From contig NZ_CP060494.1 of the NCBI RefSeq assembly GCF_014334115.1, forward strand, positions 868,001 to 932,000: 64,000 bases of DNA, written 5' to 3'. The position numbers were made by a program, and so were the translations under genes. A model generated the notes under the pieces. That model saw only the letters and a list, made by a program, of their open reading frames with translations. It was not told the DNA's origin and searched no databases. Below, piece by piece: positions 1-64,000 of the stretch. Every line of letters begins with the position of its first letter. The stretch's first letter is position 1. The DNA comes from Sphingosinithalassobacter sp. CS137 (GTDB taxonomy: Bacteria; Pseudomonadota; Alphaproteobacteria; Sphingomonadales; Sphingomonadaceae).

Positions 1-210
1 TGGAACTTCGCGACCGGCGCCAGCATCGGCGTGAGCGAGCGCTTCACGCTCGATGTGGCCGCCAACTATGTCGCGTTCGACGACACGACGATCGACCGGA
101 CGACCGCCGCCTATCCGGGCACCGCGGTCCAGACGCCGATCCTGGTCGACGGCCGGCTGCGCGACGCCAATGCGGTGGTGCTCTCGCTGGGCGGGCGCTT
201 CACCTTCTGA
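1..210 (+). CDS. FadL/OMPP1-type outer membrane protein, C-terminal end only
   Basis: The window opens inside this gene; only the last 69 codons are present and the frame is open from base 1. The translation alternates short amphipathic strands and ends in RFTF, with the terminal phenylalanine expected of a beta-barrel recognised by the BAM machinery. The pattern (ERFTLDVAANYVAFDD, then a loop, then a final strand) fits the C-terminus of FadL/TodX transporters, which carry fatty acids or aromatic hydrocarbons across the outer membrane. With so little sequence the family call is an inference; another small barrel protein is possible. Confidence 0.55.
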   Translation, partial: WNFATGASIGVSERFTLDVAANYVAFDDTTIDRTTAAYPGTAVQTPILVDGRLRDANAVVLSLGGRFTF

Positions 211-336
211 TCCTGTGGGCGCAGCCGGATGGCTAACGGAATTTCACCGTAAGGTCAGACGTTTGCTTAACGTCGTTTGCCGGGAGCCGGCATCCGGCTG
301 CGCCGTTCTTCCAGTATAGACTTGCTGGAGGAACCG

Positions 337-786
337 ATGTCGAAGATGCACGATACCGCCAAGCTGGACGATCTGATCGTCACCACGATCGACAGCGTCC
401 GCGGCTATGAATATTCGGCCGAGCACGCCGAGGCCGGGCGCCACGCGACCTTCTTCGCCGAAATGGCCGAGGAGCGGCTCGCGGTGGTCGACCGGCTGCA
501 ACGTGCCAGCCATGCGCTGGGCGGGACACCCGCCGACTATGGATCGGTGGCCGGGACGGTGCACCGCCGGATCGAGGCGCTGCGGCGCGTGTTGGGCGGC
601 GACGATGCGGCGCTGCTCTCGGAGATCGAGCGCGGCGAGGATTATCTCAAGGAAGAGTTCGAGCGCGCGCTGGACGATGCGCATGTCTCGGACGCCACGC
701 GCGACATCATCCGCGACTGCTATGCCTCGGTACGGCGCGGGCATGATCGGGCCCGCGCGTTGCGCGAGATCGAGCGCGCGGCCTGA
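337..786 (+). CDS. DUF2383 (PA2169-type) four-helix-bundle protein
   Basis: A 149-residue, helix-rich, soluble protein. The start at 337 follows GGAGG at 326-330 with proper spacing; an upstream in-frame ATG at 277 lacks such a site. The sequence pattern (LDDLIVTTIDSVRGYEYSAE near the N-terminus, then FFAEMAEERL, a GG-containing turn, and two further acidic helices) matches the ferritin-like PA2169/DUF2383 family, often found in stress-induced genes of proteobacteria. Conserved Glu and His residues are compatible with, but do not prove, metal binding. The gene stands alone, convergent with rplS, and its biochemical function is unknown. Confidence 0.8.
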   Translation: MSKMHDTAKLDDLIVTTIDSVRGYEYSAEHAEAGRHATFFAEMAEERLAVVDRLQRASHALGGTPADYGSVAGTVHRRIEALRRVLGGDDAALLSEIERGEDYLKEEFERALDDAHVSDATRDIIRDCYASVRRGHDRARALREIERAA

Positions 787-810
787 GCGGCCCTCCCGCC
801 CGTCCAGACG

Positions 811-846
811 CAAACGGGGCGCGGAAGCCTTTGCCTCCGCGCCCCG
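811..846 (-). terminator. Rho-independent terminator after rplS
   Basis: A perfect 11-bp inverted repeat (arms 815-825 and 836-846, 10-nt loop) is followed on the minus strand by a short T-containing tail (GTTTGCG). It lies 22 nt past the rplS stop and between convergent genes, so it probably ends the rplS transcript and may also help end the DUF2383 transcript. Confidence 0.75.
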
Positions 847-867
847 CCGTATCGGATCGGTCCGGGC

Positions 868-1260
868 TTATTCCGCCGCTTCGACGGTCTTGCTCGGGCG
901 CGGATCGCGGCGCTCGGCGATACGCGCCGCCTTGCCGGTGCGGCCGCGCAGATAATAGAGCTTCGCGCGACGCACGACGCCGCGGCGCACTACCTCGATC
1001 GACTCGACGTTGGGCGAATAGAGCGGGAAGACGCGCTCGACACCCTCGCCAAAGCTGATCTTGCGGACAGTGAAGCTGGAGCCCATGCCCTTGTTGGCGC
1101 GGGCGATGCAGACGCCTTCGAAATTCTGGACGCGGGTGCGCTCGCCCTCGACCACCTTCACGCCGACGCGCAGCGTGTCGCCCGGGCGGAATTCCGGAAT
1201 CGCCTTGGATTCGGTGAACTTCTTGATCTGCTCGGCTTCGATCGTCTGGATGAGGTTCAT
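868..1260 (-). CDS. rplS: 50S ribosomal protein L19
   Basis: 130 residues. L19 sits at the 30S-50S interface of the ribosome. The sequence shows the family features: an N-terminal helix with [12 protein letters not shown], the beta-barrel core [12 protein letters not shown], and the basic segment [18 protein letters not shown]. The start ATG at 1260 is one base beyond the trmD stop (TGAGATG), so translation is probably coupled to trmD; an upstream extension would overlap trmD and is not needed by the family. The last ten or so residues after RIAERR are a short tail. It is the last gene of the block, with a terminator 22 nt downstream. Confidence 0.97.
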
Positions 1261-1261
1261 C

Positions 1262-2002
1262 TCATTTGGTCCCATTCCCGTGCCGCGCGCCAGAGGGAGG
1301 TCGGGCCCGAGCGCCCTCGTGGCGCTCCCAAAGGTCCGGCCTCCGTAGCCGTGTATCGCTCTCGGCGCTGGCGCGTCGCCATGCCTCGATCCTCGCATGA
1401 TCCCCCGATCGCAGCACTTCGGGGATCGTGCGCCCTTCCCAGTCGACAGGTCGGGTATATTGCGGATATTCGAGCAGCCCCGTTTCGAAGCTCTCGTCCA
1501 TGCCGCTTGAAGCCGCGCCCATTACTCCCGGAAGCAGGCGAATGCAAGCGTCGAGCAGCACCAGCGCCGCCATTTCGCCGCCCGACAGGATATAGTCGCC
1601 GATCGACACCTGCTCGACCTGGCGGCCCTCGAAAATCCGCTCGTCGAACCCTTCGAAGCGTCCGCAAAGAACCGTGACGCCGGGCCCCTCCGCCAGCGAC
1701 CGGACCCGCGCCTGATCGAGCGGACGGCCGCGCGGGGTCATCGCGAGCACGGGGGCGTCCGGCTGCCGTTCGCGCGCGTGATCGACTGCCGCGGCGAGGA
1801 CATCGGCACGCAGCACCATCCCCGCCCCGCCCCCCGCGGGCGTATCGTCGACCGAGCGGTGCCTGTCGGTGGCGAAGTCGCGGATCTGCACGGTATCGAG
1901 CGACCAGGCCCCCTCGCGCAGCGCGCGACCGGCGAGCGACGCCCCGAGCGGGCCGGGAAACATCTCCGGATAGAGCGTCAATACGGTCGCGGCGAAGGTC
2001 AC
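1262..2002 (-). CDS. trmD: tRNA (guanine37-N1)-methyltransferase
   Basis: 246 residues, a SPOUT-fold enzyme that methylates N1 of G37 in tRNAs reading CNN codons and so prevents +1 frameshifting. Visible family motifs: [17 protein letters not shown] at the N-terminus, [18 protein letters not shown], the knot segment [12 protein letters not shown], and [19 protein letters not shown]. The start is GTG at 2002; the stop of the upstream PIN-domain gene is separated from it by a single base (TGACGTG), suggesting translational coupling. rplS follows after 1 nt. In most proteobacteria rimM directly precedes trmD; here three other genes intervene. Confidence 0.97.
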
Positions 2003-2003
2003 G

Positions 2004-2387
2004 TCAGGTCCAGTCCTCGATGCGCAGCCCCGCCACGTTGCGGAAGTCGCGCAGATTGTGAGTCACCAGCGTGGCGCCGAGCGACAGCGCGTGCGCGGCG
2101 ATCAGCCGGTCGAGCCGCCCGCGCGCCGCGCGCGCCGCCGGAAAGGCCCGCGCCGCAGCCGCATCGAACGCCAGCAGGGGCACGCTTTCGAGCAAGCGGT
2201 CGAGCGACGCAAGCGCCGCCTCGCCCCGCCGCGCACTGCCCTCCATCAGCTCGGCGAGGCTGATCGCCGAAACGGCGATGCTGCCGGCGGGGGCCCGCGC
2301 GATCCGCAGCGCCAGCCGCGCCGCGTCGCCGCGGAGCAGCCGGATGCAGATGTCGCTGTCGAGCAGATGGCGCGGCGCAGGTTCCAT
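2004..2387 (-). CDS. PIN-domain ribonuclease, VapC-like, without visible antitoxin
   Basis: 127 residues from ATG at 2387. The fold markers of PIN/VapC nucleases are present in order: [14 protein letters not shown] (first acidic site), [14 protein letters not shown] (conserved Glu), [15 protein letters not shown] (second acidic site) and [20 protein letters not shown] at the C-terminus. VapC toxins are Mg-dependent RNases, several of which cut tRNAs. An antitoxin gene would normally precede it, but only about 60 nt separate its start from the divergent flavoprotein gene and no antitoxin is encoded there. Its stop abuts the trmD start. It could be a solitary PIN RNase rather than a toxin. Confidence 0.85.
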
Positions 2388-2448
2388 TCGCCCGCCGATA
2401 GCATCGGCCGAGGGAACCTGTCGCCCGCCACGCGCGCTACGCCACCGC

Positions 2449-3357
2449 ATGGACGATTGCATCATCATCGGAGCGGGACCGGCGGGGCTGACGGCGGCGA
2501 TCTATCTCGCGCGCTTCCATCTCGACATCCGCCTGTTCGATTGCGGGACCAGCCGCGCGGCGCTGATTCCGCAAACGCACAATCACGCCGGTTTCCCGCA
2601 GGGGATTTCGGGCACCGACCTGCTGGCGCGGATGCTGGAACAGGCGCAACGCTATGGCGCCGCGCGCGAGCTTGCCCGGGTGACGGCGGTTCAGCCGGAG
2701 GACGACGGCTTTCGAGTCGAAGTGGAGGGGCAGCGCTATCGCGCCCGATCGGTGCTGCTCGCGACCGGAGTCATCAACAACCGGCCGCCGGGCATGGCCG
2801 ACGATCTGCATGCGCTGGCGCTCTCACGCGGCCTGCTGCGCTATTGCCCGATCTGCGACGGCTATGAAGCAACCGACCAGCGGATCGGCGTGATCGGCAG
2901 CGGCGGGCACGGCATGCGCGAGGCGATTTTCCTGCGCGGCTACAGCAAGGACGTGACGCTGATCGCGCCCGAGGCCGAGCATAACCTCGATTCCGAGTGC
3001 CAGGCGGCGCTCGACGCAGCGGGGGTCGCCCGTATCGACGGCCCCTGCGGCGGCTATGGCATCGAGGACGGGCGGATCGCGCTCGACACCGCCAGGGGCA
3101 GGATGACGTTCGACACGATGTATCCGGCGCTGGGATCGCGCATCCGATCCGAACTGGCGATCGCCGCCGGTGCGCGCGGCGACGACAGCGGCTGCCTCGA
3201 AGTCGACGATCACCAGCGCACGTCGATCCCCGGCCTCTTCGCGGCGGGCGATGTGGTGAAGGGCCTCGACCAGATCAGCCACGCGATGGGCGAAGGCGGC
3301 GTCGCAGCGACGACGATCCGCAACATGCTCGCGGAACAGCGGCCCTTGCGGCGCTGA
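2449..3357 (+). CDS. thioredoxin reductase-like NAD(P)/FAD-dependent oxidoreductase
   Basis: 302 residues. The N-terminal FAD site IIIGAGPAGLTAAIYLARF lies at residues 5-23, a redox pair CPICDG at about residue 134 in the position of the thioredoxin-reductase CATCDG motif, an NAD(P) site IGVIGSGGHGMREA follows, and the C-terminal FAD segment SIPGLFAAGDVVKGLDQIS is near residue 265. Length and domain order match low-molecular-weight thioredoxin reductase, but the changed CxxC context (Pro-Ile instead of Ala-Thr) suggests a paralogue whose partner is unknown. It points away from the surrounding minus-strand translation genes and has no obvious co-transcribed partner, being convergent with the sulfatase. 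Confidence 0.88.
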   Translation: MDDCIIIGAGPAGLTAAIYLARFHLDIRLFDCGTSRAALIPQTHNHAGFPQGISGTDLLARMLEQAQRYGAARELARVTAVQPEDDGFRVEVEGQRYRARSVLLATGVINNRPPGMADDLHALALSRGLLRYCPICDGYEATDQRIGVIGSGGHGMREAIFLRGYSKDVTLIAPEAEHNLDSECQAALDAAGVARIDGPCGGYGIEDGRIALDTARGRMTFDTMYPALGSRIRSELAIAAGARGDDSGCLEVDDHQRTSIPGLFAAGDVVKGLDQISHAMGEGGVAATTIRNMLAEQRPLRR

Positions 3358-3365
3358 GGAAGCCG

Positions 3366-4778
3366 TCAGTAGCGGTCGGCGTCGACGTCCTTCACGTCGT
3401 AGCTGAAGCTGTTCGGCGGATAGGGAAGCATCGAGGCGTTCCAGCGGTCCCAGGCACCGCGCAGCTCGGCCAGCCGCGAAGGTTCGTCGCCCGCACGATC
3501 AGCGCGCTCACGCGCGTCGGCGGCTAGATCGAACAGATGCTCTTCCGCGCCGAGGCGAACATATTTCCAGTTCCCGTCGCGCACTGCCGCCTGCTCGCCC
3601 GCACGGTGCCGCCAGAACAAGGTCCGCGCGACGATCGGCTCCGCACCTGCGAGCACCGGCATCAGGTTCATTCCGTCGGAAGGAAAGGCCGGATCGGGAG
3701 CACCGCCGACGGCCGCGAGCAGCGTCGGAAGGAAGTCCATCGAGATCATCACCTGATCCGAGAGGGTTCCCGGAGCGATCCGCCCTGGCCAGCGAACGAT
3801 GAGGGGCACGCGCAGTCCACCTTCCAGCACTTCGCCCTTCACGCCGGTGAAGGGCCAGGTCTCGGAGAAGCGCTCGCCTCCATTGTCGCTGGTGAAGACC
3901 ACGATCGTGTTCGAAGCGATTTCCGAGGCAGCAAGTGCCTCCAACACCCTGCCGATGTTGGCGTCCATGTTCATGATCATGCGGGAATAGGTTTCGAGAT
4001 CGCCGTGATTGCGGTCGAGCGGGTCGTTCCATGCCGCCGCCGCTGCCGTGTCTCCGGGCCCCACCCAGGGGGCGTGGCCGGCGCTGAAGTGCAAGCTCAG
4101 GAAGAACGGCGCCGATCCGCCCGCGATCCAGCGCATCGCCTCCTCGGCGAGCGCATCGGTCAGATAGCCGTCCCAACCCGCGGGCGTGCCGTTGCGGGAG
4201 AGATCGTCGGGAAACTGCGAGGCAGGCGTGCCGCCCGACTGCTGGTAATAGTTGATCCCGCCGCCGGTATAGCCGAAAAAATGGTCGTAGCCGTAGTTGT
4301 TGGGGCCGGAAGTGGGCGTGGATCCGATGTGCCACTTTCCGATCAGCGCGGTGCGATAGCCGAGTCCTTTGAGCAGCGATGGCAGCGTCGGATGTCCCGG
4401 CGGCAGCATATCGAGCGGCGACGGCGTAGTGATCGGCTCCTCCAGGCCCACCGGAAGCCGCTGCTGATATCGGCCCGTGACGAGACCGATCCGCGTGGGC
4501 GAACAGACGCAGGAATTGGCATAGCCGTTGGTCAGTCGCACGCCGCCCGCAGCCAGCCCGTCGATGGCCGGGGTGAGATAGTCGCGGCGACCGTAGCAGC
4601 TGACGTCGGCGTAGCCGAGATCGTCGCCCATGATGAACAGGATGTTCGGCCGGGTCGCGGCCTGGGCTGGCGGAACGAGCGCGCCGTCGCCGCATGCGGC
4701 CAGCACGGGAAGCGCGCTCGCGAGCGTCAGGCCCGCCGCCCCACGAAGCACCTCTCGACGGTTCGCACCCTCGTCCAC
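3366..4778 (-). CDS. sulfatase with Tat/lipoprotein signal
   Basis: 470 residues, GTG start at 4778. The N-terminus has a twin-arginine motif NRREVLRG, a hydrophobic stretch and a lipobox ending in Cys29 (VLAAC), so the protein is probably Tat-exported and lipid-anchored. The alkaline-phosphatase-fold sulfatase core follows: metal-binding MGDDLGY (residues 50-56), the formylglycine signature CSPTR with Cys92, GKWHIG, and TSDNGGE. Cys92 must be converted to formylglycine by a sulfatase-modifying enzyme, which is not in this window. Substrate is unknown; sulfated polysaccharides or aryl sulfates are possible. It sits between rimM and trmD, a foreign position for such a gene. Confidence 0.92.
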   Translation of the reverse strand: MDEGANRREVLRGAAGLTLASALPVLAACGDGALVPPAQAATRPNILFIMGDDLGYADVSCYGRRDYLTPAIDGLAAGGVRLTNGYANSCVCSPTRIGLVTGRYQQRLPVGLEEPITTPSPLDMLPPGHPTLPSLLKGLGYRTALIGKWHIGSTPTSGPNNYGYDHFFGYTGGGINYYQQSGGTPASQFPDDLSRNGTPAGWDGYLTDALAEEAMRWIAGGSAPFFLSLHFSAGHAPWVGPGDTAAAAAWNDPLDRNHGDLETYSRMIMNMDANIGRVLEALAASEIASNTIVVFTSDNGGERFSETWPFTGVKGEVLEGGLRVPLIVRWPGRIAPGTLSDQVMISMDFLPTLLAAVGGAPDPAFPSDGMNLMPVLAGAEPIVARTLFWRHRAGEQAAVRDGNWKYVRLGAEEHLFDLAADARERADRAGDEPSRLAELRGAWDRWNASMLPYPPNSFSYDVKDVDADRY

Positions 4779-4882
4779 GGATCGGCTCCCCCCGAAGGAT
4801 CTTACCCGCTCGAGACTATCCTGTCCTACGAGCTTCTACAAGGAAGCCGTTCGATCCTCTCTCGGGGATCGGGAGGCGGAAA

Positions 4883-5401
4883 TCACTCGGCATACGCGTC
4901 GGACACGATCAGCCGCTCCACCGTCCATTCGGGCACCGCGGCGGGGATCATCGGCACCATGAAGCGTTTGCCGTCGGGCTTTTCGATCTCGAGCACGTCG
5001 CCGGCGCCGTAATTGTCGATCGCGACGACGCGGCCGATCGGCGTGCCGGCCTCGTCCTCGACGGGCAGGTCCAGCAGATCGACGTGATAATATTCGCCCT
5101 CTTCGAGCGGCGGCAGCGCCGAGCGGGGGACGGTCAATTCGGTCCCCCGCAGCGCCTCGGCGGCATTGCGGTCGGCGATCTCGACGAAGCGCGCGATGGC
5201 GCCGTTCGGCCCCTCGCGCAGCGATTTCAGCGTCAGTGCGCCGCCATTGAACTGCTTGTGGCGACCGATATCCTCGGCGAACACCTTCAGCCGAACCTCG
5301 CCGGTGATGCCGTGGGCGCCGATGACGGCCGCGAGCGTGACGGCTCGATCTTCGCTCCCGCGTGCGGGAGGCGTGGGGGGAGGATTTGCGTCAGCGGCCA
5401 T
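4883..5401 (-). CDS. rimM: ribosome maturation factor RimM
   Basis: 172 residues. RimM binds S19 in the 30S head and helps 16S rRNA processing. The family core begins at about residue 19 (RAVTLAAVIGAHGITGEVRL), continues through VFAEDI, FVEIADRNAAEALRGTEL, the linker EEGEYYHVDLLDLPV, and the PRC-barrel segment YGAGDVLEIEKPDGKRFMVP. The first 18 residues (rich in Pro, including NPPPTPPARGS) are encoded by a copy of a dispersed palindromic repeat and are probably not part of the functional fold. rpsP lies 55 nt upstream on the same strand. The usual downstream partner trmD is displaced by 2.9 kb. Confidence 0.95.
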   Translation of the reverse strand: MAADANPPPTPPARGSEDRAVTLAAVIGAHGITGEVRLKVFAEDIGRHKQFNGGALTLKSLREGPNGAIARFVEIADRNAAEALRGTELTVPRSALPPLEEGEYYHVDLLDLPVEDEAGTPIGRVVAIDNYGAGDVLEIEKPDGKRFMVPMIPAAVPEWTVERLIVSDAYAE

Positions 5402-5450
5402 CGCGAAACGCCATGCCCTCCCCCGATCCCTCCCGCAAGCGGGAGGAAGG
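5353..5450. repeat. inverted pair of REP-like palindromes around the rimM start
   Basis: Two related GC-rich palindromes face each other. One has arms CTCCCGC (5355-5361) and GCGGGAG (5364-5370) followed by a G-rich run; the other has arms 5429-5436 and 5439-5446 (CCTCCCGC/GCGGGAGG) preceded by a C-rich run. The second unit reversed matches the first over about 30 nt including the G/C-rich flank. The rimM start codon lies between them, and one copy is translated into the rimM N-terminus. Similar elements occur at 5997-6091, 22757-22779 and 52706-52842. Confidence 0.75.
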
Positions 5451-5456
5451 TCTTCC

Positions 5457-5978
5457 TCAGCCTTCGGCCGGCTCCTGAGCGGACTCGCCGTCCTTCACCG
5501 TGCCTTCGTCGCCCGCGTCGCCATTGGGCGTCGCTTCGTTCGTGCCGGCTTCCTGCGCGTCCTCGGCAGGCGCTTCGGCGGCGGGAGCTTCCTCGGCGGG
5601 CGCAGGCGCAGCGGCGGCCTCGGCAGCGGCTTCCTCGGCCGCCTTCGCCTTCTCGGCACGCTCCTCGGCGCGCTCCTTGGCCTTCTCGCCCGGCTCGGCC
5701 TTGTTCGGGTTGTTGCGCGCGGCGCGCTCCTTGATGCCGGCGGCGTCGAGGAAACGGGCGACACGGTCGGTCGGCTGCGCGCCGACGCTCAGCCAATGCT
5801 TGGCGCGATCGCCATCGAGAACGACGCGCTTCTCGTCGTCCTTGGCGAGGAGCGGGTTATAGGTGCCGATCTTCTCGATGAAGCTGCCGTCGCGCGGGCT
5901 GCGCGCATCGGCGATCACGATCCGGTAATAGGGGCGCTTCTTCGATCCGCCCCGCGACAAACGCATGCTGACTGCCAT
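5457..5978 (-). CDS. rpsP: 30S ribosomal protein S16 with long acidic C-terminal tail
   Basis: 173 residues, about twice the length of the E. coli protein. Residues 1-84 are the S16 fold: [33 protein letters not shown], and [20 protein letters not shown]. From about residue 85 a low-complexity tail of Ala, Glu, Lys and Pro follows (repeats of AEEAAAE and APAEE), first mixed-charge and coiled-coil-like, then strongly acidic. Extended S16 tails are known in alphaproteobacteria; their role is not established. It begins the rpsP-rimM pair, 116 nt downstream of ffh on the same strand, separated from ffh by a palindrome pair. Confidence 0.96.
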
Positions 5979-5996
5979 GGTGTTCTTCTCTCTTCC

Positions 5997-6091
5997 GTCG
6001 CCCCCGCGGAGGCGGGAGCCTATCGCTCTTCCAACAATCGCCGCCCCTCAGTCGCGAGAGACATGGGCCCCTGCCTCCGCAGGGGCGACGA
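5997..6091. repeat. REP/BIME-like inverted palindrome pair between ffh and rpsP
   Basis: The left unit (about 5997-6031) and the right unit (about 6057-6091, reversed) are near-identical over about 34 nt. Each contains a small hairpin; in the right copy it is a perfect stem CCCCTGC/GCAGGGG with a 4-nt loop. The unit resembles the abundant dispersed palindromes of sphingomonad genomes. It may shape transcription between ffh and rpsP, for example as an mRNA-stabilising or attenuating structure. Confidence 0.75.
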
Positions 6092-6094
6092 AAC

Positions 6095-7573
6095 TCATTT
6101 CTTCTTCATCAGATTCTCGAAGCCGGGCGGCAGACCGGGCTGACCGCCGCCGGGAAGCCCGGGCAGGCCGCTGTCCATCTTGCCCATCATCTCGCCCATC
6201 TGCGCACCGCCCAGCGCGTTGCCGACGCCGCCCATGCCACCCTTGCCGAGCATCGCCATCAGCCCCTTGATGCCGCCCATCTTCTTGAGCTTCTTCATCG
6301 CGGTCTGCATTTCCTGATGCATCTTCAGGAGCTTGTTCACGTCCTGCACGGTCGTGCCGCTGCCCTTGGCGACGCGGATCTTGCGCTTGGCGTTGAGCAG
6401 TTCGGGCTTGGATCGCTCCTTGGGAGTCATCGAGCCGATCATCGCGTCCATCCGCAGCAGGATCCGCTCGTCGACCGCGCCGCTCGCCATCGCCGCCTGC
6501 GCCTTCTTCATGCCGGGCATCATGCCCGCCAGCGCACCGATCCCGCCCATGTTGCGCATCTGGGCAAGCTGGGCGCGCAGGTCGTTCATGTCGAACTTCC
6601 CCTTGGCCAGCCGCTCGGCCATGCGCTCGGCGTCTTCCTGCTCGATCGACGCCGCGGCCTTTTCGACCAGGCTGACGACATCGCCCATGCCGAGGATACG
6701 GCCGGCGACTCGCTTGGGATGGAAGGGCTCGATCGCATCGAGCTTCTCGCCCATGCCGGCGAACTTGATCGGCTTGCCGGTGACGGCGCGCATCGACAGC
6801 GCGGCGCCGCCCCGCGCATCGCCGTCCATCCGCGTGAGGATGACGCCGGTGAGCGGCACCTGCGCCAAGAAATTCTCGGCGACGTTGACTGCGTCCTGTC
6901 CGGTGAGCGAATCGACGACGAGCAGGATTTCCTGCGGCTGCGCGATGTCGGCAACCGCCTTCATCTCGTCCATCAGCGCCTGATCGACATGGAGTCGACC
7001 GGCAGTGTCGAGCATGACGACGTCATAGCCCTGGAGTTTCGCCGATTGGAGTGCGCGGCGCGCGATGTCGACCGGCTGCTGCCCCTGGACGATCGGCAGC
7101 GTGTTCACTTCGGTCTGCGTACCGAGGACGGCGAGCTGCTCCTGCGCGGCCGGGCGATTGACGTCGAGCGACGCCATCATCACCTTCTTGCCCTGCTTCT
7201 TCAGCAGCTTGGCGAGCTTGGCGGTGGTCGTCGTCTTGCCCGAGCCCTGAAGGCCGACGAGCATCACCACCGCGGGCGGGGTGACGTCGACATTGAGCTC
7301 GGCAGTGTCCTCGCCGAGCATCCCGACGAGCGCGTCGTGGACGATCTTGACGACCTGCTGCCCCGGCGTGACCGAGCGCAGGACATTCTGGCCGACCGCC
7401 TGTTCGGTCACCTTCTCGACGAACTGGCGCGCGACGGGGAGCGCGACATCGGCCTCGAGCAGCGCGATCCGCACTTCGCGCATCGCCGTCCGCACATCGG
7501 CTTCGGTCAGCGCGCCGCGGCCCCGCAGGCGCTCGAAAACGCCGCCCAGCCGATCGCTCAGAGACTCGAACAT
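6095..7573 (-). CDS. ffh: signal recognition particle protein Ffh (SRP54)
   Basis: 492 residues. Ffh binds 4.5S RNA and signal sequences at the ribosome and delivers them to FtsY. Domain order is complete: N domain (1-85), G domain with P-loop GLQGSGKTTTTAKLA near residue 107, DTAGRLHVD, TRMDGDARGG, and a methionine-rich M domain from about residue 330 with the RNA-binding segment GSGTTVQDVNKLLKMH. The C-terminal tail is a Gly/Met/Pro-rich low-complexity stretch of about 50 residues. ATG start at 7573. Its receptor ftsY (11255-12196) and its RNA ffs (41620-41708) are in the same window. Confidence 0.98.
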   Translation of the reverse strand: MFESLSDRLGGVFERLRGRGALTEADVRTAMREVRIALLEADVALPVARQFVEKVTEQAVGQNVLRSVTPGQQVVKIVHDALVGMLGEDTAELNVDVTPPAVVMLVGLQGSGKTTTTAKLAKLLKKQGKKVMMASLDVNRPAAQEQLAVLGTQTEVNTLPIVQGQQPVDIARRALQSAKLQGYDVVMLDTAGRLHVDQALMDEMKAVADIAQPQEILLVVDSLTGQDAVNVAENFLAQVPLTGVILTRMDGDARGGAALSMRAVTGKPIKFAGMGEKLDAIEPFHPKRVAGRILGMGDVVSLVEKAAASIEQEDAERMAERLAKGKFDMNDLRAQLAQMRNMGGIGALAGMMPGMKKAQAAMASGAVDERILLRMDAMIGSMTPKERSKPELLNAKRKIRVAKGSGTTVQDVNKLLKMHQEMQTAMKKLKKMGGIKGLMAMLGKGGMGGVGNALGGAQMGEMMGKMDSGLPGLPGGGQPGLPPGFENLMKKK

Positions 7574-7610
7574 GCACTACTCCAATCCGCCGACCCCGAA
7601 ACGCAAAACG

Positions 7611-7640
7611 CGCCGGCGGACGAAACCTCGTCGGCCGGCG
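7611..7640 (-). promoter_or_regulatory. strong hairpin in the probable ffh leader
   Basis: Thirteen-base arms (7611-7623 and 7628-7640) pair with one mismatch around a 4-nt loop. It lies 38 nt upstream of the ffh start in the 228-nt divergent region before the GGDEF/EAL gene. On the minus strand it is followed by a weak T-rich stretch (GTTTTGCGTTT), so an attenuator is conceivable. No other gene or clear promoter could be placed in 7574-7801. Confidence 0.45.
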
Positions 7641-7801
7641 TCACGCCCCGCAGGGCCGATCAGCGCACACGTTCCGGAAGAACGGTCGGCAGCCCCATAG
7701 CCGCACCGATGGCCAGGCGCAAGCCGCCAGCAGCTTAACCCGATCTATACGGTCGCGGGTCCAAACCCGTAAGCCATCAGTATCAGGGGGTATTCCCGGC
7801 A

Positions 7802-9439
7802 ATGGCGCTGGATCTCGACGAGAACGTCCTCGACATCAAGGAACGGCGGCAGAGCGAGCTGCTGACGGGCGCGATCAGCGTTGCCGCGATCCTGCTGTTC
7901 GTGGGAACCGGCAGCCAGGTTCTCTCCACCACGCTCCAGCATTATTTCCAGGGCGGCGCGACGGCGGACCGCACGCTGGTGATCGCGCTGCTGCTCAACG
8001 TCGCGCTGATCCTGTTCGGATGGCGCCGCCATCAGGCACTTTCCGAGGAAGTGCGCATCCGCGCGGCGGCCGAGGAACGCGCCCAGCAGCTCGCCAGCCG
8101 CGATCCGCTGACCGGCTTCCTGAACCGCCGCAGCATGGCGGAGGAAGGCGCCGCGATGTTCGTGCGCGCCGGACGCCGGCGCAAGGCGATGGCGCTGCTC
8201 ATCGTCGATCTCGACCATTTCAAGACCGTCAACGACATGCACGGCCACGCCGTGGGCGACGCGCTGCTGCGCGCGGTCGCCAGCGAAATCGCGCAGGCGA
8301 TGCCGCCGATCGCACTCACCGCGCGGCTGGGCGGCGACGAATTCGCCTGCGGCTTCCTGTTCGATCCCGAGCAGCCCGACACGGTGGAGCGGATCGCCGA
8401 ACGGCTGGTGAGCCGCATGGCGCAGCCGTTCGAGGCGGAAGGGCTGCGACTCCACATCAGCTGCTCGCTGGGCATCGCGCGTTCCGACTTCGACTGCGCC
8501 TCGATCGACGCGCTGATGCGCTCGGCCGACATCGCCATGTATGCGGCCAAGAAATCGGGCCGCAACCGCTATGCCTGGTTCGACCAGTCGATGGAACGCG
8601 AACTGCAGACGCGCAACGAACTGGAGTCAGGCCTCCGCACTGCGATCCCGCGGCAGGAGATCGTTCCCTATTTCGAGCAGCAGATCGATCTCACCACCGG
8701 CCGGCTCCACGGCTTCGAAGTGCTGGCGCGCTGGGAGCATCCGCAGCGCGGGCTGATCAGCCCCGAGCTGTTCATTCCGATCGCCGAGGAAACCGGCATG
8801 ATCGCCGAGCTGTCGCTGTCGATCATGCGGCAGGCCTTCGCCGCGGCGCGCGACTGGGATCCCGCGCTCAGCATCTCGATCAACATCTCGCCCTGGCAGC
8901 TACGCGACGCATGGCTGGCGCAGAAGATCATCAAGGTGCTGACCGAAACCGGCTTCCCCGCCAACCGGCTGGAAGTGGAGATCACCGAAAGCTCGCTGTT
9001 CGACAATCTGGCGCTCGCCCAGTCGATCGTCGGCAGCCTGAAGAACCAGGGCGTGCGGCTGGCGCTCGACGATTTCGGCACCGGCTATTCGTCGCTGGCG
9101 CATCTGCGCGCACTGCCGTTCGACCGGATCAAGATCGACAAGAGCTTCATCATGTCGCTCAACGAGAGCGCCGATTCGGCGGCGATCGTCAATGCGATCG
9201 CGCGGCTGGGCGAGAGCCTGAACCTGCCGGTGACCGCCGAGGGCATCGAGGATGCTGCGATCGAGGAACGGCTGCGGGCGATCGGATGCTCGAAGGGCCA
9301 GGGCTGGCACTATGGCCGCCCGATGTCCGCAGCCGCCACGCGCCGACTGCTCGCCGAGCGCCGCCTGCTTCAGCAACCGCCGCAGGCCCGCAGCGGCGAA
9401 CCGCCGCTCGACGCTACCAGCCAGCGTCTGGCTGGCTGA
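7802..9439 (+). CDS. membrane-anchored diguanylate cyclase/phosphodiesterase (GGDEF-EAL)
   Basis: 545 residues. Two predicted membrane helices (about 20-40 and 58-75) precede a GGDEF domain (about 95-260) with the intact signature RLGGDEF and DLDHFKTVNDMHGH, and an EAL domain (about 275-525). The EAL signature reads EVL (GFEVLARW) and the other catalytic motifs are present: NISPWQLRD, EITESSLF, LALDDFGTGYSSL, KIDKSFI, TAEGIED. Both synthesis and hydrolysis of cyclic di-GMP are therefore plausible; which dominates cannot be told. No sensory domain besides the short N-terminal membrane hairpin is evident. Its last 26 nt overlap the convergent DUF924 gene. Confidence 0.95.
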   Translation: MALDLDENVLDIKERRQSELLTGAISVAAILLFVGTGSQVLSTTLQHYFQGGATADRTLVIALLLNVALILFGWRRHQALSEEVRIRAAAEERAQQLASRDPLTGFLNRRSMAEEGAAMFVRAGRRRKAMALLIVDLDHFKTVNDMHGHAVGDALLRAVASEIAQAMPPIALTARLGGDEFACGFLFDPEQPDTVERIAERLVSRMAQPFEAEGLRLHISCSLGIARSDFDCASIDALMRSADIAMYAAKKSGRNRYAWFDQSMERELQTRNELESGLRTAIPRQEIVPYFEQQIDLTTGRLHGFEVLARWEHPQRGLISPELFIPIAEETGMIAELSLSIMRQAFAAARDWDPALSISINISPWQLRDAWLAQKIIKVLTETGFPANRLEVEITESSLFDNLALAQSIVGSLKNQGVRLALDDFGTGYSSLAHLRALPFDRIKIDKSFIMSLNESADSAAIVNAIARLGESLNLPVTAEGIEDAAIEERLRAIGCSKGQGWHYGRPMSAAATRRLLAERRLLQQPPQARSGEPPLDATSQRLAG

Positions 9440-9992
9440 GATACTCGCGCTCGGCGGGGGTGCTCTCCCGCCCGAGCGCCGCATTGCGACTGGGGAAGCG
9501 ACCGTAGCGTTCGATCACGTCGCGATGGTCATAGGCATAGTCCAGCGCCTCCTCCAGCTCGGTCTCGGCGAATTTCGCGACGCTCAGCTGCTGGAGCCTG
9601 ATGTCCTCGGCATGCATCAACGGCATGTAGAGGAACTGGCGATGCGGATCGGGCATGCCGCGATCCCAGCCGCGGTTGATCGCATCGATCGCAAGCTCCC
9701 GCGCCAGCGGATCGGCGGCATAGGCCTCGGCATCGCCGCGGAACAGGTTGCGCGAAAACTGGTCGAGCACGATCACCGCCGCCAGCAGCGTCTCGGGATC
9801 GTCGCGCCAGCCGCGCGCGCCGGTTTCCAGCAGCTCTTCGCGCAGATCGGCGAAACGCTCGCGGATCGCCGCATCGACCGAATCGGATTTCGCGAAATGC
9901 TGTTCGGGCATCAGCACTTCGAACCAGAAGGCGAGCACGTCGCGCGCCTTCGCGTGGACACTGCGCTCCACCGTCTCTAGATCACCGCTCAT
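9414..9992 (-). CDS. DUF924 family protein
   Basis: 192 residues from ATG at 9992. The sequence is all-helical and matches DUF924: VLAFWFEVLMPEQHFAKSD at the N-terminus, then AAVIVLDQFSRNLFRGDAEA and FLYMPLMHAEDIRLQQLS. Members have a TPR-like fold; the conserved FWF, DQFxRN and MPxMHxED blocks suggest a ligand or peptide pocket, but no activity is established. The start codon lies 24 nt from the divergent GTG of mtaB, so the two probably share a compact promoter region. Its 3' end overlaps the end of the GGDEF-EAL gene. Confidence 0.9.
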   Translation of the reverse strand: MSGDLETVERSVHAKARDVLAFWFEVLMPEQHFAKSDSVDAAIRERFADLREELLETGARGWRDDPETLLAAVIVLDQFSRNLFRGDAEAYAADPLARELAIDAINRGWDRGMPDPHRQFLYMPLMHAEDIRLQQLSVAKFAETELEEALDYAYDHRDVIERYGRFPSRNAALGRESTPAEREYLSQPDAGW

Positions 9993-10016
9993 GCCTGTAT
10001 CCGAGCCTTTCCTGTC

Positions 10017-11258
10017 GTGAGCGTACCGCACGTCATTACGCTGGGCTGCAGACTCAACCTTGCCGAAAGCGAAACGATCCGTGCGCTGCTCGCGGACCGG
10101 AACGCGGTGGTGGTGAACAGCTGCGCCGTGACCGGCGAAGCGGTGCGCCGCACGCGCCAGGCGATCCGCCGGGCGCGGCGCGAACGGCCGGACGCCGAGC
10201 TGGTGGTGACGGGCTGCGCGGCACAGATCGATCCGCACGGTTTCGCCGCGATGGCAGAGGTCGACCGCGTGATCGGCAATGCCGACAAGCTCTCTCCCGC
10301 CGCCTGGCGATCGCCCGAACCGGTGGTGGCACGCGACGTGATGGCGCTGACCGAGACCGCGCCCCACCTCGCCGCCAGCTTTTCCGAGCACGCCCGCGCC
10401 TTCGTCGAAGTCCAGAACGGATGCGATCATCGCTGCACCTTCTGCACCATTCCCTATGGCCGCGGAAACAGCCGCTCGGTGCCGGCGGGCGCAGTGGTGG
10501 CGCGGATCGCCGCGCTGATCGAAGCGGGCCATCGCGAGATCGTGCTGACCGGAGTCGATCTCACCAGCTATGGCCCCGACCTGCCCGGCGCGCCAAGCCT
10601 GGGGCAGCTCGTCGAGCGGATCCTGACGCATACCCGGGTCGCACGACTGCGGCTTTCCTCGCTCGATTCGATCGAGATCGACGACCGGCTGTTCACGCTG
10701 CTGACGCAGGAGCCGCGCGTGATGCCGCACGTCCATCTTTCGCTGCAGGCGGGCGACGACATGATCCTCAAGCGCATGAAGCGGCGCCACGGCCGGGCGG
10801 ACGCGATCCGGCTGGTCGAGCGGATGAAGGCAGCGCGGCCGGAGATCGCGATCGGCGCGGACCTGATCGCCGGCTTTCCCACCGAAACCGATGCGATGGC
10901 GGCGAACACCGCCGCGCTGATCGACGCATGCGACATCGTGCACGCGCACATCTTTCCCTACAGCCCGCGCGCGGGAACCCCCGCCGCGCGGATGCCGCAG
11001 GTGGCGCGCGACCGCGTGAAGGCCCGCGCGGCGGCGCTCCGCGAACGGGCGGCGGATCGGCGAACCAGATGGCTCGAAACGCTGATCGGCACGCGTCAGC
11101 AGGTGCTGGTGGAACGGCCCGGCGACCGCGGCCATGCAGGCAATTTCGCCGAGATGCGGCTCGCGGCGCCGCAGCCGGTCGGAACCATCGTATCCGCGCG
11201 CGTCACCGGCGTTGCCGATGGAATAGTGACCGCGACTCCCGACGAAGAGATTTCATGA
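10017..11258 (+). CDS. mtaB: tRNA t6A37 methylthiotransferase MtaB
   Basis: 413 residues, GTG start. MtaB inserts the methylthio group of ms2t6A at position 37 of ANN-decoding tRNAs. The N-terminal UPF0004 domain holds three cluster cysteines (VITLGCRLN, VVNSCAVT, VVTGCAAQ). The radical SAM domain has the CxxxCxxC motif in NGCDHRCTFCTIPYGRG, then LTGVDLTSYG, VHLSLQAGDD and DLIAGFPTET. The C-terminal TRAM-like region is short. MtaB rather than MiaB or RimO is preferred for the CRLN form of the first motif and the GVDL context. Its stop overlaps the ftsY start (ATGA), indicating an operon. Confidence 0.92.
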   Translation: MSVPHVITLGCRLNLAESETIRALLADRNAVVVNSCAVTGEAVRRTRQAIRRARRERPDAELVVTGCAAQIDPHGFAAMAEVDRVIGNADKLSPAAWRSPEPVVARDVMALTETAPHLAASFSEHARAFVEVQNGCDHRCTFCTIPYGRGNSRSVPAGAVVARIAALIEAGHREIVLTGVDLTSYGPDLPGAPSLGQLVERILTHTRVARLRLSSLDSIEIDDRLFTLLTQEPRVMPHVHLSLQAGDDMILKRMKRRHGRADAIRLVERMKAARPEIAIGADLIAGFPTETDAMAANTAALIDACDIVHAHIFPYSPRAGTPAARMPQVARDRVKARAAALRERAADRRTRWLETLIGTRQQVLVERPGDRGHAGNFAEMRLAAPQPVGTIVSARVTGVADGIVTATPDEEIS

Positions 11259-12196
11259 TGAGCACTCGATCTTCCTGGCACACCAAGCTGCTCGGCGGCT
11301 TTCGCAAGACATCCGACCGGCTGCTCGGCAACCTGGCCGGGCTGACCGCCGCGCGGCTCGACGAGGAGACGCTCGACGAGATCGAGGAAGCACTGATCGC
11401 TTCCGACCTTGGCCCGGCCACGGCAGCCCGTGTGCGCCAGCGGCTCGCCGAGGGCCAGTTCGAGCGCGGGCTGGAGGAGCTCGGCATCCGGCTGATCGTC
11501 GCCGAGGAAATCGCGAGGACGCTGGCGCCGGTCGCCAAGCGGCTCGAGATCGAAGCCTTTCCGCGGCCGCAGGTGATCCTGGTGATCGGCGTCAACGGAT
11601 CGGGCAAGACGACCACGATCGCCAAGCTCGCCAACCTGTTCCTCGAGCAGGATTACCGCGTGATGCTGGCCGCGGGCGACACGTTTCGCGCCGCCGCGAT
11701 CGGCCAGCTGCGCACCTGGGCCGAGCGCATCGGCGTACCGATCGTCTCCGGCGCGGAGGGCGGCGACGCTGCGGGAATCGTCTATGAGGCAGTGAAGCAG
11801 GCGACGCAGATCGGCACCGACGTGCTGATCGTCGACACCGCCGGGCGGCTTCAGAACAAGCGCGAGCTGATGGACGAGCTCGCCAAGATCCGCCGCGTGC
11901 TCGGCCGCCTCAATCCGGAGGCGCCACACGACGTGGTGCTCGTGCTCGACGCCACGACCGGCCAGAATGCGCTGTCGCAGATCGAAGTGTTCAAGGAAGT
12001 GGCGGGCGTCACCGGCCTCGTGATGACCAAGCTCGACGGCACGGCGCGCGGCGGCGTGCTGGTCGCCGCGGCGGAGAAATACGGGCTGCCGATCCATGCG
12101 ATCGGCGTCGGCGAGAAGGTCGACGATCTGCGCCCGTTCGATCCGGAAGAGGTTGCGCGGATCATCGCCGGCGTGGAACAAGCGGTGAAGGGATAG
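11255..12196 (+). CDS. ftsY: signal recognition particle receptor FtsY
   Basis: 313 residues. FtsY is the membrane-associated GTPase that receives Ffh-ribosome complexes. The acidic A domain of E. coli FtsY is missing; the protein begins almost directly with the N domain (LLGGFRKTSDRLLGNLAGL). G-domain motifs: GVNGSGKTTTIAKLAN, AAGDTFRAAAIGQL, IVDTAGRLQNK, TKLDGTARGG and the closing GVGEKVDDLRPFDPEEVA. Short FtsY forms that rely on the N-terminal amphipathic helix for membrane binding are normal in alphaproteobacteria. The ATG overlaps the mtaB stop; yciB follows 97 nt downstream. Confidence 0.97.
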   Translation: MMSTRSSWHTKLLGGFRKTSDRLLGNLAGLTAARLDEETLDEIEEALIASDLGPATAARVRQRLAEGQFERGLEELGIRLIVAEEIARTLAPVAKRLEIEAFPRPQVILVIGVNGSGKTTTIAKLANLFLEQDYRVMLAAGDTFRAAAIGQLRTWAERIGVPIVSGAEGGDAAGIVYEAVKQATQIGTDVLIVDTAGRLQNKRELMDELAKIRRVLGRLNPEAPHDVVLVLDATTGQNALSQIEVFKEVAGVTGLVMTKLDGTARGGVLVAAAEKYGLPIHAIGVGEKVDDLRPFDPEEVARIIAGVEQAVKG

Positions 12197-12293
12197 CCCC
12201 CGCTCCCCTGCCGTCGCTCAGGCGCCGGAGCCAGGCATCAGCTCGACAGGGCGAGCTTCCGACAGGCGCCGCCCCAACGGATCGTTGAGAGAC

Positions 12294-12914
12294 ATGACAC
12301 CCCCCACCAAGAACCCCGCTTCACCCGGCCTGCGCATGCTGATCGATTTCGGTCCGCTCGCGGTCTTTTTCCTCGTCAACAGCCTGTATCCGGGCGAATC
12401 GCAGCTCGACAAAGTGTTTGCGGCCACCGCCGCCTTCATGATCGCGATGGCCGGCGCGATGGCGCTCTCGCACTGGAAGAGCGGCCATATCTCGCCGATG
12501 CTGTGGGTTTCGGGTGCGCTGGTGCTCGTGTTCGGCAGCCTGACGCTCTATTTCCACAATGAAGTCTTCATCAAGGTGAAGCCGACGATCGTCTATGGGA
12601 TGTTCGCCGCGGTCCTCGCCTTTGGACTGGCGACGCGCCGCCCGCTGCTGAAGACGCTGCTCGAACAGGCCTATCCAGGCCTTTCGGAGCGCGGCTGGAA
12701 GCTGCTGACGATCAACTGGACGATCTTCTTCGTGGTGATGGCGGGGCTGAACGAGCTCGTCTGGCGGACCCAGAGCTGGGACTTCTGGGTCGGCTTCAAG
12801 CTGTGGGGAGTGGTGCCGATGACGCTGATCTTCGCCATCGCAAACGTGCCGATGCTGATGAAGCACGGGCTGCAGGCAAGGCCGGAGGAAGCCCCGCTGC
12901 CGCCGGAGGGGTGA
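12294..12914 (+). CDS. yciB: septation protein A / inner membrane protein YciB
   Basis: 206 residues with about five membrane helices. It matches the YciB/IspZ family: LRMLIDFGPLAVFFLVN at the N-terminus, FHNEVFIKVKPTIVYG, and LNELVWRTQSWDFWVGFKLW. The family affects cell-envelope integrity and septation in several bacteria; the molecular role is unknown. The ATG at 12294 is preferred over an in-frame TTG nine bases upstream. Being on the same strand as ftsY it may share the operon, though the 97-nt gap could hold its own promoter. Confidence 0.93.
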   Translation: MTPPTKNPASPGLRMLIDFGPLAVFFLVNSLYPGESQLDKVFAATAAFMIAMAGAMALSHWKSGHISPMLWVSGALVLVFGSLTLYFHNEVFIKVKPTIVYGMFAAVLAFGLATRRPLLKTLLEQAYPGLSERGWKLLTINWTIFFVVMAGLNELVWRTQSWDFWVGFKLWGVVPMTLIFAIANVPMLMKHGLQARPEEAPLPPEG

Positions 12915-12963
12915 GCGACAGCGGAACCCCGGAGGGGCTGCGGACCGGCGCCCGCAGCGCGCC

Positions 12964-13512
12964 TTACATGTTCATGGTGCGCAGCGCCGCGATGTGCCGC
13001 TCGATAAGCGGTACGGCGCTGTTCGCCGCCTGGCGCAGCTCCATCGAATCGCCGCGTTCCGAATAGGTGCGGTGGAGCGTCAGCGCCATGTCGTGCGCTC
13101 GCCGCTGCTGCATCAGATAGGTGCGCTCGAACGCGGCACCGGTCATGCCGCGAAGCTCGTCCAGCATCTGCCGCTGCATCGGCATCAGCGTGGGAGCGGG
13201 CGGGTTCATGCCGGCCTGCCGCGCCGCGGCCATCACCGTATTCGTCGTCAGCGTGTGATGGTCGATCATCATCTGCGCGAACTCGCGAATCTGCGGATTC
13301 TGCGACTTCTGCAGCGCGAGGCGCGACGATTCGATCTCATAGAGATCACTCGCGCCCGCCATCGTGACATAGGGCATCGCCTCGGTGGGAGTCATATCGG
13401 ACATGGGAGTGCCGGCGGGCATCTGCCCGTCATTCATTCCCATCATTCCGTTCGAAGTACATGCGGCGAGCGGCATCGCCGCCGCCGCGGCCAGAAGAGC
13501 AAGGCGTTTCAT
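12964..13512 (-). CDS. DUF4142 lipoprotein
   Basis: 182 residues from ATG at 13512, preceded by a GGAG site. The first 18 residues form a lipoprotein signal ending in the lipobox PLAAC. A Met- and Gly-rich linker follows (SNGMMGMNDGQMP), then a four-helix-bundle domain of the DUF4142 type (SRLALQKSQNPQIREFAQMM, DHHTLTTN, and a C-terminal HIAALRTMNM). DUF4142 proteins are periplasmic or outer-membrane bound and of unknown activity. It is divergent from the TonB receptor across 276 nt. The many methionines hint at copper or oxidant exposure, which is only a guess. Confidence 0.88.
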   Translation of the reverse strand: MKRLALLAAAAAMPLAACTSNGMMGMNDGQMPAGTPMSDMTPTEAMPYVTMAGASDLYEIESSRLALQKSQNPQIREFAQMMIDHHTLTTNTVMAAARQAGMNPPAPTLMPMQRQMLDELRGMTGAAFERTYLMQQRRAHDMALTLHRTYSERGDSMELRQAANSAVPLIERHIAALRTMNM

Positions 13513-13725
13513 ATTGGTCTCCGTTGTCGGTTGCTGAAAATCCAACTCGACGGCGAGATCATATGTTCCATTTTTCTCTTTCAGGTTCTTGATTTCACGG
13601 CCGTTATTTAAAGATGCCGTACTCTGGTACGTTCATTGTGGCTTCGCAACTACCCGCCTCTAGCCAGCGCTGAGCACATAGAATCGGAACGACCGCCCGC
13701 TCGGCGATGCCGAACGAACCTTGCT

Positions 13726-13744
13726 AATGCGACTAACTCTCATT
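13726..13744 (+). promoter_or_regulatory. candidate Fur box upstream of the TonB receptor
   Basis: A 19-bp imperfect palindrome centred on 13735: the left nine bases match the reverse complement of the right nine at seven positions, and the right half ends in TCTCATT, the usual half-site of TonB-receptor promoters. It lies 45 nt upstream of the receptor ATG, where repression of that operon would be expected. The call rests on pattern and context only. Confidence 0.5.
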
Positions 13745-13788
13745 ACTGGCGCCGCAATCAAGAAATTCACGGGGAAAAGGGTCACCAC

Positions 13789-15939
13789 ATGAATCGCATC
13801 GTCTTTGCCGCACTCGCCTGCACCGCGCTGACCACGGTGCCCGCCGCGGCGCAGGAAGCGCGCGAGAGCAGCCCGGGCACGCGGAGCGAGATCGTCGTAA
13901 TCGGCGCCGCCGAGGCGAGCGCGGGGACGAAGACCGACACACCCCTCGTCGAAACCCCGCAGCCGATCAGCATCGTTCCCGACGAGGTGTATCTGGCGCA
14001 GGGCGCGCTATCGGTTTCCGACACGCTCAACTATGTCGCCGGCGTTACGGCGAGCCCCTATGGCCCCGACAGCCGCGTCGACGGCGGCTTCATCCGCGGC
14101 ATCGCCCCGCTGCAGTTCCGCGACGGGATGCGCGACCTGTACAGCTATTACGCCAGCATCCGCTCGGATCCGTACAACTTCTCGCGCGTCGAAGTGGTCC
14201 GCGGTCCGGCCTCGGTGCTGTTCGGCGCCGGATCGATCGGCGGACTGGTCAATCTGGTTTCCAAGGCGCCGCAGGAGACTCCTGCCGGCGAAGTCGCGGT
14301 GCGCTATGGCAGCTTCGACCGGTTCGAGGTGCTGGGCGACGTCACCGGCGCGTTGGCGCCCGGACTGTCGGCGCGGATGGTGGCGCGCGTGCGCGATGCG
14401 GGCACCCAGGTCGATTATGTCGAGGACGACCGGGTGATGCTCGCCCCGTCGCTGCGGATGGAGTTCGGCCCTGCGACCGAGCTGACGGTGCTGGGCCTCT
14501 ATCAGGAGGACGATTCGGGTTCGACGTCGCAGTTCCTGCCCGCCGTGGGCACGATCCTGCCCAATCCGAACGGCCAGCTGCCCAACGACCGTTTCATCGG
14601 CAAGCCCGGCTGGGACCGCTATGACGGACGGCTGCTCGAAGGTACCGCGATCCTCGACCACCGCTTCAGCGAAGCGGCGCGGCTGAATCTGAAGGCGCGC
14701 ATCATCGACAGCGACGTCACCTATTTCACCCACTATCCGAACAGCTATTCGCACCCGCGCAACCCCTATATCCAGCTCGACCCGACCGGTGCTCCGGTCC
14801 TCGATCCGGTCACCGGACAGCCGCTGCCGGACCCCGAGCAGCGCACGATCGGCCTCTATGCCGACGGCAGCTATGCCACGATGGATGTGTTCTCGACCGA
14901 CAACAACGTCCAGTTCGACTTCACTACCGGATCGGCGGTCGCGCACACGCTGCTGGCGGGTGTCGACTACAGCTGGAACCGCGTGCGCAAGACCAGCGGC
15001 TTCGCGGTCGAGGCGATCGACATCTATGATCCGAACTACGATCTTCTGTCCGACTGGGACGGCGGCCTTCCCAATGCCGCCTTCGCCTCGACCACGGACA
15101 CACGCGGCGAACAGCTCGGCTTCTATCTGCAGGATCAGGTGCGGCTGTGGGATCGCGTCTCGGTCGTGCTCGGCGCGCGCCATGACGATGTGCGCACCCG
15201 CGCGGTGGGCGGCGCGACCGAAAGCGACGATGCCTGGTCGTTCCGCGCCGGCATCATCGGCGAGCTGGTGCGCGGCGTCTCGCCCTTCTTCAGCTATACC
15301 GAAAGCTTCGAGCCGGTTTCGGGCACCACCAGCGACGGCAGCCCCTTCGTTCCCAAGCGCGGGCGCCAGTACGAGCTGGGCGTGAAGTTCCACCCCGATG
15401 CCGCGACGCTCGTCACCGTGACGGCGTTCGACATCCTCGAGAGCAATCGCCCGGTCAGCGATGACAGCACGCCCGATCCGCGCGACCAGATCCAGGCGGG
15501 CGAAGCCTTTTCGCGCGGCTTCGAGATCGAGGCGAGCCGCACCCTGCCCGGCGATTACACGCTCATCGCCGCCTACAGCTACAACGAGGCGGAGATCGAA
15601 GGCACGGGCCAGCAGCTCAACGACGTTCCCGAGCAGATCGCCTCGCTGTGGGGCACCAAGACGCTTCCGCTCGGCAGCGAAGCGTCGCTGCGGCTGGGCG
15701 CGGGCGTACGCCATGTCGGCGAGCACCGCTCCTACGGCCCCGCCTTCCCCGACGGGCTGGTAACGCCGTCCTACACGCTGGTCGACGCGCTGGCCGAGAT
15801 CGACTGGCGCAACTGGCGCCTCTCGGTTAACGCGACAAACCTGTTTGACGAGCAATACTACGCCTCGTGCCTCGCGCGCGGCGACTGCTTCATCGGCGCC
15901 GAGCGCAACGTGTTCGCCACGCTGGGCTACCGGTTCTGA
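13789..15939 (+). CDS. TonB-dependent siderophore receptor
   Basis: 716 residues. The signal peptide covers about residues 1-22 (cleavage after PAAAQ). The plug domain has the TonB-box-like ETPQPISIVP, LNYVAGVTASPYGPD, IRGIAPLQFRDG and the hallmark RVEVVRGPASVLFGAGSIGG. A 22-stranded barrel follows and ends in TLGYRF, a typical C-terminal strand. FhuA/FoxA-like siderophore receptors have this layout; the ligand cannot be deduced. The ATG at 13789 is followed by an obvious signal sequence, so the longer upstream reading is rejected. It is the first gene of an apparent three-gene iron-uptake operon (stop/start overlap of 1 nt with the next gene), behind a candidate Fur box. Confidence 0.95.
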   Translation: MNRIVFAALACTALTTVPAAAQEARESSPGTRSEIVVIGAAEASAGTKTDTPLVETPQPISIVPDEVYLAQGALSVSDTLNYVAGVTASPYGPDSRVDGGFIRGIAPLQFRDGMRDLYSYYASIRSDPYNFSRVEVVRGPASVLFGAGSIGGLVNLVSKAPQETPAGEVAVRYGSFDRFEVLGDVTGALAPGLSARMVARVRDAGTQVDYVEDDRVMLAPSLRMEFGPATELTVLGLYQEDDSGSTSQFLPAVGTILPNPNGQLPNDRFIGKPGWDRYDGRLLEGTAILDHRFSEAARLNLKARIIDSDVTYFTHYPNSYSHPRNPYIQLDPTGAPVLDPVTGQPLPDPEQRTIGLYADGSYATMDVFSTDNNVQFDFTTGSAVAHTLLAGVDYSWNRVRKTSGFAVEAIDIYDPNYDLLSDWDGGLPNAAFASTTDTRGEQLGFYLQDQVRLWDRVSVVLGARHDDVRTRAVGGATESDDAWSFRAGIIGELVRGVSPFFSYTESFEPVSGTTSDGSPFVPKRGRQYELGVKFHPDAATLVTVTAFDILESNRPVSDDSTPDPRDQIQAGEAFSRGFEIEASRTLPGDYTLIAAYSYNEAEIEGTGQQLNDVPEQIASLWGTKTLPLGSEASLRLGAGVRHVGEHRSYGPAFPDGLVTPSYTLVDALAEIDWRNWRLSVNATNLFDEQYYASCLARGDCFIGAERNVFATLGYRF

Positions 15940-16520
15940 TGGCGCCGCCCATGGCCCTCACCTGGCTGGCGATGGCGGCGGCGCTGGCGGCGGTCGCCCT
16001 GCTGCGGCTGGCGTGGCAGCGCCGCAGCCGCGGCCGCCCGCTCTCGGTCGCCGGATGGCTGCTGCTGCTGGCGAGCTGCGTGCTGGGGACCGTCGCCGAC
16101 GGCGAATGGGGGCTGTGCCTGGTCGCTCTGGCGGCGATGGCGGGGGCTGCGGCGCTGCTGGCGCATGCGGCGCTCACCGCTCCGGCGGGCAAGGCGCCTC
16201 CGCCCGACCGGCGCGCGAATATCCTGCCGCCGACCGATGCGCCGGCGCGGATCGGACGGCGCCTGATCGTCTTCCTGCTCGTCGGGCCATTGGCGTTCGC
16301 GGTGTCGCTGGTGCTTGCGCTCGCCTCGCGGGTGCTGGCGCACTGGGCCGGCTGGCAGGAGGCGGACGGCATCGTACTGTCGCTGCTGGTGTTTCCGCTC
16401 TACTGGGCCTTGCTGGCCTGGCTGATGCTGATGGAAACCCACCAGGGGCGGCGCACCGCAATGCTGGCGGTGCCGGGACTGGCCGGCGGGCTGTTACTCT
16501 GGACGGGAGCAGGCATGTGA
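15939..16520 (+). CDS. multi-pass membrane protein between TonB receptor and PepSY protein
   Basis: 193 residues, with roughly five hydrophobic segments (about residues 5-24, 38-55, 58-80, 108-132, 143-165, 173-190) and a loop of basic residues in the middle (GKAPPPDRRANILPP). The ATG overlaps the TonB-receptor stop by one base (TGATG), and the stop overlaps the PepSY start. I do not recognise a named domain. In proteobacterial PepSY operons small membrane proteins such as DUF3649 and DUF3325 occupy this place; this one may be a counterpart that helps the inner-membrane step of siderophore-iron release. Confidence 0.75.
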   Translation: MAPPMALTWLAMAAALAAVALLRLAWQRRSRGRPLSVAGWLLLLASCVLGTVADGEWGLCLVALAAMAGAAALLAHAALTAPAGKAPPPDRRANILPPTDAPARIGRRLIVFLLVGPLAFAVSLVLALASRVLAHWAGWQEADGIVLSLLVFPLYWALLAWLMLMETHQGRRTAMLAVPGLAGGLLLWTGAGM

Positions 16521-17884
16521 ACGCACCGACCGCCGTGAAAGCCGACCCCGGCGTCGCGCAGCGCGCGCTTTCCGCGCATGCGACGATCGGATTGATCGTC
16601 AGCGCGCTCCTGTATCTCCTCTGCGTCACCGGCACGGTGATCGTCTTCAAGGAGGAGTGGCAGCGAGTCGAGCAGCCCGGCGCTCCGGAAATGGCGTCGA
16701 TCTCCCCCGAAGCGGTGCAGGCCGGCATCCGCAACGTACTGGCGACCGAGGCCGGCAAGCCGACGACCACCCATCTCTACGTCCACCTTCCGGTGCCTGC
16801 GCTCCCCCGCACGACCGTGACGACCGACACTCAGGCGGTTCATCTGGCGGCCGACGGCAGCATCGTCGGGCCGGAGGAGAACGGCTGGGCGACTTTCCTC
16901 GAGGACATCCACTATCGGCTCACCATGCCGGGGCTGACCGGCTATGCCGTGGTCGGCGCATTTGGCACGATGATGCTGGCGCTGATCTTCTCGGGTGTCG
17001 CGGCGCATCCGCGGATCTTCCGCGACGCGTTTTATCTGCGCGCGCGCAATCGGACCGGCGTGGGCCTTTCGGACTGGCACAATCGGCTCGGCGTGTGGAC
17101 GTTGCCCTTCGCTGTCGCCATCGCGCTGACCGGCGCGGTCCTAGGCCTTTCGGTCGTGTCGGGCTATGGCCTGGCGAGCGCCTTCTACGGCGGCGACATC
17201 GAGAAGGTCTATGGCCCGGTGTTCGGCGAGGAGCATCCCGCGGATGCCACCCCTGCCGCCTTGCCCGATGCCGCCGCGGCGCTGCGCGCCATGGCCACCG
17301 ACCATCCCGAGGCGCATCCCTATTACGTCGTGCTCCACGATCCCGGCACCGCCGGCCAAGCGGTCCAGATCATCGCCGAGTACCCGAAGCGGCTGATCTT
17401 CGGCGAGTATTTCACGTTCGACGCCGCGGGCCGGCTGCACGGGACAGCCGGCCTCGCCGACGGCACCGTGGGGCAGCAGATCGCCGCGTCCAATTATCGG
17501 CTGCATTTCGGCAATTTCGGCGGGCTGCCGGTGAAGATCGCCTATGCGGTCTTCGGCATCGCGCTGTGCGTCGTCTGCGCGACCGGCGTGTCGATCTGGC
17601 TGGGCAAGCGCGCGCGGCGCGGGCATCGCGAGCCGCGCCTGCGTGCGGCGTGGGACGCAGTCGTCTGGGGCGTGCCGCTGGCGTTGACGCTCGCACTGCT
17701 CGCGCGGCTGCTGATCGGCAACGCTGCGCCGATGGCTGCGATCTTCTGGGGCCTGTCGGTCGCGCTGGTGTTCGCGGGCATCGTCTTCGGCGCCCGCTGG
17801 AGCACGGCCGGCCGCGACCTGGCGCGAGGCTTCTGGGGCAGCCTGGCGGCCACCATGGTAATCGCCACCGCCGGCGCGCTCTAA
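16517..17884 (+). CDS. PepSY-associated TM helix domain protein (iron uptake)
   Basis: 455 residues from GTG at 16517, overlapping the previous stop. The architecture is that of PiuB/FoxB-like PepSY_TM proteins: an N-terminal helix (SALLYLLCVTGTVIVFKEEW), periplasmic PepSY region, helix near 140-165, the segment GLSDWHNRLGVWTLPFAVAI with a His that may bind haem, a second periplasmic region, then three or four C-terminal helices. Such proteins act in the inner membrane as ferric-siderophore reductases or accessories. Paired with the upstream receptor, it points to siderophore-iron reduction in the periplasm. Confidence 0.92.
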   Translation: MNAPTAVKADPGVAQRALSAHATIGLIVSALLYLLCVTGTVIVFKEEWQRVEQPGAPEMASISPEAVQAGIRNVLATEAGKPTTTHLYVHLPVPALPRTTVTTDTQAVHLAADGSIVGPEENGWATFLEDIHYRLTMPGLTGYAVVGAFGTMMLALIFSGVAAHPRIFRDAFYLRARNRTGVGLSDWHNRLGVWTLPFAVAIALTGAVLGLSVVSGYGLASAFYGGDIEKVYGPVFGEEHPADATPAALPDAAAALRAMATDHPEAHPYYVVLHDPGTAGQAVQIIAEYPKRLIFGEYFTFDAAGRLHGTAGLADGTVGQQIAASNYRLHFGNFGGLPVKIAYAVFGIALCVVCATGVSIWLGKRARRGHREPRLRAAWDAVVWGVPLALTLALLARLLIGNAAPMAAIFWGLSVALVFAGIVFGARWSTAGRDLARGFWGSLAATMVIATAGAL

Positions 17885-17911
17885 GCCGCGCGCCGCCACA
17901 CCGCGTGCACG

Positions 17912-17944
17912 AAAAAGGGCGCCGAACCGATGGTCCGGCGCCCT
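17912..17944 (-). terminator. Rho-independent terminator after the superoxide dismutase gene
   Basis: Nine-base arms (17916-17924 and 17936-17944) form a perfect stem; on the minus strand the stem runs into TTTTTC. It is placed 22 nt past the dismutase stop and between convergent genes, so it may also stop readthrough from the PepSY operon. Confidence 0.85.
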
Positions 17945-17965
17945 CTTCGCGTCGGGTGCGCGCGC

Positions 17966-18580
17966 TTACTTCTTCGCGTCGGCGTAGCGCTTCGCCACCA
18001 CGTCCCAATTCACCACGTCCCACCACGCCTTCAAATAGGCGCCGCGATCATTGCGATAGGTGATGTAATAGGCGTGCTCCCACACGTCGTTGCCCAGGAT
18101 CGGCGTGCCCTTCACCTCGGCAACGTCCATCAGCGGATTGTCCTGGTTCGGCGTCGAGCAGATCTGCAGCTCGCCCTGCTGGTTCACGATCAGCCATGCC
18201 CAGCCCGAACCGAACTGACCCGCGCCAGCGGTGTTGAATTCCTCCTTCATCTTGTCGAACGAGCCGAACTTGGCGTCGATCGCCTGCGCCAGCTCGCCGC
18301 TGGGCGCACCGCCGCCGTTCGGGCCCATCGTCTTCCAGAAGAAGTCGTGGTTCCAATAGCCGCCGCCATTGTTGCGCAGCTTGGACGGCTTGCCCGACAT
18401 GCTCGCCAGGATGTCCTCGATCGACTTGCCCTGCAGCGACGAATCCTCCTGCACCGCTTCGTTCAGCTTGGCGGTGTAGGCCGCGTGATGCTTGTCGTGG
18501 TGGAGCGTCATCGTCTCCTTGTCGATCGTCGGCTCCAGCGCGTCATAGCCATAGGGAAGCGGCGGCAGTTCGAAAGCCAT
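17966..18580 (-). CDS. superoxide dismutase, Fe/Mn family (Mn-type signature)
   Basis: 204 residues. It converts superoxide to oxygen and hydrogen peroxide in the cytoplasm; no signal peptide is present. Metal ligands are in place: His27 (TLHHDKHH), the His of [11 protein letters not shown], and Asp and His of DVWEHAYY. Position-specific residues favour manganese: the Gln found in FeSOD before WNH is Gly here (GGGYWNH), while a Gln is present in TPNQDNPLM, where E. coli MnSOD has ANQDSPLM. A cambialistic enzyme is still possible. It is monocistronic, with a terminator downstream and the pspF stop 80 nt upstream. Confidence 0.96.
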
Positions 18581-18660
18581 GGGGGATCTCCTTTTCTCGG
18601 GTTCACCGCGCGAACGCAGTGGGCGGCATATGGGTCCGTAAAACTCGTTTCGCCAGCGTA

Positions 18661-19692
18661 TTAGCCGCCGGTCTTCAACAGATCGTGGCGACGCAGTGCG
18701 TGGCGCAGCTGATCATAGGTAAGACCCAGCGCATCGGCGGTCGCCCGCTGGTTGTGCCGATGCTCGACCAGCGCGCGCGCGAGCAGTTCGCGCTCGAACC
18801 GGGCGACGCGCTCCTTGAAATCCAGCGGCTCGGCGGGATCGGGCGCCGATCCGGCCGGTGCAGCCTCGGGCGCTTCCTTCGGGGATGCCTCGGAATCTGC
18901 CCGAGCCACGGTGCGCGGCCGATAGGGAGAGGCGAAAGGATCGATCTCGATCGCATCGACCGGGCCCTCGCGCTCCCAGCGATAGACCGCGCGCTCGACT
19001 GCGTTGCGCAGCTCGCGCACATTGCCCGGCCAGCTGTGGCTGGCGAGCGCGTCGAGCGCATGCGGCCCGAACCCGGGCCAATCCTCCCATCCGATCTCCG
19101 CGGCCATCCGGCGCCCGAAGAAATCCGCGAGCACTACGATATCGCCGGCGCGCGCGCGCAGCGGCGGGAGCGTGACGACTTCGAAGGAAAGCCGGTCGAG
19201 CAGATCGGCGCGGAAGGTGCCCTGCTGGACTCGATCGGGCAGATGCTCGTTCGTCGCCGCCACGATGCGGACATCGACACGCAGCGGGCGCGACGAACCG
19301 ATCCGCGTGATCTCGCCATATTCGACCGCGCGCAGCAGCCGATCCTGCGCCGCCATCGACAGTGTCCCGAGCTCGTCGAGGAACAGCGTGCCGCCGTCGG
19401 CTTCCTCGAACCGACCAGCGCGGGCCTTGGTGGCGCCAGTGAACGCGCCCGCTTCATGGCCGAACAGCTCGGCCTCGATCAGCGTTTCGGGAAGCGCGGC
19501 GCAGTTCATCACCACCAGCGGCTGATCCCAGCGGGGGCTGAGGCGGTGGAGTCGCTCGGCAACCAGTTCCTTGCCGGTGCCGCGTTCGCCGATCACGAGC
19601 ACCGGCCGGTCGAGCGCGGCCGCGCGGCTGGCGCGTTCGAGCGCGTCGAGGAAGGCCGATGACTGGCCAATGACCTGTGCGGCGCGCTCCAT
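18661..19692 (-). CDS. pspF: sigma-54-dependent psp operon activator PspF
   Basis: 343 residues. PspF is an AAA+ enhancer-binding protein without a receiver domain; PspA inhibits it until envelope stress releases it. The start at 19692 gives a protein beginning [18 protein letters not shown], which lines up with E. coli PspF; an in-frame ATG at 19752 would add 20 residues and place a likely operator inside the gene. Motifs: Walker A GERGTGKE, sigma-54 contact loop GAFTGA, Walker [11 protein letters not shown], and a C-terminal Fis-type helix-turn-helix ([19 protein letters not shown]). An Ala/Pro/Glu-rich linker of about 45 residues precedes the helix-turn-helix. The gene is divergent from the operon it should control. 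Confidence 0.95.
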
Positions 19693-19711
19693 GCCCACCT
19701 GTTGGCGCATC

Positions 19712-19728
19712 TTGCCAAAAGTTGGCAA
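19712..19728. promoter_or_regulatory. perfect palindrome, probable PspF enhancer site
   Basis: Arms TTGCCAA (19712-19718) and TTGGCAA (19722-19728) are exact reverse complements with a 3-nt spacer. It lies about 65-80 nt upstream of the sigma-54 promoter of the psp operon, a usual distance for an upstream activating sequence, and just upstream of the preferred pspF start, so it could also mediate autoregulation. Confidence 0.6.
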
Positions 19729-19792
19729 CAGAAAAATTGTCGCTCGGTCCATTCATCGGGCTGAAAGCTTGAAAATCCGCCATTTTAAAAAT

Positions 19793-19809
19793 TGGCACGC
19801 TTCCTGCGA
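19793..19809 (+). promoter_or_regulatory. sigma-54 promoter of the psp operon
   Basis: TTGGCAC, five bases, then CTGC: the invariant GG (19794-19795) and GC (19806-19807) are ten bases apart as in -24/-12 promoters. It lies about 60 nt upstream of the first small gene of the operon and opposite pspF, exactly where RpoN/PspF control predicts it. Confidence 0.85.
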
Positions 19810-19869
19810 AGCATGAGGCAAGCCCGGAGCAACGGGCGCAACGACAAACCAAGCTTCAGGGAACGAGAC

Positions 19870-19977
19870 ATGACCACTCAGGGCACCGACATCCGCACCA
19901 CCGCCGCAGCGGTCTTCTGCACCATCGCACTCAGCGCGATCTTCATGCTGGGTTCGGTCGGTCCGGCGATCGCCTGA
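19870..19977 (+). CDS. 35-residue single-helix membrane protein, first gene of the psp operon
   Basis: The start at 19870 is preceded by AGGGA. The peptide has a short polar N-terminus (MTTQGTDIRT) and one hydrophobic helix (about residues 11-33) ending in PAIA. It is the first coding sequence after the sigma-54 promoter and precedes pspA by 107 nt. No enzymatic motif is possible at this size. It may be a membrane-stress signal peptide or a PspA/PspC partner, which is inference from location. A leader role in setting pspA expression is an alternative, given the hairpins that follow. Confidence 0.7.
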   Translation: MTTQGTDIRTTAAAVFCTIALSAIFMLGSVGPAIA

Positions 19978-19983
19978 CGGGAA

Positions 19984-20057
19984 GCGGAACGCATTCCCGC
20001 TCACTTGCCCCGGTGAGCGGTTCCGCCGGGACGGGGCCCCCTAGCCCGTCCCGGCGG
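19984..20057 (+). promoter_or_regulatory. tandem hairpins between the leader gene and pspA
   Basis: First, a two-part stem: GCGGAAC (19984-19990) pairs with GTTCCGC (20020-20026) and an inner CGCTCAC/GTGAGCG stem lies within. Second, a perfect 13-bp stem (20023-20035 with 20045-20057). The two overlap by a few bases and could be alternative folds. No U-tract follows, so this is more likely an mRNA processing, attenuation or stability element than a terminator. Confidence 0.55.
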
Positions 20058-20084
20058 TCTCACAATTCGAAGGAGTTCAACTCA

Positions 20085-20753
20085 ATGGGCATTTTTTCGC
20101 GAACCCGCGACATCATCGCCGCCAACGTCACCGACCTTCTCGACAAGGCCGAAGACCCGGCGAAGATGATCCGCATGATCATCCTCGAGATGGAAGAGAC
20201 GCTGGTCGAGGTCCGCGCCTCCGCCGCGCGCACCATCGCCGATCAGAAGGAAATGCGGCGCCACATCGCGAAGCTCGACAAGCTCCAGGAGAGCTGGACC
20301 GAGAAGGCCGAGCTGGCACTGAGCAAGGGTCGCGAGGACCTCGCCAAGGCGGCGCTGGTCGAGAAGCAGAAGGCTGCCGACATGTGCGATCAGCTGACCG
20401 GCGAAATCGCCGTTCTCGACGAATCGCTCAAGGCGTCCGAGGCGGACATCCAGAAGCTGCAGAACAAGCTGCGCGAGGCGCGTGCCCGCCAGAACACGAT
20501 CATGACGCGGCTGGAGAGCGCCAACAATCGCTATCGCCTGCGCGAGATGACCAATGGCGCCAAAGTGCACGACGCCTTCTCGCGTTTCGACATGCTCGAG
20601 CGTCGGGTCGACCTTGCCGAAGGCCGCGCCGATGCGGCGGGCATGGGTGGCGAGCCCAAGAGCCTGGAGGAAGAGATCGCCGAGTTGCGCTCTTCCGAGA
20701 AGGTCGATGCGGAGCTGGAAGCGCTCAAGGCGCGGATGAACAAGGGAAGCTGA
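20085..20753 (+). CDS. pspA: phage shock protein A
   Basis: 222 residues, ESCRT-III-like. PspA binds and holds PspF when idle and assembles on damaged inner membrane under stress. Signature features: amphipathic N-terminus MGIFSRTRDIIAANVTDLLD, then KAEDPAKMIRMIILEMEETL, long coiled coils (about residues 25-185), the conserved RYRLREMTNGAKVHDAFSRF stretch, and the end segment SLEEEIAELRSS. ATG at 20085 follows AAGGAG. It is the second gene behind the sigma-54 promoter; pspB starts 4 nt after its stop. Confidence 0.97.
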   Translation: MGIFSRTRDIIAANVTDLLDKAEDPAKMIRMIILEMEETLVEVRASAARTIADQKEMRRHIAKLDKLQESWTEKAELALSKGREDLAKAALVEKQKAADMCDQLTGEIAVLDESLKASEADIQKLQNKLREARARQNTIMTRLESANNRYRLREMTNGAKVHDAFSRFDMLERRVDLAEGRADAAGMGGEPKSLEEEIAELRSSEKVDAELEALKARMNKGS

Positions 20754-20757
20754 TCCG

Positions 20758-21036
20758 ATGGATGAAGTTATCGTCCCACTCATGGTCGTGGGCATGCTCT
20801 TCATCGGGCTGCCCTGGGTAATCATGCACTATGTCACCAAGTGGAAGCAGTCGGCGAGCATCACCGGCGAAGACGAGAAGCTGCTCGACGATCTCCACTA
20901 CACCGCCCGGCGCCTCGAGGACCGGCTCCAGACGATCGAACGCATCGTCGCCGCCGACAACCCCGACTTCCGCCCGGCACCGCCCGCCGCGGGCCCGTCC
21001 GAACCGGGGCCCTATGACTACACCAGGAGGAACTGA
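20758..21036 (+). CDS. pspB: phage shock protein B
   Basis: 92 residues. An N-terminal helix (residues 5-25, VPLMVVGMLFIGLPWVIMHYV) is followed by a basic patch KWKQSASITGEDEKLLDD and a coiled coil RRLEDRLQTIERIVAADNP, typical of PspB, which with PspC senses membrane stress and relieves PspA inhibition of PspF. A Pro-rich tail of about 20 residues ends the protein. It sits directly between pspA and pspC. The C-terminal coil has the same LExR..xxERI pattern as the small proteins further downstream. Confidence 0.93.
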   Translation: MDEVIVPLMVVGMLFIGLPWVIMHYVTKWKQSASITGEDEKLLDDLHYTARRLEDRLQTIERIVAADNPDFRPAPPAAGPSEPGPYDYTRRN

Positions 21037-21037
21037 G

Positions 21038-21415
21038 ATGTCCGTCAGCCGTACCCGCTTCTATCTCGACAAGCAGAATGCCAAATGGCTGGGCGTCTGT
21101 TCGGGCCTCGCGGACTATACCGGCATCGATCCGGTCTGGCTGCGGGTGGGCTTCGCGCTCTTCACCTTCATGACCTTCCCGGTCGGGCTGATCGCCTATC
21201 TGCTGATCGCATGGTTCGCTCCGGCGCGGCCAAAAGGCCTCTACGAGAATCCGGAGGACGCGAAATTCTGGCAGGGCGTGCGGAGCAATCCGCGCCGATC
21301 GACCCACGAGGTCCGCTCCAAGTTCCGGGACATCGACCGCCGGCTCGCCGACATCGAGATGTATTACACGAGCCGCAACACGCGCCTTTCGGACGAGATC
21401 GACAGCCTGCGCTGA
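21038..21415 (+). CDS. pspC: phage shock protein C, PspC-domain envelope stress protein
   Basis: 125 residues from ATG at 21038, one base after the pspB stop region and behind AGGAGG. The PspC domain spans about residues 5-65 (LDKQNAKWLGVCSGLADYTG, then IDPVWLRVGFALFTF and a membrane helix with FPVGLIAYLLIAWF). The remainder is a cytoplasmic tail ending in a coiled region DIDRRLADIEMYYTSRN. PspC binds PspA at the membrane to induce the response. Length and order agree with other alphaproteobacterial operons. Confidence 0.94.
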   Translation: MSVSRTRFYLDKQNAKWLGVCSGLADYTGIDPVWLRVGFALFTFMTFPVGLIAYLLIAWFAPARPKGLYENPEDAKFWQGVRSNPRRSTHEVRSKFRDIDRRLADIEMYYTSRNTRLSDEIDSLR

Positions 21416-21445
21416 TCGGCGGACGAAGCCAAAGGGAGAAGAAAC

Positions 21446-21748
21446 ATGAGCTGGGGTGGCCCCGCCTTCATCCTCGCACTGGTCCTGGTTTCGACCATCG
21501 GCTGGGTCGCGACGAGCTGGATCCGCGCCCGCCACGGCTATCCGGTGGAAAACGAGTGGGGCGGCAGCAGCCATCGCACCGATCCGGAAGCCGAACGCAA
21601 GGTGGCGCTGCTCGCCCAGGAGAACGAGCGCCTCACCGGCCAGGTGAGCCGGCTGGAGGAACGGATCGCCGTGCTCGAGCGGATCGCCACCGATCCGGCA
21701 GAACGCACCGCTCGCGAGATCGAACGGCTGCGCGACACCAACGACTGA
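21446..21748 (+). CDS. small membrane coiled-coil protein, psp operon (PspB-like paralogue 1)
   Basis: 100 residues behind AGGGAGA. One helix (about residues 5-25, PAFILALVLVSTIGWVATSW), a polar linker (YPVENEWGGSSHRTDPEAER), then a coiled coil with the core RLEERIAVLERIATD and the end REIERLRDTND. The coil closely resembles the genes at 21762 and 22229, and more distantly PspB. It probably works at the inner membrane with PspB/PspC, but no named family could be assigned with certainty. Confidence 0.85.
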   Translation: MSWGGPAFILALVLVSTIGWVATSWIRARHGYPVENEWGGSSHRTDPEAERKVALLAQENERLTGQVSRLEERIAVLERIATDPAERTAREIERLRDTND

Positions 21749-21761
21749 CGGGAGAGCTTCA

Positions 21762-22034
21762 ATGGACGGCCTGTACACGCTTGGCTTCTTCATGATCGTC
21801 GTCGGCATCCCCGTGATCTTCGGGATCGGCTACGCGACCTTCGAGAAGTGGCTCGACCACAAGGAAAAGATGGGCGAGCGGCTCGCCGCCGAGACCGCCG
21901 AGAAAGCCGCGCAATATGCCGCCCACGTCGAGCGGCTGGAGCAGCGGGTCCGCGTGCTCGAGCGCATCGCCACCGACCGCGGCGCCGATGTCGCCGCCGA
22001 AATCGAACGCCTGCGCGATCAGCCGCTCAACTGA
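21762..22034 (+). CDS. small membrane coiled-coil protein, psp operon (PspB-like paralogue 2)
   Basis: 90 residues, 13 nt after the previous stop, with GGGAGA upstream. N-terminal helix (residues 5-26, TLGFFMIVVGIPVIFGIGYA), a charged stretch KWLDHKEKMGERLAAET, and the coil RLEQRVRVLERIATDRG followed by AAEIERLRDQPLN. Of all the copies it keeps the most PspB-like N-terminal half. The repeated coil is also recognisable at the nucleotide level, which speaks for tandem gene duplication. Confidence 0.85.
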   Translation: MDGLYTLGFFMIVVGIPVIFGIGYATFEKWLDHKEKMGERLAAETAEKAAQYAAHVERLEQRVRVLERIATDRGADVAAEIERLRDQPLN

Positions 22035-22065
22035 GCGCGACCGCAGATCAAAGGGAAGAATCGCA

Positions 22066-22206
22066 ATGTCCGCACTGATCATCTTCGTCGCCATCCTCGC
22101 GCTCATCACCGCGGTGGCATGCTACTTCACCGAACGGGTGGACCGCCCGATCCGCCGCGCCGAACGCCTCGCCGCACAGGCGAAGCGCGAAACCGAAGCC
22201 GCCTGA
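22066..22206 (+). CDS. 46-residue membrane protein, psp operon
   Basis: Start at 22066 after AAGGGAAG. One helix (residues 3-20, ALIIFVAILALITAVACY) and a short, basic, helical tail (RPIRRAERLAAQAKRETEAA). It lacks the ERI coiled-coil core of its neighbours, so it is either a strongly shortened copy or an unrelated member. Position and spacing indicate co-translation with the psp genes. Function unknown. Confidence 0.7.
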   Translation: MSALIIFVAILALITAVACYFTERVDRPIRRAERLAAQAKRETEAA

Positions 22207-22228
22207 ACTCAACACCGGGAGACGACCA

Positions 22229-22480
22229 ATGGACCCGTTCGAAATGGTGGTCGCGATCATCATCGTCGTGACGATCGGCAAGGTGCTCCAGGCCCGCTTT
22301 CGGGCCTCGGAGCGGCGCTCGGAAGATCCGACGGAGAATATCGACGCGCTCCGCATGCGCGACGAGATCCGGACGCTGAAGGAGCGGATCGCCGTTCTGG
22401 AACGCGTGATCACCGACAATAATCGCAGCATCGAACTCGATCGCGAAATCGAGCGGCTGCGCGACAACAACCGCGTCTGA
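22229..22480 (+). CDS. small membrane coiled-coil protein, psp operon (PspB-like paralogue 3)
   Basis: 83 residues behind GGGAGA. Helix at about residues 4-20 (FEMVVAIIIVVTIGKVL), a basic linker (QARFRASERRSEDPTEN), then TLKERIAVLERVITDNN and REIERLRDNNRV. The coil is nearly superimposable on that of the gene at 21446 (shared core KERIAVLER or EERIAVLER and EIERLRD). Such identity across separate small genes supports recent duplication and a common binding partner. Confidence 0.84.
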   Translation: MDPFEMVVAIIIVVTIGKVLQARFRASERRSEDPTENIDALRMRDEIRTLKERIAVLERVITDNNRSIELDREIERLRDNNRV

Positions 22481-22494
22481 CGGGAGGAGACGAC

Positions 22495-22749
22495 GTGACT
22501 CAGGATCCCAATCTCTACATCACCCTGTCGCTGGCCGGTCTGGTTGCCGTCGCGATGGTCACGGCCGCGGGACTGGCCGGCTGGCGCGGCTGGCTGGCGC
22601 TGAAGCGGCAGGAACTCGGCGCGCGCTTCGGTGGGGATCGCGACGACAGCCCCGCCCCGGCCCCGTCCGCCGCATCGCGGATCGAAATCGCCGACCTGAA
22701 GGAGCGTATCCGCAAACTCGAGGCGATCGCCGCCGGAGTCGATCTCTGA
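22495..22749 (+). CDS. small membrane coiled-coil protein, last gene of the psp array
   Basis: 84 residues, GTG start behind GGGAGGAG. Helix at about residues 8-28 (ITLSLAGLVAVAMVTAAGLA), a polar Ala/Pro linker (DDSPAPAPSAAS) and a short coil EIADLKERIRKLEAIAAG. The coil again has the KERI core but lacks the EIERLRD end. An inverted repeat follows 7 nt after the stop, marking the probable end of the operon. Confidence 0.8.
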   Translation: MTQDPNLYITLSLAGLVAVAMVTAAGLAGWRGWLALKRQELGARFGGDRDDSPAPAPSAASRIEIADLKERIRKLEAIAAGVDL

Positions 22750-22756
22750 AACACGT

Positions 22757-22779
22757 GCCCTCCCCCTCACGGGGAGGGC
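22757..22779 (+). terminator. hairpin at the end of the psp operon
   Basis: Perfect 9-bp arms GCCCTCCCC (22757-22765) and GGGGAGGGC (22771-22779) with a 5-nt loop, 7 nt after the last psp gene. There is no U-tract, and the sequence resembles the dispersed CCTCCCC palindromes elsewhere in the window, so it may be a repeat that also works as a 3' stabiliser or weak terminator. Confidence 0.5.
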
Positions 22780-22832
22780 TGCCGGGCGGCTTGGACGGTT
22801 CACATCGCGCGCGCCGGCGCTATAGCGCCCCG

Positions 22833-23243
22833 ATGGCCAGTCTAGCCGACATCCGCGACGAATATAGCTTCCTCGAAGCCGACGACCGCTACCGGCTGTT
22901 GATCGACCTTGGACGCGATCTCGAACCGATGCCCGAAGCGCTCAAGACCGACGCGACACTGGTTCGCGGCTGCTCCGCGGCGGTTTGGGTCTATCCGACG
23001 GTCCACGACGACGGCAGGCTCCATTTCCTCGCCGATTCGAATGCGGCGATCACCAAGGGGATCATCGCTCTGGTGCTGCTGACCGTGCAGGACCGCACGG
23101 CGGCGGAAATCATCGCCACCGACATCGAGCGCGAACTGGAGCCGTTCGACCTTCGCAATCAGCTCAGCTCGAACCGGACCCAGGGCATCCCCAACATGAT
23201 CGCACTGATCCGCAGCACTGCCGAGCGCTATTCCGGCGACTGA
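22833..23243 (+). CDS. sufE: cysteine desulfuration protein SufE
   Basis: 136 residues from ATG at 22833. SufE accepts persulfide sulfur from a cysteine desulfurase and passes it on for Fe-S cluster assembly. The active Cys lies in LVRGCSAAVWVYP (about residue 50), and the family blocks DDRYRLLIDLGRDLEPMP, SNAAITKGIIALVL and NRTQGIPNMIALIR are visible. Its desulfurase partner is not adjacent; two desulfurase-like genes lie at 42955-45128. The last 16 nt overlap the convergent ferredoxin-like gene. Confidence 0.95.
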   Translation: MASLADIRDEYSFLEADDRYRLLIDLGRDLEPMPEALKTDATLVRGCSAAVWVYPTVHDDGRLHFLADSNAAITKGIIALVLLTVQDRTAAEIIATDIERELEPFDLRNQLSSNRTQGIPNMIALIRSTAERYSGD

Positions 23244-23596
23244 TCCAGCGCCCGGCCGCTCGCCCCTCGGATTTCCTGCCTCTCACCGGTCAGCCCCAGC
23301 GCTTCGGCCACTTCGTCGAGATCGGCGCCGGCGGGGACGAGGTTCCATACACTCGCCGTAGCGCCATTCACCACGGTTACGGCGTTCTTCGGACAGACGC
23401 CGAGGCACTTCACATCGAGTATCCCGACAGCGCTCTTTCGGCCCTTATTGAGCCCCAGATGCTTGCGAAGCGCCTTGGTGAGCGGAGTCTTGCCCTTGGG
23501 CCCGAAGCCGCCGCCGAGCTTCTTCGAGCATTTGGCGCAGACGAGTACGGCACCCGACCAGTTCGAACGAACCTGCGTCTTCAATCCGGGCGCCAC
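23228..23596 (-). CDS. (2Fe-2S) ferredoxin-like domain protein
   Basis: 122 residues from a GTG at 23596. Four cysteines lie in two groups: LVCAKCSKKLGGGFG near residue 20 and KCLGVCPKNAVTVV near residue 65. This is the arrangement of thioredoxin-like [2Fe-2S] proteins. The middle is rich in Lys. Its start overlaps the end of the J-domain gene by 16 nt, so they are probably one transcript. It may transfer electrons or sense redox state; no partner oxidoreductase is nearby. Confidence 0.8.
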   Translation of the reverse strand: MAPGLKTQVRSNWSGAVLVCAKCSKKLGGGFGPKGKTPLTKALRKHLGLNKGRKSAVGILDVKCLGVCPKNAVTVVNGATASVWNLVPAGADLDEVAEALGLTGERQEIRGASGRALDQSPE

Positions 23597-24117
23597 TGCC
23601 GCCGTTCCTCGGCCGCCTTCAGCACGTCATAGGCAGTCTGCACCGCCTGAAAGCGCTTGGCGGCCTCCGGATCGTTCGGCTTCACATCGGGGTGGTTGGC
23701 CTTGGCCATACGGCGCCACGCGGCACGCACAGCCTCGAAATCGGCGTCAGCTTCGAGCTCGAGCACTTCGAGCGCGCGCATCTCGTCGCCCGAGCGGCTG
23801 CCGTCGCCTGGCCCCGCCCAGCCATAGTGATTCGCCTCGGCATAGCCCTTGTTGGTCCGTTTCTCGTCCGCTTCGCGCTGCGCAGCCTCCTCCGCGGAAA
23901 GCCCCTGAAAATAGTCCCAGTTGCGGTTGTATTCAGCGGCGTGGCGCTCGCAGAAATACCAGCGTTCGCGGCTGTTCGGCGCCTTGGGCGCGGGGCGATC
24001 GCCAGGTTCGTCACAGCCTTCGCGATCGCACACCTTGACCTGCTGCGCCTCGCGACTGCCGCCATAGCTGCGCCAGCGGGGAAAACCCCAGTCGTAGGAT
24101 CGGGAAGAACGTACCAC
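23581..24117 (-). CDS. J-domain (DnaJ) protein
   Basis: 178 residues if translation begins at GTG 24117 (VVRSSRSYDWGFPRW); the frame stays open up to 24216, so a longer form is possible. The N-terminal half has a small Cys/His group (VCDREGCDEPG and YFCERHAAEYN) that may bind zinc. The J domain is at the very C-terminus (about residues 118-178) with ALEVLELEADADFEAV, the HPD motif in ANHPDVKPND, and FQAVQTAYDVLK. A C-terminal J domain suggests a specialised DnaK co-chaperone rather than canonical DnaJ. Confidence 0.87.
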   Translation of the reverse strand: MVRSSRSYDWGFPRWRSYGGSREAQQVKVCDREGCDEPGDRPAPKAPNSRERWYFCERHAAEYNRNWDYFQGLSAEEAAQREADEKRTNKGYAEANHYGWAGPGDGSRSGDEMRALEVLELEADADFEAVRAAWRRMAKANHPDVKPNDPEAAKRFQAVQTAYDVLKAAEERRQWRPD

Positions 24118-24243
24118 GCCGGCTAGATAAGGAGCCCCGCGCAGCTTGACCAGCGCTAGCGAATTTCGGGCGTGGCGAGGGTCGACAATCCCCCGTCGCT
24201 TGGGCAAGACGCGCACGGAATCCCTCCAAGGAGATCCTCGAAG

Positions 24244-24417
24244 GTGCTCAGCTGGTTACTCGGGCGTATGCGTTGCTTTTCCGGCAAACACGAACGGTCG
24301 CAGAAACATGCGGTGCGGCTGGATGGTGACGAACAATATACCAGCAAATGCGCCTATTGCGGAGTGCCGATGCGGCGGCTGGCAAAACGCAGGTGGATTG
24401 TCGACCGCCACGCCTGA
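24244..24417 (+). CDS. 57-residue basic protein with CxxC motif next to rnpB
   Basis: Start GTG at 24244, ten bases after a strong AAGGAG (24228-24233), which decides the start. The protein is basic (many Arg, Lys, His) with MRCFSGKHERSQKH near the middle and SKCAYCGVPMRRLAKR near the C-terminus. The Cys, His and CxxC set is compatible with a small zinc finger or zinc ribbon and with nucleic-acid binding. It is convergent with the RNase P RNA gene, only 11 nt apart. I know no assigned function. Confidence 0.7.
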   Translation: MLSWLLGRMRCFSGKHERSQKHAVRLDGDEQYTSKCAYCGVPMRRLAKRRWIVDRHA

Positions 24418-24428
24418 TCGGAAGAAAC

Positions 24429-24793
24429 GGCCAGAGGGTCTGTAAGCCGGGTTCTGTCCACCGCATCGCTGCGGATGGGCGACCATTCCTCTAGCCCCGC
24501 AGTCGCCTGCGGAGTCCAGCAACCAACCCGGGCCGCGAGGCGGAACACCTCATGCGCGGCCCCTATTCGGTCTTGCTCCCGGTGGGGTTTGCCGTGCCGC
24601 TCCCGTTACCGGTCGCGCGGTGCGCTCTTACCGCACCCTTTCACCATGGCGAGGCCGAAGCCCGCGCCGTCTGCTCTCTGTGGCACTTTCCCTGGGGTTG
24701 CCCCCGGCGGGCGTTACCCGCCACCGTTGTTCCGTGGAGCCCGGACTTTCCTCGGGTGCCCTAAGGCACACGCGGCCGCCCGACCCTCTGGCC
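24429..24793 (-). ncRNA. rnpB: RNase P RNA (bacterial class A)
   Basis: The catalytic RNA of RNase P, which cuts tRNA 5' leaders. The universally conserved 5' segment GAGGAAAGTCCGGGCTCCAC is present (minus strand, near 24735-24753), and the 3' region contains CCCGGCTTACAGA. Terminal bases GGCCAGAGGGTC (5' end) and GACCCTCTGGCC (3' end) are perfectly complementary over 12 bp and form helix P1, which sets the ends to within a few bases. The 365-nt length is normal. The gene stands alone between a small Cys protein and a 97-residue unknown. Confidence 0.96.
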
Positions 24794-24801
24794 GAGCGCC
24801 G

Positions 24802-24828
24802 ATGTAGCGCCTTCGCAGCATGCCGCAA
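24802..24828 (-). promoter_or_regulatory. probable rnpB promoter
   Basis: On the minus strand TTGCGG (24823-24828) and CTACAT (24802-24807) are 15 bases apart, and CTACAT is 8 bases from the P1 5' end. Spacing is slightly short of optimal, and the sequence is the only plausible -35/-10 pair I found. Confidence 0.45.
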
Positions 24829-24843
24829 GCGCCTTCCTGCGGT

Positions 24844-25137
24844 TCAGCCCTTCCGCCGCACTGCGGTGCCCCAGGCGTTCACTTCGACAGCAGCCGAATT
24901 GCCGCCGGGGCCGGCCGCAAGCGCCAGCCGGCGATAATCGCTGGCGACGCGCAGCACCTCGTCCGCACCCTGAACGCGCGCAGCGCGCTGCAACGCGGCG
25001 GTCGCCTCCTGCTCGGTTGGCAGCGTGACCGATGCGACCGCGTTGCCTTTCGCGTCGCGTCGCTCGATCCCCGCCAGTCGCACCCGTACGGGATTCATCA
25101 CAACGGCATCGCCATAGAGTCGCAAGTCGATTTCCAT
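24844..25137 (-). CDS. uncharacterised 97-residue protein
   Basis: The ATG at 25137 is preceded by GGAGGA. The protein starts MEIDLRLYGDAVVMNPVRVR and has no signal or membrane segment. Its second half (QGADEVLRVASDY, then AAVEVNAWGTAV) faintly resembles the oligomer-forming YbjQ/UPF0145 fold, where GANAVVGV and VSASGTAV occur in the same places. That is a weak match, so no function is assigned. It may be co-oriented with the AmpD-like gene, 80 nt upstream. Confidence 0.65.
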   Translation of the reverse strand: MEIDLRLYGDAVVMNPVRVRLAGIERRDAKGNAVASVTLPTEQEATAALQRAARVQGADEVLRVASDYRRLALAAGPGGNSAAVEVNAWGTAVRRKG

Positions 25138-25217
25138 AGCCAGTCCTCCGCTCGCCAGGATCGCGCGAAAGGCGTTGCGGGACGATTGCGAAACCAGGCT
25201 TACGACGCGCCAACCAT

Positions 25218-25919
25218 CTAGTCGTCTCCCTGTGGTCGCGGCAGAAGCAGGGCGAGTAGAATCATCCTGCTCTCGGCATCGATCATCCCGTCGACCAGCT
25301 CGGGACGAAACCGGCGCTGGAATGCGACCACTGCCGCCTGCTGATCGCCGACGTCATAGCCGAACCGGTTGAGCGCCATCAGGAAGCCGCCATCGGTCCA
25401 GCCCGGATCGATCAGTCCGCGCGTGGGCCGCGGGAGCGCCAGCCGGAGCCGCGCGAGCTTACCCCAGGGAAACAGTTCGCCCGGATCCTGCTTGCGCGCG
25501 GGCGCGATGTCCGAATGGCCGACGATGTTGCCGCGCGTCACCGCGTGGCGTTGCTTGATCGCGTGCACCAGCTGGATCACCGAGGCGATCTGCTCGTCGG
25601 GGAACGGGGAGTAACCGAATTCGTGTCCGGGATTGACGATCTCGATCCCCACCGACGCGCTGTTGATGTCGGTCGTGCCGCGCCAGTAGGAGCGGCCGGC
25701 GTGCCACGCGCGCTTCTCCTCGTCGACCAGGCGCAGGATCGTGCCGTCCTCCGCGACCACATAGTGTGACGACACCTTGGCTTCGGGGTCGCGCAGCCGG
25801 GCGATCGCCGATTCAGCATCCTGCATGCCGGTGTAGTGCAGCACGATGATGCTGACCGGCAGTTGCCGCTCGTCGAAATTGGGCGACGGCGCTTCGATGA
25901 TGTCAGGCAGGTCCTGCAT
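25218..25919 (-). CDS. AmpD-type N-acetylmuramoyl-L-alanine amidase
   Basis: 233 residues. It splits the amide bond between N-acetylmuramic acid and L-alanine, in murein or in recycled muropeptides. Zinc ligands are visible in IIVLHYTGM (His), HAGRSYWRG (His) and VGHSDIAPARKQDPG (His and Asp). The core resembles AmpD, but about 65 residues are added at the C-terminus with the pattern of a peptidoglycan-binding domain (DVGDQQAAVVAFQRRFRPE), as in AmiD-like proteins. There is no obvious export signal, so a cytosolic recycling role is plausible; an AmiD-like lipoprotein would need one. Confidence 0.92.
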   Translation of the reverse strand: MQDLPDIIEAPSPNFDERQLPVSIIVLHYTGMQDAESAIARLRDPEAKVSSHYVVAEDGTILRLVDEEKRAWHAGRSYWRGTTDINSASVGIEIVNPGHEFGYSPFPDEQIASVIQLVHAIKQRHAVTRGNIVGHSDIAPARKQDPGELFPWGKLARLRLALPRPTRGLIDPGWTDGGFLMALNRFGYDVGDQQAAVVAFQRRFRPELVDGMIDAESRMILLALLLPRPQGDD

Positions 25920-25967
25920 GGCGCCGCTGTGCCGCGAAATCGACGCCGCGGCAATCGCTCGGTCAGG

Positions 25968-26825
25968 TCAGCCGGTGGCGGCGCAGGCCGCCGGGTCGGC
26001 GAGCCGGTAAAAGCCGCGGAACTGCTCGCTCGGGCGGAATTGGCCGGTCTGGCCGATCACCGTCTCGCCCGCTCCCAGCACGAGCAGCCCGCCGGGGCGG
26101 ACGGCCCCGGCGAGCGTGTCGAACACGCGCGTGCGCAGCGACGGCGAGAAATAGAGGAGAACGTTGCGACACAGCACCAAGTCGAACTTGCCCGGCGGTG
26201 GCGGATCGGCCGCAAGATTGTGGCGACGGAATCGGATGCGGCGGACCAGTTCGGCTTTCGCGACCCATTCGCCCTCGCCGCCTTCGAACCATTCGATCAT
26301 GCGCCGCACGGGCAGTCCCCGCTGGATCTCGAACTGCGAATAGCGACCGGCCCGGGCGCGGGCGAGCGCGCTGGGCGATACATCGCTGGCGAGGATCTCC
26401 GGCGCGAGCGCCCCCTCCGCCATTCCGCGTTCGGCGAGCAGCATTGCCAGCGACAGCGGCTCCTGGCCGGTCGCGCATGCGGCGGACCAGATGCGCAGTC
26501 GGCGATGCGGCACATCCGCTTGCAGCGATGTCAGTGCATCGGCGGCCGTCTCGAGCACGGCGGCATCGCGAAAGAAGGAGGTCTCCTGATTGAGCAGCGC
26601 ATCGACGACTCGCTCCGCCAGCTTCGGCTCCGCTCGAGTGAGAAGCTTCGCCACGAGTGCGTCGGCCGACTCCAGTCCCTCGGCGCGCAGCATGGTCTTG
26701 AGCGCGGTCTCAATTCGCCAGACGCGGTTCGCCGTGATCTGTTGACCGGTGCGCTGTTCGAGCAGGCTCGCGATCAGATTCATCGCGCCGGCCGAGATCG
26801 TGCCGCTGGGCATCGGTCCCGTCAT
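25968..26825 (-). CDS. cheR: chemotaxis protein methyltransferase CheR
   Basis: 285 residues. It methylates glutamates of chemoreceptors using SAM. The N-terminal helical domain (about 10-75) includes NQETSFFRD, followed by the Rossmann-type methyltransferase domain: RIWSAACATGQEPLSLAMLL (SAM site) and FDLVLCRNVLLYFSP. The start overlaps the cheB stop by 4 nt, so it is the last gene of the cheA-W-Y-B-R operon. No receptor gene is in the window. Confidence 0.95.
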   Translation of the reverse strand: MTGPMPSGTISAGAMNLIASLLEQRTGQQITANRVWRIETALKTMLRAEGLESADALVAKLLTRAEPKLAERVVDALLNQETSFFRDAAVLETAADALTSLQADVPHRRLRIWSAACATGQEPLSLAMLLAERGMAEGALAPEILASDVSPSALARARAGRYSQFEIQRGLPVRRMIEWFEGGEGEWVAKAELVRRIRFRRHNLAADPPPPGKFDLVLCRNVLLYFSPSLRTRVFDTLAGAVRPGGLLVLGAGETVIGQTGQFRPSEQFRGFYRLADPAACAATG

Positions 26826-27895
26826 GCCGGCCGCCGACGGCTTGCAATCAGACGGCCGATCTCGTCCGGCGGGAGAATCGCACTGGCGCAGCCTGCATTG
26901 GCGACGCTACCGGGCATTCCCCAGACCGTCGAACTCTCCCGATCCTGCACCACCACGCTGCCGCCCGCCGCCGCGAGGCGGCGCGCGCCTTCGCTGCCGT
27001 CGCGGCCCATACCCGACAGGACGATGCCGAGCGTACGGTCGCCGAAGGTTTCCGCCAGCGAATCGAACATCGGATCGACGGAGGGCATGCACCCGCTCGC
27101 GACCTTCTCGTGCGAAAGGCGCACTGCCGCGCCTTCGGACATGCGTACGCAGCGCAGATGTGCGTCGCCGGGCGCGACGATGATCCGGCCGGGCCGGATC
27201 CGCATCGGATCGGTCGCGACTTCGCAGGGCCTGCTGGCGAGCACGGCAAGCTGAGTCGCGAAGTAGCTCATGAACGAGGCGGGAAGATGCTGGGTGACCA
27301 GGATCGGCACCTGAAAGGTCGGCGGGATCGCCCGCAGCACCTGGCTGAGCGCGTGGATGCCGCCGGTCGACGCACCGATCGCCACCACGTCGAAATGGTC
27401 CGGCACCGCTGCAGGTCGGAACTGGCCCGGAGCGGAGGCAGGAGCTTCGGCGGGAGCATCGAGCAGCCGGCTAAGCTTGTCCTCGAGCACCTCCGCGAAT
27501 TTGCCCGCGAACGCGCCCACGCCCGGCTTCACGAGCGTGTCTGCCGCTCCGAGCGCCAGCGCCTGGATGGTCGCCGCACCGCCCTCATCGGCCGAGGAAG
27601 AGACGATCAGAACCTTGGCACCCTGGCCCGCCGCCAAGACATCGGGCAGCGCAGTGAGCCCGTCGATCCCCGGCATCTCGATATCGAGCAGGATCACATC
27701 GACGCGCTGCGACTTCAGGGATTCGAGCGCGCGGCGCACATCGCTGACCGCATCGGCGACAACGAATCGCCCGCTTGCCTCGACCATTCGGCCGAGCACC
27801 GATCGCGCGACCACCGAATCGTCGACGATCAGGACGCGGGGATGCTCCGGCGCAGACGGAGTCGCGCGATTCGCCTGACTCTTGATGCGCGACAC
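26822..27895 (-). CDS. cheB: chemotaxis response regulator methylesterase CheB
   Basis: 357 residues, GTG start. The receiver domain (about 18-140) carries DDSVVARSVL and the phosphoacceptor in VILLDIEMPGIDG. The methylesterase/deamidase domain (about 165-352) has the catalytic Ser in AIGASTGGI, His in LVTQHLPASF and Asp in GMGRDGSEGARR. Phosphorylation by CheA should activate it to remove receptor methyl groups. The Pro/Ala linker is unremarkable. The order cheY-cheB-cheR with overlaps supports one transcript. Confidence 0.96.
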   Translation of the reverse strand: MSRIKSQANRATPSAPEHPRVLIVDDSVVARSVLGRMVEASGRFVVADAVSDVRRALESLKSQRVDVILLDIEMPGIDGLTALPDVLAAGQGAKVLIVSSSADEGGAATIQALALGAADTLVKPGVGAFAGKFAEVLEDKLSRLLDAPAEAPASAPGQFRPAAVPDHFDVVAIGASTGGIHALSQVLRAIPPTFQVPILVTQHLPASFMSYFATQLAVLASRPCEVATDPMRIRPGRIIVAPGDAHLRCVRMSEGAAVRLSHEKVASGCMPSVDPMFDSLAETFGDRTLGIVLSGMGRDGSEGARRLAAAGGSVVVQDRESSTVWGMPGSVANAGCASAILPPDEIGRLIASRRRPA

Positions 27896-27917
27896 GAGCG
27901 CGTCTCCTGCTCTTCGC

Positions 27918-28283
27918 TCAGGCGACGCCGACGATCTGGAGCTTGCTTTCGAGCGTCTCGCGATCGAACGGCTTCATGACATATTCGTCGGCCCCGGCCT
28001 CGATCGCCGCACGGATGTAGGCCATGCCGTTCTCGGTAGTGCAGAATACGACCTTCGGCCGCGTGGGAAGCCCCGAATCCTTGAGCGCGCGCAGGAAATC
28101 CATGCCGCTCATGACCGGCATGTTCCAGTCGAGCAGAATCACGTCGGGAGGAGTTGCCAGACAGCTATCGAGCGCCTCGCGACCGTCGCCGGCCTCGCGT
28201 ACCTCGAAATCCAGCGTCTCCAGAATATGCCGTGCGACCTTCCGGATGACCTTCGAGTCGTCCACGACGAGGCAGCTCTTCAT
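27918..28283 (-). CDS. cheY: chemotaxis response regulator CheY
   Basis: 121 residues from ATG at 28283, a single receiver domain. The acidic pair is in LVVDDSKVIRK, the phosphoacceptor Asp in VILLDWNMPVMSG, Thr in VVFCTTENG and Lys in YVMKPFDRE. With no output domain it should diffuse to a target, in flagellated relatives the motor switch. Those genes are not here, so a different output such as twitching or a second phosphorelay cannot be ruled out. Confidence 0.93.
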   Translation of the reverse strand: MKSCLVVDDSKVIRKVARHILETLDFEVREAGDGREALDSCLATPPDVILLDWNMPVMSGMDFLRALKDSGLPTRPKVVFCTTENGMAYIRAAIEAGADEYVMKPFDRETLESKLQIVGVA

Positions 28284-28362
28284 TGCGTTACGTTCCCCGG
28301 TCCTGCTTTGCGCCCGCATCCTTGTGCGGGAGAAGCCGTAAGCGCCACGTTAACTCGGCAAA

Positions 28363-28794
28363 TCATTCTGCGGCAGCGACTTGCCCCGGCACGAGGCTTG
28401 CCAGGTCGATCACCAGGATGGGTTCGCCGTCACGTTCGATGATGCCGCGGCCCGCCGCGCGCCACGCCCGGTCAAGCGCCACGCCGCTTCCGAGCGGCAG
28501 CAGATCGAACGGCGCGATATCGTCGAGCGAATCGACGAGCAGCGCGTAATGCTGGGCTTCGACTCGCGTGATGACTGCGCGGCGAGCGTTGTCGCTGCTC
28601 GCATCGAGCCCGAGCGCGGCCTTGGTGTCGACCACAGTCACGACCCGGCTCCGCAGCGCTGCGAGCCCGCGCACGTTCGCGTCGGCGCGCGGCACCGCAG
28701 TGACTTCGCCGATATCGACCACGGATTCGACCTGATCGGCATCGATCGCCACCGAGCGCCCGGCGATCTGGGCGACGAGATAAAGTTGCGGCAT
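28363..28794 (-). CDS. cheW: chemotaxis coupling protein CheW
   Basis: 143 residues with the CheW beta-barrel pattern: LYLVAQIAGRSVAIDADQVES, RGLAALRSRVVTVVDTKAALG, and ILVIDLASLVPGQ at the end. CheW links receptors to CheA. Its ATG overlaps the cheA stop (TGATG), so the two are coupled. The spacing to cheY is about 80 nt and may contain a weak promoter or just leader. Confidence 0.92.
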   Translation of the reverse strand: MPQLYLVAQIAGRSVAIDADQVESVVDIGEVTAVPRADANVRGLAALRSRVVTVVDTKAALGLDASSDNARRAVITRVEAQHYALLVDSLDDIAPFDLLPLGSGVALDRAWRAAGRGIIERDGEPILVIDLASLVPGQVAAAE

Positions 28795-31118
28795 CAGCAG
28801 CCTCCCTTTGCCGAAAGACGCGCTTCGAGAGCGGAGAGCAGCCCCGCGCGGTCATACCGATAGATGCTGTCATCGTCGGCGCCTGCGGCCGCCCGGCGGC
28901 TGCGCAGGCGCAGCAGCGGAGCGCCGGTGACCGGCGGCGCTTCGGAATCGTCGGCGGAAAGAACGATCGCCGGCGCTTCGCCCTGCGTGTGGCCGAGCGC
29001 CACGCGGTACCCCGCCGCTTCGAGCAGCGGCCGAACGAAGGTGCCCATCCAGCCGGCTGCACCGCCGGTCAACAGACACAGCGGGAGCTCCCGGCCTTCG
29101 TCGCGGTCGAGATGTTCGGCGAAAAGCCAGTGCACGTCGAGCAGCTCGATCTGCTCGTCACCCAACAGCACGACACCCGCGACGGGACCCGGAGCGGTCG
29201 AGGGTGCCATCTCGTCCGGCAGCATCACGATATCGCATGCCTCGTCGATCGCGTAGGCGACTTCGTTGGCGCCGTCCTTGAGACGCAGCACGCCGAGCTT
29301 GTCACGATCGCCGAAAGTGCCCTGCGCGGCGAGCGGAAGCAGCCGTCCGTCGATCGCGAGACGCAGCCGCCCGGCCGTGCGGCGAATGCTGTCCACGGTC
29401 ACTTGTTCGACGCGGTCGACAATGCCCAGCGGAACCGTGCGGCGCGCGCCATCCAGATCGACGAACAACAACGCCGGAAGGCCCGGCTGCTCGGTTTCGG
29501 TCGCTGCGGCTTCCTCGCTTTGAACCACGCCGAGGCCGCAATCGAGCCCCGCCGTGGCGGCTATTCCAGCTGGGTCGAGCAGCAGCATCGGCAGCCCGCT
29601 ATCGGGCAGCGTCTGGCCGGCATAGAGCCCCGCTGCCATCACTGCGGGCGAAGCAGGCTTGATGACGAGTTCTTCATTGTCGATCACCGTATCGACCGAA
29701 AGCGCATAGCTCGCGGCGCCGAGGCTGACGATCGCTAGCATCCGCGCACCCGGTTCGGCGCGTGCCGCGAGCCCCAGCATCGCGCCGAGATCGACCATCG
29801 GCAGTCGCCTTTCGCGCACAGTGACGACGCGCGTGCCGCCGAGTATGTCGACTCGGATCGATGCGTTGCGCTCGCTCACGATCTCCTCGATGCTGGGCCG
29901 CGAAATCGCGAAGCGCTGATCGCCCACGCCCACGACGATCGCCGAGATGATCGAAAGCGTAAGGGGGACGTGAACCGCGATCCGCAGTCCCTTGCCGGGG
30001 GCATTGTCCAGATCGATTCGGCCGCCGATCTGCTCGATGCAGGCGCGCACCACGTCCATCCCGACGCCGCGGCCGGAAAACTCCGTCACTTCATCGCGGC
30101 TCGAGAGACCGGGCTCGAAGACCAGTTCGAGCCGCTGGCGCTCGGAAAGCTCCTGAAGTTCGCGTTGGCCGCGCGTGCCGTTTGCGATCAGTTTTCGCAT
30201 GAGCCGATCGGTATCGATCCCGCGGCCGTCATCGAGAATCTCGACGATGATCTGATTGCCAGACTGCCGCGCCGACACAGTGAGCCGCCCGTTCTCGCTC
30301 TTGCCCGCCGCGCGGCGTTCGGCAGGCGATTCGATGCCATGATCGATCGAATTGCGCACCATATGGACGAGCGGATCGCGCATCAGCTCGATCATCTCGC
30401 GGTCGAGCTCGACGTCGGCGCCTTCGATCTGGAGCGTGACCGACTTGCCGAGCCCGGCCGCGGTATCGCGCACCATGCGCGGCAACGCCGAGAAAAGCGC
30501 GTCGATCTTCTGCATGCGCGTGCGCGTCACGGTATCGCGCAGCTCAGCGACGGTATGCGACATGCGCTCCAGCGCCGCTTCGATCTCCGGCTCGATTTCA
30601 GTCGCGCGCAGCCGGCGGGCAAGTTCGTTGCGGGCGAGCACCATGTCCGACATGCCGCTCATCATTCGGTCGAGCAGGTCGACGTTCAGCCGCACGCTGC
30701 GCGTCGGCGCCCGCTGTGGGACGGGGGCAGTCGCCGATGCGATCCGGTCCGATCCTTCGGCGAGCGCGGAGATCAGCAGATCCTCGCCCGAGTCGTCGAG
30801 GCTGCTGCCGGCGTCGATCGCCTCGACGATCTCGCCGATCCGATCGACCACCGCGAGCACTGCGTTGACGAGCCCGCGGTCGGGCGTGCGCTCGCCCGAT
30901 CGGACCTGCGCCAGCACATCCTCGGCGGCATGGCTGAGCCGCCCGAGCCGCGGCAGATCGAGAAAGCCGCAGCTTCCCTTCACCGTGTGGACGAAGCGAA
31001 AGATCGCGTCGAGCCGCGCCCGGTCCCCCGGCGCCGCTTCCCAAGCGACGATTTCGCCGGAAAGTGCCTCCAGCGTCTCGCGCGTCTCGGCGATGAATTC
31101 CTGCAGTAGATCGTCCAT
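28794..31118 (-). CDS. cheA: chemotaxis histidine kinase CheA with a C-terminal pseudo-receiver
   Basis: 774 residues. HPt domain at 1-105 with phosphorylated His44 (FRFVHTVKGSCGFL). A separate P2 domain is missing; a short linker leads to the dimerisation domain (about 143-205), then the ATPase domain with DPLVHMVRNSIDHGIESP, LDDGRGID and FSGRGVGMD. Two CheW-like modules follow (about 395-520 and 545-670). The last 90 residues (from LCLLTGGAAGWMGTFVRPLL) resemble a receiver but lack the phosphoacceptor Asp and the conserved Lys, so probably a degenerate, non-phosphorylated module. This is the first gene of the chemosensory operon. Confidence 0.95.
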   Translation of the reverse strand: MDDLLQEFIAETRETLEALSGEIVAWEAAPGDRARLDAIFRFVHTVKGSCGFLDLPRLGRLSHAAEDVLAQVRSGERTPDRGLVNAVLAVVDRIGEIVEAIDAGSSLDDSGEDLLISALAEGSDRIASATAPVPQRAPTRSVRLNVDLLDRMMSGMSDMVLARNELARRLRATEIEPEIEAALERMSHTVAELRDTVTRTRMQKIDALFSALPRMVRDTAAGLGKSVTLQIEGADVELDREMIELMRDPLVHMVRNSIDHGIESPAERRAAGKSENGRLTVSARQSGNQIIVEILDDGRGIDTDRLMRKLIANGTRGQRELQELSERQRLELVFEPGLSSRDEVTEFSGRGVGMDVVRACIEQIGGRIDLDNAPGKGLRIAVHVPLTLSIISAIVVGVGDQRFAISRPSIEEIVSERNASIRVDILGGTRVVTVRERRLPMVDLGAMLGLAARAEPGARMLAIVSLGAASYALSVDTVIDNEELVIKPASPAVMAAGLYAGQTLPDSGLPMLLLDPAGIAATAGLDCGLGVVQSEEAAATETEQPGLPALLFVDLDGARRTVPLGIVDRVEQVTVDSIRRTAGRLRLAIDGRLLPLAAQGTFGDRDKLGVLRLKDGANEVAYAIDEACDIVMLPDEMAPSTAPGPVAGVVLLGDEQIELLDVHWLFAEHLDRDEGRELPLCLLTGGAAGWMGTFVRPLLEAAGYRVALGHTQGEAPAIVLSADDSEAPPVTGAPLLRLRSRRAAAGADDDSIYRYDRAGLLSALEARLSAKGGC

Positions 31119-31280
31119 GGGGCCCCGGTGGCAATGCGCACGGACATCCTGGGGCAGAAGTGGTTAAGGCGCGGTTAGCCGGATGGCTCCGCTTGCCTGG
31201 GTGCGGCATTTCGGATACTGGAATCCTGCTATGACCGCCACGACCCGCCTCTACCCGCAAGTCGGTAGCGTCTCCCGCGA

Positions 31281-31393
31281 GGGTTGACGGAACGGGTCGC
31301 TGCACCCGTTCGGGGTGTGGCTTGGCGACGACGGCAGAGGACCCACGGGTCCGGCAGACACCCTGAAAAGCGCAGCAACCGGCCGTTTGGGCC
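31281..31393 (+). promoter_or_regulatory. structured element upstream of rtcB
   Basis: Several helices can be drawn in the space between cheA and rtcB. A perfect 7-bp hairpin AACGGGT (31291-31297)/ACCCGTT (31304-31310); a long-range stem GGGTGT (31313-31318)/ACACCC (31358-31363) enclosing the palindrome GGACCC AC GGGTCC (31339-31352); and a small stem at 31381-31393. Such a density of complementarity in a short leader suggests a folded RNA, perhaps a 5' regulatory region of rtcB. It resembles no riboswitch class I can name. Confidence 0.4.
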
Positions 31394-31414
31394 ATGCGAC
31401 AGGAGTGTCCGACG

Positions 31415-32635
31415 ATGCAGTTTTCGACGCATGAGACGGGAGCCAATCCCCTCAAGCTGTGGGACAGCGCGGGTCCGTTCGAGGCCGGCGCGATGCAGCA
31501 GCTGCGCAACGTTGCGCAGCTTCCGTTCATCCACAGCCACATCGCGGGCATGCCGGACGTGCATTGGGGCATGGGCGCCACGGTCGGCTCGGTTATCGCC
31601 ACGCGCGCGGCGATCGTGCCGGCGGCGGTGGGCGTGGACATCGGCTGCGGAATGATGGCGGTGCGCACCTCGCTGACCGCCGACCAGCTGCCCGACAGTC
31701 TGAGCGCGATCCGTGCCGAGATCGAACGCGCGGTGCCCAAAGGGATGGAAACGAACCAGAAGGCCAACCATGCCAAGGGCGGATGGGCGGCGACGCCCAA
31801 TTCGGTGGCGCGGACCTGGTATGATCGGTTCGAGAGCCGCTGGCGCGCGATCCTCGCCAAGCATCCCAAGATCGACGGCAAGACCGGCGATCAGCTCGGC
31901 TCGATGGGCGGCGGCAATCACTTCATCGAGGTGTGCCTCGATGAGGCGGATCGCGTGTGGGTGATGCTCCATTCAGGCTCGCGCGGAACGGGAAACCGGA
32001 TCGGCACCTATTTCATCAACGCCGCGAAGGAAGCGATCGCGAAGGAGACGCTCGACTTCCACTTGCCCGACAAGGATCTGGCGTTCCTCAGCGAAGGATC
32101 GCAACTGTTCGACGACTATATCGAGGCGATGCACTTCGCACAGGATTATGCGCTCGCCAACCGCGAGCTCATGATGGCGCGCACGCTCGACGCGCTGCGC
32201 AAGCACCTGCCGGCGTTCAAGACCGACAAGGCGGCGATCAACTGCCACCATAATTACGCCGTGCGCGAGACTCACTTCGGCGCGGACGTGTGGGTGACAC
32301 GCAAGGGCGCGGTGCGTGCGCGCAAGGGCGATCTGGGTATCATCCCCGGATCGATGGGCACCGGCAGCTTCATCGTCGAGGGGCTGGGCAACGAACAGAG
32401 CTTCTGCAGCTGCTCGCACGGCGCGGGACGGACGATGTCGCGCGGCCAGGCCAAGCGATCGATCACGCTCGACCAGCATCGCGCGGCGGTGAAGGGAATC
32501 GAGTGCCGGGTCGACGAAGGCGTGCTCGACGAAAGCCCCGCCGCCTACAAGGACATTGGCGCGGTGATGGCGGCGCAGGAGGATCTGGTGACGATCCGGC
32601 ACCGCTTGCGCCAGATCATCAACATCAAGGGTTGA
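31415..32635 (+). CDS. rtcB: RNA-splicing ligase RtcB
   Basis: 406 residues from ATG at 31415, ten bases after AGGAG; an in-frame start 21 nt upstream is less likely. RtcB joins RNA ends with 2',3'-cyclic phosphate or 3'-phosphate to 5'-OH ends, using GTP and manganese. Family residues: GVDIGCGMMAVR (metal Cys), SMGGGNHFIEV, HSGSRGTG, AINCHHNYAVRE (His for guanylylation and metal) and SCSHGAGRTMSR. No archease or RtcR regulator gene is adjacent. It lies alone, convergent with chpT. A role in repairing tRNAs cut by nucleases is attractive in view of the PIN gene, but that is inference. Confidence 0.95.
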   Translation: MQFSTHETGANPLKLWDSAGPFEAGAMQQLRNVAQLPFIHSHIAGMPDVHWGMGATVGSVIATRAAIVPAAVGVDIGCGMMAVRTSLTADQLPDSLSAIRAEIERAVPKGMETNQKANHAKGGWAATPNSVARTWYDRFESRWRAILAKHPKIDGKTGDQLGSMGGGNHFIEVCLDEADRVWVMLHSGSRGTGNRIGTYFINAAKEAIAKETLDFHLPDKDLAFLSEGSQLFDDYIEAMHFAQDYALANRELMMARTLDALRKHLPAFKTDKAAINCHHNYAVRETHFGADVWVTRKGAVRARKGDLGIIPGSMGTGSFIVEGLGNEQSFCSCSHGAGRTMSRGQAKRSITLDQHRAAVKGIECRVDEGVLDESPAAYKDIGAVMAAQEDLVTIRHRLRQIINIKG

Positions 32636-32642
32636 CGCCTCT

Positions 32643-32670
32643 CGGCGCGGCGCCTTCGGGTGCCGCGCCG
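32643..32670. terminator. UUCG-capped stem between convergent rtcB and chpT
   Basis: A 12-bp stem (32643-32654 with 32659-32670, one G-U pair) is closed by a TTCG tetraloop, an unusually stable hairpin. It fills nearly the whole gap between the two convergent stops and probably acts as a bidirectional transcription end, although no T-tract follows on either strand. Confidence 0.65.
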
Positions 32671-32671
32671 G

Positions 32672-33316
32672 TCAGCCGACGCGGAATGCGGCGCCGAAGA
32701 GCAGCACTTCCGCGTCGGGCGGGCTCACCTGCAAGTCGCCCCCGCCCTGATCGACCAGTTCGTGCACCAGATAGGCCGCCGCCGCGCGCGGCGTGACCGG
32801 GACTTCATCGGACCCGCCGGTTAGCGCGACGCGCAGCTCGGGATCGAGCACGATGCGCGGCCCGTCGGCCCGGACGACGATCTCCACCTGCCCGTCGACG
32901 ACTTCGGCGCCGATATCGAGCTGGCCGCCGCGGATCAGTGCATCGCCGCCGATCAGCGCGAGATTGAGCAGCACCTTGATGGCTTGTTTCGGCAATGTCG
33001 CATGCTCGATCAGCCAGCCGACCTTCACGCGATGGTTGTCACCGAACAGCCCCTCGATCGCGGCGTGCGCCTCGCGCGTATCGACCGTCTCGCCGAAACC
33101 GCCCGCTGCGCCGAATGCCAGCCGAAAGAACTTCAGTTTGTTCGCCGATGCCCGTGCGCTTTCGCCGAGAAGCTCGAGGCACCTCGCGCGCATTTCCGGA
33201 TCATGCTCGTCTGCCAGCAGCTCCAACCCGTTGTTGAGCGCGCCGACGGGGCTCAACAGATCATGGCACAGGCGGGAACAGAGGAGACTCGCGAATTCGG
33301 TCGGGCTGATGTTCAA
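32672..33316 (-). CDS. chpT: histidine phosphotransferase, ChpT-type
   Basis: 214 residues if translation begins at TTG 33316, which follows GGAGCG with good spacing. The N-terminal helical hairpin has the DHp-like sequence LCSRLCHDLLSPVGALNNGL with the phosphorylatable His, and the C-terminal half resembles a degenerate GHKL ATPase fold without catalytic motifs. In Caulobacter, ChpT passes phosphate from CckA to CtrA and CpdR, controlling cell cycle and motility. Neither cckA nor ctrA is here. Residues match the family well, though the exact start is uncertain. Confidence 0.85.
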   Translation of the reverse strand: MNISPTEFASLLCSRLCHDLLSPVGALNNGLELLADEHDPEMRARCLELLGESARASANKLKFFRLAFGAAGGFGETVDTREAHAAIEGLFGDNHRVKVGWLIEHATLPKQAIKVLLNLALIGGDALIRGGQLDIGAEVVDGQVEIVVRADGPRIVLDPELRVALTGGSDEVPVTPRAAAAYLVHELVDQGGGDLQVSPPDAEVLLFGAAFRVG

Positions 33317-33391
33317 GGATGCGCTCCAGCTTGCATGATGCCTTTTGCAGCAGCGCCCCCGCCGGATCAAGCGAAGGTGGCGGAGGCACGA

Positions 33392-33793
33392 TCACGCGAT
33401 CGGATCGATCCCGATCGGATCAAACCCGCCCGTGCCGTTCGAGCGCCAGGCCGTCACGATCTCGCCCGCCACGATCAGCCATAGTTTTCCATCACCGGCC
33501 GCCATTTCCCTATCAGTGGCCGAAGGCTCGGCCGAGCCGTTCGGATGCGAATGCCAGTAGCCAGCTACTGCCTGTCCCCCACTCCGCTCGGCACGCAGCG
33601 CGACGAACAACGCGGCCGGATCGATTTCGAACCGGCTCTCGGGTGTTTCGGCAACATTTTCCGTCGCTTGCCAGCCGCTGATTTCCGCTGCAGCGCCGAA
33701 CAGGAGCCCGCACGCCTCGCAGGGAGCGGCAGCCGCCGATTCCTGCCGGATTCCGTCCAGCACCGATCTTGAAATCCGGGTCCGCATTCCCAT
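33392..33793 (-). CDS. M67 (Mov34/MPN/PAD-1) JAMM metallopeptidase
   Basis: 133 residues. The JAMM zinc site is complete: Glu in CEACGLLFG near residue 26, then HSHPNGSAEPSATD (two His, Asp) at about 81-94. Family members cut after Gly-Gly of ubiquitin-like or sulfur-carrier proteins (for example in cysteine biosynthesis with CysO) or act as deubiquitinase-like enzymes. No ThiS/MoaD-like partner gene is near. Its start codon and that of the divergent rluD are only 12 nt apart, so the rluD ribosome site falls in its first codons. Confidence 0.88.
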   Translation of the reverse strand: MGMRTRISRSVLDGIRQESAAAAPCEACGLLFGAAAEISGWQATENVAETPESRFEIDPAALFVALRAERSGGQAVAGYWHSHPNGSAEPSATDREMAAGDGKLWLIVAGEIVTAWRSNGTGGFDPIGIDPIA

Positions 33794-33805
33794 CTAGAAT
33801 GACGA

Positions 33806-34753
33806 ATGAACCGGGGGGTTTCCAGCATTGAGGCACAAATCGCGGAGGCGGCGGACGGCTGGCGCCTCGACCGCGCGCTCGCCGATGCGATCCCCACCCT
33901 TTCCCGCGAGCGGCTGAAGGCGCTGATCGCGTCCGGCCAGGTCCAGGGGCCCGAGGGGTTGGCGCGTGATCCGGCGCGCAAGGCGCTGGCGGGCAGTATC
34001 TTCACCGTGACGGTGCCCGAACCCGAACCGGCGCACAACGAAGCGCAGGATATCCCGCTGTCGGTTGCGTACGAAGACGAGCATCTGATCGTCGTCGACA
34101 AACCCGCCGGGCTCGTCGTGCACCCGGCTGCCGGAAATCTGGATGGTACGCTGGTGAACGCGCTGCTCCACCATTGCGCCGGGCAGCTTTCCGGCATTGG
34201 CGGGGTGGCACGGCCCGGGATCGTGCACCGGATCGACAAGGATACATCCGGGCTGATCGTGGCCGCCAAGACCGACCGGGCGCACGAGGGGCTGGCGAGG
34301 CAGTTCAAGGACCATTCAATCGACCGCCGCTATCTGGCGATCGTCGCGGGGCGGCTCAGCCCTTCGGAAGGCTCGGTGGACGCGCCGCTCGCGCGATCGC
34401 CATCGAACCGAAAGAAGGTTGCGATCGTTAGCAGTGGCAAGCGCGCCGTGACTCATTATCGGATGGTACGGCCGCTGCGCGAGGCGGCGCTCGTCGAGTG
34501 CCGGCTGGAAACCGGGCGGACGCACCAGGTGCGCGTCCATATGACCTCGCTGGGGCACCCGCTGCTTGGAGACCCGGTATATGGACGGACTCGACCGGCT
34601 CACCGCGGCATGCTGGAAACCTTGGGTTTCCGGCGCCAGGCGTTGCATGCGGCCGAGCTCGGGTTCATTCATCCGGTGAAAAGCCACGCTTTGGCGTTCC
34701 GAAGCGAAATGCCTGCGGACATGCAGGAACTGTTGGGTAAGCTTCTCGTATAA
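33806..34753 (+). CDS. rluD: 23S rRNA pseudouridine synthase, RluD family
   Basis: 315 residues. An S4 RNA-binding domain (about 15-75, WRLDRALADAIPTLSRERLK) precedes the RluA-type catalytic domain with IVVDKPAGLVVHPAAG, the catalytic Asp in GIVHRIDKDTSGLIV, and the distal blocks RRYLAIVAGRL and ETGRTHQVRVHM. RluD isomerises uridines in helix 69 of 23S rRNA. Whether it is RluD or a sister cannot be proven, but length and S4 domain favour it. rpoH follows 60 nt downstream on the same strand. Confidence 0.93.
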   Translation: MNRGVSSIEAQIAEAADGWRLDRALADAIPTLSRERLKALIASGQVQGPEGLARDPARKALAGSIFTVTVPEPEPAHNEAQDIPLSVAYEDEHLIVVDKPAGLVVHPAAGNLDGTLVNALLHHCAGQLSGIGGVARPGIVHRIDKDTSGLIVAAKTDRAHEGLARQFKDHSIDRRYLAIVAGRLSPSEGSVDAPLARSPSNRKKVAIVSSGKRAVTHYRMVRPLREAALVECRLETGRTHQVRVHMTSLGHPLLGDPVYGRTRPAHRGMLETLGFRRQALHAAELGFIHPVKSHALAFRSEMPADMQELLGKLLV

Positions 34754-34813
34754 ATTTCGGTGGCAGACTCGCATGGCAGAGCGCCCCCACCAACTTCGAA
34801 GGGAGACATGATC

Positions 34814-35719
34814 ATGGCTAGCGGCAGCAACGTCCCCGCGACGATTCCCGCTCTCGGCGGTGAGGCGAGCCTCAATCGCTATCTTGCCGAGATCAAGAAA
34901 TTCCCGATTCTGGCGCCCGAGCAGGAATATATGCTTGCCAAGCGCTTTCAGGAGCATGGCGATACCGAGGCAGCGGCGCAGCTCGTCACGTCGCACCTGC
35001 GACTCGTTGCGAAGATCGCGATGGGGTATCGCGGCTATGGCCTGCCCGTTTCGGAGCTGATCTCCGAGGGCAACATCGGCCTGATGCAGGGCGTGAAGAA
35101 GTTCGAGCCCGATCGCGGCTTCCGCCTCGCCACCTATGCGATGTGGTGGATTCGCGCCTCGATCCAGGAATTCATCCTGCGCTCGTGGAGCCTGGTGAAG
35201 ATGGGCACCACCGCCGCCCAGAAGAAGCTGTTCTTCAACCTGCGCCGGATGAAGGCCAAGCTCGATGCGTTCGAGGACGGCGACCTGCGGCCCGAGGATG
35301 TCGCCAAGATCGCGACCGATCTTGGCGTCACCGAGGACGAGGTCATCTCGATGAACCGCCGCATGGCGATGGGCGGCGACACCTCGCTCAACGTGCCGAT
35401 GCGCGAGGATTCGGAGAGCCAGTGGATGGACTGGCTCGCGGACGAGGAGCCGCTGCAAGACGAGCGCGTCGCCGAAACGCAGGAAGCCGACGTCCGCCAC
35501 GAGATGCTGGTTGAGGCGATGGACGACCTCAATGACCGTGAGAAGCACATCCTGACCGAACGCCGGCTGACCGACGATCCCAAGACGCTGGAGGAACTGA
35601 GCCAGGTCTATGGCGTCAGCCGCGAACGCGTTCGCCAGATCGAGGTGCGCGCGTTCGAGAAGCTCCAGAAGGCGATGATGCGTCTCGCCGGCGAAAAGCG
35701 GCTGCTGCCTGCCGGCTGA
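34814..35719 (+). CDS. rpoH: RNA polymerase sigma factor RpoH (sigma-32)
   Basis: 301 residues. The start at 34814 (MASGSNVPATIP) has GAAGGGAG at 8 nt spacing; another ATG six bases upstream is too close to it. Region 2 includes LVTSHLRLVAKIAMGYRGYG, LISEGNIGLMQGVKKFEPDR and FRLATYAMWWIRASIQEFIL; the RpoH box QKKLFFNLRRMK identifies the heat-shock type; region 4 ends with YGVSRERVRQIEVRAFEKLQ. It should direct transcription of chaperone and protease genes. Alphaproteobacteria often have two RpoH copies; only this one is here. Confidence 0.96.
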   Translation: MASGSNVPATIPALGGEASLNRYLAEIKKFPILAPEQEYMLAKRFQEHGDTEAAAQLVTSHLRLVAKIAMGYRGYGLPVSELISEGNIGLMQGVKKFEPDRGFRLATYAMWWIRASIQEFILRSWSLVKMGTTAAQKKLFFNLRRMKAKLDAFEDGDLRPEDVAKIATDLGVTEDEVISMNRRMAMGGDTSLNVPMREDSESQWMDWLADEEPLQDERVAETQEADVRHEMLVEAMDDLNDREKHILTERRLTDDPKTLEELSQVYGVSRERVRQIEVRAFEKLQKAMMRLAGEKRLLPAG

Positions 35720-35788
35720 TCCAGAAGGCGACAGGCGCGCTGCGAAAGGCAATTGCCGCCGCTGCGCACCTGCGGCAGACGATCGGGC

Positions 35789-36697
35789 ATGACCAGCGGC
35801 GGCGACGAGAGCGACCAGGATCGGCCGGGCGGGCCGAGCGATACTCCGGTGCAGATCGCCACGCCCGAAGGCTGGCCGGCCGGCGGCCGTGATGCGCCGA
35901 AGGTGCCGGTCCGCATGGGAGCGCCGCTCGGCGAGCGGCCGCTTCCGGACCTCCAGCCGCTCGGCGAGGAGGGCGCGACCGTACCTCCCCGAAAAGCACG
36001 ATCTCGCAAGCGCAAGCCACTGCTCCGGCGCCTGCTGGTGGGTTTGGTCAAACTGATCGTGGCGCTGGTGCTGCTGTCGGTGCTGTGGGTCGCGGCCTAT
36101 CGTTTCGTGCCGCCGCCGATCACGCTGACGATGATCGGCAATATGATCGAGGGCCATGGCGCCCGGCGCGACTGGGAGCCGCTGGAGCGAATCGATCCCG
36201 ATATGGCTCGCGCAGTGATCGCCGGCGAGGATTCGCGGTTCTGCAGCCATGACGGCTTCGATTTCGAGGCGATCCGCCAAGCCTGGGAGCGCAATCGCCA
36301 GGGCGGGCGGATCCGGGGGGGCTCGACCATCAGCCAGCAGACCGCGAAGAACGTGTTCCTGTGGCAAGGCGGCGGCTATTTCCGCAAGGCACTGGAAGCC
36401 TATTTCACGGTCCTCATCGAAGCGATCTGGGGCAAGCGCCGGATCATGGAAGTCTATCTGAACGTGGCCGAGACCGGGATCGGCACCTTCGGCGTCGAGG
36501 CCGGGGCGCAGCGCTATTTCAGACACGGCGCCGACCGGCTGAGCCGGCAGGAAGCCGCCCAGATCGCGGCGGTGCTGCCGCTTCCCAAGAAGCGCGCCGG
36601 CATCGCCCCGACCGGCTTCACCCGGCGCTGGGGCAACACCATCCGCGCGGGGATCGGCACGATCGAGGCGCAGGGCCTCGACGCCTGCCTGCGCTAG
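35789..36697 (+). CDS. mtgA: monofunctional biosynthetic peptidoglycan transglycosylase
   Basis: 302 residues. A Gly/Pro-rich cytoplasmic region of about 70 residues precedes one membrane helix (about 80-105, LLVGLVKLIVALVLLSVLWV). The GT51 domain shows IAGEDSRFCSHDGFDF (catalytic Glu), RGGSTISQQTAKNVFLW and KRRIMEVYLNVAETGIGTFG. It polymerises lipid II glycans without a transpeptidase domain. The N-terminal region is longer than in E. coli MtgA, so a start further downstream is possible; the ATG at 35789 was chosen as the first in a reasonable frame. It is followed by a terminator-like hairpin. Confidence 0.93.
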   Translation: MTSGGDESDQDRPGGPSDTPVQIATPEGWPAGGRDAPKVPVRMGAPLGERPLPDLQPLGEEGATVPPRKARSRKRKPLLRRLLVGLVKLIVALVLLSVLWVAAYRFVPPPITLTMIGNMIEGHGARRDWEPLERIDPDMARAVIAGEDSRFCSHDGFDFEAIRQAWERNRQGGRIRGGSTISQQTAKNVFLWQGGGYFRKALEAYFTVLIEAIWGKRRIMEVYLNVAETGIGTFGVEAGAQRYFRHGADRLSRQEAAQIAAVLPLPKKRAGIAPTGFTRRWGNTIRAGIGTIEAQGLDACLR

Positions 36698-36721
36698 CCG
36701 CCTCACGCCGAGCCAAGCGGC

Positions 36722-36747
36722 CCGGTCCCCGGAGAAGGGACCGGTTT
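36722..36747 (+). terminator. terminator-like hairpin after mtgA
   Basis: CCGGTCCC (36722-36729) and GGGACCGG (36737-36744) form a perfect 8-bp stem with a 7-nt loop, followed by TTT. It lies 24 nt past the mtgA stop in a convergent gap. The T-run is short, so termination may be partial. Confidence 0.6.
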
Positions 36748-36757
36748 GCCAGCCGCA

Positions 36758-37039
36758 TCAGTTCGTCACGGTGTCGGCTGCGTCCTGTGCCGCATCGCCG
36801 ACGCTCTGCGCGGCATCGCCGACGCTTTCCGCCGCACCGGTGATCGCCTCGGTCTGTGCCGCTTCCTGATTGCTCTGGTTGAGCAGGAAGATGGCGCCGA
36901 CGACCACCAGGATCAGCACGGCGAGGCCGATCAGAAGACCGCCGCCGCTGCCGCGGCGCTCGATCACGGTGGTGTGCGTCTCGGCCGGGGCCGTCGCGGG
37001 CGCCGGTGCCGTGGTGGTGGTCGTGCGATCGTCCGTCAT
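36758..37039 (-). CDS. single-pass membrane protein with repeated SVGDAAQ tail
   Basis: 93 residues; ATG at 37039 follows a clear GGAGGA site. A Thr/Ala/Pro-rich N-terminus leads to a basic patch VIERRGSGGG, one membrane helix (about 34-54, LLIGLAVLILVVVGAIFLL), and a helical tail in which SVGDAAQ occurs twice. No family is recognised. The basic patch suggests an N-in topology with the tail in the periplasm. It is monocistronic, 86 nt downstream of the ybaB stop on the same strand. Confidence 0.75.
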   Translation of the reverse strand: MTDDRTTTTTAPAPATAPAETHTTVIERRGSGGGLLIGLAVLILVVVGAIFLLNQSNQEAAQTEAITGAAESVGDAAQSVGDAAQDAADTVTN

Positions 37040-37125
37040 CTTGCTTCCTCCAACTGGACTGGCGCTCAGAACGGAGGAAGCGAAACGACGTTCCCGTTAC
37101 GGAAAAACAACGAGCGGTTCAGCGC

Positions 37126-37449
37126 TCAGAAAGGCAGCTTGAACCCCGGCGGGAGCGGCAGTCCGCTGGTCATCTTCGACATCTGCTCGGCGCTCGCGGC
37201 ATCCGCCTTGGCGCGCGCATCGTTGATCGCCGCCGCGACCAGATCCTCGAGCATCCCCTTCTCGGACGGCTGGAGCAGCGATTCGTCGATGTCGACGCCG
37301 ATGATCCGGCCCTTGGCCGAAGCGCGGACCTTGACCATGCCGCCGCCCGATGCGCCTTCGACTTCGATCGTGTCGAGGCTTTCCTGCGCCTTTTGCAGCT
37401 CGTTCTGGACGTTCTGCGCCATCGCCATGATGTCTTCGAGATTCTTCAT
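37126..37449 (-). CDS. YbaB/EbfC family nucleoid-associated protein
   Basis: 107 residues. It is a small dimeric DNA-binding protein nearly always found after dnaX. Features: an N-terminal helix [20 protein letters not shown], the beta hairpin [20 protein letters not shown], and a C-terminal helix region ending in Pro- and Phe-rich [13 protein letters not shown]. Its start overlaps the dnaX stop (ATGA). Conservation and placement make the assignment secure; its precise role, possibly with recombination genes (recR), is undetermined. Confidence 0.95.
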
Positions 37450-39068
37450 GCCTGTTTGCTCCTGGGTCGGTTCCAGCCGATCAGCTCGGCATCGGGAAAG
37501 GCTTCGAGCGCCGCCGCCACTACGGGCGAGCGCAATACGGCCTCACGCTCCGACGCTTCGCGCGCGGTCTGTATCTCGTGCAATGTAGGGGCTGTGGCGT
37601 CGTCGCGCAGTTGCAACTGCCAATGAACACCGGTGGTATCGCGCAGCGCCGCGCCGAGCTCGCGCACGAAATCGAACGGCAGCGCGCGCGCCGCGCCGAA
37701 TTCCAGCTCGGGCGGCTCGAAGCGGACCGGGCGGAGATAGTCGCGGACCTGCTGCGCAAGCTGGAAGCGCCGGTGCTCCTCCAGATGCGCGGCAAGTTCG
37801 GCCATGTCGCGCGGCACCGCCGGAGCCGCGGGCGCCGGTGCGGAGGGAGCGGCAGCGGCAGGCGCCGCGCCACTGGCGATCTGACGCGCGAGATCGCCCG
37901 GATCGGGAAGCTGCGAGGCATGGATCACGCGCAGCAGCGCCATCTCGCACGCCTCGATCGGCATCGTCGCGCGGCCGACCTCGTCATGCCCCTTCAGCAG
38001 CAGCTGCCACAGGCGGTGGAGCGCGGGGAACGACAGGTCGACGCTCCACTCCTCGAGCATCGCGCGTTCCTCGGCCGGCTGCGCCGTGCTCGGATCGGTG
38101 CCGAGCTTGACCAGCGTGACGCCGTGAACCGTTTCCAGCAAGGTGCGCAGCACCGCCTGCGGGTCGACGCCGAGATCATATTGCGCCCGCAGCGCCCGTA
38201 ATGCCCCCTGCCCGTCGCCGGCCAGCAGCAGGCCGAACAACTCGCGGATTGCCCCGCGATCGGACAGGCCGAGCATCGCGCGAATCGTTTCCGCCTTCAC
38301 ACCGCCGCCTTCGATATCGGCATGGGCGATCGCCTGATCGAGAATCGACAGGCCGTCGCGCGCCGATCCTTCGGCAGCGCGCGCGATCAGCGCCAGCGCC
38401 TCGGGCTCGGCCTCGACTCCCTCGGCATCGGCGACATGCGCGAAATGCGCGGCGAGCAATTCGGCCGGAATGCGGCGGAGATCGAACCGCTGGCAGCGCG
38501 AGAGCACCGTCACCGGCACCTTGTTCACCTCCGTGGTGGCGAACAGGAACTTCACATGGCCCGGCGGCTCCTCGAGCGTCTTCAAAAGCGCGTTGAACGC
38601 ATTCTTCGAGAGCATGTGGACTTCGTCGATGATGTAGATCTTGTAGCGCGCGGAAACCGCCGAATAGCGCGACGCATCGATGATCTCGCGCACGTCGTCC
38701 ACGCCGGTGTGGCTGGCGGCGTCCATCTCGATCACGTCGATGTGCCGCCCCTCGGCAATGGCGACGCACGGCTCGCACACGCCGCACGGATCGATCGTCG
38801 GCCCGCCCTGCCCGTCCGGCCCGATGCAGTTGAGCGCCTTGGCGACGAGCCGCGCGGTCGAGGTCTTGCCGACGCCGCGCACGCCGGTGAGCAGAAAGGC
38901 ATGCGCCAGCCGGTCGCGCTTGATCGCATTGCCCAGCGTGGTGACCATCGCGTCCTGCCCGATCAGCTGGCTGAACGTCTGCGGCCGGTATTTGCGCGCC
39001 AGAACGCGATACGCCTCCGGCTTCACCGGCTGCGGGGGTTCTTCGAGGCCAAGCGAGGAATCGGTCAT
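37446..39068 (-). CDS. dnaX: DNA polymerase III subunits gamma and tau
   Basis: 540 residues from ATG at 39068. DnaX is the clamp-loader ATPase, and tau also tethers the core polymerases. AAA+ elements: [19 protein letters not shown], Walker [19 protein letters not shown], four zinc cysteines between CIGPDG and CEPC, Walker [12 protein letters not shown], and [10 protein letters not shown]. An Ala/Pro-rich hinge at about 410-435 leads to the short domain V-like tail. I found no evident slippery heptamer for programmed frameshifting. It precedes ybaB with a 4-nt overlap. Confidence 0.97.
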
Positions 39069-39288
39069 CGTGCCTGCCAATCTAGGCGCTGCGGGCGGGA
39101 ATGTCGAAACCACGGATTTCCGCCGAAGGTCTCACTAAAGTCGCACCTCAGCGCGTGCGCGCGCCCCCGCGCGCGCGAAGGCGCGCGACGGGAGGCGGAG
39201 CGGCGCTGCCGAGAAGGGGTGATCTCCATTTGTTCCCGGTAGCACGGGCGGCGGGCTGTAGGACAGCGCAAACCCTCCGCCGCCCGGA

Positions 39289-39741
39289 TCAGCGCTTCCG
39301 CAACCGCACGATCGCGGCGTCGAGCGCCTGAAGGAAGTTCGAGCGATCCGCCTTGCCGAACGGCGGCGGGCCGCCGATCTGGTCGCCGCCCGCGCGAAGA
39401 TCGGCCATGATCGCGCGAGTCGCGATGGCGCTGCCGATCGAATCGGCGGTAAAGGGCTTGCCGCCGGGCGCCAGCACGGTCGCCCCCGCCTTGAGGCAGC
39501 GGTCGGCGAGCAGGATATCGGCAGTGACCACGATGTGCCCGGCGCCGGCGGCCTCGGCAATCCAGTCGTCGGCGGCGTCGAACGCATCGCTCACCACGAC
39601 GCGCGTGATCAGCGGGTGATCGGGAACGCGCAGCCAGCCGTTGCTGACGATGGTGACGGGCACGTCATGCCGCCAGGCGACCTTGTAGATCTCGTCCTTC
39701 ACCGGGCAGGCGTCGGCATCGACGAGAATCGCCAGCGTCAC
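39289..39741 (-). CDS. YaiI/YqxD family protein (UPF0178)
   Basis: 150 residues, GTG start overlapping the stop of the helicase gene. Motifs characteristic of UPF0178: ILVDADACPVKDEIYK at the N-terminus, VVVSDAFDAADDWIAE, VTADILLADRCLKAGA and GPPPFGKADRSNFLQALD at the C-terminus. The fold is PIN-like with clustered aspartates, so nuclease activity is conceivable but unproven. It follows the DEAD-box helicase in a probable two-gene operon, which suggests an RNA-related role. The 220 nt before dnaX hold a GC-alternating tract and a hairpin but no gene. Confidence 0.92.
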   Translation of the reverse strand: MTLAILVDADACPVKDEIYKVAWRHDVPVTIVSNGWLRVPDHPLITRVVVSDAFDAADDWIAEAAGAGHIVVTADILLADRCLKAGATVLAPGGKPFTADSIGSAIATRAIMADLRAGGDQIGGPPPFGKADRSNFLQALDAAIVRLRKR

Positions 39742-41504
39742 GACGGGCGCGCCTTATGCCCCCGTGGCCCACCCTTGGCTCCCCTGGCGCCCTTCGGACC
39801 GGCGCGGCCCTTCGGCCCGCCCGAACGAGCCTCGCGCGCGCGATGCGGGGCGGCGGCTCGCCGGCTTCCCTCCGGCCCGGGCCCGGCGCGCGCAACGTCG
39901 CGCGGGGCTTCGGACGGCTCGATATGCACGCTTTCCTCATCGCCCTCGGACTGGGCGGTGCGCGCAAGCGCGGCAGTGAACTTGCCGGCAATGGCGCGCG
40001 GCACCTGGAAATAGGTCTCGTTGGCAGCGATCCGGATCGCGCCCACTTCGTTGCGCGTGATGTGGCCGCGGCGGCACAGCAGCGGGAGGATCCAGCGCGG
40101 ATCGGCATTCTGGCGGCGTCCGACGTCGGCGCGGAACCAGACCACATCCTCGAAGCCGGGGCGATGCCGCTCCTGCTGCGCGGCGCGGCGTGCCTCGGGC
40201 GTGTTCTCGATCATCTCCTCTGGCTGCGGCATCGCGGCGCGATGCGCGCGGACCAGCGCGGCGGCGATATCCTCGGGCGAGCGCTCGGCCATCAGCCGCT
40301 GGGCGAGCGCGCGATCCTCGTCGTCGAACTCGGCGGGCTGGAGCAGATCGGCGAGCAGCCGCTCGCGATCCTGCGCACGGATCGTCTCGGGAGTCGGCGC
40401 GTCGATCCACTCGGCCTGGATGCGAGCGCCGCGCAGCATCGATTCGACTCGCTTGCGGCGCGGATAGGGCACGATCAGCACCGCCGTGCCCTTGCGACCG
40501 GCGCGACCGGTGCGGCCCGAACGATGCTGCAGCGTCTCGGCATCGCGCGGGATCTCGACATGAATGACGAGGCTGAGGCTCGGCAAGTCGATCCCCCGCG
40601 CAGCGACGTCGGTGGCGACACAAACGCGCGCGCGGCGATCGCGCAGCGCCTGAAGCGCGTGGTTCCGCTCGGACTGCGAATGTTCGCCCGAAAGCGCGAC
40701 CACGGCGAAGCCGCGATCCTGAAGCGTGGCGTGCAGCCGCCGGACATTGTCGCGCGTGGCGCAGAACAGGATCGCGGTTTCCGCCTCGTGGAAGCGCAGC
40801 AGGTTGATCGCGGCGGCTTCGATCTCCGCGGGGGAGACGGTGACCGCCTGAAAGGCGATGTCGCCGTGCCCGCGATCGTCGCCCGCGGTGGAGATACGCA
40901 ACGCGTCACGCTGGTAGCGCCGGGCGAGCGCGACGATCGGCTTGGGCATCGTCGCGGAGAACAGCAGCGTGCGGCGATCGGCGGCGGTGGCATCGAGGAT
41001 TTCCTCGAGATCCTCGCGGAAACCCATGTCGAGCATCTCGTCGGCTTCGTCGAGCACCACCGCGCCGAGCGCGGAGAGATCGAGCGCGCCGCGTTCGAGA
41101 TGATCGCGCAGCCGCCCCGGCGTGCCGACGACGATATGGGCACCGCCGCGCAGCGCGCGCCGCTCCTTGGAGGCGTCCATGCCGCCGACGCAGGTGGCGA
41201 TCCGGGCGTGCGCCTTGGCGAACAGCCATTGCAGCTCGCGGCTGACCTGAAGCGCGAGTTCGCGCGTGGGCGCGATGATGAGCGCGAGCGGCCGTTCGGC
41301 CGGCGCGTCGAACCGATCGAGCAGATCGCCGGCGAGCGCCAGACCGAAGGCGACGGTCTTGCCCGATCCGGTCTGCGCCGAAACGATCAGGTCGCGGCCG
41401 GCGGCATCGGGGGCCAGGACGGCGGCCTGCACCGCAGTCGGCTCGGCATAGCCGCGCTCGGCAAGCGCTTCGGCAAGGATCGGGGGGAGATTCGAAAAGG
41501 TCAT
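39738..41504 (-). CDS. DEAD-box RNA helicase with DbpA-like C-terminal domain
   Basis: 588 residues from ATG at 41504. Helicase core: Q-motif region with YAEPTAVQAAVL, Walker A SAQTGSGKTVAF, VLDEADEMLDMGF, LFSATMPKP, and [11 protein letters not shown]. After about residue 430 comes a DbpA/CsdA-type RNA-binding module (WILPLLCRRGHITRNEVGAI and FQVPRAIAGKF), then a basic Arg/Gly/Pro/Lys-rich tail (AGPKGARGAKGGPRGHK) likely to bind RNA. Its role is probably in ribosome assembly or mRNA decay, especially in cold. It is followed by a UPF0178 gene and preceded by the SRP RNA gene. Confidence 0.94.
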   Translation of the reverse strand: MTFSNLPPILAEALAERGYAEPTAVQAAVLAPDAAGRDLIVSAQTGSGKTVAFGLALAGDLLDRFDAPAERPLALIIAPTRELALQVSRELQWLFAKAHARIATCVGGMDASKERRALRGGAHIVVGTPGRLRDHLERGALDLSALGAVVLDEADEMLDMGFREDLEEILDATAADRRTLLFSATMPKPIVALARRYQRDALRISTAGDDRGHGDIAFQAVTVSPAEIEAAAINLLRFHEAETAILFCATRDNVRRLHATLQDRGFAVVALSGEHSQSERNHALQALRDRRARVCVATDVAARGIDLPSLSLVIHVEIPRDAETLQHRSGRTGRAGRKGTAVLIVPYPRRKRVESMLRGARIQAEWIDAPTPETIRAQDRERLLADLLQPAEFDDEDRALAQRLMAERSPEDIAAALVRAHRAAMPQPEEMIENTPEARRAAQQERHRPGFEDVVWFRADVGRRQNADPRWILPLLCRRGHITRNEVGAIRIAANETYFQVPRAIAGKFTAALARTAQSEGDEESVHIEPSEAPRDVARAGPGPEGSRRAAAPHRAREARSGGPKGRAGPKGARGAKGGPRGHKARPS

Positions 41505-41619
41505 GACGCTCGCGGATCGGCCGGGCCGCTGGAGCGGCGGGCGAGGAACAGGGGCATTGCGGAGCGGCCGTTGGTGCCGCGTGCAGCCGAGAGCGAACAA
41601 GCTCGCCTGAGACTGAGGT

Positions 41620-41708
41620 GGGAGCCGGAACGACCCGCAACGCGGTCGTTACGGCTGCTTCCTTCCGGACCTGACCGGGTTGGCGACAGTTACGTCCGCC
41701 CGACTCCC
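41620..41708 (-). ncRNA. ffs: signal recognition particle RNA, small (4.5S) type
   Basis: The universally conserved Ffh-binding loop GGTCAGGTCCGGAAGGAAGC is present on the minus strand (about 41651-41671), and the flanks pair: GGGAGTCGG at the 5' end with CCGGCTCCC at the 3' end, giving an 89-nt hairpin-like RNA. Ends are inferred from pairing and may be off by a few bases. No protein overlaps it. With ffh and ftsY it completes the SRP set in this window. Confidence 0.95.
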
Positions 41709-41714
41709 GGGCGC

Positions 41715-41743
41715 GAGATAGGCGCGCGCGCCGCGAAACGCAA
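41715..41743 (-). promoter_or_regulatory. promoter of the SRP RNA gene
   Basis: TTGCGT (41738-41743) and TATCTC (41715-41720) on the minus strand are exactly 17 bases apart, and the -10 element ends 6 bases before the RNA 5' end. This is a good housekeeping-type promoter for a stable RNA. Confidence 0.7.
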
Positions 41744-41745
41744 TG

Positions 41746-42621
41746 TCATGCGAACACCTGCACCACCGCGCGCGCGACATCGGCATGGGTGCGGTCGCGC
41801 TGCTCGGGGCTCGCATCGGGCGAATCGACGTAGCAGGCGATCAGGATCGGCGCGCGGTTCGGCGGCCAGGCGATGGCGACGTCGTTGGCGGCGCCGTTGC
41901 CGCTGGTGCCGGTCTTGTCGCCGGCGCGCCATTCGGGCGGGAAGCCGGCGCGCAGCCGGTTCAGCCCGGTGCGGCAGGCGGTCATCCAGTCTGCGAGACG
42001 TGCGCGAGAGCCAGGGGAAAGCATGTCGCCGAGCAGCAACCGCTCGGCCGTCACCAGCATCGCGGCGGGCGTGGTGGTATCGCGCGGATCGCCGGGCAGA
42101 TTGGTGTTGAGATCGGGCTCCCAGCGGTCGAGCCGGCTCGCGGCGTCACCGGCATCGCGGAAGAAAGCGGTCATCGCCGCCGGTCCGCCGATCAGTCGCA
42201 GCAGCAGATTGGCCGCGACATTGTCGCTCACCGTCACCGCCGCTGCGCATAGTTCGGCGACGGTGAGCGTGCCCGCGGCGAGATTCGCCTCGATCACCGG
42301 CGCATAGGGAACGAGATCGTCGGCGCCGAAGCGGATCGGCGTGTCGAGCGAGAGCGCGCCGCGCTCGACCTCGCGCAGCACGGCGGCGGCGAGCGGCAGC
42401 TTGAAGGTGGAGCACATCGCGTAGCGGCCGTCGGCATCGAGTCCGATCCGCCTGCCGCTGCCGGTATCGAGCGCAGCCACGCCGAGGCGGCCGCCGGTCC
42501 GCTCGCGGATCGCGGCGAGCGGACCGGCTGCGGCAGCAGCGGTCGGGCGCGCGCATCCGGCCAGCGCGAGCAGCGCGGCGCGAACGATCAGATCGCGGCG
42601 GCCGATATGCACGGAGCGCAC
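41746..42621 (-). CDS. class A serine beta-lactamase
   Basis: 291 residues, GTG start. The N-terminus has a twin-arginine motif (GRRDLIVRAA) and ends its hydrophobic part in ALAGC, so Tat export and possible lipid anchoring are likely. All class A motifs are present: Ser71-Thr-Phe-Lys74, Ser132-Asp133-Asn134, Glu168 in RWEPDLN, and KTGTSG near 238. A Cys sits just before Ser71, as in some carbapenemases, but the partner Cys after KTG is Ser, so that disulfide cannot form. It is the last gene of the desulfurase-ferredoxin cluster, 4 nt after the ferredoxin stop. Substrate range cannot be inferred. Confidence 0.95.
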   Translation of the reverse strand: MRSVHIGRRDLIVRAALLALAGCARPTAAAAAGPLAAIRERTGGRLGVAALDTGSGRRIGLDADGRYAMCSTFKLPLAAAVLREVERGALSLDTPIRFGADDLVPYAPVIEANLAAGTLTVAELCAAAVTVSDNVAANLLLRLIGGPAAMTAFFRDAGDAASRLDRWEPDLNTNLPGDPRDTTTPAAMLVTAERLLLGDMLSPGSRARLADWMTACRTGLNRLRAGFPPEWRAGDKTGTSGNGAANDVAIAWPPNRAPILIACYVDSPDASPEQRDRTHADVARAVVQVFA

Positions 42622-42625
42622 GGTC

Positions 42626-42958
42626 TCAGCGGCCCTGCATGTCGCGATGTTCGGGCGGCAAGTGAACGGTCAAGCCGTCGAGCTCGGGCGCGACTTCGAT
42701 CTGGCAGGCGAGCCGGCTGGTGCGCGTGGCACCGAGCGCGAGATCGAGCATGTCCTCCTCCTCCTCGCTGGGCGGCGCGAGGCGATCGAAATCCTTCGCG
42801 TCGACGATGACGTGGCAGGTCGAGCAGGCCATCTGGCCCTCGCAGGTGCCCTCGAGCGGCTGGCCGACGTTCTGCGCGACCTCGAGCAGCCGCTCGCCAT
42901 CGGGTGCGTCGACTTGCTGGACGCTGCCGTCGCGCGCGACGAAGCGGATGCGAGTCAT
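42626..42958 (-). CDS. [2Fe-2S] ferredoxin
   Basis: 110 residues from ATG at 42958. Cluster cysteines lie in TCEGQMACSTCHV (CxxxxxCxxC) and near residue 87 in RLACQIEV, the pattern of adrenodoxin/ISC-type ferredoxins. Acidic segments (PPSEEEEDMLDLALGA) resemble those used for partner binding. Its start overlaps the end of the upstream desulfurase gene by 4 nt, so it likely serves cluster assembly as an electron source. Confidence 0.94.
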   Translation of the reverse strand: MTRIRFVARDGSVQQVDAPDGERLLEVAQNVGQPLEGTCEGQMACSTCHVIVDAKDFDRLAPPSEEEEDMLDLALGATRTSRLACQIEVAPELDGLTVHLPPEHRDMQGR

Positions 42959-44046
42959 GCCGCGACTTTCTGCGCGGCGGCGGCGGCGTCGATGCGGTCG
43001 AGCGCGGTCATCCATTCCTCTTGCGTGGTGTAGCGGCCGAAGCCGAGCCGGATGCTCGACCGCGCCTGCGCTTCAGAAAGGCCGATCGCGCGCAGCACAT
43101 GGCTCGACCGGCCCGAGCCACTGGCACAGGCCGAGCCGGCGGAAAAGGCGATGTCGCGCAGGTCGGACATCAGCCGCGCGACGTCGAGCCCGTCGCGGCG
43201 GAGGTTGAGATTGCCGCGATAGCGCGCGGTGGCGGAGCCGTTGAGCCGCCACCCGGTCAGGCGATCGAGCGCATGGTCGAACAGGCGGCGGACATGGGCG
43301 TCGTCGTCCGCGCGCCGCTCGGCCATCAGCTTCGCCGCCGCGCCGAAACCGGCGCAGAGCGCGGGGCTGAGCGTGCCCGAGCGACCCGCCTTCTCCTGCC
43401 CGCCGCCGTGCAGCAGCGGCGCGAGCGCCACGCCGTCGCGGATCCACAGCGCACCGACCCCCTTCGGCCCGTGGATCTTGTGCGCCGACAGCGCGATCAG
43501 ATCGGGGCCTTCGGGAATCGTCACGCGCCCATAGCCCTGCACCGCGTCGCACAGCATCAGCGCGCCGACTTCATGCGCCAGCCGCGCGAGTTCGCCGACC
43601 GGCTGGATCGTTCCGATCTCGTTGTTGACCAGCATGCACGCGATCAGCGCGGTGCCGGGGGCAATCGCCTCGCGCGCGGCGTCGAGATCGACGATACCGT
43701 CGCCATCGACCGGCAGCACCACCACCTCGCGCCCCTGCGCGCGCAGCGCCTCAACCGTGTCGAGCACGGCGGCATGCTCGGTCGCCTGAGTGACGATGCG
43801 GCCGGGCGCGGCGCCCTTCAGCGCCCAGTTGAGCGCCTCGGTCGCGCCGCTGGTGAAGGCGAGCGTGCCTCCCGGCGGCAGCAGCGCCGCCACCCGATCA
43901 CGCGCCGCTTCGACGACGGCGGCGGCGGCGCGGCCGGGCGCGTGCGGCGAATGGGGATTGGCGTGCTGCGTCTCGAGCCAGGGCAGCATCGCCGCCAGCG
44001 CCTCGGGCGCGAGCGGCGTCGTCGCCTGATAGTCGAGATAGATCAC
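42955..44046 (-). CDS. cysteine desulfurase (NifS/IscS-like), second of a pair
   Basis: 363 residues, PLP-dependent, producing persulfide sulfur from cysteine. Motifs: YLDYQATTPL, TSGATEALNWAL, TEHAAVLDT, PLP Lys in LSAHKIHGPKGVGAL, and the mobile-loop active Cys in SAGSACASGSG. The IscS-type C-terminus with a conserved SHVL follows. The gene overlaps the previous desulfurase by 4 nt. Two adjacent desulfurases without iscU, iscA or suf genes are notable, suggesting a dedicated heterodimer or distinct acceptors. Confidence 0.94.
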   Translation of the reverse strand: MIYLDYQATTPLAPEALAAMLPWLETQHANPHSPHAPGRAAAAVVEAARDRVAALLPPGGTLAFTSGATEALNWALKGAAPGRIVTQATEHAAVLDTVEALRAQGREVVVLPVDGDGIVDLDAAREAIAPGTALIACMLVNNEIGTIQPVGELARLAHEVGALMLCDAVQGYGRVTIPEGPDLIALSAHKIHGPKGVGALWIRDGVALAPLLHGGGQEKAGRSGTLSPALCAGFGAAAKLMAERRADDDAHVRRLFDHALDRLTGWRLNGSATARYRGNLNLRRDGLDVARLMSDLRDIAFSAGSACASGSGRSSHVLRAIGLSEAQARSSIRLGFGRYTTQEEWMTALDRIDAAAAAQKVAA

Positions 44047-45128
44047 GCGGCGCGATCCCGAACGTCGCGGGCGATCGCGCTCCAGGCCTGCGCGAAGCGA
44101 TCGACGTCGGCGGCGGTGGTGCCGCGGCCGAAGCTGACGCGGATCACTTCACGCGCCGCCGCCTCGTCCCAGCCCATTGCGCTCAGCACATGGCTGGGCT
44201 TCACGCTGCCCGACGAACAGGCACTGCCCGAGGAAATCGCGATTCCCGCCATGTCGAAGCGGACGAGCTGCACCGCCGCGGCGACGCCGGACATGCGATA
44301 GCCGGCGATCGCAGGCGAGCGCGGCGCATCGCGCGCGACCGTCTCGCCCCCCGCCGCTTCGATCGCGCTGTCGAGGCGCGTGCGCAGCGCGGCCATCGCC
44401 GCGCGGTCCTCCGCCACCTCCAGCGCAGCCGCGAAGCCGAGTGCTCCCGGGAGATTCTCCGTCCCGCCGCGATAGCCCTTTTCCTGCCCGCCGCCGGGAG
44501 TGAGCGTGGCGAGATCGCGCACCAGCAGCGCCCCCATGCCGGGCGGGCCGCCGCGCTTGTGCGCCGAGACGGCGACGAAATCGGCATGGTCGGCGATCAC
44601 GCCCTCGTCCCAGCCCGCCGGCATCTGCGCGGCATCGACCATCACCAGCCCACCGGCGGCGTGAACCAGCGCGGCGGCTTCGGCGACCGGCTGCAGCACG
44701 CCGGTTTCGTTGTTCGCCCATTGCAGCGTCAGCAGCACCGGTCCCTCGGCCTGCGCGAGCTCGGCTTCGAGCGCGGCGAGCACCAGCCGGCCATCGGCAC
44801 CAACGGCAAGCTGCGGCGCCCCGCCCGAGGCGCGGCGCACCGCCGGATGCTCGATCGCGCTGATGAGACGCGTGGCGACCTTCGCACGTCCCTGCGCCAG
44901 CGCGACGGCCTCGCTCGCGCCGCTCGTCAGGATCGTTTCGTGCGACCAGCCATAGGCGGCGGCGATGCGACGGCGCGCGTCCTCCAGCGCGCTGCGCGCT
45001 GCGCGGCCCTCGGTGTAGGGCGAGGACGGATTCGCCCATGCCGCCAGCCCCTGCGCTACCGATTCGCGAGACTCGGTGAGCAGCGGGGTGGTGGCGGCAT
45101 GATCGAGATAGAGACGGTCGGTGGCCAA
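44043..45128 (-). CDS. cysteine desulfurase-like aminotransferase class V protein, first of a pair
   Basis: 361 residues from TTG at 45128. The same fold as its neighbour: YLDHAATTPLL, LTSGASEAVAL, IEHPAVRRA, PLP Lys in VSAHKRGGPPGMGAL, and a Cys in SSGSACSSGSVKPSHVL in the catalytic place. It is the more diverged of the two (alanine-rich, GMGAL for GVGAL). The TTG start lies opposite the divergent hydrolase with 93 nt between. It opens the operon desulfurase-desulfurase-ferredoxin-beta-lactamase. Confidence 0.92.
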   Translation of the reverse strand: MATDRLYLDHAATTPLLTESRESVAQGLAAWANPSSPYTEGRAARSALEDARRRIAAAYGWSHETILTSGASEAVALAQGRAKVATRLISAIEHPAVRRASGGAPQLAVGADGRLVLAALEAELAQAEGPVLLTLQWANNETGVLQPVAEAAALVHAAGGLVMVDAAQMPAGWDEGVIADHADFVAVSAHKRGGPPGMGALLVRDLATLTPGGGQEKGYRGGTENLPGALGFAAALEVAEDRAAMAALRTRLDSAIEAAGGETVARDAPRSPAIAGYRMSGVAAAVQLVRFDMAGIAISSGSACSSGSVKPSHVLSAMGWDEAAAREVIRVSFGRGTTAADVDRFAQAWSAIARDVRDRAA

Positions 45129-45221
45129 GCGGCAACTCCAGGCATTTGCGCGGACGATGGTCGCGCCTATATAGCCCCAACCTCATCCCGCGCCACAGCG
45201 CCGCAGCCCAGCAGGTCCGCC

Positions 45222-45878
45222 TTGCCCGAAGTCATTTTTCCCGGCCCCGAAGGCCGCCTCGAAGGCCGTTTCGCCCCCGCTCCCAAGCCGCGCGCGCCGG
45301 TGGCGATGATCCTGCACCCGCACCCCTCGTCGGGCGGCACGATGAACAACCGCATCGTGCAGGAACTCTATAAGACGTTCCAGCGCCGCGGCTTCGCGAC
45401 GCTGCGGTTCAACTTCCGCGGCGTGGGCAAGAGCCAGGGCACGTTCGACAATGGCGTCGGCGAGCTATCCGATGCGGCGAGCGCGCTCGACTGGGTGCAG
45501 AGCTTCCACCCCGAAGCATCGACCACCTGGGTCGCCGGCTTCAGCTTCGGTGCTTGGATCGGCATGCAGCTGCTGATGCGGCGCCCGGAGATCCGGGGCT
45601 TCATCTCGATCGCGCCGCCGGCGAACATGTACGACTTCACTTTCCTGGCGCCCTGCCCCAGCTCGGGCATCATCATCCAGGGCGAGAATGACGAAGTCGC
45701 GACCCCGGGCGCTACGCAGAAGCTGGTCGACAAGCTGCGCACCCAGAAGCACATCACCATTCATCACGACACCATCCCGGGCGCCAATCACTTCTTCCAG
45801 GACGAGATGGATCAGCTGATGGGCAGCGTCGACAACTATCTCGACATGCGGCTCGACCCGAACTCGCCGATCCGGTGA
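45222..45878 (+). CDS. alpha/beta hydrolase
   Basis: 218 residues from TTG at 45222. The motif set MILHPHPSSGGTMNN near the N-terminus, FNFRGVGKSQG, the nucleophile elbow AGFSFGAW, and IIIQGENDEVATP with GANHFF (Asp and His of the triad) identifies the small CocE/dienelactone-type hydrolase family found widely in proteobacteria. Substrate is unknown. It is cytoplasmic by sequence. Its stop overlaps the GTG of the next small membrane gene. Confidence 0.88.
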   Translation: MPEVIFPGPEGRLEGRFAPAPKPRAPVAMILHPHPSSGGTMNNRIVQELYKTFQRRGFATLRFNFRGVGKSQGTFDNGVGELSDAASALDWVQSFHPEASTTWVAGFSFGAWIGMQLLMRRPEIRGFISIAPPANMYDFTFLAPCPSSGIIIQGENDEVATPGATQKLVDKLRTQKHITIHHDTIPGANHFFQDEMDQLMGSVDNYLDMRLDPNSPIR

Positions 45879-46198
45879 CCGGCGCCGGGCTGGCGCTGAC
45901 GGCGGCGACGTTGGGGCTCACCGGCGGCCTGTCGCTGCTCGCGGGCCGCACGCTTCGGTCGATGCCGGGCACGGTGCAGCCTGCCGCGCGACGCATGCTG
46001 CTCTGGTTCATCCCCGCCGTGGCGCTGCCGCTGATGCTGCTGCTCGCGCTGCTGGTGCCCGAGGGCAGCGAACGCGGGCTGAAGGGCATCGGCGCGATGG
46101 GCGGCACCTTCCTTCTGGTCCACCTGTTCCATCTTCGGCTGCTGCGGCGGATCGCGGCGCAACGCCCCCCGAGCCCGGCGAACCAGCCCTCAGGCTGA
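45875..46198 (+). CDS. small multi-pass membrane protein
   Basis: 107 residues; GTG start inside the hydrolase stop (GTGA). Three hydrophobic segments (about 5-22, 41-62, 75-90), the middle one LLWFIPAVALPLMLLLALLV, and a Pro/Ser tail. No family is recognised. Translational coupling to the hydrolase implies a shared transcript. Function unknown. Confidence 0.65.
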   Translation: MTGAGLALTAATLGLTGGLSLLAGRTLRSMPGTVQPAARRMLLWFIPAVALPLMLLLALLVPEGSERGLKGIGAMGGTFLLVHLFHLRLLRRIAAQRPPSPANQPSG

Positions 46199-46206
46199 CG
46201 CCGAGG

Positions 46207-46386
46207 CTAGACCACCCAGATCAGCACATTGCCGAGCACCACGGCGGCGCAGACCAGCATCAGCACGCCCTTGGTCCGGTCATGCTGCTTCGCGATCATC
46301 CAGCTGCCGCCCCCGGCAAGCGCGAAGACCGCCAGCACGGCAAGCGCCATTGTGGTGCTGGCGAGCGGGGAAAGTTCGCCGGTCAT
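46207..46386 (-). CDS. small membrane protein downstream of threonine dehydratase-like gene
   Basis: 59 residues, ATG at 46386 overlapping the dehydratase stop (ATGA). It contains two hydrophobic helices (TTMALAVLAVFALAGGGSWM and VLMLVCAAVVLGNVLIWVV) joined by a short basic loop AKQHDRTKG. No family is recognised. It could be a holin-like or transport accessory element, but there is no support beyond topology. Confidence 0.65.
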   Translation of the reverse strand: MTGELSPLASTTMALAVLAVFALAGGGSWMIAKQHDRTKGVLMLVCAAVVLGNVLIWVV

Positions 46387-47390
46387 GCCGGATTCTCCTC
46401 GGCGCGTGCAGCGGTGCGCACGGGCTCGCCGCTCGACAGCACTGCACCATAGGCGGCGGGATCGACGTTGCCGCCAGAGAGGATCACCAGCATTCCCGCC
46501 TTCGGCTCCGCCTTGCCCGCGAGCAGCGCGGCGAGTGCGACGGCGCCGCCCGGTTCCACCACGACGCGCAGGTTGCGGGCAGCCCAGCGCTGCGCAGCGC
46601 GCACTTCGGCCTCGCTGACCGCCAACCCAGCGACTCCGCGATTCGCCAGAACGCCGAAGGTGAGCGGCGAAACCTCCTTCGTCTGGAGCGCGTCGCACGC
46701 AGTAGGCGGCGGGTTCGGGCCGACCGGCTCGATCCAGCCCGATTCGAGGCTGCGGCGCATGTCGTCCCAGCCTTCGGGTTCGACCACCGTCATTTCCGCA
46801 TCGGGGAGCGCAAGCGCGAGCCCCGCCGCCAGACCGCCGCCACCACAGGGAGTGAGGATTTGCGCGGGCGCGCCGAGCCCCATCGCGCTCATCTGGGCGG
46901 CGGCTTCGATCCCGGCGCTCCCCTGCCCCTCGATCACCCAGGCATCGTCGAAGCTGGGAACGAGCGTGGCGCCGCGCGCATGGGCGAGATGCGCAGCGAT
47001 TTTCTCGCGACTCTCGGTCGCGCGGTCATAGGCGACGATCTCCGCACCCAGCGCCAGCGTTGCCTCGCGCTTCACCGCGGGCGCGTCGGCGGGCATCACG
47101 ATCACCGCGGGGATGCCGAGCCGCTTCGCCGCCCAGGCGACACCTTGCGCATGGTTGCCCGAGGAGAAGGCGACCACTCCCTTTTCGCGCGCCGCTTCGT
47201 CGAGCGCGGTCAGCCGGTGCCAGGCACCACGCAGCTTGAACGCGCCGATCGGTTGCAGGCACTCGGCCTTGAAAGCGATGATTTCGCCCCCAACTGGTGC
47301 GGTCAGCACCGGAGAAGGGGGCAGGATTGCCGCGACTTTCGCCGCAGCATCGCGCACGCCGGCGCGGGTCGGTTGTCGCACGATCGTCAC
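46383..47390 (-). CDS. threonine/serine dehydratase-type PLP enzyme
   Basis: 335 residues from GTG at 47390 (a TTG 15 nt upstream is possible). PLP-fold type II: the cofactor Lys in PIGAFKLRGAW, FSSGNHAQGVAWAA, the Gly-rich phosphate site PCGGGGLAAGLALAL, and the late motif VILSGGNVD. Length without a C-terminal ACT-like domain matches catabolic threonine dehydratase or serine racemase-like proteins rather than biosynthetic IlvA. It likely deaminates L-threonine to 2-oxobutyrate. Divergent from the decarboxylase gene over about 140 nt. Confidence 0.9.
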   Translation of the reverse strand: MTIVRQPTRAGVRDAAAKVAAILPPSPVLTAPVGGEIIAFKAECLQPIGAFKLRGAWHRLTALDEAAREKGVVAFSSGNHAQGVAWAAKRLGIPAVIVMPADAPAVKREATLALGAEIVAYDRATESREKIAAHLAHARGATLVPSFDDAWVIEGQGSAGIEAAAQMSAMGLGAPAQILTPCGGGGLAAGLALALPDAEMTVVEPEGWDDMRRSLESGWIEPVGPNPPPTACDALQTKEVSPLTFGVLANRGVAGLAVSEAEVRAAQRWAARNLRVVVEPGGAVALAALLAGKAEPKAGMLVILSGGNVDPAAYGAVLSSGEPVRTAARAEENPA

Positions 47391-47533
47391 GGTTCGCCCT
47401 CGCAATGAAACTCCGGCACCCTACACACTTTACATAGGGGAGTGGCGCCCCTATGTGGCGCATCCGCTGCCCCATGGGACTTCCAACCGCAAGGCAGCTT
47501 TTGTGTCGAACTACCCGTTGGAGGTCCCTTGAA

Positions 47534-48763
47534 TTGGCCAAGCATCATCGCGCGCTGGGGCTAGCTACCGCCCGTATCGAAGCCGGTAGCGGCTACGACA
47601 TCGCTGTGACGTGCCCGGTGGAGCCGGTCACGCTCGTCCGTCCGCATGCCGCGGCACGGGCAGCCCGATTCTTCGTCGAGAAGTTTCCGGGCCGGTCGAT
47701 GTATGCCGTGAAGGCCAATCCCTCGCCCGAACTGATCGAGATCCTCTGGGACAACGGCATCACGCACTATGACGTGGCGTCGATCGGCGAAGTGCGAATG
47801 GTCGCGCGGACGCTTCCCGACGCCACCTTGTGCTTCATGCACCCGGTGAAGGCAGTCGAGGCGATCGAGGAAGCCTATTTCCAGCACGGCGTGCGCGTCT
47901 TCTCGCTCGATACGATGGAAGAGCTGGAGAAGATCGTCCGCGCCACGCGCGGCGCCGAGGATCTGACGCTCTGCGTGCGGCTGCGCGTCTCGTCGGACCT
48001 TTCCAAGCTGAGCCTCGCGGCGAAGTTCGGCGCGGGCCAGGGCGAGGCGAAGGAACTGCTCCAGGCGGCGCGCCAGGCAGCCGATTCGCTGGGCGTGTGC
48101 TTCCATGTCGGCAGCCAGGCGATGTCGCCCGACGCCTATGCGCAGGCGATGGAGCGCGTGCGCATCGCGATCGTCGAGGCATCGGTGCTGGTCGACGTCA
48201 TCGACGTCGGCGGCGGTTTCCCGTCGAGCTATCCCGGCATGGAGCCCCCGCCGCTCGAGCGCTATTTCGAGACGATCCACCGCACCTTCGAGGATCTGCC
48301 GATCAGCTATTCGGCCGAACTGTGGGCCGAGCCGGGCCGCGCGCTGTGCGCCGAATACAGCTCGCTGATCGTCCGCGTCGAGAAGCGCCGCGGCGACGAG
48401 CTGTACATCAACGACGGCGCCTATGGCGCGCTGTTCGACGCGGCGCATATCGGCTGGCGCTTTCCGGTTCGGCTGCTGCGCGACGAGGAGTCGCGCGCGA
48501 AGGACATGGCGTTCAGCTTCTATGGCCCGACCTGCGACGATCTCGACCATATGGCGGGACCGTTCGATCTGCCGGCGGACATCCGCGCGGGCGACTATAT
48601 CGAGATCGGCATGCTCGGGGCCTATGGCTCGGCGATGCGGACCGCGTTCAACGGCTTCGGCTCGGACGCGACGGTGATCGTCGGGGACGAACCGATGGAG
48701 TCGCTCTATGACGGCGCCTATGAGGAGCCGGCCGACAATGTGGTGCGCATCGGCGCACGCTGA
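47534..48763 (+). CDS. type III PLP-dependent decarboxylase (ornithine/lysine decarboxylase)
   Basis: 409 residues. TTG at 47534 follows GGAGG by 10 nt; no ATG is better placed. The alanine-racemase fold shows the PLP Lys in MYAVKANPSPELIEIL, CVRLRVSSD, HVGSQAMSPDAY, VIDVGGGFPSSYPG, and the substrate-side Cys motif GPTCDDLD. It produces putrescine from ornithine (or cadaverine from lysine). The product feeds the carboxynorspermidine-type enzymes encoded 4-6 kb further on. It is followed by a hairpin and the acetyltransferase-like gene. Confidence 0.93.
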   Translation: MAKHHRALGLATARIEAGSGYDIAVTCPVEPVTLVRPHAAARAARFFVEKFPGRSMYAVKANPSPELIEILWDNGITHYDVASIGEVRMVARTLPDATLCFMHPVKAVEAIEEAYFQHGVRVFSLDTMEELEKIVRATRGAEDLTLCVRLRVSSDLSKLSLAAKFGAGQGEAKELLQAARQAADSLGVCFHVGSQAMSPDAYAQAMERVRIAIVEASVLVDVIDVGGGFPSSYPGMEPPPLERYFETIHRTFEDLPISYSAELWAEPGRALCAEYSSLIVRVEKRRGDELYINDGAYGALFDAAHIGWRFPVRLLRDEESRAKDMAFSFYGPTCDDLDHMAGPFDLPADIRAGDYIEIGMLGAYGSAMRTAFNGFGSDATVIVGDEPMESLYDGAYEEPADNVVRIGAR

Positions 48764-48773
48764 GGGCCCAGGA

Positions 48774-48811
48774 CGGGGCGGTTGGATGCGCAAGGCTTCG
48801 CAACCGCCCCG
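48774..48811 (+). terminator. hairpin after the decarboxylase gene
   Basis: An 11-bp perfect stem (48774-48784 with 48801-48811) and a loop of 16 nt, 10 nt past the decarboxylase stop, followed by CTCTCTCCT. This is either a terminator with poor U-run or a processing signal, and it separates the decarboxylase from the next two genes. Confidence 0.6.
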
Positions 48812-48832
48812 CTCTCTCCTATGCCGACGGCA

Positions 48833-49726
48833 ATGGCGGATTCCCTTCCCCAGCTGACGCTTCGCACGTCCGATCGCGGCAACGGCGCCGTCTTCGATGC
48901 GTTTTTCGCAGGGTATGACCGTGCTTTCATCCTGCCTGACGAGAAGGAGGACGAAGCCGGGCTGCGCGCGTGCCTGGAACTGAACCACGGCGACGCACGC
49001 AAGACGATCGAGGCGCGGTACGGGCCGTTCGTCGAATGGGTAGCGCTGGCCGAGGTGAACGGAGCGCCGGTCGGCGGCGCGAACCTGCTGGCGACGCTCG
49101 TCCCGGACGGACGCGGCCGCATGCAGGCCACCGCCAACCTCAACTATGTCTACCTCCTGCCCGAGGCGCGCGGGCGCGGACTGCTGCGACCGCTGGTGGC
49201 GGCGGTCCGTGGCGCAGTGGCGGCGCGCTTTCGCGAGGGCGGGGCCCCCTTGCTCTTCCTCGAGCAGAACGATCCGTTCCGGATGACCGCCGAGGACTAT
49301 GTGCGCGACAGCGAAGCCGCCGGGATCGACCAGGTCGACCGGCTGCGCATCTGGGCAAGGCTGGGCGCGCGGATCGTCGACTTCCCCTATGTTCAGCCGC
49401 CGCTCGCGCCCGACCGCGCGCCCGAGGACAGCTTGGTCTATGCCGTGCTCGGAGCGCCGGAGGATGCACTGTCGGCATGCGTTCTGGGCGGCCATCTACG
49501 CCGGTTCTTCGCCATTTCGGTGCTGAAGGGCGCCCCGATCGACACGGTAGCCGAGGTTTCGCGGCAGCTCACCGCCCTTGATGCCGACTGCCAACGCGGA
49601 GCATCGGTCGCACTGCTCGACCCGGCGCCCTTGCTCGAAGCGCTGCACGGCGTTCCTCCGCAGGACGGCTCCGGCGGGTTCCGCGAGCGACTCGTGGCGC
49701 TGGAACACCGGGGGGAGCGGCGCTAG
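48833..49726 (+). CDS. GNAT-like acetyltransferase, uncharacterised
   Basis: 297 residues from ATG at 48833 (an ATG 12 nt upstream is an alternative; both lack a clear ribosome site). The middle shows a GNAT-like core: VEWVALAEVNGAPVGGANLL, LNYVYLLPEARGRGLLRPLV (acetyl-CoA-like R/G-x-x-G/A loop), LFLEQNDPFRM. An N-terminal region and a long C-terminal extension are unassigned. It follows the decarboxylase, so a polyamine acetyltransferase or a regulator of that pathway can be imagined, but this is inference. Confidence 0.7.
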   Translation: MADSLPQLTLRTSDRGNGAVFDAFFAGYDRAFILPDEKEDEAGLRACLELNHGDARKTIEARYGPFVEWVALAEVNGAPVGGANLLATLVPDGRGRMQATANLNYVYLLPEARGRGLLRPLVAAVRGAVAARFREGGAPLLFLEQNDPFRMTAEDYVRDSEAAGIDQVDRLRIWARLGARIVDFPYVQPPLAPDRAPEDSLVYAVLGAPEDALSACVLGGHLRRFFAISVLKGAPIDTVAEVSRQLTALDADCQRGASVALLDPAPLLEALHGVPPQDGSGGFRERLVALEHRGERR

Positions 49727-49747
49727 GCTCCGCTCCGGGGGGCGAGG

Positions 49748-51496
49748 ATGCAGCTTCAGAGACAATCCGCGGCGAGTGACGGTCGAACCTTTCGCGAAGT
49801 GCCGATCTTCGGCCAGCTGCGGGCAACGGCGTTCAGCTATGCCTTCGAACTGACGTTGGAAAAGGCGGCCGGCTGGCGCGTCGGGCGGCGCCGGACCGAG
49901 CCGGCGCGCACGGCCTTTCGCCTGCGCGACATCCAGGCGGCGCTGGCGCGCGAAACCGGCAGCGCCACCCATGCCTGCCTGGTCGAGCCGCTCCGCTCGT
50001 TCCTCGACGACGTGACGAACGGCGGCATCGGGAGCAACGGCCGACCGCTGATCTTCGCGGCGAGCGGAAGCGCGATCGACAGCGCCGAGCGGCGGCTGAC
50101 GCTGATCCGGCCCGAATGCTGGCGCTACGAGTTCGAAGGCAAATGCACCGAGCTCCACGTCCCCGACGCGGCGCGACGAACAGCGCTGCGCCTGCAGGAC
50201 GGTTTCTGCGTCTTCGAGAGCGGCCGGATCTTCTATGTGCTGACGCTCACTCAGCCGCTCGATCCGGTCGATTCGCTCGACGAATATGGCGTGCTCCAGC
50301 TCCAGCAGCTCGCGATCGAGCCGGAGCTTCGGATCGACGATGCCGAGTATCTCGGATTCGAGTGGGAGGCGGAAACCGGCCGTCCGCCCTTGTCGCTTCT
50401 CGCGCTGGCGGAACGGCGGTTGCAGCTGCTGGAAGCGGAGGCAGTGGAAGCCCCGAACGGAGTCGCCAGCATCCTGCGCCGGCACGGCCTGCTCCGCCCG
50501 CAGGACCGGCGCAGGCCGCTCGCGCCCGATGCGCTGCGCAGCCTGTGCGTCGCGATCGAGGATGAGCGGCTGCTCGACACCGCGCAGCGCGCCGAGCGAC
50601 TGTTCGATGGCGATCGCGGCCAGGGATCGGGAACCAGCCTGATCGACGCCGAATGGGAGAAGGCGATCGCGGCGTCGCCGCCCGGGGCGCAGCCGCCGCA
50701 TCGCGGTACGGACGACGATTTCGCGCGCAGTCTGCTCGTCTTCGCCGGCCTGGCGCAGGGGATTCCCGACTTTCCCTATCAGGACGAATCGGAAGTCCAT
50801 GACTCGACGCGCGCGACCTACCGCTCGGTCGAATCAGCGATGTACGTGCATCCGTGCTTTCTGATGGAAGTCGCCAAGAGCTGGCGCACCTTCAATGCGA
50901 AGCGCCCGGAAATCGGCACCTGCCCCTATCTGCTGCTGAAATGGCTGGTGGCGACGCACGACGAGCTGATCGTATGCGACATGGAAGCGCAGCTCGACAG
51001 GATGCTCTACGACGCCGATCGGATCGCGGCACGATCCGAGCCGATGTCGGACGTGGCGCAAGTGCTCGACACCGCAATCCACTTCTTCGGGTCGGGCAAC
51101 CGGATCATCGAACGCAATCTCGAGCGCCGGCTGACGCTGTTCCGCTGGGCATCGATCTATCGATCGGGCAATCTCTTTCGCTACCCGCGCGAGCGCGAGG
51201 CGCTGGCGGCGGTGCAGCAGTCGATGGGGACCGATGCGCGCTTCCAGCGCACCCATGAAACGGTCGATCGGATCGAGGCGCTGATCGAGGACGTATCCAA
51301 TCTGAAGGGCAGCTATGGGCAGGCGCGGACCAACCGCATCCTGCTGGCGCTGGCGCTGCTGGGCGTGATCGGCGCCGCGAAGGACATCGGCGAGCTGATC
51401 TCGCCCGTGCGCTGGACCTCGATTGCGATCGGCGCGGGGCTGGCGGCGCTGCTGGTACTGCTGACGATCGGAGACCGCTTTGCGCGCAGGCGCTAG
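49748..51496 (+). CDS. uncharacterised 582-residue protein with two C-terminal membrane helices
   Basis: The ATG at 49748 follows GGCGAGG. The first 460 residues are soluble, mixed helix/strand, without a recognised domain; acidic and Arg-rich stretches alternate (RLTLIRPECWRYEFEGK, LDDVTNGGIGSNGRP). From about residue 490 a coil (TVDRIEALIEDVSNLKGSYG) leads into two hydrophobic helices (about 532-550 and 556-574) and a basic end RFARRR. This layout resembles CorA-like or cytosolic-sensor membrane proteins, but no signature (such as GMN) is present. It lies between the decarboxylase and nspC. Function unknown. Confidence 0.7.
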   Translation: MQLQRQSAASDGRTFREVPIFGQLRATAFSYAFELTLEKAAGWRVGRRRTEPARTAFRLRDIQAALARETGSATHACLVEPLRSFLDDVTNGGIGSNGRPLIFAASGSAIDSAERRLTLIRPECWRYEFEGKCTELHVPDAARRTALRLQDGFCVFESGRIFYVLTLTQPLDPVDSLDEYGVLQLQQLAIEPELRIDDAEYLGFEWEAETGRPPLSLLALAERRLQLLEAEAVEAPNGVASILRRHGLLRPQDRRRPLAPDALRSLCVAIEDERLLDTAQRAERLFDGDRGQGSGTSLIDAEWEKAIAASPPGAQPPHRGTDDDFARSLLVFAGLAQGIPDFPYQDESEVHDSTRATYRSVESAMYVHPCFLMEVAKSWRTFNAKRPEIGTCPYLLLKWLVATHDELIVCDMEAQLDRMLYDADRIAARSEPMSDVAQVLDTAIHFFGSGNRIIERNLERRLTLFRWASIYRSGNLFRYPREREALAAVQQSMGTDARFQRTHETVDRIEALIEDVSNLKGSYGQARTNRILLALALLGVIGAAKDIGELISPVRWTSIAIGAGLAALLVLLTIGDRFARRR

Positions 51497-52701
51497 CTCA
51501 GCCGGTCCCGGAACGTTTCCCAGCCGAATTCGCGGACGATCTCCAGGCTGTCGTCGCGGCTGTCCCAGAGCGCGATCGACGGCAGCGGGACGCCGTTGAA
51601 GGTAGTCGTCTTCACCATCGAATAATGTGCCTGATCGAGGAAGGCGATCCGCTCGCCGGGCTCGGGCCGCGCGGCGAAACGGAAGTCGCCGAGAATGTCG
51701 CCGGCGAGACAGCTCGGTCCGCCGAGCCGGACCAGCACGCCGCCGTCGGCCGGTTCGCCCAGCAGCGCGGGACGATAGGGCGCCTCGATCACATCGGGCA
51801 TGTGGCAGGTCGCTGAGATGTCGAGCACGCCGATCGGCATGCCGTTGTCGAACACGTCGACGAACTCGCCCACGAGCACGCCCGCATCGAGCGCGATCGC
51901 CTCGCCGGGTTCGAGGATCACGTCGCAGCCGGTCTCGGCGCGCACCTGCTTCAGAAAATCGACCAGATCGTCGCGCTGATAGTCAGCGCGGGTGATATGA
52001 TGGCCGCCGCCGAAGTTGAGCCATTTGAGCTGCCCGAGATAGGGGGCGAGCCGCGGCTTCAGCGCTTCCCAGGTGCGGCGGAGCGGCGGGAAATCCTGCT
52101 CGCACAGGGCATGGATATGGATGCCGTCGATCCCCTCGAGATGCTCGGGGCGCAGCTGGTCGGCGGGATGACCGAGCCGCGAATGCGGCTGGGCGGGATC
52201 ATATTTGGCGACTTCGCCTTCCGAGTGCATCGGATTGAGGCGCAGGCCGATGTCGAACGTCTCGCCACGCGCGCGCGCGGCGGCCGCCGCCTCGCGGAAC
52301 CGCGCGGCCTGACCGGGCGAATTGAAGATGACGTGATCGGAGAGCGCGAACACCTCGTCCATCTCATCGGCCTTGTAGCCGGCGCAATAGGTGGCGACCT
52401 CGCCGCGGAAATAGGAGCGGCCGAGCCGCGCCTCCCACAGCCCGGAAGTCGCCACGCCGTCGAGATATTCGCCGACGAGATCGGCGAGCGACCACATCGA
52501 GAAAGCCTTGAGCGCCAGCAGGAGCTTGATGCCGGCACGATCGCGGACGTCGGCGAGCACCGCCAGGTTGCGTTCGATCGCCGCCCGATCGACCACGAAG
52601 CAGGGCGAGGGCACGCGATCGAGGTCGAGCCGGACGAAATCCCCCGCCCCACCCGACTTGGTGGTCATGGCGGGCGCATGGGTGCGGGAATCGGTCATCA
52701 T
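51493..52701 (-). CDS. nspC: carboxynorspermidine decarboxylase
   Basis: 402 residues from ATG at 52701 behind GAGGAAAG; the frame remains open upstream only through a repeat region. It is a PLP enzyme of the alanine-racemase/decarboxylase fold (LLLALKAFSMWSLADLV with the PLP Lys, GIHIHALCEQDF, WLNFGGGHHIT, ILEPGEAIAL, LDISATCHMPDVIEAPYRP). NspC removes CO2 from carboxynorspermidine or carboxyspermidine to give norspermidine or spermidine. It is downstream of the synthase gene with a 140-nt gap and shares its stop codon base pairs (CTAG) with the convergent 582-residue gene. Confidence 0.94.
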   Translation of the reverse strand: MMTDSRTHAPAMTTKSGGAGDFVRLDLDRVPSPCFVVDRAAIERNLAVLADVRDRAGIKLLLALKAFSMWSLADLVGEYLDGVATSGLWEARLGRSYFRGEVATYCAGYKADEMDEVFALSDHVIFNSPGQAARFREAAAAARARGETFDIGLRLNPMHSEGEVAKYDPAQPHSRLGHPADQLRPEHLEGIDGIHIHALCEQDFPPLRRTWEALKPRLAPYLGQLKWLNFGGGHHITRADYQRDDLVDFLKQVRAETGCDVILEPGEAIALDAGVLVGEFVDVFDNGMPIGVLDISATCHMPDVIEAPYRPALLGEPADGGVLVRLGGPSCLAGDILGDFRFAARPEPGERIAFLDQAHYSMVKTTTFNGVPLPSIALWDSRDDSLEIVREFGWETFRDRLS

Positions 52702-52705
52702 CTTT

Positions 52706-52842
52706 CCTCCTCGGTACGGGGAGGGGAACCGCCGGCGAAGGCGGTGATGGAGGGGACGCTCCACCGAAGGAGGGACTCGCGCTCCTCCCCCTCCACCATG
52801 CCGTGCATGGTCGCCCTTCCCCTTGCGGGGGAGAGTCGATCG
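52706..52842. repeat. cluster of GC-rich palindromes between nspC and the synthase gene
   Basis: At least four small hairpins lie in succession, including CTCC...GGAG, CCGCC...GGCGG, ACCATGC/GCATGGT near 52796-52812, and TCCCC/GGGGA near 52818-52832. The sequence type matches the REP-like elements at 5353-5450 and 22757-22779. Such arrays in polycistronic gaps may stabilise upstream mRNA or cause partial termination. Confidence 0.6.
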
Positions 52843-52843
52843 A

Positions 52844-54049
<1,206 letters not shown>

Positions 54050-54236
54050 GTGGGAGCTCTCCGAACTTGGGTGAGATTTGGCGAGCGCCATAGCCGAGCG
54101 CCCATGCGATGCAAAGCGCGGCACCGCGCCTTCGTTCCCCCGGCGCGCCGGCACTGTCGGGTAATCTGACAGTAACCATCCTCGGCTCGGACGCGTTAAC
54201 CAGCGATGCGCCCGCTTTCGTGTGGAAACCGCGTTC

Positions 54237-54252
54237 TGGCACTGGTCCTGCG
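54237..54252 (+). promoter_or_regulatory. sigma-54 promoter of the PEP-CTERM gene
   Basis: TGGCAC, five bases, then CTGC: GG at 54238-54239 and GC at 54250-54251 are ten bases apart. It is 36 nt from the start codon and nearly identical to the psp promoter core (TGGCAC-N5-CTGC). PEP-CTERM genes are often under RpoN with the PrsK/PrsR two-component system, so the placement fits known biology. Confidence 0.8.
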
Positions 54253-54287
54253 TGCTCCTTCCCGCGACAGCAGCGAAGGAGACGCAG

Positions 54288-54518
54288 ATGCGCAAGCGCT
54301 TTATCATTGCCGCCGCAGTATTGGCAGCGATCCCGGGCACGGCCCTGGCGATGGACAAGGTTCCCGGCGGCCCCGGCGGCGGTGGCCATGGTGGCGGCGG
54401 CCACGGCAATCACGGCGGCGGGTCGCCGACGTCGGTGCCCGAGCCGGGCACGATCGTGCTGCTGGGCGGTGGCGTGGTCGCGATGGGCGTCGCGCGGCGG
54501 ATGCGCCGCCGGCGCTGA
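54288..54518 (+). CDS. small PEP-CTERM sorting-domain protein
   Basis: 76 residues behind GAAGGAG. A cleavable signal peptide (MRKRFIIAAAVLAAIPGTALA) gives a mature part of only about 30 residues, nearly all Gly, His and Pro (GGGGHGGGGHGNHGGG). The C-terminus is a complete PEP-CTERM sorting signal: VPEPGTIVLL, a membrane helix and RRMRRRR. XrtA, encoded 2 kb downstream, would cut it and hand it to the surface. His-rich composition could bind metals, a guess. It is convergent with the amidotransferase at the end of the exosortase operon, 3 nt apart. Confidence 0.9.
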   Translation: MRKRFIIAAAVLAAIPGTALAMDKVPGGPGGGGHGGGGHGNHGGGSPTSVPEPGTIVLLGGGVVAMGVARRMRRRR

Positions 54519-54521
54519 GGT

Positions 54522-56414
54522 TCAGCCGAACAGCCGCGTCAGACTGCGTTCGAGCATCAGCAGCTGCCACAGCGTGCGGCCGTGCTCGGCGCGGCCCGCG
54601 CGGTGGTCGGCAGCGAGCGTGCCGACGACCTCCAGATCGAACCAGCCGCTGTCCTTGAGCATGCGCGACTGGGCGAGCCGCGCCGCTTCCTCGGCGAGCG
54701 CCTTTCGGAACCAGGCACTCACCGGCGTGACGAACCCCATTTTCGGCCGATAGAGGATCTCGTTCGGCAGATAGGGTTCGAGCACCTTCTTCATCAGCCA
54801 CTTGCCCTGCCCCGACTTGATGCGGAGCGACGGCGGCAAGGTGGCAGCGAACTGCACGAGGCGGTGATCGAGCAGCGGCTCGCGCGCCTCGAGACTCACT
54901 GCCATGCTCGCGCGATCGACCTTGGTCAGGATGTCGCCGGGCAGCCAGTGTCGGATATCGGCATATTGCGCGCGATCGAGGCCGGTGCGCGCCGGCGCCT
55001 GGCGCATCGCCTCGACATAGCGCTGCTCGGCGCGGTGGCCGCCCAGCGCAGCCATCGCGCGTTCGGTGTAGAGCCGGCGGCGAAGCCCGGGGTGCGTGAC
55101 GCCGACCGCCTTGGGATAGGCGAACTCGCCCCCCTCGGCGAGCGCGAGCAGCGTCGTCTTCGCGCGGAACGGGCGCGGCGCCCAATCGGCCTTGGGGTAG
55201 AGACGCCCCAGCGTGCCGAACACCGGCTCGCGAAAACGCTGCGGCAGCAGGTCGCGCACCCGCTCCTCGGCGGCGTGGAAACGGTAGCGCCGATAGCCGG
55301 CGAACGCTTCGTCCGCCCCGTCGCCCGATAGCGCCACCGTCACGCTTTCCCGCGCCAGCGCGCACACGCGATAGGTCGGCAGCGCCGAGGCGTCGGCGAA
55401 CGGCTCGTCGAACGCGGCGACCAATGTGTCGATCAGCGCGAAATCGTCCGACGCGACCATGCGGCTGTGGTGGCGCGTGGCGAATCGCTCGGCGACGCGC
55501 TGCGCATACGCGGTCTCGTCATGATCGGCCTCGTCGAAGCCGATGGTGCAGGTCTTGACCGCGGCCTTGCTCGCCTCCGCCATCAGCGCGACCACCGCCG
55601 AACTGTCGACTCCGCCCGAGAGGAAGGCGCCCAGCGGCACGTCCGCCACCATCCGGCTACGCACCGCCGCGCGCATCCGGTCGATCAGCTCGGCCTCGAG
55701 ATCGCGCGGCTTGCCGGTCGCGCGGTTCGAGAAGTCGACATCGAACCAGCGCACCGGCGCCGGCACGGGCTTGCCGCGCTCGAGCAGCAGGAAGTGCCCG
55801 GCCGGGAGCTTCTTCACGCCCGCAAGCAGCGACGCGTCATCGGGCACATAGCCGAGGCCCATGTAATCCTCGACGGCGCGGAAATCGGGGCTGCGGCGGA
55901 ACAGCGGGTGCGCGAGCAGCCCCTTGAGCTCGGAGGCGAAGGCGACCGCGCCGTCGGACAATTCAGCATAGTGAAGCGGCTTCACTCCGAATCGGTCGCG
56001 CGCGAGGAAGAGGCTGCGGCGCTGCGCGTCGTAGAGCGCGAAGGCGAACATGCCGTTCAGCCGCTCGAGCAGATCGGGCCCCCACGCGCGCCAGCCGTGC
56101 AGCAGCACTTCGGTATCGCTGTGCGTCTCGAACCGGGCGCCCAGCGCCTCCAGCTCGGCACGCACTTCGCGGAAATTGTAGATCTCGCCGTTGAAGACAG
56201 TGACGAGCGACAGATCGGGCGTCGCCATCGGCTGCGCGCCGCTTTCCAGATCGATGATCGCGAGCCGGCGATGGCCGAGACCCACGCCGGGCGCAGTCCA
56301 CACCCCCGCCCCGTCGGGTCCGCGATGGGCGAGCGCCGTCGTCATCGCATCCACGCGCGCCGGGTCGACCGGCTTGGGCGTGGCGGGATAATAGAGGCCG
56401 GCGATGCCGCACAT
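54522..56414 (-). CDS. XrtA/PEP-CTERM-associated amidotransferase (asparagine synthase type)
   Basis: 630 residues. The N-terminal glutaminase has Cys2 as nucleophile (MCGIAGLYYP), RLAIIDLESGAQPM, and FNGEIYNFREVR. The synthetase domain shows the ATP site PLGAFLSGGVDSSAVVAL, TIGFDEADHDE, ALSGDGADEAFAGYRRY and DRASMAVSLEAREPLLDHRL. In exosortase loci this enzyme (TIGR03108-type) is thought to amidate exopolysaccharide components rather than make free asparagine. Last gene of the XrtA operon, 45 nt after xrtA. Convergent with the PEP-CTERM gene. Confidence 0.93.
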   Translation of the reverse strand: MCGIAGLYYPATPKPVDPARVDAMTTALAHRGPDGAGVWTAPGVGLGHRRLAIIDLESGAQPMATPDLSLVTVFNGEIYNFREVRAELEALGARFETHSDTEVLLHGWRAWGPDLLERLNGMFAFALYDAQRRSLFLARDRFGVKPLHYAELSDGAVAFASELKGLLAHPLFRRSPDFRAVEDYMGLGYVPDDASLLAGVKKLPAGHFLLLERGKPVPAPVRWFDVDFSNRATGKPRDLEAELIDRMRAAVRSRMVADVPLGAFLSGGVDSSAVVALMAEASKAAVKTCTIGFDEADHDETAYAQRVAERFATRHHSRMVASDDFALIDTLVAAFDEPFADASALPTYRVCALARESVTVALSGDGADEAFAGYRRYRFHAAEERVRDLLPQRFREPVFGTLGRLYPKADWAPRPFRAKTTLLALAEGGEFAYPKAVGVTHPGLRRRLYTERAMAALGGHRAEQRYVEAMRQAPARTGLDRAQYADIRHWLPGDILTKVDRASMAVSLEAREPLLDHRLVQFAATLPPSLRIKSGQGKWLMKKVLEPYLPNEILYRPKMGFVTPVSAWFRKALAEEAARLAQSRMLKDSGWFDLEVVGTLAADHRAGRAEHGRTLWQLLMLERSLTRLFG

Positions 56415-56459
56415 CAGCGTTTCATCGCCTCAAGGACGGGACAGGAAGAGCACGCGCGC

Positions 56460-57995
56460 CTAATCGGCTCCGGACGCGCGATCCGCAAGCCCCTCGACCG
56501 GCCCGAGCGCGGCGAGGAAGCGTTCGATGGCGGGGCGCGTCTCGCCCTGCGCGCCCTCGGCGGAGACCAGCACCGCGACGCCCGCCTGCGAACCGCCAAG
56601 CAGCTTCGCCTTCAGCGTTTCGAGCTTCACTCGCGCGGCACTGCCGGTGAGCGCGTCGCCGACCCGATACCAAGTGACGGTCTCGCGCTCGATCGGGCCG
56701 GGGTGCGTCATGCGCAGCGCAGCGCCGCCGTCGAGCGGCGGCAGATCCTCGATGCGGACCCAGCGATCATTCTGGCGGATCGCGCCCTGGCCGAAGCCGA
56801 CCAGTTCCTTGCCTTCGTACTGGCTGCCATAGACCGCCACCACCAGATCGACAGGCACGCCCGAGCCGTCACGATAGCGCGCATGCGCGAAGTGATCGGC
56901 GCCGGGATAATTCGGAGACCAGGGAGCGGATTGGCTGAGCGGCACCGGCTCCCAGCCAGGCACCGCGGGCAACGTCACCTGCGGCGGGAGCGTGGCCGCG
57001 CGCGCGGCGATCGCGCTGCTCCAGGCGAGGAACAGGCTCGCCATCGCCAGCACCAGCAGCCCTGCGACGGGCGCGTCGATGCGGCGCGCGGCCGGCGACG
57101 GGAAATCTGCAGGATCGAACCAGCGCGCATCGGGATCGCGATCGAACCAGCGCCAGCCGATCGCGAGCACGCCCGCCATCACCACACCGAAAAAGACCCA
57201 GCCATAGAGGATGTGATCGAACCCGGTCGCAGCCTCGACCGAAGTATGGAAAGCAGCGAAGATCGTGCCCCAGGCGCGCAGTCCGTTGGCGATCATCGGC
57301 ACGGCCAGCGCCATGGCGAGGAAGGCGATCCGACGCGGCCAGGAAATATAGCAGACGTTCGCAACCAGCACGCCATAGGCGAGCATCGCGATCACGAACT
57401 TTGCGCCCGAACAGGCCTCGGCCACTTCGAAATAGCCATTGGGCGTGGTGATGAGCACGCCATCCACCGTCGCCGGGACTCCAGTGACGTGCAGCAGCGG
57501 CATCAGGATCGCGACGGTGAGATCCTGCAACGGCTTCTGGAGCGCCTCGCCGAAAGGCACGAGGAAAAGCATGTAGGCGAGCGGAAACAGCAGCGCACGC
57601 GCGACATGCGGGCCGAGCACCGTCACCACCGCGCCCTGCAGCATCAGCACCAGCCCGAGATGGCGGAACAGCGCGACACCCGCCGCATCGCCGAGCAGCC
57701 AGCCGAACCCGCCCGCGCCGACCAGCGCCAGCCCCGGCCACCAGCTCGCGGGCGCCAGCTGCGAAAGCCCGGCGCGGCGTTGCCACACCAGCCAGCCCAC
57801 CACCGGCCCGACGAACAGGCAATGGCCGAAGGTGGTGTTGGTCCAGTAGATCGTCGCGAGATCGGCGACGTCACCGCGAAAAAGAAACAGCAGCACTGCC
57901 CAGGCACCGGCGAGCACGGCGCCATGGCGTTGCCAGCCGCGGCCGAAACGGACCTCGTCGGGCGTGAACTCCGACGCCGGATAGGCGAGCGTCAC
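56460..57995 (-). CDS. xrtA: exosortase A fused to EpsI domain
   Basis: 511 residues, GTG start overlapping the glycosyltransferase stop. About eight membrane helices occupy residues 30-290 with the exosortase triad: Cys in VAEACSGAKFVIA, Arg in IANGLRAWGT, and His in TGFDHILYGWVFF. One more helix (about 308-330) leads to an EpsI domain of about 175 residues (ATLPPQVTLPAVPGWEP, VYGSQYEGKELVGFG, ERETVTWYRVG). XrtA cleaves PEP-CTERM proteins and transfers them; the EpsI part is needed in other systems for polysaccharide export. Fused forms are known. Confidence 0.95.
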   Translation of the reverse strand: MTLAYPASEFTPDEVRFGRGWQRHGAVLAGAWAVLLFLFRGDVADLATIYWTNTTFGHCLFVGPVVGWLVWQRRAGLSQLAPASWWPGLALVGAGGFGWLLGDAAGVALFRHLGLVLMLQGAVVTVLGPHVARALLFPLAYMLFLVPFGEALQKPLQDLTVAILMPLLHVTGVPATVDGVLITTPNGYFEVAEACSGAKFVIAMLAYGVLVANVCYISWPRRIAFLAMALAVPMIANGLRAWGTIFAAFHTSVEAATGFDHILYGWVFFGVVMAGVLAIGWRWFDRDPDARWFDPADFPSPAARRIDAPVAGLLVLAMASLFLAWSSAIAARAATLPPQVTLPAVPGWEPVPLSQSAPWSPNYPGADHFAHARYRDGSGVPVDLVVAVYGSQYEGKELVGFGQGAIRQNDRWVRIEDLPPLDGGAALRMTHPGPIERETVTWYRVGDALTGSAARVKLETLKAKLLGGSQAGVAVLVSAEGAQGETRPAIERFLAALGPVEGLADRASGAD

Positions 57996-59200
57996 GCCGC
58001 CGACCGCCGCGGGGATCGAAGCGGCAGCCCCAGCACCTCATCGAGCGGGGCGAGCCGGGCTTCCCAGCTGTAGCGCTCCATCACCTGGCGCCGTGCGGCG
58101 GCGCCGAGCTCGGCGGCCTTGGCCCGATCGGAAAGCAGTTCGGTCACGGCTTCGGCGATTTCGCCCACCGTGGATCCGACGCGGATCGTGCCGCGATGAT
58201 CGATTCCCTGCGCCGCGGCCGTGGAAGCGACCATCGGCCGCGCCATCGCCATCGCCTCCAGCACCTTGTTCTGCACGCCGCGCGCCAGCTTCAGCGGCGC
58301 CACCGTGACCGCGGCGGCGGCAAGCCAGCCGCGCACATCGGCGACTTCGCCGGTCACCATCACGCCGCGCTGCTTTGCCAGCGCCTTCACTGCCTCGGTG
58401 GGATTGCGCCCGACGATCGCGAATTGCGCATCGGGATGCGCGATGCGGATGTGCGGCAGCATCGTTTCGACGAACCAGGTCACCGCCTCGATGTTCGGGC
58501 GATAATCCATCTGGCCGGTGAAGACGATCAGCGATCCCATCGAATCGATGCGTTTGAACTGGGCGGCCGGATCGAAGAAATCGGTATCGATCCCGTTTTC
58601 GATCGCGTGCACCCGATCGGCGCCCGTCCGCTCGCGAAACAGCTGCGCCTCGGCCTCGCTGACGAAGAGATTGGCGTCGGCGCGTGCGGCGACGGCCTTT
58701 TCATGCTGGAGCAGCAGCCGCGATTCGCGCGCCAGCATCCAGCCCATCGGCCCCTTCGCCCCCTGCGCATAGGCAGCGAATTTGGCCGAATCCATGTCCA
58801 CGAAGTCCATAATGACACGCTGGCGCGGCCGCGCCGGGAGATATTGCGCCATCTGGCTGGAGAAGACGAAGATGGTGTCGATCGCATGGCGCGCGAGGAT
58901 ATTGTCGACTGCCTGACGCAGCGGCTGGTTGTCGAACGCCGTCAACGACATCGGCCGGTGCGACATCAGCGCCTGCAGCCCCGCCGTCACCTGCGGCTTC
59001 GAGCGCCAGATGATCGAGCGGTTGCCGGTGTATTTCGCAAGACCGCCCTTGCGCTTCAGATCGGCGGGATCGTCGGCGAAGGCGATCAGATGGACGCGCT
59101 TCTTTTCCGACAGATGCTTGAGAATATGAAAGCCGCGGATCTTGTCCCCGCGATCGGGCGGGAAGGGAATCCGGTGCGCGAGGAACAGGATGTCGCCCAT
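57992..59200 (-). CDS. glycosyltransferase, PEP-CTERM/exosortase A-associated
   Basis: 402 residues from ATG at 59200, which overlaps the FemAB gene stop. GT4-like, GT-B fold: N-terminal ILFLAHRIPFPPDRGDKIR, a middle ENGIDTDFFDP, FTGQMDYRPNIEAV, and the donor-binding end VAPLKLARGVQNKVLEAMAM with GID. Members of this family (TIGR03087-type) occur almost only in XrtA loci and add a sugar to the exopolysaccharide lipid-linked unit. The donor sugar is unknown. Confidence 0.93.
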   Translation of the reverse strand: MGDILFLAHRIPFPPDRGDKIRGFHILKHLSEKKRVHLIAFADDPADLKRKGGLAKYTGNRSIIWRSKPQVTAGLQALMSHRPMSLTAFDNQPLRQAVDNILARHAIDTIFVFSSQMAQYLPARPRQRVIMDFVDMDSAKFAAYAQGAKGPMGWMLARESRLLLQHEKAVAARADANLFVSEAEAQLFRERTGADRVHAIENGIDTDFFDPAAQFKRIDSMGSLIVFTGQMDYRPNIEAVTWFVETMLPHIRIAHPDAQFAIVGRNPTEAVKALAKQRGVMVTGEVADVRGWLAAAAVTVAPLKLARGVQNKVLEAMAMARPMVASTAAAQGIDHRGTIRVGSTVGEIAEAVTELLSDRAKAAELGAAARRQVMERYSWEARLAPLDEVLGLPLRSPRRSAA

Positions 59201-60273
59201 CACCCGAGGCCCTTCGAAATCCAGGGGCCGAGGCGATTGGCGATCGGAAGCGGCAGGCGCTGCCACGCCGCCACCTGCAGCCGGTAGCGTGGGTTCTGCG
59301 GATTGACGACGCGCGGCGCCGCGCCGTTGGCGGTGCGCGTGAAATAGGCGAGCGGCCGGGGATCAAAACCCCAGTTCTTCTTGAAGGCGGCGGCGCCCGT
59401 GCCGGTCTTGGATCGGCCGAAGTCGAAGCGACGGCACCCGCGCTCGCGGGCATGGCTCATCAGACCGAAATACATATGATCGTTCGCGCGCAGCGCGCGT
59501 GCGGCGGCCGTTCCGCCGCCCCAGTAAGGATAGACGGTTCCGTTCCAGTACAGGCTCAGAACGCTTGCCACTGCCACTCCCCGATGCCGAACGGTCAGCA
59601 TATCCGCGGAATTGCCAAATTCCCGTAAAACCTCCGAAAAGAGCCTCCGGGGAAATACGGGGGTCCCCAAGTTGCGGACCGACTCGGCATAGACGGCATA
59701 GTGCGCCGCAGCGTCATCGACGTGACAGCCGACGGATATTTCGAGTTCCTTCTCGAACGAGCGGCGCACCTCGGCACGCTGCTTGCGCGGAACGGCCTTG
59801 AGCTCGGCCTCGTCATCCTCGGCAAGATCGCGGGTGAAGCCGCAATAGGTGGTCTCGTCCGCCATCCAGGCGCCGCCCGGATGCGCCCCGCCACGAAGCT
59901 CGACCGTCGGACAGCTCAGCCGGGCGGCCAGTTCCCATGCGGCTTCGGCGAGAGGAGCGACAGGCCCCGCTCCCTCGGCAAGAATGCCGCCGCCGACGCC
60001 GAAGCCCGCCGAGACGAGCGCGCGGCCGAACAGCGGCGAGTGAACTTCCGTGAGCGGCAGCACGCCGGCGACTTCGCCATTGGCACGCTGGGCGATCAGA
60101 TAGTGCGCCTTCTGACCGCAGCCGCGCGCAACCGCCGTGCTCCAGGCAGGCAAGTGAAACGGCGTGCCCTCGGGATGATCGTGCACAAAGGCGCCGATCC
60201 GCGCCCGTTCGATCGGGTCGGCGAGGTCGGCGCTGCGCAACGCCAGCGGCCGCGAGAGCAGCGGCGCGTTCAA
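59200..60273 (-). CDS. FemAB-like protein, XrtA/PEP-CTERM-associated
   Basis: 357 residues from TTG at 60273. A GNAT-type fold twice repeated as in FemAB: TPFHLPAWSTAVARGCGQ, LIAQRANGEVAGVLPL, EELKAVPRKQRAEVRRSFEK-type region near 160, and RRFDFGRSKTGTGAAAFKKN near 300. In XrtA clusters (TIGR03019-type) it likely transfers an amino-acyl or acyl group to exopolysaccharide or to peptidoglycan. It overlaps both neighbours by a few bases, so translation is coupled. Confidence 0.92.
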   Translation of the reverse strand: MNAPLLSRPLALRSADLADPIERARIGAFVHDHPEGTPFHLPAWSTAVARGCGQKAHYLIAQRANGEVAGVLPLTEVHSPLFGRALVSAGFGVGGGILAEGAGPVAPLAEAAWELAARLSCPTVELRGGAHPGGAWMADETTYCGFTRDLAEDDEAELKAVPRKQRAEVRRSFEKELEISVGCHVDDAAAHYAVYAESVRNLGTPVFPRRLFSEVLREFGNSADMLTVRHRGVAVASVLSLYWNGTVYPYWGGGTAAARALRANDHMYFGLMSHARERGCRRFDFGRSKTGTGAAAFKKNWGFDPRPLAYFTRTANGAAPRVVNPQNPRYRLQVAAWQRLPLPIANRLGPWISKGLG

Positions 60274-61112
60274 GCGCGCACCTCTGCGACGCCGTCGAGG
60301 ACGCGATCGACTCGGTCCCAGCGGTGGGCCGCGATCAGCGCCGCCAGCTTGCCGCGCATCGCGCCAAGCCGGGCATAGTGCCGCAGGCGGGATTTGAACG
60401 GCGCGGAATCGACGCGCGGCTGGCCGGGATCGATCTCCCAGGGGTGGAAGTAGAAGACCGCGGGTGCGCCCTCCGCATTGGCCGCGCGGATCGCCCGGTC
60501 GGTGACGCTGGCCGGGAGCAGGCGAAAGAAGCCGCCGCCCGCCGTCACTTCGCGCCCCATGAACCGCGCGAGCGTGACCGGCAGCTCGATCAGACCCGAA
60601 TCGTTCAGCGGGCGATAGGCGCGGCGCGGCGCATCGGGCATGCCGTAATGATCGTGCCGGAGCGGCGCGACGCTGGACGAATAGGCATAGCCCTCCTCGG
60701 CCAGCACGCGGTGCGCCCAGGGCGTGCGGCTATCGAACGAGAAGCTCGGGGCACGATAGCCAGAGATCTTCGCTCCCGTCGCGTCCTCCAGCGTCGCCCG
60801 GGCGCGAGCGAGATCGGCGCGGAACTGCTCGGGCCCCATGGTGAAGACGCGCTGATGGTCCCAGCCGTGGCTGGCGACTTCATGCCCCGCCTCGACGATC
60901 CGCCGCATCAGCGCGGGATAGCGGTCCGCCACCCAGCCGAGCGTGAAGAAGGTCGCGGATACGCCACCTTCGGCGAACAGCTCGAGCACTGCATCGGTGT
61001 TCCGCTCGACGCGGTGTTCGAGCACACTCCATTCCTCGCGCGCGATCACCGTTTCGAAGGCGCCGACCTGAAACCAGTCCTCGATATCGACCGAGAGGGC
61101 GTTGGCGACCAT
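60270..61112 (-). CDS. polysaccharide deacetylase, XrtA-associated
   Basis: 280 residues, NodB fold of carbohydrate esterase 4. Metal and catalytic elements: DIEDWFQV near residue 9, SATFFTLGWVADRYP, EVASHGWDHQRVF (two His), and GYRAPSFSFDSRT. The short N-terminus without signal peptide points to cytoplasmic deacetylation of an N-acetylated sugar, as in TIGR03006-type enzymes. Starts 9 nt after the ATPase stop. It probably acts on exopolysaccharide precursors. Confidence 0.93.
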   Translation of the reverse strand: MVANALSVDIEDWFQVGAFETVIAREEWSVLEHRVERNTDAVLELFAEGGVSATFFTLGWVADRYPALMRRIVEAGHEVASHGWDHQRVFTMGPEQFRADLARARATLEDATGAKISGYRAPSFSFDSRTPWAHRVLAEEGYAYSSSVAPLRHDHYGMPDAPRRAYRPLNDSGLIELPVTLARFMGREVTAGGGFFRLLPASVTDRAIRAANAEGAPAVFYFHPWEIDPGQPRVDSAPFKSRLRHYARLGAMRGKLAALIAAHRWDRVDRVLDGVAEVRA

Positions 61113-61121
61113 CGACCCGCC

Positions 61122-62222
61122 TCAGGCGGCCGTGTTGCGGAGCGCGGAGATGTCCGGCCGCTTCGCGCCGTCGCTTTCGACCCAATCGACCAGCAGCGTC
61201 AGCACGCGCCGCAGCGCCTCGTCCTGCCCCCGCAGCTGAGTCTCGAGGTCGGCGATGCGGCGAGCGAGCGTCGCGTTGTCGCCAGCGCCCGCTGCCTCTG
61301 GGCGCGGTTCCGCGTCCTTGACGGCCGGGGCGGATGCGGACGCGGGCTGCGCCACCGGCTCGGGCGGCGCGACCGGCGCAGGCCCCGACCGCGGATCGGC
61401 CGACAGCGGCGTGTCATGATCGAGATCGGCGATCACCGCGTCGAGTTCCGGACCACCGAACGTGTCGATCCGCTCGATCGCGCCATAGAGGAGCACGCGG
61501 CCGGCGAGTTGGTTCAGCCGGCGCGGACTGCCGCTCGACCAGCGGTACATCGCCGCGACGGCATCGTTGGTGAAGCGCGGCTTGCCGCGCCAGCCGACGA
61601 TCGAAAGCCGATGGATCAGATAGGGCTCGACCTCGTCGGCCTCCATCCCGCTGAGATGGTGCATCGCGATCACGCGCTGGCGCAGCTGCTCCAGCCGCGG
61701 GTCCGAGAGAGTCGCGCGGAATTCCGGCTGGCCGAGCAGGAAAATCTGCAGCAACGGAAAGCCGCCGGCCTGAAAATTGGAGAGCATCCGCAGCTCTTCC
61801 AGGCTTTCGAGCGGCAGTGCCTGCGCCTCGTCCACCACCAGGAGGGTGCGCCGGCCCGTCCGGGCGACGCCGTGCAGCCCCTTCTCGATCGCGGCGAGCA
61901 TCGCCGCCTTCGGTTGGCCGAGCAGATCGAGATCGAGCCCGGTGCCGACCATCAGCAGCAGATCCTCCGCCTGCACCTGCGTCGAGACGATCTTGATGAC
62001 GTTGAGCCGTTCCTCGTCGATCTGGCCGAGGAGGTGCCCCATCAGCGTCGTCTTGCCCGCGCCGGGATCGCCGGTGACGACGACGAAGCCCTCCCCCTGC
62101 GAAAGACCATAGCCGAGATAGGCCATCGCCTTGCGGTGCGTGGCGGTATCGAACCAGAATTTCGGATCTGGTGTCAGCGCGAACGGCCGGCCGCTCAGTC
62201 CGTAGTGGTCATCGTACATCAT
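61122..62222 (-). CDS. XrtA/PEP-CTERM-associated ATPase (ExeA-like)
   Basis: 366 residues; two adjacent ATG codons (62222 and 62219) share one ribosome site (GGAG). ExeA-like AAA ATPase: MYDDHYGLSGRPFALTPDP at the N-terminus, Walker A VTGDPGAGKTTLMGHLL, Walker B LLVVDEAQALP, and RPRFTNDAV-like sensor region. The last 100 residues are Ala/Pro-rich followed by a coiled coil (LARRIADLETQLRGQDEALR). TIGR03015-type proteins in exosortase loci may drive polymer assembly or export. Starts 29 nt after the barrel gene stop. Confidence 0.93.
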   Translation of the reverse strand: MMYDDHYGLSGRPFALTPDPKFWFDTATHRKAMAYLGYGLSQGEGFVVVTGDPGAGKTTLMGHLLGQIDEERLNVIKIVSTQVQAEDLLLMVGTGLDLDLLGQPKAAMLAAIEKGLHGVARTGRRTLLVVDEAQALPLESLEELRMLSNFQAGGFPLLQIFLLGQPEFRATLSDPRLEQLRQRVIAMHHLSGMEADEVEPYLIHRLSIVGWRGKPRFTNDAVAAMYRWSSGSPRRLNQLAGRVLLYGAIERIDTFGGPELDAVIADLDHDTPLSADPRSGPAPVAPPEPVAQPASASAPAVKDAEPRPEAAGAGDNATLARRIADLETQLRGQDEALRRVLTLLVDWVESDGAKRPDISALRNTAA

Positions 62223-62251
62223 CTCACTCCGCGGGAAGCCCCCCTCCCCGT

Positions 62252-63892
62252 TCAGAAACCGTAGCGCAGGCCCAGCAATGCCTGGGCGGCGACGCTGTTG
62301 TCCGCTTCCGCCGCCTGGCCGACACCATAGATGCCGAGCGCCGCAGTGGCGCCGAGGCGGCCGAAGCTGTGCGAATAAGCAGTATTCGCGCCCCAGCCGA
62401 ACAGCCCCTCCGAACCCGGCAGGCCACTGTCGTAATAGTTCACGAAGAGATTGCCGCTCAGCTGGCCATAGGCGCCGACCTGCTGCCCCGCGAAGAATTG
62501 CGCGTAGAAAGTGTCGTCGCTCAGCCCGTTCACGCTGAACCCGGAGCCGACATCGGGCGCGATGAATTCGCGGTTCGAATAGCCCGCGCCCAGCCCCATC
62601 CGCAGCGGACCGCGATTGATCGCGAAGACCGCGTCGATGCCGCGCGCGCGATAGTTGGCGGTCGCGATCGACTGGAAGACGCCCGGCAGGCAGCCGCCCG
62701 CAGCCGAACCGGAAGTGCCGAACACGCATCCGTTGTAACCGCTGTTGAACGGATCGGAGATCGGGCGGAAGTCGGTCGGAAGCGATGCCAGGCCGTTGCG
62801 CAGTTGGCGGCCGAAACTCTGCACGCTGTCGTAGACGCCGACCTGGATCGCGCTCGCGCGGCCGAGCTGATAGCTCAGCGAACCCGTGTAGCTCCAGCTT
62901 CCGTAGCGCTTGCCGACGCGCGCCTCAAGCGAAGTACGCGTGCTGGGGCGCCAGATCACGCCGGCATCCCAGAAAATGCCGTCGATGTCATAGGCGATGC
63001 GGCGCGGCGAGGCGGGATCGGTGACCTGGCGGCCATTGCCGTCCGTCACGGGATTGCCCGAGGAGTCGCGCAGCGGATCGCGCTGGCTGATCTCGATCTC
63101 CTCATAGCCGACGCCGCCCACGACCGCGAGGCCGCGGCCGACCGGCAGCACTGCGTCGCCGCGCGCATAACGCCCCTCGTAGCGCTGATCGAGCTGGCCC
63201 GCCTCCTCGCGCTCCCAGGCGCCGCTGGCGGTGAGGCCGACCGGCAGGACCGCGCCCGCGCGAACGCCGACGCTGGCAGTCGCCAGATGCGACGTGGAAT
63301 CATCGTAGAAGTCGATCGGCGGCTGGCCCGTCGGGGCGCCGGTCACCCCCGGCGCCTCCACGCGCGTATAGCCGAAGCGATAGCCGGCGTTGACGTTCGC
63401 CGGACCGACGCGCGTGGCGAGAGTCGGCCCCGCATAGCCCGAGTAGATCTGGCTGACGTTGCTCGTGTTGCCGATCAGGCTGCCGGGGACGTCGCCGCGG
63501 ATGTCGGCGCGCGCGCGCGTGGCGACCGCACCGCCTTCGACGCTGAAGCCGGGCAGCACCATGGCGGCGGCGCGGGCGACGCCGGTATGCACCGAGCTGT
63601 CCGCCAGATCGTCCTCATAGGCGAAGCGATGCTCATAGTTGTACGAGACTGCCACCTGGACGCGGCGCGTCTGCACCGAAGCGTCGACACCGGCCGAGAC
63701 GCGCGTGTAGGTGAGCACGTCATCGCCCGATAGATCGCCGGTGAGAACCTGCCCCACTTCGATATAGGGCGCGATGTCGGCGCGCCGCTGGCGATCCTGC
63801 GCCGCGGCCGGAAGCGCGAGCGTCGCCGCGGCGGCGAGCGCGATCGCCGAGCACGTCGTTCGCGCAGAGAAGGCACCGTTCGGCAGAGTCAC
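62252..63892 (-). CDS. outer-membrane beta-barrel protein, PEP-CTERM system (TIGR03016-type)
   Basis: 546 residues, GTG start overlapping the end of the upstream kinase gene. A signal peptide of about 31 residues (ALAAAATLALPAAAQ) leads into a large barrel: alternating strands such as VQVAVSYNYEHRFAYED and AQFFAGQQVGAYGQLSGN, and terminal QALLGLRYGF with the C-terminal Phe needed for BAM. It is probably an exopolysaccharide export porin of the XrtA system, by analogy with the Wzi/AlgE type. No signature is conclusive for transport. Confidence 0.85.
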   Translation of the reverse strand: MTLPNGAFSARTTCSAIALAAAATLALPAAAQDRQRRADIAPYIEVGQVLTGDLSGDDVLTYTRVSAGVDASVQTRRVQVAVSYNYEHRFAYEDDLADSSVHTGVARAAAMVLPGFSVEGGAVATRARADIRGDVPGSLIGNTSNVSQIYSGYAGPTLATRVGPANVNAGYRFGYTRVEAPGVTGAPTGQPPIDFYDDSTSHLATASVGVRAGAVLPVGLTASGAWEREEAGQLDQRYEGRYARGDAVLPVGRGLAVVGGVGYEEIEISQRDPLRDSSGNPVTDGNGRQVTDPASPRRIAYDIDGIFWDAGVIWRPSTRTSLEARVGKRYGSWSYTGSLSYQLGRASAIQVGVYDSVQSFGRQLRNGLASLPTDFRPISDPFNSGYNGCVFGTSGSAAGGCLPGVFQSIATANYRARGIDAVFAINRGPLRMGLGAGYSNREFIAPDVGSGFSVNGLSDDTFYAQFFAGQQVGAYGQLSGNLFVNYYDSGLPGSEGLFGWGANTAYSHSFGRLGATAALGIYGVGQAAEADNSVAAQALLGLRYGF

Positions 63893-64000
63893 TTCGCCGC
63901 CTCCCCGTAATAGGAGCCGAAGCGATAGCCGCTCGGCTGAAACGAAACGCCGTTCAGCACGAGCTGGATATGCTCGCAGGCGTCGACCATGGCGACGGCC
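63889..64000 (-). CDS. C-terminal end of XrtA-associated tyrosine autokinase (partial)
   Basis: The window ends inside this gene; 37 residues are seen. The end (MVDACEHIQLVLNGVSFQP then YRFGSYYGEAAK) matches the C-termini of BY-kinases in exosortase loci, where a Tyr-rich tail (YYGYYG-like) is phosphorylated. The identification depends on this tail, its place upstream of the barrel gene, and a 4-nt overlap with that gene. Its kinase domain is outside the window. Confidence 0.6.
   Translation of the reverse strand, partial: AVAMVDACEHIQLVLNGVSFQPSGYRFGSYYGEAAK

Follow-up and report, generated by a model that had tools for sequence, protein, structure and literature searches.

In Sphingosinithalassobacter sp. 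CS137, the psp operon was found to continue beyond pspA, pspB and pspC with an array of five small genes, O1 to O5, most of which encode predicted membrane proteins ending in a coiled coil, and several of whose tails resemble that of PspC. On balance, this set probably provides added inner-membrane adaptors that offer docking sites to PspA. The psp operon of Sphingomonadaceae would then comprise PspA, PspB and PspC together with an enlarged group of inner-membrane proteins that span the membrane once and carry PspC-like coiled-coil tails. A sensor or scaffold role in hetero-oligomers with PspA or PspC, as advanced in a sequence-only reading of this DNA, may still be envisaged.

The window analysed here is the whole stretch of 64,000 nucleotides. 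Gene pspF, which codes for the sigma-54 enhancer-binding activator, lies divergently on the minus strand (18661..19692; TIGR02974, 483.7 bits for a cut-off of 443.55); its open frame extends to 19752 and the start was placed, with some uncertainty, at the internal methionine at 19692. An inverted repeat read by eye (TTGCCAA-AAG-TTGGCAA, 19712..19728) is a candidate PspF enhancer site, and a pattern match revealed a sigma-54 -24/-12 site on the plus strand (TGGCACGCTTCCTGC, 19793..19807). The genes that follow are all on the plus strand. They start with a leader small ORF of 35 aa displaying one hydrophobic helix (19870..19977), for which neither Pfam nor NCBIfam gave a match at E<=0.01; an Rfam search returned only RNase P in the vicinity. 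Genes pspA (20085..20753; TIGR02977, 283.7 bits), pspB (20758..21036; PF06667, 88.4 bits and TIGR02976, 81.5 bits) and pspC (21038..21415; PF04024, 62.3 bits and TIGR02978, 106.1 bits) all scored above the Pfam and NCBIfam cut-offs, which bears out their earlier identification.

The array itself begins with O1, of line O1a (21446..21748), a protein of 100 aa with one transmembrane (TM) helix, an RxRHGYP juxtamembrane motif, a coiled coil and a tail. O2 (21762..22034, 90 aa) displays one TM helix, a coiled coil and a tail with an RDQPLN end, and O3 (22066..22206) is a single-TM peptide of 46 aa whose start is an internal methionine within a longer listed frame. O4 (22229..22480, 83 aa) is again composed of one TM helix, coiled coil and tail, its N-terminus being the nearest of the array to lone-gene relatives found elsewhere. 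O5 (22495..22749, 84 aa) starts with GTG and carries one TM helix and a short C-terminal coil (IEIADLKERIRKLEAIAAGVDL). A sufE-like gene (22833..23243; PF02657, 117.9 bits, cut-off 27) borders the array without being a member. A purine-rich ribosome site was seen by eye immediately 5' of each of O1 to O5, and all five starts given in the sequence-only reading were correct. As indicated by their common strand with pspABC, the short gaps and their position 3' of the sigma-54 site, O1 to O5 appear to be members of the sigma-54/PspF-controlled psp operon.

A common motif was encountered in the tails of O1 (LEERIAVLERIATD), O2 (LEQRVRVLERIATD) and O4 (LKERIAVLERVITD), followed in each by EIERLRD. 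O5 displays a shortened tail keeping the core, LKERIRKLEAIA being its extreme C-terminal end, and PspB a looser version (RLEDRLQTIERIVAAD). These features were already described in the sequence-only reading; the C-terminus of PspC (RRLADIEMYYTSRNTRLSDEIDSLR), overlooked there, holds a fuller motif than PspB. The segment common to the array tails and the PspC C-terminus reads RLxxLExIVTDxxxxLxxEIxxLR. Coiled coils had been attributed to all five proteins, which was right for O1, O2, O4 and O5; O3 turned out to be a single helix. O3-type proteins (40-46 aa, no coil, dN/dS of 0.67, absent from the hhalign pairs) were consequently rejected as members of the coil family.

Relatedness among the coils was supported at several levels. 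With O1 as query against the whole genome, O2 (1.3e-7) and O4 (7.9e-4) were retrieved, the next match reaching only 1.1. Profile comparison (hhalign) joined the O1, O2 and O4 lines at 97-99%, and lines O1a and O1b over their full length at 99.8%. Tail profiles, whose windows were chosen by hand, scored above 40 out of 40 hydrophobic-pattern-preserving shuffles in every pair among O1a, O1b, O2, O4 and OX. A profile built without sequences of the window's family retrieved from the whole genome, at E<=10, only O2 (3.7e-16), O4 (1.2e-15), O1 (3.4e-10), O5 (0.001) and PspB; by these scores O1, O2, O4 and O5 are full-length matches to a lone-gene family of other Proteobacteria. Unrelated small membrane proteins could also have become alike through their heptads, as the coils are short and of low complexity, O5 is weakly related and several profile-library matches of the O proteins are ordinary coiled coils. 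Such convergence is very improbable and was largely refuted by the shuffles, which never reached the scores of the five tail lines (40 per pair), by the specificity of the genome-wide search and by the full-length agreement of O1a and O1b. The paralogy proposed earlier was upheld, at least for the tails.

The tail of PspC matched those of OX (96%), O1b (95%), O2 (92%), O1a (89%) and O4 (84%), and no shuffle out of 40 scored as high in any of these comparisons. The corresponding values for the PspB tail were 90% (O1a), 81% (O2), 78% (O1b), 63% (O4) and 50% (OX), each again exceeding all 40 shuffles. Compared directly, PspB and PspC tails were equalled by 4 of 40 shuffles. Judged from these profiles, four of the five tail lines seem nearer to the C-terminal tail of PspC than to PspB, O1a being equally close to both. 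In a tail tree, OX grouped with PspC tails (support 99/97), on a long branch. A PspC-type C-terminal tail may therefore be assigned to O4, O1a, O2, O1b and OX. The O5 tail was indistinguishable from chance against PspC (12 of 40 shuffles as high) and, at 6%, barely told apart from it against PspB (1 of 40 as high); its lack of the EIxxLR end was counted against docking. The looser likeness of PspB given in the sequence-only reading fits these values, which do not settle homology with the PspB tail; for four of the five lines PspC seems to be the nearest canonical relative.

The O proteins share with PspB an N-terminal TM helix, a short cytoplasmic helical tail, the RIxxLExI core and the psp operon. 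They could be PspB-like silencers, whose tails would pair with the C-terminal domain of PspC, keep it in its off state and so set several thresholds of PspA release; the O set would then raise the bar for induction and add no docking sites for PspA. Competition between PspB and PspA for the PspC tail, reportedly described by Flores-Kim and Darwin in 2015, was counted in favor of this explanation, as were the one-TM layout, the PspB-like tails of O1a, O2, O1b, O4 and OX, and the TIGR02976 matches of O2 (1.3e-4) and O4 (0.006). All family scores remained below cut-off: 22.1 (O2), 16.8 (O4) and 10.0 bits (O1) for TIGR02976 (cut-off 51.7), and 15.4 (O2) and 16.4 bits (O4) for PF06667 (cut-off 25.6), with no match to either model for O3 and O5. 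The coils are, however, mostly longer than in PspB, and the TD...EIxxLR end kept in O1a, O1b, O2, O4 and OX is absent from PspB. Together with the greater proximity to PspC and with the genome described below, this makes silencing an unlikely explanation, though one deserving consideration.

In the on state, the C-terminal cytoplasmic domain of PspC is reported to bind PspA and to free PspF (PMC5596341). Residue V125 of Yersinia PspC is reported as needed for PspA binding, and its E. coli counterpart V105 as needed for signalling (PMC6003685). V105 sits in the ERYVTS stretch of E. coli PspC (119 aa) and aligns with the V, A or I of ERIVTD, ERIATD or ERVITD in the array tails, the equivalent residue in the window being A in O1, A in O2 and I in O4, which counts against docking. 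The motif shared with PspC (PF04024/TIGR02978) hence includes the position of the reported PspA-binding residue; unlike PspC, O1 to O5 display a single TM helix and no PF04024 match at E<=1. One genome of the window's family (G053), as read from its locus only, displayed pspC three bases past pspA, leaving no room for a pspB there. The PspC of this genome ends at 88 aa, without a tail, TIGR02978 covering only positions 3-67 of 121, and genes of O2 and O4 type with full tails come after pspC. Two O genes are therefore retained although there is no PspC tail to silence, a natural case in favor of the adaptor explanation.

Loci related to the window were sampled as the best 80 of 536 PspA relatives; by title these were sphingomonads, bar a few bins named to higher rank only. 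Among them and the window, the array was found in all 78 psp loci free of contig-end cuts. Taking an array as complete when O5 was found, the 78 complete arrays consisted of two to nine genes in near-fixed order, O5 being the last gene in 78 out of 78, and a sufE-like gene followed in 65. Three loci lacked O5 (L036, L069 and L080), and their sequences stop 26, 136 and 169 bases, respectively, after the last called gene. In these loci, gaps after pspC were at most 60 bp in 352 of 375 cases, the exact sigma-54 pattern occurred once, 5' of pspA, in 78 of 80 related loci, and the leader small ORF was encountered in 67 of 79 loci with a sigma-54 site. Six coil lines were seen in this sample, the largest array counting nine genes. 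Start codons were set by a simple ribosome-site rule, and some starts of PspB, O2 and O4 are clearly too late; the second "O4" of locus L072 (one of 67 "O4" rows) is an artefact, since this rule cut an O1-type gene. In the window's family, all 64 genomes listed displayed matches; 11 match-free genomes, which may or may not belong to this family, stand outside this list.

Lines O1a, O1b and O2 each formed a single clade across species, so that the array seems to be a conserved set of distinct and mostly old lines. Purely recent tandem copying was ruled out by these clades, and fresh copies were few: extra O1a, O1b and O4 genes in L061, and two O1a genes in L024, L044 and L068. The tandem duplication proposed earlier therefore holds for an origin within the operon, most of it being old. 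As estimated from close pairs (all-pairs values were near saturation), dN/dS was 0.24-0.47 in the tails of five coil families and 0.51-0.70 in the remainder of the same proteins. The array tails are under purifying selection, below the ratio near 1 that would have spoken against the genes. Decay of functionless duplicates could be suggested by the variable copy number (two to nine) and by the values outside the tails; it is scarcely credible in view of the near-fixed order and the constant terminal O5, and it is refuted for the tails by their low dN/dS.

In seven of eight one-TM families (PspB and O3 included), 89-100% of members had a higher positive charge on the C-side of the TM helix than on its N-side; for O1a the figure was 38%. 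From hydropathy and charge, one N-terminal TM helix with the C-terminus inside the cell is predicted for the array proteins, O1a being ambiguous. Structure models of PspC and O1 displayed helices only, at low to moderate confidence (pTM 0.35 for both), with a helix at 6-30 in O1. A search of solved structures returned no PspB or PspC relative; its best matches were leucine-zipper proteins, and these were weak (E ~0.03).

Elsewhere in Proteobacteria, the relatives were mostly lone genes located away from psp genes, as read from the stretches concerned. The family looks large: 6416 of the 7997 scored candidates, array members counted in and only those with most words in common being scored, matched at E<=0.001. 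Listed relatives were mostly named "hypothetical protein"; of 120 (profile A6), 118 had no Pfam domain and two carried PF06667 in the database. Some weak matches at class or phylum level were PspB itself (L128, L129). PspA and PspC were both present in 26 of 26 tested genomes, hand-picked among family-bearing ones; one profile used there (A8) also matches PspB at weak scores. No consistent sigma-54 site was found 5' of 24 relatives (three within psp operons): the best score was equalled by at most 8 of 200 shuffles in four of them (about one expected), at distances of 116-202. Outside sphingomonads, the family is therefore not necessarily under PspF control. A plasmid search with O2 gave no match. 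The lone-gene distribution away from pspA, the leucine-zipper matches, the missing docking-like end of O5 and the missing coil of O3 are consistent with structural effectors acting outside the PspA-PspF switch, whose coiled-coil patches would stabilise the inner membrane or hold clients. The operon position, the PspC-like tail and the fact that every chosen genome has both PspA and PspC argue against such effectors, which are distinctly unlikely.

PspD and PspG are accessory small membrane proteins of Psp regulons, and in this respect the O proteins resemble them; both have families in Pfam and NCBIfam, where O1 to O5 displayed no match named PspD or PspG at E<=1. Self-association of PspG was reported (PMC3068692). 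The closest precedent is a single clause on "PspB duplicates" in psp operons, with one accession (AOL22920.1), in Ravi et al. 2024 (PMC11237479), where divergent PspB was also noted at the PspC C-terminus. The likeness lies in the additional PspB-like genes within a psp operon; the passages concerned give no array, motif, distribution or mechanism. The earlier statement that no description of such an array was known must be amended by this clause, and stands for array and motif as far as those passages extend. Searches for expression data returned nothing on array genes. For Zymomonas mobilis, another member of the Sphingomonadales, xylose is reported to raise expression of pspA, pspB, pspC and ZMO1062, ethanol that of pspA, pspB and pspC, and temperature to alter ZMO1062 and pspA (PMC8645129, PMC3495753 and PMC8237431 jointly); the passages of these reports on psp genes leave array genes unmentioned.

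Under the favored adaptor explanation, O proteins would use their coils to associate among themselves and with PspB and PspC. Under membrane stress, their tails would serve as extra docking sites, drawing PspA off PspF and retaining more of it at the membrane, and the TM helix and juxtamembrane stretch proper to each line may answer to a different membrane state. Being encoded in the operon it helps induce, the O set would increase in step with PspA. As the array tails resemble the PspA-gripping tail of PspC, sphingomonads seem to have multiplied the docking part. A broader proposal, possible although doubtful, is that a widespread adaptor family with the PspC docking tail and no sensor domain serves generally, across Proteobacteria, as a third membrane component of Psp systems; usually a lone gene, it would have been drawn into the operon in Sphingomonadaceae and split into lines forming mixed coiled-coil receptors, a combinatorial stress sensor able to replace a tail-less PspC.

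The array appears to be a variant of the known Psp theme, with docking as its proposed mechanism. Naming the family would improve annotation, given the nearly general lack of Pfam domains and of informative names among its listed members. A docking-type tail copied onto several membrane anchors would offer natural variants that separate sensing, by TM helix and juxtamembrane stretch, from docking by the tail.

In the window, pspA (20085-20753), pspB (20758-21036) and pspC (21038-21415), all on the + strand, scored above their curated cut-offs, as did pspF (TIGR02974), divergent from pspA. Five small genes followed on the + strand: O1 (21446-21748), O2 (21762-22034), O3 (22066-22206), O4 (22229-22480) and O5 (22495-22749). 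None of them reached a curated family cut-off in the profile libraries that place PspA, PspB and PspC. The sequence-only reading had described pspABC extended by five duplicated coiled-coil genes, and the positions it gave were borne out by the window ORFs. A sufE-like gene (PF02657, +) came next, from 22833, and a class A bacterial RNase P RNA gene lay at 24427-24791 (-).

A sigma-54 -24/-12 site, TGGCACGCTTCCTGC, was recognized by sequence pattern at 19793-19807; the exact pattern occurred once, upstream of pspA, in 78 of 80 related loci (the best 80 of 536 PspA relatives). An ORF of 35 aa (19870-19977, +), with one hydrophobic helix and the C-terminus ...GSVGPAIA, started 62 bases downstream of this site and ahead of pspA. 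A comparable ORF was found at the same place in 67 of the 79 loci having the site (66 with ATG) versus 27 of 1580 random positions. Judged by locus-tag order, it may be the counterpart of Zymomonas ZMO1062, which a published list places beside pspA as 'putative phage shock protein pspD', with a similar temperature response (PMC8237431).

Genes after pspC were called and grouped into lines at 81 loci, namely the same best 80 and the window. This yielded O1a (78 sequences, including the window's O1), O1b (52), O2 (66), O3 (33), O4 (67), O5 (78) and OX (5). Since they contained O5, 78 of the 81 arrays were counted as complete; the remaining three were cut by contig ends. Arrays held two to nine genes including O3, most commonly four (26), five (24) or six (17), and the largest (nine genes, Sphingosinicella terrae, L061:7446-10187) had O1a in triplicate and both O1b and O4 in duplicate. 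The usual order was OX-O1a-O1b-O2-O3-O4-O5, with exceptions at four loci; O5 was the final gene in 78/78 complete arrays, and 352 of 375 gaps after pspC did not exceed 60 bp. O3 was rejected as a member of the coil family: it is a single-TM peptide of about 40-46 aa with DRPxRRAxRLA-like residues past the helix, encountered in 33 of the 78 complete arrays, and its dN/dS was 0.66-0.67 throughout.

In close pairs, dN/dS was lower in the tail (last 32 columns) than in the rest of the protein for O1a (0.24 vs 0.70), O1b (0.42 vs 0.51), O2 (0.29 vs 0.65), O4 (0.47 vs 0.70), O5 (0.32 vs 0.62) and PspC (0.22 vs 0.46). PspB displayed the opposite order (0.63 vs 0.37), a reversal probably explained by the variable end of this protein, which occupies the last 32 columns. 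Directly past the TM helix, most O1a and O1b members carried a strongly kept motif, TW.R.K[HN]GYP (L002-L081), which is a possible sensing element; its form in the window's O1 is RARHGYP.

Tail profiles of O1a, O1b, O2, O4 and OX matched each other at 97-99%, and none of 40 shuffles preserving the hydrophobic pattern scored as high for any pair. The same held (0/40 each) against PspC (OX 96%, O1b 95%, O2 92%, O1a 89%, O4 84%) and against PspB (O1a 90%, O2 81%, O1b 78%, O4 63%, OX 50%). The O5 tail was weaker, at 80% against O4 and 50% against O1a (0/40 shuffles); its score was reached by 12 of 40 shuffles against PspC and by one of 40 against PspB. Compared directly, the PspB and PspC tail profiles did not match above chance (4/40). 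Profile A8, built independently of the array grouping from 17 relatives outside the window's family (Sphingomonadaceae), mostly lone genes, gave five matches at E<=10 over the entire 3.19-Mb genome, every one at the psp locus: O2 (3.7e-16), O4 (1.2e-15), O1 (3.4e-10), O5 (0.001) and PspB (0.005). When the window's O4 was included in a related profile, together with two O4-type genes from Sphingomonadaceae, the PspC tail also appeared (0.011) and ranked before the first match beyond the psp locus (0.29). These genome-wide matches place O5 in the family and make PspC a relative and PspB a probable one. In a tree of 65 rows on 88 columns, in which many forks stayed open, O1a (99/95), O1b (99/97) and O2 (99/96) each formed a single clade and O1a and O1b were sisters (97/86); O4 was not a single clade, and OX joined the PspC tails (99/97) on a long branch.

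The O1 profile matched in 116 of 147 genomes drawn from the order, comprising all 64 listed genomes of the window's family and 52 of other families, these last mostly with single, weak matches. Loci were read for 15 of these 52. The relatives there were genes of ~73-90 aa, often starting M..FEMVV.IV.I and with the tail LERIVTDKS..L..EIDxL, usually present as a single copy, although G015 and G054 had two each. At three loci (L100, L102, L119) a member followed a second, shorter pspC within the psp operon; none of the stretches read at the remaining loci showed a psp gene. Class-wide, matches to profile A6 were sparse (11 of 289 genomes, four being of the window's family and some of the remainder PspB); phylum-wide they reached 26 of 249, ten of the window's family. 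Two adjacent members lay near dut-/coaBC-like genes (identified by eye) in a genome of another family of the class that has an uncultured Hyphomonas as nearest named relative, and others occurred in marine gammaproteobacteria, e.g. Thalassotalea, Colwellia and Pseudoalteromonas. Public names vary: hypothetical protein, Phage shock protein B, phage shock protein C, YlxW, DUF632. PspA and PspC were both over cut-off in 26/26 hand-chosen genomes having relatives; among 14 control genomes, an unmatched background, PspA was present in nine, PspC in seven and both in four.

Extra PspB-like genes in psp operons are already known: Ravi et al. 2024 mention 'PspB duplicates' (AOL22920.1) and a possible fusion of PspC to a divergent C-terminal PspB (PMC11237479). 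The accessible text shows neither array nor motif, and no word in the main text starts with 'Sphingo'. The array was likewise absent from the accessible text of Popp et al. 2022 (PMC9239133) and from the other literature searched, which included few subscription papers.

Most families displayed one N-terminal TM helix with a positive side past it (hydropathy and charge; O1a excepted), which predicts a cytoplasmic coil. In the model of O1, helices span 6-30 and 47-99 (mean pLDDT 73). PspC is reported to bind PspA through its C-terminal domain in the on state, both in Yersinia and in E. coli; V125 is required for this contact in Yersinia, and a change of V105 abolishes PspC-dependent signalling in E. 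coli (PMC6003685, PMC5596341). E. coli PspC ends in ...RLREMERYVTSDTFTLRSRFRQL, so V105 falls within a motif common to the ERIVTD of the O tails. Older E. coli work reported that PspB self-associates and that the PspC zipper is needed for PspA contact (PMC3068692). Because of the predicted cytoplasmic coil, the PspC-PspA contact data and the shared V105 motif, we propose that O tails would add docking sites for PspA.

The chief alternative is that O tails pair with the PspC C-terminal domain and hold PspC off. One genome of the window's family (G053; L106:55-1656) counts against this alternative without deciding. Its pspC begins 3 bases after pspA, with no pspB between them at this psp locus, and encodes 88 aa ending ahead of the tail (TIGR02978 match, positions 3-67 of 121). 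It is followed by an O2-type (83 aa) and then an O4-type gene (78 aa), both full-tailed; neither O5 nor sufE was seen in the stretch read. The layout of this single genome fits what is expected if O tails can replace that of PspC. Under the docking proposal, O proteins would constitute a set of tail-bearing membrane anchors, which may pair with PspB, PspC and each other.
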